Positions 1-20,435 of a stretch of 20,435 nt of DNA are shown piece by piece. Origin of the DNA: an uncultured Pseudomonadota bacterium. Its GTDB lineage: Bacteria > Pseudomonadota > Gammaproteobacteria > Burkholderiales > SG8-41. The first letter of the stretch is position 1; each line of letters opens with the position of its first letter. Location of the stretch: assembly GCA_946885605.1 (NCBI GenBank), contig CAMPGR010000062.1, positions 1 to 20,435 on the forward strand. The letters run 5' to 3'. The translations under genes were made by a program, and so were the position numbers. Below the pieces are notes generated by a model. That model made no database searches. It saw only the letters and a list, made by a program, of their open reading frames with translations, and had not been told where the DNA came from.

Positions 1-70
1 CCTCCAGAGGCAGCCGGACGAACTCGCCGCGGCCCTGGTTGCTCGGCGTGTAGTAGAGCTCGTAGCGCAT
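1..70 (-). CDS. Glutathione S-transferase N-terminus (partial)
   Basis: Only the first 23 codons are in the window; the gene runs off the left edge. The peptide begins MRYELYYTPSNQGRGEFVRL, which resembles the first beta strand and first helix of the thioredoxin-like N-terminal domain of glutathione S-transferases, including the tyrosines near the start and the QGRGEFVRL helix seen in one GST subgroup. A GGGAG Shine-Dalgarno site lies just upstream of the ATG. The LOG-family gene ends 23 nt upstream on the same strand, so the two are probably co-transcribed. The family call rests on a short stretch, so the substrate cannot be guessed. Confidence 0.6.
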   Translation of the reverse strand, partial: MRYELYYTPSNQGRGEFVRLPLE

Positions 71-93
71 CGCACTCTCCCTTTTTTCGCTTC

Positions 94-909
94 TCACAGG
101 AACGCACCGCGCGCCGCCAGCGCATACTGGCGCAGGTGGCGCGTCACGATGTCGAACGCCTCGTCCACCGAGTCGGTCGGGTGGAAAAGCTTGAGGTCCT
201 CGCGATTGATCGTGCCGTAGCGCACGAGAGCGTCGAAATTGATAACGTCGCTCCAGTATTCCGCGCCAAAGAGGATGACGGCGAGCTCCTTGCGCATCTT
301 CCCCGTCTGGCGCAGCGTCAGTATCTCGAAAAGTTCGTCGAGCGTGCCGAAGCCGCCGGGAAAGACGAGCAGCGCTTTCGCGAGATAGGCGAACCAGAAC
401 TTGCGCATGAAGAAGTAATGGAAGTGGAACGAGAGCTCGCGCGTCACGTAGCGGTTGTCGAACTCTTCGACCGGGATCGAGATCGTGAGCCCGATATTGA
501 GCCCCTTCGCCTCCGACGCGCCGCGGTTCGCTGCTTCCATGATGCCGGGCCCGCCGCCGGTGCACACGACGAAGCGCCGCTCCTCGTCGGTCAGCTGTTT
601 CGACCAGAGGGTGAGGCGGTGCGCAAGCTCACGCGCCGCCTCGTAGTAGCGCGACATGCGGAGCAGCAGCCGCGCACGCTCGAGATCGCCCTCGCCGGCT
701 TCCGCCGCACGCACGGCCGCCTCCGCGTCCTCACGGGAAAGCAGCCGCGCCGAGCCCATGAAGACGATCGTATCCTCCACCCGGTAGTGCTCGAACCGGC
801 TTCGCGGTTCGAGGTATTCCGACAGTATCCGCAGCGGCCGGGCACTGCCGCTCAAGAGAAACGATTCTTTGAGATACGCCTTCTCCGAGGCGCGCCGTCG
901 CTCTTTCAT
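94..909 (-). CDS. LOG-family (TIGR00730-type) nucleotide phosphoribohydrolase
   Basis: Encodes 271 residues of a Rossmann-fold LOG protein, long misannotated as lysine decarboxylase. The family cleaves nucleoside 5'-monophosphates such as cytokinin riboside monophosphate, or related nucleotides, to a free base and ribose 5-phosphate; it is cytosolic. The signature loop PGGFGTLDE, the upstream CTGGGPGIMEAANRGA segment and the MRK motif (in FFMRKFWFAY) are all present, so the active site looks intact. The reading frame stays open far upstream, but the ATG at 909 is preceded by AAGGAG with a 7-nt spacer and family similarity starts after it, so that start was chosen. The N-terminal ~60 residues ahead of IVFMGSARL are an extension compared with short LOG proteins. 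It is divergent from the iron-sulfur gene at 1057 and upstream of a GST. The physiological substrate is not evident. Confidence 0.88.
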   Translation of the reverse strand: MKERRRASEKAYLKESFLLSGSARPLRILSEYLEPRSRFEHYRVEDTIVFMGSARLLSREDAEAAVRAAEAGEGDLERARLLLRMSRYYEAARELAHRLTLWSKQLTDEERRFVVCTGGGPGIMEAANRGASEAKGLNIGLTISIPVEEFDNRYVTRELSFHFHYFFMRKFWFAYLAKALLVFPGGFGTLDELFEILTLRQTGKMRKELAVILFGAEYWSDVINFDALVRYGTINREDLKLFHPTDSVDEAFDIVTRHLRQYALAARGAFL

Positions 910-916
910 AAAAGAA

Positions 917-922
917 CTCCTT
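917..922 (-). promoter_or_regulatory. Shine-Dalgarno site fixing the LOG start
   Basis: AAGGAG on the minus strand, 7 nt before the ATG at 909. It separates the real 271-residue LOG protein from the much longer open frame that continues upstream to about 1410 through the divergent gene. Confidence 0.75.
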
Positions 923-1056
923 GTGGAGAAGAGTGCATCGCGCATGCGACACGCTTGCCTGGCTTTCCGCGATGTACCGCATCGTAACAGGAACGCCGCC
1001 GCTTGGAGATTGCCTCGTCCTGTATCACAATGGCAATACTCAGGAGCCGATTCCCT

Positions 1057-1488
1057 ATGCAACGCGAGCCCATGCCCACCGGCGCGATGAAGGCATTCAT
1101 CCGCAAGGAAACCGCACGCATTCTCGAGAGCTGCACTCGGTGTGGCAAGTGTTTCGAAGCCTGCCCCATGACGCGCTACAGCCCCGCGTTGAACGGCGCG
1201 CGAGCCGAGACCGTTGTAACCGACGTCCTCAGCCTCCTGCGTGAGGAGGCTGTGAGTCCCCAGGCCGTTGCGTGGGCCTCGGTATGCGTGCGCAGCGGTT
1301 CGTGCGTGCCTGCGTGTCCGGAAAACGTGGATCCCAGAATGATGGTGCGGATCGCGCGCATGATGGCGTCCGGCGGGCTGGGGGGCGAGAAACGCATAGC
1401 GGCGCGGCACGACCGGGATTACTACGACCGCATCCGGGCGTTCGCGAAGCTGCAGCTGACCGATGCGGAGATGAAGGACTGGATGTAG
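1057..1488 (+). CDS. HdrC-like ferredoxin-type 4Fe-4S protein
   Basis: A 143-residue protein of the heterodisulfide reductase subunit C / dicluster ferredoxin type, expected to pass electrons to its HdrB-like neighbour. The first cluster motif is complete: C26, C29, C32 and C36 followed by Pro. The second reads CVRSGSCVPACP from residue 77, so the usual second cysteine is Ser80; cysteines 77, 83 and 87 remain. The start at ATG 1057 was chosen because AGGAG lies 10 nt upstream; an in-frame ATG at 1003 has no such support. No transmembrane segment is visible, so the complex is probably soluble. The next gene begins 14 nt after the stop. A weak promoter-like pair (TTGGAG, 17 nt, CACAAT at 1003-1031) precedes the gene. 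The electron donor and acceptor cannot be deduced from the window. Confidence 0.85.
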   Translation: MQREPMPTGAMKAFIRKETARILESCTRCGKCFEACPMTRYSPALNGARAETVVTDVLSLLREEAVSPQAVAWASVCVRSGSCVPACPENVDPRMMVRIARMMASGGLGGEKRIAARHDRDYYDRIRAFAKLQLTDAEMKDWM

Positions 1489-1502
1489 GAACGGGAGCGC
1501 GC

Positions 1503-2369
1503 ATGAGCGATCAGATCGTGTTCTGGTATGGCTGCAACGTGCTGCGGCACGGCGACATCATTCACAGTTGTCTCGACATTCTGCGGCTACTCGGTATCGA
1601 CGCCCGACCTGCCGGGGGCCCCGATTACTGCTGCGGCACGTCGAAGGACGAAAACCTCACTGCGGCCGACGGCATGGCGCGCCGCACGGTGACCAAGTTC
1701 AACGCCATGGGCCGCGACAAGGTCGTTGCATGGTGCCCGTCCTGTCATTCGCACATGACCGAGTTCATGGGACAGTCGTACCCGCCCGAGTTCGGTCTCA
1801 CTTATCTCGTGGATCTGCTCTACGAGCGTCGCACCGAGCTTGCCGCACTGCTCGAGCATCCGGTACCCATGCGCGTGCTCCTGCACAAGCACGTTGGATT
1901 CAACGACAAGGTCGCGGTCAACGAAAAGGTGCCGGAGCTGCTGCGCCTCATCCCCGGCATGGAAGTGGTGGAAGACGATTACGCCGCGCCGGGATACATG
2001 TGCGCGCTCCTGAGTTCCGTGCCGAAGGCCATGGCGGACATGCATCGCGAGACGCTGCGCCGAGTGGCGCTGCATCGTGCCGACGCGGTGGTCGCCACGT
2101 TCCATCAATGCTATCGCGAGATCTGCGGGCTCGAAGCGCACGCCAATACCAGGGCGTTCAACTACATCCATCTGCTCGCGCAGTCGATCGGCCTCGAGTA
2201 TGTGGACGAATACAAGGCATGGAAGAAAGCGGGCCCCAGAGCGGCGGCGCTGATCGGAGAAAAGCGCCTCGAGCAGGTCGGTGTCCAGTTCTTCGAGCGC
2301 GCGATGCTGCCGGAGCTCGTGAAGCGCCCGCTCGGCCTCGATCCGAAGCCGCCGGGATCGGACAAATAA
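1503..2369 (+). CDS. HdrB-like CCG-domain heterodisulfide reductase-related protein
   Basis: A 288-residue protein of the CCG-domain family (heterodisulfide reductase subunit B, glycolate oxidase GlcF, LutA relatives), which binds noncubane iron-sulfur clusters through cysteine-rich CCG repeats. The first repeat is complete: C11, the C43-C44-G motif, and C78-P-S-C81. The second half, residues ~123-210, keeps the fold-like layout but not the motif: HKH at 128-130 replaces the first cysteine, MCALLS at 166-171 replaces CCG, and C203 and C208 are five apart. It therefore probably carries one cluster instead of two. The ATG at 1503 follows a GGGAG site, and the HdrC-like gene sits 14 nt upstream, so the pair is an operon and probably a complex. 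No HdrA-like flavoprotein is visible. The substrate is unknown. Confidence 0.82.
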   Translation: MSDQIVFWYGCNVLRHGDIIHSCLDILRLLGIDARPAGGPDYCCGTSKDENLTAADGMARRTVTKFNAMGRDKVVAWCPSCHSHMTEFMGQSYPPEFGLTYLVDLLYERRTELAALLEHPVPMRVLLHKHVGFNDKVAVNEKVPELLRLIPGMEVVEDDYAAPGYMCALLSSVPKAMADMHRETLRRVALHRADAVVATFHQCYREICGLEAHANTRAFNYIHLLAQSIGLEYVDEYKAWKKAGPRAAALIGEKRLEQVGVQFFERAMLPELVKRPLGLDPKPPGSDK

Positions 2370-2387
2370 GGCGCACGCTGGCATGAC

Positions 2388-2393
2388 GGGAGG
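2388..2393 (+). promoter_or_regulatory. Shine-Dalgarno site arguing for a TTG start of the CinA-like gene
   Basis: GGGAGG with a 7-nt spacer to TTG 2401. The upstream ATG at 2383 has only AAGG at 11 nt. Family proteins begin about where the TTG start would put residue 1. Confidence 0.5.
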
Positions 2394-2400
2394 CACGGAA

Positions 2401-3705
2401 TTGCGCATCGAAGTGATCTGCACCGGCGACGAGGTGCTCACGGGCAAGATCATCAACACCAATTTCAGCTACATCAGCCAGAAGCTGGAGGATTTCGGCC
2501 TCTCGGTGCGCTGGGAGACGACGGTCGGCGACGACCGTGAGAGCCTGCTTCTTGCCTTCCGGCTTGCCGGCGAGCGCGCGGACGCGGTCATCGTGAACGG
2601 CGGGCTGGGCCCCACGGTGGACGATCTCTCGCAGGAGGTCGCTGCGCGCGCCGCGGGCGTGGAGCTCGTGCTGAACGAAGAGTGGCTCGCGCGCATGGAA
2701 GAATATTTTCGCCGCCGCAGCCGGGTGATGCCGCCCAACAACCGCAAGCAGGCGATGCTGCCGGCGGGTGCGGAAATCCTCGACAATCCCGTCGGCACCG
2801 CATGCGGATTCGCACTCGGCATCGGACGCGCGCGCTTCTACTTCACGCCCGGTGTGCCGCGCGAGATGCGGCGCATGCTGGAAGAGCAGATCATCCCGCG
2901 CCTCCTCGCCAAAAGCGGGATGCAGACCGCCATATTCCTGAAGCGCTTCCATTCGTACGGCATAGGCGAATCGCACGCGGACACGCTGCTCTCCGGCGTC
3001 GAAGCGCTCGTTCCCGACGGCAGCGTGAAGCTCGGCTTTCGCGCGCACTACCCGCAGCTCGAAACCAAGCTCACGGTGCGCGGCAAGGACATGGCCGATA
3101 TACGGCGCAAGCTCGAGCCGGTGGAGAACGAAGTTCGGCGCCGCCTTGGCAATTTCATCGTCGCCGAAGGGGACCAGACGCTCGAGCAGGTCGTGCTCGA
3201 AGCGCTCGCCCGCCGCGAGGCGACGCTTTCGCTCGCGGAAACGTTCACGAGCGGGCAGATCGCCGCCCGCATCGGACACCTGTCCGGCGCGGAGAAGATC
3301 CTCCGGCGCGGGATCGTGGCGCGCGATCTGGCGGAAATCTGTGCCGCGGCGGGCATCGAACGGGCGGCGGCGCCCCGGGCCGTAAACCGGGAAAGCGCGG
3401 AGGTCGTCGCCCGCGCGCTGTTGAGCGAGACGCGCAGCACGCATGCGCTGGCGGTCCTCATCGACGTGGACGAAGGCCCGGATCGCATCGACATCGGCGG
3501 AACGGTCTGCCTCGCGATCGCGACCGAAAACGACGTGGCTACGCGCCGCAGCCGCATCGTCGGCGGCCGCGACTGGGTACGCCTTGGCGCGGTGGAGATG
3601 GGGCTCGACTGCCTGCGCCGCTACCTGCAGGGCCTGCCGGTGCAAGAGCGTATCGACTTCGAAAAAGTGGAAGCCGCAAGCGAAGTGAGCCACGCCGCCT
3701 CGTGA
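2401..3705 (+). CDS. CinA/YfaY-type protein: MoCF-like domain plus degenerate CinA C-terminal domain
   Basis: About 434 residues from TTG 2401, or 440 if the ATG at 2383 is used. The N-terminal domain is the MoaB/MogA-like CinA fold: RIEVICTGDEVLTGKIINTN at the start, the GGLGPTVDDLS loop about 65 residues in, then NPVGTACGF and FTPGVPREM. The C-terminal CinA domain, which in PncC-type enzymes deamidates nicotinamide mononucleotide using the AESCTGG serine, is altered: the motif here is AETFTSG, and the usual TGIAGPGGG loop is gone. E. coli YfaY is a known family member lacking the same motif, and this protein resembles that branch in length and layout. NMN deamidation is thus unlikely; a pyrophosphatase-type activity of the N-terminal domain is possible. 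It follows the HdrB-like gene closely and may share its transcript. Confidence 0.83.
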   Translation: MRIEVICTGDEVLTGKIINTNFSYISQKLEDFGLSVRWETTVGDDRESLLLAFRLAGERADAVIVNGGLGPTVDDLSQEVAARAAGVELVLNEEWLARMEEYFRRRSRVMPPNNRKQAMLPAGAEILDNPVGTACGFALGIGRARFYFTPGVPREMRRMLEEQIIPRLLAKSGMQTAIFLKRFHSYGIGESHADTLLSGVEALVPDGSVKLGFRAHYPQLETKLTVRGKDMADIRRKLEPVENEVRRRLGNFIVAEGDQTLEQVVLEALARREATLSLAETFTSGQIAARIGHLSGAEKILRRGIVARDLAEICAAAGIERAAAPRAVNRESAEVVARALLSETRSTHALAVLIDVDEGPDRIDIGGTVCLAIATENDVATRRSRIVGGRDWVRLGAVEMGLDCLRRYLQGLPVQERIDFEKVEAASEVSHAAS

Positions 3706-3757
3706 GGCGAGCGCGCGGCGCGCAGGGGCCCTCTGCCCTGCCGCCTGCGGCAAGTGG

Positions 3758-3765
3758 TATACAAT
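3758..3765 (+). promoter_or_regulatory. Candidate -10 box upstream of lemA
   Basis: TATACAAT, containing TACAAT followed by CGCGC, about 39 nt before the lemA ATG. It sits in the only sizeable gap of the rightward run (3706-3803) and resembles the boxes before the hydrolase and DctP-like genes. No convincing -35 hexamer is seen at 16-18 nt. Confidence 0.45.
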
Positions 3766-3803
3766 CGCGCAGGCGATCTCGGTCTCCTCGGGGGAGGATA
3801 GAA

Positions 3804-4376
3804 ATGGTAGGCACCATCATCGTGCTCGGCGCACTGCTCGTCGTGGTTGTGTACTTCGTGATGATTTACAACAACCTCGTGCAGATCAAGCACAACGTAT
3901 CGAAGGCGTGGGCGAATATCGATGTCCTCCTCAAGCAGCGCCACGACGAGCTGCCGAAGCTCGTGGAGACCTGCAAGCAATACATGAAATTCGAGCAGGA
4001 GACGCTCGAGCGCGTCATGGAAGCGCGCTCGAAGGTCTTTGCCGCGCGCGAAGCGCAGAATATCGGCGCGCTCGGACAGGCGGAAGGGACGCTGCGCGCC
4101 TCACTCGGGAACCTCTTCGCGCTCGCAGAAGCCTATCCCGATCTCAAGACCAACCAGACGTTCCAGCAGCTGCAGGCGCGGGTCTCGAGCCTGGAGAACG
4201 CGATCGCCGACCGGCGCGAGTTCTATAACGAGTCGGTCAACATCAACAACGTCCGCATCGAGCAGTTTCCCGACACGTTCGTCGCCGGCATGTTCGGATT
4301 CCGGCCGGCGCAGTTGCTCGAATTCGACGCCGCTGAGAAAGCGGACGTGGACGTAAAGAAACTTTTCGCCGCCTGA
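3804..4376 (+). CDS. lemA: LemA family membrane-anchored protein
   Basis: A 190-residue LemA protein, near the usual family length. One N-terminal hydrophobic segment (about residues 4-24) precedes YNNLVQIKHNVSKAWANIDV, the family hallmark, and a long helical region with VSSLENAIADRREFYNESVN and a conserved FPDTFVAGMFGFRP near the end. LemA proteins are anchored helical bundle proteins of unresolved function, exposed mostly outside the cytoplasmic membrane. GGGGAGG lies 6 nt before the ATG at 3804, fixing the start; the longer open frame upstream overlaps the CinA-like gene and is not real. The GIDE-like membrane gene starts 24 nt after the stop, a pairing seen often in proteobacteria, so the two products probably act together in the envelope. 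Confidence 0.93.
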   Translation: MVGTIIVLGALLVVVVYFVMIYNNLVQIKHNVSKAWANIDVLLKQRHDELPKLVETCKQYMKFEQETLERVMEARSKVFAAREAQNIGALGQAEGTLRASLGNLFALAEAYPDLKTNQTFQQLQARVSSLENAIADRREFYNESVNINNVRIEQFPDTFVAGMFGFRPAQLLEFDAAEKADVDVKKLFAA

Positions 4377-4400
4377 CGTCCGCTTCATTCCGCCCCCGCG

Positions 4401-5294
4401 ATGGCCGGCCTTTTCAGGCATCACCGCGCGGAATGGCTTACCGGCAGTTTTCATTTCTTCATTCTGCTCGTTGCGATCGAGGCGGAAAGTGCCGAAGTGT
4501 GGCCGTGGGCGCTCGGGGCGATGGCGACCGTGAGCTTTTTCGCCTGGGCGGCGGCCTATCGCCGCTACCGGCAGATCCACGACAACCCGACATCGAAAGT
4601 CGCATCGGCCGCACAGGGTTACGTCGAGCTCTTCGGCCGCTCCGAGCTCCTGGACGGGAGCGTGCTCGTGAGCGGCCTCACGGGTCTGCCCTGCTGCTGG
4701 CGCCGCTATTACATCGAGCGCCGGACTTCGAAGGACAAGTGGGAATACGTCGACAGCGGCGAGAGCCACGACCATTTCCTGCTCGTGGACGATACGGGCG
4801 AGTGCGTGATCTCGCCGGACGGGGCGGAAGTCGTCACCGTGCACAAACAGACGTGGACGCAGGGGAGCTACCGCCACACCGAATGGCTGCTCGTGCCGAA
4901 GGACAAGCTCTATGCGATCGGCGAATTCTCGACCGCGAGCCGGGCCGTGGCCGATCAGGACGAACGGGCGGATGTGAGCCACCTTCTTGCCGACTGGAAG
5001 AAGGACAAGGCGGAGCTGCTCGCGCGCTTCGACCGCAACCACGACGGCGAGATCGACCTCCAGGAATGGGAGCACGCGCGGCTCGAAGCGCAGAAGGAAG
5101 TGCGGCAGCGCCACGCTGAAGGGCGCGCCGCGCCCACGGAAGGCGTGCATCTCCTGCGCAAGCCGCGCGATGCGCGCCTTTTTCTGCTCGCGTGCGAGCT
5201 TCCCGAAAAGCTGGGACGCCGCTATGCGGTCTGGAGCGCGGTTCACCTCTCCATTTTCCTCGGTGCGGGAGGCGCCGGGCTCATCATGCTGTGA
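4401..5294 (+). CDS. GIDE-like membrane protein with an EF-hand calcium loop
   Basis: A 297-residue membrane protein next to lemA. Hydrophobic segments lie at about residues 15-28 and 35-52, and again at 276-297. The middle (residues ~65-185) resembles the GIDE-type domain known from LemA-linked bacterial proteins: a QGYVELFGRSELLDG segment, then LPCCWRRYYIERR, then a region with VHKQTWTQGSYRHTEWLL. GIDE proteins are often labelled E3 ubiquitin ligases by homology to MUL1, but no RING finger is present here, so ligase activity should not be assumed. Residues 211-222 (DRNHDGEIDLQE) match the EF-hand loop at every ligand position (1 D, 3 N, 5 D, 6 G, 7 E, 9 D, 12 E). No clear Shine-Dalgarno site precedes ATG 4401. 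Calcium-dependent control is an inference. Confidence 0.8.
   Translation: MAGLFRHHRAEWLTGSFHFFILLVAIEAESAEVWPWALGAMATVSFFAWAAAYRRYRQIHDNPTSKVASAAQGYVELFGRSELLDGSVLVSGLTGLPCCWRRYYIERRTSKDKWEYVDSGESHDHFLLVDDTGECVISPDGAEVVTVHKQTWTQGSYRHTEWLLVPKDKLYAIGEFSTASRAVADQDERADVSHLLADWKKDKAELLARFDRNHDGEIDLQEWEHARLEAQKEVRQRHAEGRAAPTEGVHLLRKPRDARLFLLACELPEKLGRRYAVWSAVHLSIFLGAGGAGLIML
5031..5066 (+). other. EF-hand calcium-binding loop
   Basis: Twelve codons reading D-R-N-H-D-G-E-I-D-L-Q-E inside the GIDE-like protein. All canonical oxygen ligands, the Gly at position 6 and the hydrophobic residue at 8 are present. It lies in a charged helical stretch between the GIDE-like part and the C-terminal hydrophobic segment. 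Confidence 0.8.
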
Positions 5295-5347
5295 GCGGCA
5301 CACACCTTCGCCCACGCCTCGTGCACGACGCGGCGAGCGAAAGCTTT

Positions 5348-5353
5348 TACAAT
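5348..5353 (+). promoter_or_regulatory. Candidate -10 box directly at the hydrolase start
   Basis: TACAAT within CTTTTACAATCGCCC, with only 8 nt between it and the ATG at 5362. A transcript starting the usual ~7 nt after a -10 box would begin at or next to the start codon. No Shine-Dalgarno site is present, which fits a leaderless mRNA. No good -35 hexamer is seen. Confidence 0.5.
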
Positions 5354-5361
5354 CGCCCGCC

Positions 5362-6222
5362 ATGCGCACCGATTTTTTCCTGGGACTCAGCCCGAACGGT
5401 TTTCACCGCATCCACTATACCGAGTGGGGCGAGGCGGACAATCCGCGCATCGTTATCTGCGCACACGGCCTCGCGCGCACCGGACGCGACTTCGATGATC
5501 TCGCCCGCGCGCTGCAGGCGGATTTTCGCGTGATATGCCCCGATATCGTCGGACGCGGCCGCAGCGACTGGCTGACCGCCAGGGAGCACTACGGCTATCC
5601 CCAGTACATGGCGGACATGGCGGCGCTCATCGCCCGGGTTACGGCACGCGGCGCGAACCACGCGGTCCACTGGGTAGGCACGTCGATGGGTGGCATCATC
5701 GGCATGCTGCTCGCCTCGCGCGATCGCTCGCCCCTCGCGAAACTTGTCGTCAATGACGTGGGCGCGCTCATTCCCAAGGCTGCCCTCGAGAGGATCGGCA
5801 CTTATGTCGGCAGCACACCCCGCTTCCCCACGCTGGACGCGCTGGAGGCGCACGTGCGGCACGTCTCGGCGCCGTTCGGCGCCCTCACCGATGAGCAGTG
5901 GCGGCATCTCACGCTGCATGCCGCGCGTGAGCTCGACGATGGGTCGTGGACGACAGCCTACGACCCCGCGATCGGCATCCCGTTTCAGCAGGGCGCGCTG
6001 AACGACGTGAGCCTATGGGAGTACTGGGATGCGATACGCTGCCCGACGCTGCTGCTGCGCGGCGCGGAATCCGATCTGCTGCTCGAGGAGACTGCGCTTG
6101 CAATGACCACGCGTGGCCCGCGTCCTCGGCTCGTGGAGTTTGCCGGCGCCGGTCATCCACCAATGCTGATGGCGGAGGATCAGATCGCGGTCGTGCGCGA
6201 ATTTCTGCGCGAGCCGGTGTGA
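5362..6222 (+). CDS. Alpha/beta-hydrolase fold protein
   Basis: A 286-residue alpha/beta hydrolase, probably cytosolic, hydrolysing an ester or similar bond. The nucleophile elbow is GTSMGG with Ser108, preceded by the oxyanion strand CAHGLARTGRDFDDLA. Asp238 in LLRGAESD and His265 in GAGHPPML complete the catalytic triad. There is no signal peptide. The ATG at 5362 was chosen because a TACAAT box sits 8 nt upstream and the family domain starts at once; the open frame that extends upstream overlaps the GIDE-like gene. The next gene, DctP-like, starts 57 nt after the stop and has its own similar box, so the two need not share a transcript. The substrate cannot be read from sequence; the family includes esterases, haloperoxidase-like and C-C bond hydrolases. 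Confidence 0.87.
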   Translation: MRTDFFLGLSPNGFHRIHYTEWGEADNPRIVICAHGLARTGRDFDDLARALQADFRVICPDIVGRGRSDWLTAREHYGYPQYMADMAALIARVTARGANHAVHWVGTSMGGIIGMLLASRDRSPLAKLVVNDVGALIPKAALERIGTYVGSTPRFPTLDALEAHVRHVSAPFGALTDEQWRHLTLHAARELDDGSWTTAYDPAIGIPFQQGALNDVSLWEYWDAIRCPTLLLRGAESDLLLEETALAMTTRGPRPRLVEFAGAGHPPMLMAEDQIAVVREFLREPV

Positions 6223-6265
6223 ACGCGTGCGGCTCGATTTTCTCCGCGTATCCTGCAGCGTCCGG

Positions 6266-6271
6266 TAGAAT
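6266..6271 (+). promoter_or_regulatory. Candidate -10 box directly at the DctP-like start
   Basis: TAGAAT followed by CGCGCGTC and then the ATG at 6280, an 8-nt gap identical to that of the hydrolase gene. There is no Shine-Dalgarno site between, again fitting a leaderless transcript. Confidence 0.5.
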
Positions 6272-6279
6272 CGCGCGTC

Positions 6280-7203
6280 ATGCAATCCATACACATTGAA
6301 GTCGGCGGTTATCAGAAGCCCGCCTCGATACACAATCAGGCCGCGCGGCGGTTCGGCGAGGTACTGACACACAAGTTAGGCCCACGCGTTTCCTTCGAGC
6401 TCGTCGGCAACGTGCTCGACCTCGGCCGCAAGTCCGGCGATCTGCCGACGATGGTGGAACGGGGCGAGCTCTCCGCATGCTATATGTCCACCGTGCGCTT
6501 CACGGAAGCCGTTCCGGAGTTGAAGCTCCTCGAGTTGCCGTTCGTCATCAAGGACCGCGCGGCGCTCTTTCGGGCGCTCGACGGTGAAGTAGGTCGGATG
6601 CTGCGCCAGTGCATGCTCGAGCGCTCACCTTTCCGCGTGCTCGGCTTCTGGGACAACGGCTACCGGCACTTCACCAACCGCGTGCGTCCAATCCGCGATC
6701 CCGGGGACTGCCGGGGGTTGCGCATCCGGACGCAGATGAGCACGCTGCACGGCGAAGTGTTTCGCGCGCTGGGATTCGTGCCGGTCCCGGCGGACATCAA
6801 GGAATTCGTCGAGGGCATTGCGACGGAAAGATTCGAGGCGCAGGACAACCCGCTCACCAACATCTACAACTTCGGTGTCCATCAGCATCACCGCTACATT
6901 ACGCTGAGCAGTCACTTCTTCGGGGGCACGCTCTTCATCTGCAACGAGCAGCACTTTCGGAGCTGGCCGGAAGAGGTGCGCAGCGTCGTCGAAGAAGCAG
7001 CGGCGGAGGCAACTGCGTTACAGAGACGCCTTGCAGCAGCGGAGGATCTCAGGGTGCTGGAAAAGCTCGAAGGGGGGCAGAACGAAGTCGTCCATTTGAG
7101 CGCGATGGAACGGGCGCGGTTCGTCGAAGCCGTGCAACCCGTGATCGCCAGGCATCGCGGCGAAGCGGACCCGAAGCTCTTCGCCGCGCTTACCGGCGTT
7201 TAG
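6280..7203 (+). CDS. TRAP-type DctP-like solute-binding protein without signal peptide
   Basis: A 307-residue member of the DctP (TRAP transporter substrate-binding) family. Recognisable parts are LPFVIKDRAALFRALDGEVG, then DCRGLRIRTQMSTLHGEVFR with the arginine that normally salt-bridges the substrate carboxylate, then FVPVPADIKEFVEGIATERF and EAQDNPLTNIYN. Family members are exported to the periplasm and hand substrate to DctQM permeases. This one begins MQSIHIEVGGYQKP, directly in the first beta strand, with no hydrophobic leader, and there is no DctQ or DctM in the window. An upstream start is unlikely because a TAGAAT box sits 8 nt before the ATG. It may be a cytosolic ligand sensor or chaperone, or simply a decayed gene; the function is unknown. 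Confidence 0.82.
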   Translation: MQSIHIEVGGYQKPASIHNQAARRFGEVLTHKLGPRVSFELVGNVLDLGRKSGDLPTMVERGELSACYMSTVRFTEAVPELKLLELPFVIKDRAALFRALDGEVGRMLRQCMLERSPFRVLGFWDNGYRHFTNRVRPIRDPGDCRGLRIRTQMSTLHGEVFRALGFVPVPADIKEFVEGIATERFEAQDNPLTNIYNFGVHQHHRYITLSSHFFGGTLFICNEQHFRSWPEEVRSVVEEAAAEATALQRRLAAAEDLRVLEKLEGGQNEVVHLSAMERARFVEAVQPVIARHRGEADPKLFAALTGV

Positions 7204-7219
7204 AATGCCAACATAAGAA

Positions 7220-7441
7220 TCACGGCCGCGGAGTGCGTTCACGGGACGGACGCTCGCGCGATGCGGCGCCCGCGCGATCATCATGCTGCTGCGGCTGGGG
7301 ACGGCTCGCGACCGGGGCCTCCGGCTGCGATTCCCTCGATCCCCGCTCGTACCACATGGCGAGTGCTGCGAGCGCCAGGACCACCACCGCAATCGCCCAT
7401 TTCCAGCTCCGACTTCGACGCCGCAGCTTCATTTCGCTCAC
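7220..7441 (-). CDS. Small single-pass membrane protein, translationally coupled to FrnE
   Basis: A 73-residue hypothetical protein. A basic N-terminus (KLRRRSRSWKW) is followed by one hydrophobic segment of about 18 residues (AIAVVVLALAALAMWYE) and a charged Arg/Pro/Gln-rich tail, so it is probably inserted with the N-terminus inside and the tail in the periplasm. The GTG start at 7441 overlaps the TGA of the FrnE gene by 4 bases (GTGA); an ATG at 7432 is the alternative. The overlap favours a real, coupled gene, but the low-complexity tail and lack of any recognised family leave it uncertain. Confidence 0.45.
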   Translation of the reverse strand: MSEMKLRRRSRSWKWAIAVVVLALAALAMWYERGSRESQPEAPVASRPQPQQHDDRAGAASRERPSRERTPRP

Positions 7442-8091
7442 GAGGGACGGGAAACATCCTTTTCGGCCTGCACCATCGCATCGAGCAACGTGTCCGGCTC
7501 CTGCGCGCCCGACACGCCTATTCTTCGATTGAAGATGAAAAACGGCACGCCGCCTATGCCGGCGTTCCGCGCTTCGATGTCGGCGCGCGCGATGAGGTCG
7601 CGGTCGGCATCGCTCGCGAGATACGCTGCGAGGGCCTCGCGCTCGAACCCGGCGCGCGCGCCGATATCGGCGAGCACCGCGGGATCGGCGAGGTTCGCGC
7701 CCTCGATGAAATAGGCGCGAAATAGCTCTTCGGCCATTTCGTCCTGGCGGCCCCGCTGATCGGCATAGTGCATGACCCGATGCGCATTGACGGTGTTGGG
7801 CTGGACCGCGATGCGGTCGAACGCGAACGGAATGCCGACGCTCGCGCCGGCCGCGGCGACGTTCGCGTAACTCCGGTTGGGATTGCCGAACTTGCGCCGC
7901 AAGTACTCACTGCGCGCAATACCCTCTTCGGGGAGCCCGGGGTTCAGCTGAAACGGAAGCCAGCGCACGGCCGGCGTGGCGGCATCGGGGAAGCGCTCGC
8001 GGTAGCGCTCGAGTGCGGTTGCGAGGCGGCGCTTACCGATGTAGCACCAGGGTCAGACCACGTCGGAAACGATATCGATCTTGAGGCTCAT
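7438..8091 (-). CDS. FrnE-like DsbA-family oxidoreductase with in-frame TGA at the active-site Cys (candidate selenoprotein)
   Basis: 217 codons of a FrnE-like protein, a cytosolic DsbA-family thioredoxin-fold enzyme with a helical insert. The ATG at 8091 has GGAG 7 nt upstream. Translation runs MSLKIDIVSDVV, then TGA as codon 13, then PWCYIGKRRLATALERYRE and on without any other stop or frameshift to 7438. Family members have CPWC at this place, so the TGA sits exactly on the catalytic N-terminal cysteine. Cys16 is kept and is the only cysteine in the whole product. The cis-proline loop IGGVPFFIFNRR near residue 185 is intact. The best reading is a selenocysteine UPWC motif; TGC-to-TGA nonsense mutation or a sequence error is the alternative. 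Starting inside the gene (GTG 7968) would remove the first strand and active site. The decayed acyl-CoA ligase lies 88 nt upstream, and a small membrane protein overlaps the end. Confidence 0.8.
8028..8048 (-). promoter_or_regulatory. Stem-loop just downstream of the FrnE TGA (possible SECIS-like element)
   Basis: In the mRNA, bases +5 to +25 after the UGA can fold as GGUGC + UAC, loop AUCG, GUA + bulged A + GCGCC: five lower pairs (one G-U), three upper pairs. The loop begins 13 nt after the UGA. It is placed as a bacterial SECIS would be, but the loop does not start with G and is slightly close to the UGA. These bases also encode conserved residues, so the fold may be coincidence. Confidence 0.25.
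8053..8055 (-). other. In-frame TGA at the CxxC position (candidate Sec codon)
   Basis: Codon 13 of the FrnE-like frame. Flanks are GACGTGGTC before and CCCTGGTGC after, giving VV-TGA-PWC where the family has VVCPWC. Cysteine codon TGC differs by one base. Confidence 0.6.
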
Positions 8092-8179
8092 CGCTTGACT
8101 CCGGAAAAAAGGTCATGCGGGTGCGGCACTTACATGATAGCAGCAATAGGGGGGCGCTCATATTGCGCAGTTCGTGCTG

Positions 8180-8996
8180 CTACGTGCCGGTGGGCCAGTC
8201 CCGGTAGCGCTCGCGCAGCACGGACTTGAGCACCTTGCCGGTGGAAGTCCGCGGCATCTCGGACACGAAGACAAAACCGTCGGGCAGCCAGTATCGCGCG
8301 AAGCGCGGCGCCAGGTGCTCCCGTAGCTCCGCCTCGTTTGCAGCGACGCCTGCTTTCGTGACAATCACCGCGAGCGGGCGTTCATCGTGATGCCGTCCCA
8401 CGCCGCGATGCCCGCCGCGCCCATCGCGCGAACTTCGAAAAATGGCAGCGGAAGCCCCTGTTTCGCGCGGATCGCATACTGTTCGTCAGGCGCAAGCGTC
8501 TCCAGTTCACGCTTGAGGCAGTTCACCGTGCCGACAGGCGAGGTCTCCGTCATGCCCCATCCATGCACGACGCGCAGGCCGAGCCGGTCGTAGCCACGAA
8601 TCATTGCTTCCGACGCCGCCGCGCCGCCCACAACCATGCGCATGCCGCGCGCAAGCCGCCACCGCTCGGGCGCCGCCTCGAGCGACTGGAGGATATTCAT
8701 CCATATCGTCGGCACGCCGGCCGTGAGGGTGACCTGCTCCGGCTGGTAGAGATCGAGCAGGCTCTCCGCGTCCAGATGCGGGCCGGGAAGAACCAGTTTC
8801 GAGCCCATCATCACTGCCGTGTACGGAATGCCCCACGCATTGACATGGAACATCGGCACGACGGGGCACACACATCCGCATGTGCGACACCCAGGTAGTC
8901 CACCGTCGCGGTCGCAAGTGAATGCAAGACGATCGAGCGATGCGAATAGACGACTCCCTTCGGCCGCCCGGTCGTCCCCGATGAATAGCACAACGT
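8180..8996 (-). pseudogene. Acyl-CoA ligase (AMP-dependent synthetase) remnant
   Basis: Three pieces of one AMP-binding fatty-acyl-CoA ligase in three frames. Piece one starts at the phosphate loop, [20 protein letters not shown], immediately after the acyl-CoA dehydrogenase stop, so roughly the first 180 residues usual for the family are missing. A frame change at the (CA)4 tract 8867-8874 leads to piece two, [20 protein letters not shown] through GWGMTETSPVGT to FFEVRAMGAAGIAAWDG. At about 8390-8400 the sequence jumps to piece three, HHDERPLAVIVTK to STGKVLKSVLRERYRDW, skipping the region that holds the GWFRTGD and hinge motifs in relatives (about 85-90 residues by comparison). With three lesions it cannot make an active enzyme. 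It is the downstream end of the leftward catabolic cluster. Confidence 0.85.
8867..8874. repeat. (CA)4 dinucleotide tract at a frameshift
   Basis: On the minus strand this reads TGTGTGTG inside the ligase remnant. Removing one 2-base unit gives GATGTGTGCCCCGTCGTG, i.e. DVCPVV joined in frame to PMFHVNAW. That is the expected outcome of slippage having added one unit. Confidence 0.6.
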
Positions 8997-10670
8997 CTAG
9001 AGCGGCTCGTCGCGCGCGAGCATGCGCGCCTCGTCCGGATCGATGCGGGCGAGCATGTTCGCGCCGTGCAACGCGTAGCGTTTTGCGGCGGCGAGCGCAT
9101 GGCGGCTCTGCTCGTGATCCAGGGACCACTGTGCATGCCGTGCGAGCAGCGCCAGCGAGAGCGATCGCCCCAGCGTGAGCGCGACGCGCCGGGCGCCCGC
9201 TTCGAGCAGTGCCGGTTCTTTGCCACCGCGCTCGAGCACGTCCTGCACCTGCTCCACCGTCTGCTCCAGCCGCGCCGACATTCTGACGAGATCCGGTTCG
9301 CGCAAGCCCTGCAGCAGAAAACCGAGCTCGCGCCGCAGTGCCTGGAGCGCACCGGACTGCTGCGCCACACGCACCACGTCGAGCGACAGCACGTTCGTCG
9401 TCCCCTCCCAGATGGGCAGCACCTGCGCATCACGCAGCAGCAACGGGATGCCGGTATCCTCGACGTAGCCCGCGCCGCCGAACGCTTCCACGGCTTCGGA
9501 GAGGACCGCCACCGCCTGCTTCCCGGTCGTCAGCTTGCCGGTGGGCGTGAGCAGACGCAGCAACTCGGCCTGCGTTGCACTTGCACGTCCTGCTTCCACG
9601 CGGCCCAGCAGTTCCACGACGAAGAAGGCGAGATGCAGCGCCCCGGCGAACTCCGCCTGGAGCGCAGCGAGCGTATCGAGGTGCAGCGGCTTATCCGCAA
9701 GCGGCGCGCCGAAGGCGAAGCGCTTCCGCGCATAATCGCGCGCGAGCGCGATGCCGCGCCGCATGAGCGCGACCGCGCTGACGCTGTTCCAGATGCGCGT
9801 CAAGTTGAGGACGGGCGTGATGTTCCTCACGCCGTCCGTCGTCCCGTATACGAGCTGCGCCACCGTGCCTTGGAGCGTCAGCTCGGCAGTCGGGACCTTG
9901 CGTGTTCCAAGCTTGTCCTTGAGGCGGTTTACGGTAATGCCGTTCGATTCTCCGCGCGCATTCCGTGTTTCAACATAGAAAAGCGCCAGCCCTTTGCCGC
10001 CGGGCGGGTTGCCTTCCGGCCGTGCAAGGGTCAAGGCCATCTGCGAACCGATCGCCGAGGTGAACCACTTGCGGCCATAGAGCCGCCACTCCCCCTCTTC
10101 CTCGCAGGCAATGGTTTCGGTCAACCCCACGTCGGACCCGCCGGCCGTCTCGGTCATCCACTGGCCGCTCGTCCAGAATTCCCCGGGGTCGCGCGAAAGG
10201 AGATGCGGGAGCGCGCGACCGGCGAGGGCACGGTTTCCGGCGGAGGCAAGGAGGCACGCCGCGCCATCGGTCATCGCGAGCGGGCAGGCGTACATGTCCG
10301 TGGACGGCGCAAAGAGATAGACGAGCGCGAACTGCTGCACCCGCGAGTACGTGCCGTGCTTCCTTTCGTGGGCAACGGCGACCAGCCCGTGCTCGGCGGC
10401 GATGCGCTGGGCCGTCTGCCAGAGCGGCGAAACCTCGATCCGGTCGATGCGATTTCCCCACGCGTCCCACTGCGTGAGCACGGGCTCATGTACGCGATCG
10501 GCAAGCTGCATGCGGTAGAGCTCGCCGCCTGCCAGCTCGCCCATCTCGATGAGACCCGGCTCAATATCCGCGAGCACCTCCGGCGGGAGCGCGTGTGCGA
10601 GGTAGGAACGCAGCGCGCCGTCGTCGAGGTACTGGTTGCCGAGCTGCGGCGGCTGCTGGACAAAGGGCAT
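8997..10670 (-). CDS. AidB-like acyl-CoA dehydrogenase
   Basis: About 557 residues, the length of the AidB branch of flavin-dependent acyl-CoA dehydrogenases. Visible features are the N-terminal AidB-type segment with QPPQLGNQYLDDGALRSYL, the FAD-binding loop WMTETAGGSDVGLTET, the WFTSA segment, EAFGGAGYVEDTGIPLLLRD and PIWEGTTNVLSLDVVR near the dehydrogenase C-terminus, followed by a helical tail. E. coli AidB binds DNA and has only weak isovaleryl-CoA dehydrogenase activity, so catalysis is plausible but not certain here. ATG 10670 was taken; a TTG two codons earlier (10676) is possible, and no Shine-Dalgarno site is seen. An AT-rich patch (TTAATATT) lies just before the start. The stop codon touches the ligase remnant, so the deletion that removed the ligase 5' part may have ended here. 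It sits downstream of MmgE/PrpD. Confidence 0.85.
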   Translation of the reverse strand: MPFVQQPPQLGNQYLDDGALRSYLAHALPPEVLADIEPGLIEMGELAGGELYRMQLADRVHEPVLTQWDAWGNRIDRIEVSPLWQTAQRIAAEHGLVAVAHERKHGTYSRVQQFALVYLFAPSTDMYACPLAMTDGAACLLASAGNRALAGRALPHLLSRDPGEFWTSGQWMTETAGGSDVGLTETIACEEEGEWRLYGRKWFTSAIGSQMALTLARPEGNPPGGKGLALFYVETRNARGESNGITVNRLKDKLGTRKVPTAELTLQGTVAQLVYGTTDGVRNITPVLNLTRIWNSVSAVALMRRGIALARDYARKRFAFGAPLADKPLHLDTLAALQAEFAGALHLAFFVVELLGRVEAGRASATQAELLRLLTPTGKLTTGKQAVAVLSEAVEAFGGAGYVEDTGIPLLLRDAQVLPIWEGTTNVLSLDVVRVAQQSGALQALRRELGFLLQGLREPDLVRMSARLEQTVEQVQDVLERGGKEPALLEAGARRVALTLGRSLSLALLARHAQWSLDHEQSRHALAAAKRYALHGANMLARIDPDEARMLARDEPL

Positions 10671-10744
10671 GCGCAATATTAACCGCGGCGCAGGCTGAAG
10701 TCAGCCGCGCTTCCTGCCGCTCGGTTGGGGCGCGCGCGTAGTCT

Positions 10745-12118
10745 CTAACCGCGCAGCGGCGTCAGATCGACGGGGCCCTCGAAGAACTTCGGCACCGCTT
10801 CGAGAAAACCTTCCGCGCGCGCCCGCGGCCACCCGCCGAACGCGCAGTTGCCGAGAAACTTGTTCTCGATATCCTTGCGCGAGAGCGGCTCGTGTGCGCC
10901 CCCGCGGATATGCGGCTGGCGTTCCTCCACGACGCTTCCGTCCTTGAGCGTCATGCGCACGTGACCGGTGAACGCCTTGGGATACGGGTCGTTTGGATTC
11001 ACGACATAGCGCACCCTGGAGGCGAGCGCGAGGATGCGCTCGTCGCGCACCGTTTCGCCGGTGAACGCGGAGAGCCCGGCGGCGCCGGTCACGAACGCAA
11101 CGGCGATGTTGAACGGCGCGCTGAACTTGGCGACGTACTCGTTCGGCGGCCGGTGCTTGGAGGACAGCGGCTCCCACAGCCGGTGCACATAGCCCTCGGC
11201 GGTCTCGCAGAGCACGTCCACCACGTCCTCCGCGCGAATCCCTTTTTGCGCGAGCCTGAGCGCGCAATCGATGTAGGGCTGATTCATGGTTCCCGTGGCA
11301 TAGGGCTTGAAGGTGATCGCTTCCATCACCCACCTCTCGCCGAAGCGTTCCGCCAGCACCGCGTAGTCGCCTTCAGAGGACCGTGCGAAGCCGTGAAAGA
11401 GCCCGTGCGTACCTTCGAGCACCGTGCGCGGCCCTAGAAAGCCGCTCGCGCCAAAGCGTGCGGCCTGCAATCCTGCCTGGGCGGCCCACCCTGTGTGCAG
11501 GCGCTTGGTCCACGCACCTTCCGCCAGGTACTCGATGATCCCGCTCGCAAAGCTTCCGGCGTTGCCGAACGCATCGACCATCTGCTTGCGGTCGAGGCCC
11601 AGTGTCGCGCCGACGGCCAGCGTCGTTCCCATCGTGCCGAGAACGCTCGTGGGATGGAAGCCGGCTTTGTGGATCGCTTTGGGCCGCACCATCGAGAGCC
11701 GGCACGTCGCCTCGATGCCGGCTGCAATCCCGACGAGCGCCGCCCGCCCGTCGCGCCCGAATGCCTCGCACGCCGCCAGCACGCCGGGAATCACCGTGGC
11801 GCTGCTGTGAACGGGGCCGCCCTCGAAAGTATCGTCGAAGTCCTCGCCGTGCGTGGCGGTGCCGTTGATGAGCGCCGCGGTTTCGGGGCGAAACGTCGCC
11901 GCGTGCCCGAACGCCGTGCACGGCCCGCCCGCATCAACCGCGCCCAGCACGGCGCGCATGTAGTCGGTGTTGCGGGCGGCGATGCAAAGCCCCATTACAT
12001 CGATGAAGAGCTGCTCGATGCGTTCCCGCACAGCGGCCGGAATATCGTCCGGCCGGAGCGCGAGGATTTTTTCCGCGAGTACTTCCGAAGCCGACAGCGC
12101 CGGCTGAGGGACGTTCAT
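10745..12118 (-). CDS. MmgE/PrpD family protein (2-methylcitrate dehydratase-like)
   Basis: A 457-residue MmgE/PrpD protein, close to the usual length. The family dehydrates methylcitrate or isomerises/decarboxylates related tricarboxylates (cis-aconitate decarboxylase belongs here). Conserved pieces are NGTATHGEDFDDTFEGGPVH near residue 90, HKAGFHPTSVLGTMG, a KRLHTGWAAQAGLQAA segment, and ITFKPYATGTMNQPYIDCAL. The N-terminal helical part and the C-terminal lid domain are both present. The gene starts 12 nt after the TctC stop, so it belongs to the transporter operon. Because prpB and prpC are absent, the substrate is probably a different carboxylate delivered by the Tct system; in Burkholderiales such paralogs next to Bug proteins are common. 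Soluble and cytosolic. Confidence 0.9.
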   Translation of the reverse strand: MNVPQPALSASEVLAEKILALRPDDIPAAVRERIEQLFIDVMGLCIAARNTDYMRAVLGAVDAGGPCTAFGHAATFRPETAALINGTATHGEDFDDTFEGGPVHSSATVIPGVLAACEAFGRDGRAALVGIAAGIEATCRLSMVRPKAIHKAGFHPTSVLGTMGTTLAVGATLGLDRKQMVDAFGNAGSFASGIIEYLAEGAWTKRLHTGWAAQAGLQAARFGASGFLGPRTVLEGTHGLFHGFARSSEGDYAVLAERFGERWVMEAITFKPYATGTMNQPYIDCALRLAQKGIRAEDVVDVLCETAEGYVHRLWEPLSSKHRPPNEYVAKFSAPFNIAVAFVTGAAGLSAFTGETVRDERILALASRVRYVVNPNDPYPKAFTGHVRMTLKDGSVVEERQPHIRGGAHEPLSRKDIENKFLGNCAFGGWPRARAEGFLEAVPKFFEGPVDLTPLRG

Positions 12119-12130
12119 GCGAGCGTCACT

Positions 12131-13102
12131 TCAGTTGACCAGCTTGACGCCGCCATCCTTGAGGATCTCGCGAACCTGCACCTTGTAGTTCTCGCTGAAC
12201 TTCTGCAGATCGGCGCCGATCAGGAAGCCGTCCTCGAGGAGGTCTTTCTTGAGGTACTCTTGCCACTCGGAGGTCTTCACCATCTTGCCGAGCACCTGCT
12301 CCCAGAACGCCTTCACGTTGGCCGGCATCTTCGGTGGCCCCACCACGCCGCGCGGCTGGGGCACTTCCGGAACATCGATGCCTTGCTCTTTCAGGGTCGA
12401 CACATCGGGGAAGGCAGGCAGGCGTTTTTCCATCAGGGTCGCAATCACCCGAATCTTGCCCGCGCGTATCTGCTCGAGCGCTTCCGCGGGCTCCATGATG
12501 TAAACGTCGGTGTGCCCGCCGAGCAGCGCCGCGACGCGCTCGCCGCCGCTCGGGAACGAGATGAACTGCCACTGCGCACCCGTGGCTTTCTGTATCACGA
12601 GCCGCGTCGTGTTGTCGCGCCCGCTGATCGATCCGCCGCCCTGCTTGTACTTGCCGGGCTCTTTCTTCGCCGCTTCGACGAAATCCTTTGCGCTCTTGAA
12701 CGGCGAGTCGGCGCGCACCGTGAGCACCGAGGGCTCGAGGATCAGCCGAGCGAGCGGAGTGAGCTCGGACATCGTCACTTTCGCTTCCTTCCGGATCATC
12801 GGGTTCACGTACCAAACGCTTGTGAAGAACGCGATCATGTGGTCCTCGCCCGCCTTCTCACCGAGGTACGACATGGCGACGAGGCCGCCACCGCCCGGCC
12901 GGTTGACGATCTGGATGCGTTGCGGAACGAGCTTGTTTTTCTCCAGCACGCTCGCGACGCCCCGCGCAAAAAGGTCCGAGCCGGCGCCGGGGCCCGTATG
13001 CACGAGGAAATCGATCGGCCGGCTCGGCGTAAAGCCCTGCGCCTGTGCGGCGGGCACACCCGCGGCCATCAATGATGCCAGCAGCAACAATCGGGATTTC
13101 AT
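12131..13102 (-). CDS. Bug/TctC-family periplasmic binding protein (first copy)
   Basis: A 323-residue Bug protein, the substrate-binding component of tripartite tricarboxylate transporters. A signal peptide MKSRLLLLASLMAAGVPAAQA should be cut after residue 21. The mature protein opens with PSRPIDFLVHTGPGAGSDLF and contains VNRPGGGGLVAMSYL, both hallmark loops, and GGHTDVYIMEPAEALEQIRAG. A strong GGAGGAG lies just before the ATG. It is located directly after TctA and before MmgE/PrpD, so it is the cognate binding protein of this operon. Bug proteins bind carboxylates, amino acids, nicotinate and other small organic acids; the ligand here is unknown. A second copy lies at 18200. Confidence 0.93.
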   Translation of the reverse strand: MKSRLLLLASLMAAGVPAAQAQGFTPSRPIDFLVHTGPGAGSDLFARGVASVLEKNKLVPQRIQIVNRPGGGGLVAMSYLGEKAGEDHMIAFFTSVWYVNPMIRKEAKVTMSELTPLARLILEPSVLTVRADSPFKSAKDFVEAAKKEPGKYKQGGGSISGRDNTTRLVIQKATGAQWQFISFPSGGERVAALLGGHTDVYIMEPAEALEQIRAGKIRVIATLMEKRLPAFPDVSTLKEQGIDVPEVPQPRGVVGPPKMPANVKAFWEQVLGKMVKTSEWQEYLKKDLLEDGFLIGADLQKFSENYKVQVREILKDGGVKLVN

Positions 13103-13125
13103 TGCACTCCTCCTCTATTGGTAAA

Positions 13126-14637
13126 TCAGGCTTCCTGCTCGGCCGCTTTCAGCCGCCAGGCGTTGGCGCGCCGGAAAACTGGCGCAATCAATATCGCGGC
13201 CGCCAAAATTAACATCGTCACGGTCATTGGTCTAGTGTAGAGGATCGAGAAATCGCCCGCCGACATCATGAGCGACTGGCGCAGCGCGCGTTCCATGAAA
13301 TCCCCCAGCACGAGACCGAGGATCAGTGGCGCCGCAGGGTAATCGAGCTTGCGCATAACATAACCGAGGAGCCCGAAGCCGCCGACGAGCCACGCATCGA
13401 ACAGGCGCTCATCCACGCTGTAGACCCCGACCAGCGACACGCCGAGGATCACCGGGTACAGGATGTAAGCGGGCAGGCGCAGGACCTGCGCGAAGAGCGG
13501 CACGAGCGGAAGATTGAGGATGAGGAGCATCACGTTCCCGATGTACATGCTCGCCACGAGGCCCCAGAAAATGCTCGGATGGTCCTGGATCAGCATGGGT
13601 CCGGGCCGCAGTCCCCACATGATGAGCGCGACCAGCAGGACCGCCGTCGTGCCGGAGCCGGGTATGCCTAGCGTCAGCAGCGGCACGAGCGCCCCGCCGG
13701 TCTCCGAATTGTTGGCCGCTTCCGGGGCCGCGACGCCCTCCACCGCGCCTTTGCCGAACTTCTCGGGGTGGCGCGAAACAGCTTTCTCGATGCCGTAGGA
13801 GACGAACGAGGCGATCGTGGAACCCGCCCCCGGCAGGACGCCGACGAAAAAGCCCACCAGCGAGCCGTTCAGGAACGCAAAGCGGCTTTGCTTCAAGTCC
13901 TGCCAGTTGGGCAGCAGATTGCGCAGCCCTTTCGGGACTTCGAACAGCTGGCCGCCGCCATTGCTCGTCAGGTTGGCGAGGACCTCGCCGATGGCAAACG
14001 TGCCGATCGCCACCACGACGAAATTCACGCCATCGACCAATTCCATGCGATCGAACGTGAAGCGTGCGTTGTCGGTGAAAAGATCCACGCCGATTGTGGC
14101 GAGCCACAGGCCGACGAACATCGAGAGGAGCGCCTTGATCATCGACCGGCCGGCGAGGAGCACCACCATCGAGAGCCCCATCGCCATGAGCCCGAAGTAC
14201 TCGGGCGGCCCGAAGCTCAGCGCGAACTGCGCGACCGGCGGCGCCACCAGCATCAGCAGCAGCACGCCTATCGTGCCGGCGACAAAGGAAGAAATCGCCG
14301 CGATGCCGAGGGCGGGACCCGCGCGCCCGCGGCGCGCCATTTCAAAGCCGTCGAGGCACGTGACGACCGACGCCGACTCGCCCGGCACATTGAGCAGGAT
14401 CGCCGTCGTCGATCCGCCGTACTTCGCGCCGTAGTAGATGCCCGACATCATGATGAGGCCCGAGGTCGGATTCATCTGCATGGCGAGCGGAAGAAGGAGC
14501 GCCACCGTGGCGGACGGTCCCAGCCCGGGCAGTATGCCGACCACGGTCCCGAAGAAAACTCCGATGAAGCACCAGAAGAGATTCATCGGTTCCAGCGCGA
14601 CGGCGAAGCCGTGCATGAGGCCGGCAAGCACTTCCAT
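13126..14637 (-). CDS. tctA: TctA-family large permease subunit
   Basis: A 503-residue polytopic protein, the usual size for TctA, with around ten to twelve hydrophobic segments. Two pseudo-repeated family motifs are present: ILPGLGPSATVALLLPLAM in the first half, and VLPGAGSTIASFVSYGIEK plus TLGIPGSGTTAVLLVALIM in the second, along with ILLNVPGESASVVTCLDG. It forms the transmembrane channel of a proton- or sodium-driven tripartite tricarboxylate transporter with TctB, fed by the periplasmic TctC. The AGGAGG site of this gene overlaps the tctB stop codon, and the two genes are 9 nt apart, so translation is probably coupled. TctC follows 23 nt downstream. Confidence 0.95.
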   Translation of the reverse strand: MEVLAGLMHGFAVALEPMNLFWCFIGVFFGTVVGILPGLGPSATVALLLPLAMQMNPTSGLIMMSGIYYGAKYGGSTTAILLNVPGESASVVTCLDGFEMARRGRAGPALGIAAISSFVAGTIGVLLLMLVAPPVAQFALSFGPPEYFGLMAMGLSMVVLLAGRSMIKALLSMFVGLWLATIGVDLFTDNARFTFDRMELVDGVNFVVVAIGTFAIGEVLANLTSNGGGQLFEVPKGLRNLLPNWQDLKQSRFAFLNGSLVGFFVGVLPGAGSTIASFVSYGIEKAVSRHPEKFGKGAVEGVAAPEAANNSETGGALVPLLTLGIPGSGTTAVLLVALIMWGLRPGPMLIQDHPSIFWGLVASMYIGNVMLLILNLPLVPLFAQVLRLPAYILYPVILGVSLVGVYSVDERLFDAWLVGGFGLLGYVMRKLDYPAAPLILGLVLGDFMERALRQSLMMSAGDFSILYTRPMTVTMLILAAAILIAPVFRRANAWRLKAAEQEA

Positions 14638-14646
14638 GGCGGCCTC

Positions 14647-15141
14647 CTAGAACCCGAGCGGCCCGGCGGGCAGCCGGAGATTGAGGAGCTTCACGAACAG
14701 CACCCAGAAACTCAGCGCGGAGCCGAACGCGACCGCGAGCGCAGCGGCAAACGAGCGGCGGTAGATGACGCGCACAAAAACGAGCATCAACACCACGAGG
14801 GCCGTGATGAAGCCGAGCGGCTTGATGAGCGCGACCGCGATCATGAACGTGGCCCAGCCGGCAAGCACCACTCGCGTGCCGGCCCAGTTCGTGCGATGCA
14901 CCGGTTCTCCGCGGACGATATCGTAGGCATGGGATGCAAGATAAAGACCGGAGAGGGCAACGATCGCGACGCCGATCCAGTACGGAAAAAAACCCGGTCC
15001 TGGCCCATCCCGCGTCATGTACTCCCACGTGCGCGATTCGAGGATGATGAAGACGCCGAGCGCGATGAGGATGGCGCTGCACACGACCTCACTCCGGTCG
15101 AGCGACCTCCATGTATTCTCTTTCTGTCCGGCGGTCTGCAC
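14647..15141 (-). CDS. tctB: TctB-family small permease subunit
   Basis: A 164-residue TctB protein with four hydrophobic segments, the usual topology: about residues 20-34, 51-70, 90-125 (two) and 130-155. It has the GPGPGFFPYWIG loop typical for the family after the first segment. It pairs with TctA in the cytoplasmic membrane. The start is GTG 15141, with GAGGAGG 4-5 nt upstream. It is 40 nt downstream of the VOC gene on the same strand, which suggests that the operon begins further upstream and not at tctB. Confidence 0.9.
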   Translation of the reverse strand: MQTAGQKENTWRSLDRSEVVCSAILIALGVFIILESRTWEYMTRDGPGPGFFPYWIGVAIVALSGLYLASHAYDIVRGEPVHRTNWAGTRVVLAGWATFMIAVALIKPLGFITALVVLMLVFVRVIYRRSFAAALAVAFGSALSFWVLFVKLLNLRLPAGPLGF

Positions 15142-15181
15142 CGGTCCTCCTCTCTTGGTGGTATCAGCGCTCTTCGCCGCT

Positions 15182-15580
15182 TCAATTCCCCGCTGAATCG
15201 GGTTTCTTGTAGCGGCCGACCGGTACGAGTTCGGCCACCGTCCCGCCCGGTGCGCGGAACTTGACCGGGATGACGCCCGGCTCGCTGATGATCTCGCACC
15301 CGTATTTCAGAAGCTCGGCGGCGCGCTCCTCCAGGTTCTCCACCTCGATCGCAAAATGATGGATGCACGGACCCTCGCCGGAAGCCCTGGACTCCGCCGA
15401 TTCCGTTCCTTCGTCATACTTGATGAGCGTGAAATCGAGGGCGCCGTCCGTGAGGTGGCGCGAAAGGTGATCACGCGTTTTCCGGGTTTCGACTTCACGG
15501 AAACCGAAGACCTTCTGATAGAACTCGGTGGTCTTGTCGAGATCCTCGACTTTCAGGGCTAGATGGACAATGCGGTTCAT
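15182..15580 (-). CDS. VOC-superfamily (glyoxalase/epimerase-like) protein
   Basis: A 132-residue single-module VOC protein. Two beta-alpha-beta-beta-beta repeats are visible: the first starts RIVHLALKVEDLDKTTEFYQ, the second HHFAIEVENLEERAAELL and ends with APGGTVAELVPVGRY. Candidate metal ligands are the His of VHLAL (residue 6), the second His of IHHFA and the Glu of AELV, as in glyoxalase I and methylmalonyl-CoA epimerase. The reaction is unknown; an epimerase or lyase acting on a carboxylate intermediate would fit the surrounding genes. Forty nt separate it from tctB and 39 nt from the ModA-like gene. The Shine-Dalgarno site is weak. Soluble. Confidence 0.85.
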   Translation of the reverse strand: MNRIVHLALKVEDLDKTTEFYQKVFGFREVETRKTRDHLSRHLTDGALDFTLIKYDEGTESAESRASGEGPCIHHFAIEVENLEERAAELLKYGCEIISEPGVIPVKFRAPGGTVAELVPVGRYKKPDSAGN

Positions 15581-15619
15581 TTCAGGACTCTGCCGGTAAA
15601 CAATGCTTGGTAAGCCGCT

Positions 15620-16324
15620 TCAAGGCTCCACCTCGAAACCCGCCGCCGCGAAGATGGGCCGGGCGGCAGGTGCTGTCAGGCGCGCGAGGAATTCCCGCGC
15701 CGCGCGGGGCTGCTGCGCCCGTACCGCAAGACCCGCGGAATACACGGTCTTCGCCTGCAGTTCGTGCGGCAACGGCCCGGCAAGTGTAACACCTTTGTTC
15801 GCGAGGATCTCCGTGATCTGGGTGATGCCGAGCTCGAGGGCGCCGCTGCCCGAGGCGAGCGCACCCATCGCCGCGTAGCCGTTCGGAAAGTAGCGCATGC
15901 GCGGCCGCACCTCGTCCGCGATGCCGAGCCTCTCGAGCACTGCCATCACGACTTTTCCGGCTGTCGCCACAGCGGGATCCGGGCATACGATGCACGTGGC
16001 GGCCAGCATGTTGCCGCGCAGCGCGGGGATGTTGGAGACATTGGGCAGCGGCGCCCCGGCACGCACCGCGACGCCGGTGCCGACGCGTCCCAGGTCGCCG
16101 CGCGGGCCGGGCACCACCCAATCTTTCGCGGTGAGCTCGTCGATCAGCGCGGCGGTGAGGATGACGATATCAGCCGGTTCGCCCGCGACGAGTTTCGCCG
16201 CCATCGCGCCGACCGCGCTGAATTCTGCGGTAACGGTATGCCCGGTATCGCGCTCGAAAACCGGCGTGATTCTCTCGACTACGGCCTGCGCAGCACCGCC
16301 GCTCAATATTCGTATCGTCGCCAT
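15620..16324 (-). CDS. ModA-like substrate-binding-domain protein without signal peptide
   Basis: A 234-residue type-2 periplasmic-binding fold, nearest to the ModA/molybdate-binding branch: MATIRILSGGAAQAVVERIT at the start, then FERDTGHTV, AGEPADIVILTAALIDEL, and GALELGITQITEILANKGV. Family members bind oxyanions or small acids after export, but this protein begins in the first strand with no hydrophobic leader, and no ModB or ModC is in the window. AGGAA lies about 8 nt before the ATG. Signal-less proteins of this kind sit beside Bug and amidase genes in related genomes as far as I recall, so a cytosolic role is possible, for example ligand sensing or an enzyme on the same fold. The function is open. 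Confidence 0.8.
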   Translation of the reverse strand: MATIRILSGGAAQAVVERITPVFERDTGHTVTAEFSAVGAMAAKLVAGEPADIVILTAALIDELTAKDWVVPGPRGDLGRVGTGVAVRAGAPLPNVSNIPALRGNMLAATCIVCPDPAVATAGKVVMAVLERLGIADEVRPRMRYFPNGYAAMGALASGSGALELGITQITEILANKGVTLAGPLPHELQAKTVYSAGLAVRAQQPRAAREFLARLTAPAARPIFAAAGFEVEP

Positions 16325-16385
16325 CCAAAGCGTTCCTGGTTGTCGGTTGGCTTTGCGTTCTATGGGTGCTCGCGTCGAGCCTGAA

Positions 16386-16586
16386 TCAAAACGGCTCGCG
16401 CGGATAGACGGGCGGCACCGGATCGACCCGATTCATTTCCGCACCGAGCGCGCGCTCGATTTCCTCCATCGCTGCAAGCAGCGTGGAGAGCCGCAGCCGC
16501 ACGTTTTCGATGTCCGAGTCCGGTATGCTGAGTCCGAGCAGCCCGGCCATCTCCCGCAGCTGTTGAGCGGTGAGTGGCCTCGTCAT
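16386..16586 (-). CDS. AtzG-like small partner of the amidase
   Basis: A 66-residue protein. The sequence opens with TAQQLREMAGLLGLSIPDSD, followed by ENVRLRLSTLLAAMEEIERA and a PPVYPREPF tail. This layout matches the AtzG-like / DUF4089 family: small helical proteins that bind AtzE-type amidases much as GatC binds GatA. Its ATG overlaps the amidase stop by 4 bases (ATGA), so translation is coupled and a stable complex is likely. In the cyanuric acid operon AtzG is needed for AtzE folding; here the order is enzyme first, partner second. A longer open frame passes through the amidase gene and is not real. Confidence 0.75.
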   Translation of the reverse strand: MTRPLTAQQLREMAGLLGLSIPDSDIENVRLRLSTLLAAMEEIERALGAEMNRVDPVPPVYPREPF

Positions 16587-18091
16587 GTGCCAGCCGTTTC
16601 TTCGCTCTTCAGGAGCTCGCGCAGTATACGGTCGAGTTGCGGATGCCGCGTATGCCATTGCGTTGCCCGCTCGTAGGCATGGCCGATGCGATAAACCGTT
16701 TCCTCGGCGAACGGCCGTCCCGCAATCTGCAGCGACAAAGGCAAGTCGTCGCGCGTAAAGCCCATCGGCAACGCAAGCGTCGGCACGTTGGCGGTGCCGA
16801 AAGGATGCGTGCTGATGCGGCGCAGGATGAGCCGCTGGGCAATGTCCGCCTTCGATTCCACTTTTTCGCGCGCGTCGTCGATGAGCGCCGGCGGCCTCAA
16901 GCTCGTCGGGCACAGCAACGCGTCGTGCGCCTTCAGCGCATCGAGGATCTGGCCCCGCACGACGGCGCGCGCGCGCATCGCACGGCTGTAGATCGCGGCC
17001 GGCACGAGTGCGGCTGTTGTCATGCGGGTTCGCGTACCGACGTCGAAATCGTTCCACCTCGAACGCAACAGCGGCAGGAACATCGAGGCGACATCCGCGT
17101 CGGACGTCATCATGTTGAGCGGAATCGCGTGCTTCGCCCACGGCAGCGAGACGACGCTCACGTGCGCGCCGAGATCCTTCAGCACGGCAAGCGCCGCATC
17201 GAACGCCTCGCGCACTTCCGGATGCACGCCTTCCGGCCAAGCCATCTCCTCTACCACGGCAAGCCGCAGTCCCCGCACGCCGGCATCGAGATTGGCCTCG
17301 TAATCGGGAACCGCGCGGTTACTGCTCAGGGGATCGTTTTCGTCGAATCCTGCGATGGCGCGCAGGAAGAGCGCATTGTCGGCGACCGTGCGTGTGATCG
17401 GCCCGATCGTGTCTGCGGTCCAGCCGTACATCACGCCGCCGTGCCGACTCACGCGGCCATACGTCGGCCGCAGCCCCACTGCGCCGCACGCGGCGGCGGG
17501 CCCGCGCACCGACCCCCCGGTATCCTCGCCGAGCGATCCCGAGCAAAATCCGGCCGCTGGCGCTATGCCCGAGCCGCTCGACGAGCTGCCCGGGTTGCGC
17601 GCCGGATCCCACGGATTGCGCGGCTGGCCGTAAGGAAAGAAGTTGGTGCCGCCCTTGCCGAACTCGTGCAAGTTCTCCTTGCCGATCAGGATAGCGCCGG
17701 CGTGCTTCAAGCACGCGATGACGGTTGCGTCGAAATCCGGCACGTAATCCGCCATTATTTTCGAACCGACGGTCGTACGGATGCCGCGCGTGCAGAGCTG
17801 GTCTTTGACGCCAAACGGAATGCCGTGCAGCGGGCCGCGATACCCGCCCGACGCGATTTCGCGTTCGGCTTGCGCAGCCGCCGCGAGCGCCTGATCCGCG
17901 CAGACGGTGATGTACGCACGCAACACATCGTCATAGCACGCAATGCGCTCGAGATAAGCCCTGACGAGGTCGACCGGTGAGAGGGCGCGGCTGCGGATGA
18001 GTTCCGCCTGCCGCGTGACGCTCAGGAAATGGAGATCGCTCGCGCTCGACATGAACATGGGAGCCGTGATTGCAGTCGTCGATTCTAGCAT
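16583..18091 (-). CDS. Amidase-signature-family hydrolase (AtzE/GatA-like)
   Basis: 502 residues from ATG 18091. The Ser-cisSer-Lys triad is complete: Lys96 in HGIPFGVKDQ, Ser170 in NPGSSSSGSG, and nucleophile Ser194 in GEDTGGSVRGPA, with the spacings 74 and 24 expected from FAAH and malonamidase. The enzyme should cleave a C-N bond of an amide or a carboxybiuret-like compound in the cytosol. The start is uncertain: GTG 18124 has no Shine-Dalgarno site; ATG 18091 has AAGGAA at a long 12-nt spacing; ATG 18058 lies 23 nt after a TAGAAT box. The AtzG-like gene overlaps the stop. The gene is the head of the leftward cluster and is divergent from the second tctC. Its substrate is unknown, but the partner and transporter genes suggest a carboxylated amide. 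Confidence 0.88.
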   Translation of the reverse strand: MLESTTAITAPMFMSSASDLHFLSVTRQAELIRSRALSPVDLVRAYLERIACYDDVLRAYITVCADQALAAAAQAEREIASGGYRGPLHGIPFGVKDQLCTRGIRTTVGSKIMADYVPDFDATVIACLKHAGAILIGKENLHEFGKGGTNFFPYGQPRNPWDPARNPGSSSSGSGIAPAAGFCSGSLGEDTGGSVRGPAAACGAVGLRPTYGRVSRHGGVMYGWTADTIGPITRTVADNALFLRAIAGFDENDPLSSNRAVPDYEANLDAGVRGLRLAVVEEMAWPEGVHPEVREAFDAALAVLKDLGAHVSVVSLPWAKHAIPLNMMTSDADVASMFLPLLRSRWNDFDVGTRTRMTTAALVPAAIYSRAMRARAVVRGQILDALKAHDALLCPTSLRPPALIDDAREKVESKADIAQRLILRRISTHPFGTANVPTLALPMGFTRDDLPLSLQIAGRPFAEETVYRIGHAYERATQWHTRHPQLDRILRELLKSEETAGT

Positions 18092-18199
18092 GGCATACGT
18101 GCGTTCCTTTTCGGGCGCGGACACGCGCGCTAAGATAGCGGAAGATGGCGAGCAGCGCCGTTGACCGCATCGTCATACACCCAAGCGAGGAAACCTGAA

Positions 18200-19198
18200 A
18201 TGAAGAGCCTTTCCGGTGTGCATTCCCTGACCGTCCGCTGCGTTGCCCTGCTCTACGCGCTGCCGCTGTTCGCGCCGGCGATCGCGCACGCGCAGTCTGC
18301 CTGGAAACCGGAACGCACGGTGGAGGTCGTGGTCTTTGCCGCGCCCGGCGGCGGGAACGATAAATCGGCCCGCGTGATGCACAAGATCTGGCAGGAGACC
18401 CGGCTCGTTGACGCGATCGTGACGAACAAGGTCGGCGGCGGGGGATCCCTTGCCTACACCTACGTCAGCCAAAAGACCGGCGACGCCCACCACATCGCGA
18501 TCGCGCAAGCCGGCCTCGTCACCAACCACATCACCGGCCGGAGCCCCCTGCACTATTCCGACTTGACGCCGCTCTCGTTCGTAGGAAGCGAACCGGTCGC
18601 GCTCGCGGTCCGCGCCGATTCCCCCTACAAGACGCTCAAGGAGTTCGTCGAGCAGCTGAGGAAGGACCCCGCTTCGCTCTCCATCTCGGTCGGCAGCACG
18701 CGCGGCGCGATCAATCACTTCACCGTTGCGCGGCTCGCCAAAGCGGCTGTCATCGACCCCAAGCAGCTCAAGATTCTCGTCTTCGGGGGCGGCGCCGAGT
18801 CGGTCACCAACCTGCTGGGCGGGCATATCGACGCGATGGTGCAGGCGGTCAATAACGCCATCCCGCATCACAAGGCGGGGAAGATGCGTATCCTCGGGCT
18901 CTCCACGCCGAAGCGCTCGCCCGGCCTCCCCGATGCGCCGACGTTCCGCGAGCAGGGCTACGACGTCGTGATGGAAGGCTGGACGATCTTCGTCGGCCCG
19001 AAAGGCATGACCCCGGCGCAAGTCGCGTACTGGGAGGGCGTCTTCCGGAAGACGGTCGAGCATGACCTGTGGAAGCGCTACCTCGAGTCGAATGCGTGGG
19101 AGTGGGGTTACAAAGACTCCCGGGAGACGCTGGCGTATCTCAAGAAGGACCACGAGCAGTCGAAGGCGCTGCTCACCGAGATCGGGCTCGCCAAGTGA
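18200..19198 (+). CDS. Bug/TctC-family periplasmic binding protein (second copy)
   Basis: A 332-residue Bug protein. The signal peptide (charged start, hydrophobic VALLYALPLFAPAIAHA) should be cut after residue 31. The mature part has VEVVVFAAPGGGNDKSARVM, the VTNKVGGGGSLAYTYV loop, and GGHIDAMVQAVNNAIPHHKAG. The usual PGG of the second loop is VGG here. The ATG at 18200 follows AGG nine bases upstream; an upstream in-frame TTG would add residues before the signal peptide and was rejected. It is not the close duplicate of the copy at 12131, as most aligned positions differ, so it probably has another ligand. No TctAB follows; the amidase gene overlaps its stop by 4 bases. It probably shares the TctAB permease of the neighbouring operon, which is inferred. 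Confidence 0.92.
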   Translation: MKSLSGVHSLTVRCVALLYALPLFAPAIAHAQSAWKPERTVEVVVFAAPGGGNDKSARVMHKIWQETRLVDAIVTNKVGGGGSLAYTYVSQKTGDAHHIAIAQAGLVTNHITGRSPLHYSDLTPLSFVGSEPVALAVRADSPYKTLKEFVEQLRKDPASLSISVGSTRGAINHFTVARLAKAAVIDPKQLKILVFGGGAESVTNLLGGHIDAMVQAVNNAIPHHKAGKMRILGLSTPKRSPGLPDAPTFREQGYDVVMEGWTIFVGPKGMTPAQVAYWEGVFRKTVEHDLWKRYLESNAWEWGYKDSRETLAYLKKDHEQSKALLTEIGLAK

Positions 19199-20435
19199 AC
19201 AAGTTTTCCGCAGCTGAAGCCGCGGCCGCGATCGCCGCCGGGAAACTCAAGTCCGAGGCGCTCGTCGCCGCCTGCCTCGAGCGCGTCGCGCAACGCGAGG
19301 AGCAGGTTCGCGCGTGGGCTTATATCGATCCCGAATACGCGCTCGAGCAGGCGCGGAGCCGCGACCGCGAGAGGCCAAAGAGCCGCCTGCACGGCATTCC
19401 GGTGGGCGTGAAGGACGTGATCGACACTTGCGACATGCCGACCGAATACGGCTCGCCGATCTATCGCGGTCATCGGCCAGCCTGCGATGCCGCGTGCGTC
19501 GCGCAGGTGCGCGAACTCGGCGGCGTGATCCTCGGCAAGACAGTGTCCACCGAATTCGCGACGCGCCACCCCAACAAGACGCGCAACCCGCGCAATCCCG
19601 CGCATACGCCGGGCGGTTCCTCGAGCGGTTCCGCGGCGGCCGTCGCGGACTTTATGGTGCCGATTGCGTTCGGCACCCAGACTTCCTCCTCCATCGTGCG
19701 CCCGGCGGCATTCTGCGGCGTCATCGGCTACAAGCCCACGTTCAACCTCATCAACCGCGCGGGCCTCAAGTTCCTCTCCGAGTCGATGGATACCCTAGGC
19801 GCGCTCGTGCGCACGGTTCCCGATGCGGCGCTCATCGCGGAGGAGCTCTCCGGCATGGCGCCGACCTCGTTCGACGGCGTCGCCACATTGCGGCCGCGCA
19901 TCGGCCTCTGCCGCACGCCCTATTGGAACGAGGCCGATGCCGCCACGCAGGCAGCGGTCGAAGCGGCGGCGCGCAGGCTGGCCGCCGCCGGCGCGCGGGT
20001 GAGCGAAGTCGAACTGGACAGCGAGTTCGGCGCACTCGCCCAAACGCAGATTGAAGTGAGCTCCTACGAGTTCTTTCGGGCGCTCACGCACGAGCGCACG
20101 CGCTTTCCCGAGCTCATATCTGAAAGCCTCACCGCGCGCATAGTCGCCGGAGGAAAGGTGACGCGGGCCCAATACGAAGCGGGGCTTGCGCGCACGTCGC
20201 GTTGCCGCACCCGCATGGCCGACATCTTCCGGGAATTCGACGTGCTGCTCGCGCCCAGCGCGCCCGGCGAAGCGCCGCGCGGCCTCGAACGCACGGGCGA
20301 TCCGGTCTTCGGGCTCATGTGGACGCTCATGCTGCTTCCCTGCATGACGCTGCCATGCGGCACCGGGCCGAACGGCTTGCCGCTCGGCATCCAGCTCGTC
20401 GCACCCCGCGGCGCCGACCCGGCGCTCTTCCTCGC
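19195..20435 (+). CDS. Amidase-signature-family hydrolase (partial, runs off right edge)
   Basis: 413 codons from GTG 19195, open at the window end. The GTG overlaps the tctC stop (GTGA), so the pair is translationally coupled. Lys73 in LHGIPVGVKDVID, cis-Ser142 in PGGSSSGSA, and nucleophile Ser166 in FGTQTSSSIVRPA form the triad at the family spacing. Unusually the two glycines before the nucleophile (TGGS in most relatives) are serines. The region after it (GVIGYKPTFNLINRAGLKFL) and the C-terminal part with LLPCMTLPCGTGPNGLPLGI are typical for amidases. It is not the same type as the amidase at 16583, and no AtzG-like partner is visible before the edge. Cytosolic; the amide cleaved may be what the coupled Bug protein binds. 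Confidence 0.88.
   Translation, partial: MNKFSAAEAAAAIAAGKLKSEALVAACLERVAQREEQVRAWAYIDPEYALEQARSRDRERPKSRLHGIPVGVKDVIDTCDMPTEYGSPIYRGHRPACDAACVAQVRELGGVILGKTVSTEFATRHPNKTRNPRNPAHTPGGSSSGSAAAVADFMVPIAFGTQTSSSIVRPAAFCGVIGYKPTFNLINRAGLKFLSESMDTLGALVRTVPDAALIAEELSGMAPTSFDGVATLRPRIGLCRTPYWNEADAATQAAVEAAARRLAAAGARVSEVELDSEFGALAQTQIEVSSYEFFRALTHERTRFPELISESLTARIVAGGKVTRAQYEAGLARTSRCRTRMADIFREFDVLLAPSAPGEAPRGLERTGDPVFGLMWTLMLLPCMTLPCGTGPNGLPLGIQLVAPRGADPALFL

Follow-up and report, generated by a model that had tools for sequence, protein, structure and literature searches.

A FrnE-like DsbA gene with TGA at its active site in a betaproteobacterial clade, and a candidate SECIS element split across the downstream coding sequence

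What does a TGA codon mean when it stands where a thiol oxidoreductase should have its first catalytic cysteine? The question is raised by a minus-strand gene in contig CAMPGR010000062.1 of an uncultured Pseudomonadota bacterium, of which the 20,435 nucleotides analysed are called the window (Table 1). Translated with TGA read as selenocysteine (Sec, U), the frame gave 217 residues with one internal TGA at codon 13, in the context MSLKIDIVSDVV-U-PWCYIGKRR, at the first Cys of the FrnE/DsbA CPWC motif; the initial annotation had described frame and position correctly. It had also claimed a Shine-Dalgarno site for the ATG, which is there as GGAG, and had called Cys16 the only cysteine of the product, as the translation bears out. 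The protein matched the Pfam DSBA domain (PF01323; E=6.6e-40, 137.4 bits with the cut-off at 25.6) and, by sequence comparison, a solved FrnE (E=2.6e-37), whose CPWC falls opposite residues 13-16; no NCBIfam model reached its cut-off for the window protein. Likeness to Deinococcus FrnE (PDB 5cnw and others) extended over residues 3-209, including CPWCYIGKRR, but FrnE has Cys where Sec is proposed here. FrnE, to whose group we take COG2761 to correspond, has a further cysteine motif near its C-terminus; as Cys16 is the sole cysteine of the window protein, that motif is absent and the protein is classed as FrnE-like only.

Table 1. Positions in the window of the proposed selenoprotein gene, its candidate RNA helices and a neighbouring remnant
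Feature	Position	Strand	Remarks
FrnE-like DsbA selenoprotein gene (proposed)	7438..8091	-	217 residues with U13; stop TGA 7440-7438
TGA in frame at codon 13, proposed to encode the Sec of UPWC	8053..8055	-	
GGAG, Shine-Dalgarno-like	8099..8102	-	7 nt before ATG 8091; read directly
GTG, annotated start of the 176-aa truncated protein	7966..7968	-	inside H2 loop
H1 5' strand, CAUCGG	8036..8041	-	begins 11 nt after UGA
H1 3' strand, CCGAUG	7983..7988	-	codons for P-D plus next G
H2 hairpin, GCCGGC-CGUGC-GCUGGC	7959..7975	-	GU in loop 7969-7965; -9.0 kcal/mol; proposed SelB-binding core
AMP-binding (acyl-CoA) ligase remnant	8365..9129	-	Pfam match to profile positions 208-354 of 384

Database proteins of the TGA clade described below are cut off past the active site. 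The window's own protein (P0002, in 11 contigs) begins at the internal GTG and has 176 aa, as do six further variants 98-99% identical to it, which bears out the truncation foreseen in the initial annotation; among the best 120 database matches listed, the N-terminal CPWC region was missing in 93 and present in 27. The GTG at the annotated start is conserved, as might be expected if translation restarted there to give a protein without its active site, or if the UGA were read as some other amino acid, with no Sec in either case. Against this, the residues before the TGA are conserved (of ten, 8 to 9 were unchanged in the nearest relatives and 7 in L163) and Cys stands at the TGA position in the nearest functional relatives. 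No Shine-Dalgarno-like stretch was seen by eye before GTG 7968 in the alignment, and the TGA tracks SelA (see below); we regard restart or readthrough without Sec as highly improbable.

Homologues with TGA at codon 13, which the initial annotation had suggested seeking, were found as 71 further distinct genes. In a scan of named genomes, the 12 closest loci (54-68% identity) all had TGA at this codon; 11 were titled Betaproteobacteria, beta proteobacterium or Burkholderiales and one (L005) 'bacterium' only. TGC or TGT was found at the codon in the 11 more distant loci examined, out of 68 others fetched. A sample from the same order gave a match in 67 of 399 genomes, 16 of which carried the TGA gene, and in the nearest family (around L002) 65 of 74 genomes had a match, with TGA contained in 66/66 matches, a count in which rows flagged as having two TGAs may include the terminal stop. 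The TGA gene most similar to that of the window (78% identity) was in G422. Altogether, the 72 distinct TGA genes comprised the 66 family matches, a truncated gene in G012, those of four genomes outside the L002-family list (G028, G078, G123 and G162) and that of the window. Across the phylum, 165 of 398 sampled genomes had a match, and among the matches listed none had an active-site TGA except in G002. The TGA of G613 was rejected as a Sec codon, being the terminal stop of a gene whose active-site codon is TGC. In G028, a TGA copy (L116) at 63% identity coexists with a Cys copy at 50%.

In a FastTree phylogeny, the 72 TGA genes formed a single clade (support 0.995) with none of 91 Cys homologues inside it. 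Whether close relatives have TGC or TGT here had been raised as a possible objection: none did among the DNA loci of the clade, where TGA stood at codon 13 in all 71 relatives with DNA collected, but when eight full-length database proteins were added to the tree, four Cys proteins (P0055, P0061, P0078 and P0087) nested in the clade (support 0.972). These four, known as proteins only, are apparent Sec-to-Cys reversions.

That the gene is dying, with its TGA a nonsense mutation or an error of sequencing, would be in keeping with its surroundings, since the neighbouring ligase is a remnant, correctly named a pseudogene at the outset and covered by Pfam over only part of the profile. It would not account for the same codon in 71 other genes, nor for the 98-99% identical variants from other contigs that are truncated alike. 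Comparison of the window with its five closest TGA relatives gave a dN of 0.14-0.20 against a dS of 0.74-1.27 after the TGA, which points to purifying selection on this part of the gene and indicates that decay of the ligase does not extend to it. A dying gene is thus the least credible explanation, with next to no probability in our judgement.

The window yielded neither a tRNA gene nor an Rfam family at gathering score. Selenocysteine machinery was assessed in the genomes of relatives. SelA was found in 66 of 70 TGA genomes (62/66 of the family and 4/4 of the others) versus 22 of 60 genomes in which only a Cys homologue was matched (21/51 from the order sample and 1/9 others), an association with Fisher p=6e-13 if kinship is ignored. 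The four TGA genomes in which SelA was not found were G005, G419, G430 and G432; as the genomes are mostly metagenome bins, absences may be gaps. Among the first 12 TGA genomes (G001-G012), tRNA-Sec scored >72 bits in 11 (not G001), SelB exceeded its cut-off in 10 (with fragments in G006 and none in G005), SelA was present in 11 (not G005) and SelD in all 12, each SelD with an internal TGA in GGG-U-GCK. Of the 11 Cys genomes compared, 4 had a tRNA-Sec of at least 65 bits, 3 a SelB over cut-off and 3 a SelA. TGA was present in both DsbA and SelD in 12/12 of the first TGA genomes and in FdhA in only 3/12, and the Sec trait thus persists without a TGA-containing FdhA in most of them.

The TGA clade, purifying selection and co-occurrence with sel genes in relatives all support the initial suggestion of a candidate selenoprotein. 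Very probably the gene encodes one, in a betaproteobacterial clade within the DsbA-like (UxxC) selenoproteins already known, and these comparisons make actual Sec insertion at UGA 8055-8053 almost certain. Extracts from the literature describe a DsbA-like selenoprotein with PF01323/COG2761 and UxxC, 'DsbA-like protein form 1', in the Sargasso Sea in 2005 and in later lists (PMC1088965, PMC2398784, PMC9312934, PMC13188914). The window protein shares the PF01323 domain and the UxxC motif with it, a likeness by description and not by sequence, and belongs to a betaproteobacterial clade; the published DsbA-like selenoproteins are reported to have their SECIS immediately downstream of the TGA, unlike the arrangement proposed here. 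Neither this TGA clade nor a bridged bacterial SECIS was reported in the portions of the literature consulted. In 2006, Betaproteobacteria were credited with FdhA as their only selenoprotein, according to an extract of PMC1794560; DsbA and SelD would widen the betaproteobacterial selenoproteome beyond it.

How the UGA would be recoded is the second question raised by this locus. The bSECIS model requires a loop of 3-9 nt with G in its first two positions, a stem of 4-16 bp and an energy of <=-7.5 kcal/mol, and places the loop 16-37 nt after the UGA (PMC13188914, in extract). No model hairpin was found at 16-37 nt in the window and none was shared there by the 72 TGA genes, 15 of which had any hairpin in that range at <=-5 kcal/mol and 6 at <=-7.5 kcal/mol. 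Frozen synonymous codons, seen by position, were joined by RNAalifold on 27 genes into two helices further downstream, H1 and H2, which were found from these sequences and then tested. Counting the U of the UGA as column 0, H1 pairs columns 14-19 with 67-72, and H2 pairs columns 80-85 with 91-96 around the loop CGUGC, which lies 83 nt from the UGA. This RNA element had not been foreseen in the initial annotation.

When 179 codons were ranked by their synonymous identity across the 72 genes, the top seven were codons 23, 29, 30, 28, 4, 5 and 22, all of which lie within H1 or H2. In synonymous-codon shuffles, which like the other shuffle tests ignore kinship, 325+-6 of 432 H1 pairs formed versus 414 observed, and 357+-7 H2 pairs versus 421 observed. 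Folds of the UGA and the 34 codons after it had a mean z against shuffles of -1.44 in TGA genes (n=72) versus -0.37 in Cys genes (n=75; p=5e-9). At homologous columns, H1 was complete (5 core pairs) in 71/72 TGA versus 3/91 Cys genes, H2 had at least 5 of its 6 pairs in 72/72 versus 9/91, and both occurred together in 71/72 versus 2/91. The two Cys genes with both helices were L122 and L127, and H2 with a partial H1 was present in L123 and L124, Cys genes in sister position; some of the scaffold may therefore derive from the protein's own sequence or be older than Sec. Among the apparent revertants, PAVRW residues coded by H2 are gone from P0061 (PEVNW) and P0087 (PALHW), and the residues of the remaining two (PTVRW, PAVRW) are still compatible with H2. 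A covariance model was rejected as a means of telling TGA from Cys genes: it did not separate them, because coding homology alone scores.

Covariation differed between the two helices. Taken together, they had 13 cells changed on both sides, a number reached by 0/500 shuffles, and H2 alone had 12 (0/500). Counted otherwise, the signal of H2 was weaker, with 2 doubly changed pairs (reached by 31/500 shuffles) and pair types reached by 464/500; its fourth pair is broken in 9 of 70 rows. H1 alone had 1 doubly changed cell, reached by 25/500 shuffles, and two slid versions of H1 had a higher covariation score but only 30-36% of cells paired, versus 99%. With covariation near absent, the case for H1 is mainly its synonymous freezing, which by itself is no proof of pairing. 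RNAalifold on all 72 genes drew H2 and a local stem, and not H1. Both helices were kept in L011 despite the protein changes D to N, A to T and R to S. In predicted ensembles of the 72 genes, the mean probability was 0.90 for H1 and 0.86 for H2, and omission of the first 14 nt, as if a ribosome held them, lowered these to 0.79 and 0.71; the corresponding values for the window were 0.97 and 0.99, and 0.94 and 0.65.

Of the two helices, H2 is the one that resembles known SECIS cores. In the window, its 5-nt loop CGUGC, 6-bp stem and -9.0 kcal/mol lie within the bSECIS rules for loop, stem and energy, and like canonical bSECIS elements it has G at loop position 2, followed by U; its distance of 83 nt and the long-range helix in between are unlike them. 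The loop conforms to NGUNN in 72/72 TGA genes (CGUGC in 70, CGUGA in 1 and GGUGC in 1). The SelD genes of the same genomes (L139-L151, from G001-G012 and G016) have a strongly conserved, SECIS-like hairpin, CC(A/G)GC-G(U/G)U-GCUG in 13/13, which shares with H2 the stem CC(A/G)GC...GCUG and the GU in the loop; unlike H2, it lies at a normal distance, its loop separated from the UGA by 20 nt, and lacks a bridging helix. In the three FdhA genes the loop reads AGUCU. A core like that of H2 is not unique: 132 matches were counted in 2.6 Mb on both strands. Since H1 opens 11 nt after the UGA and loops out 59 nt, the effective distance from UGA to H2 loop would be 11+13=24 nt. In 15 genes that are one codon shorter between the helices, the distance from UGA to loop is 3 nt less.

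The gene may instead be a selenoprotein gene with an ordinary, poorly conserved SECIS near the UGA, such as one built on GGUGCU/AAGCGC (columns 8-12 with 22-26), in which case H1 and H2 would serve as an enhancer, a ribosome-slowing pseudoknot or an mRNA-stability structure. This local stem pairs in 94-100% of the 72 TGA genes and could form a pseudoknot with H1, and bacterial SECIS elements are often mutually dissimilar, as stated in an extract of PMC13188914. However, the stem is coded by WC(F/Y)IGKR residues that are common to Cys homologues, no model hairpin at 16-37 nt is common to the TGA genes, and codon shuffles comparing TGA with Cys genes gave p of 0.23, 0.046, 0.23, 0.71 and 0.92 over codons +1 to +9, +10, +12, +14 and +17, respectively, the lowest of the five being 0.046. 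Folding of four segments near the UGA, each 46-81 nt long, gave z-scores of -0.44 to 0.48, and RNAalifold on 19 sequences of 61 nt drew only a residue-imposed 5-bp stem. On balance, a SECIS close to the UGA appears unlikely, if more credible than the explanations without Sec.

We therefore favour a Sec-containing FrnE-type DsbA whose SECIS is split into a bridge, H1, and an element bound by SelB, H2; as a whole this reading is probable, judging from comparative sequence analysis. Under it, a FrnE-type DsbA thiol oxidoreductase would have its N-terminal catalytic Cys replaced by Sec (UPWC), decoded from the UGA via SelA, SelB, tRNA-Sec and SelD. By looping out the intervening nucleotides, H1 would bring H2 effectively within reach of the UGA, where SelB might attach to the loop of H2 and hand over Sec-tRNA in the way usual for bacterial Sec insertion, and the product could use a U13-C16 selenenylsulfide in thiol-disulfide exchange. 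What we infer to be new is the far-off, bridged SECIS. It seems reasonably likely to represent a new bacterial class, in which the SelB-binding hairpin lies 83 nt off, a helix loops out 59 coding nt and, within the Sec clade, PD and PAVRW are constrained by the fold of the RNA. According to extracts of PMC13188914 and PMC12013277, there are bacterial selenoprotein genes that do not fit the SECIS model, and there may be distinct classes; the 72 natural variants described here, with Cys genes as their outgroup, define one candidate.

The codon before the UGA (region 8052-8058 of the window, and 71 relatives) is also unusual. It was GTT in 48 of the 72 TGA genes, GTC in 23, GTA in 1 and GTG in none, though GTG is the commonest Val codon elsewhere (485 of 908 downstream Val codons). 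The preference for GTT and GTC is perhaps a context effect on recoding.

The neighbourhood of the gene looks ordinary and partly syntenic, and the ligase remnant looks incidental. The decayed ligase sits between an AidB-like acyl-CoA dehydrogenase gene and the Sec gene. As judged by eye from N-termini, TctB-, TctA- and Bug-type genes precede the Sec gene in L007, and in L010 and L011 they do so together with an MmgE/PrpD gene, as in the window, where MmgE/PrpD has a Pfam match. By the same inspection of N-termini, the window's alpha/beta hydrolase lies on the other side of the Sec gene in L007 and L010.
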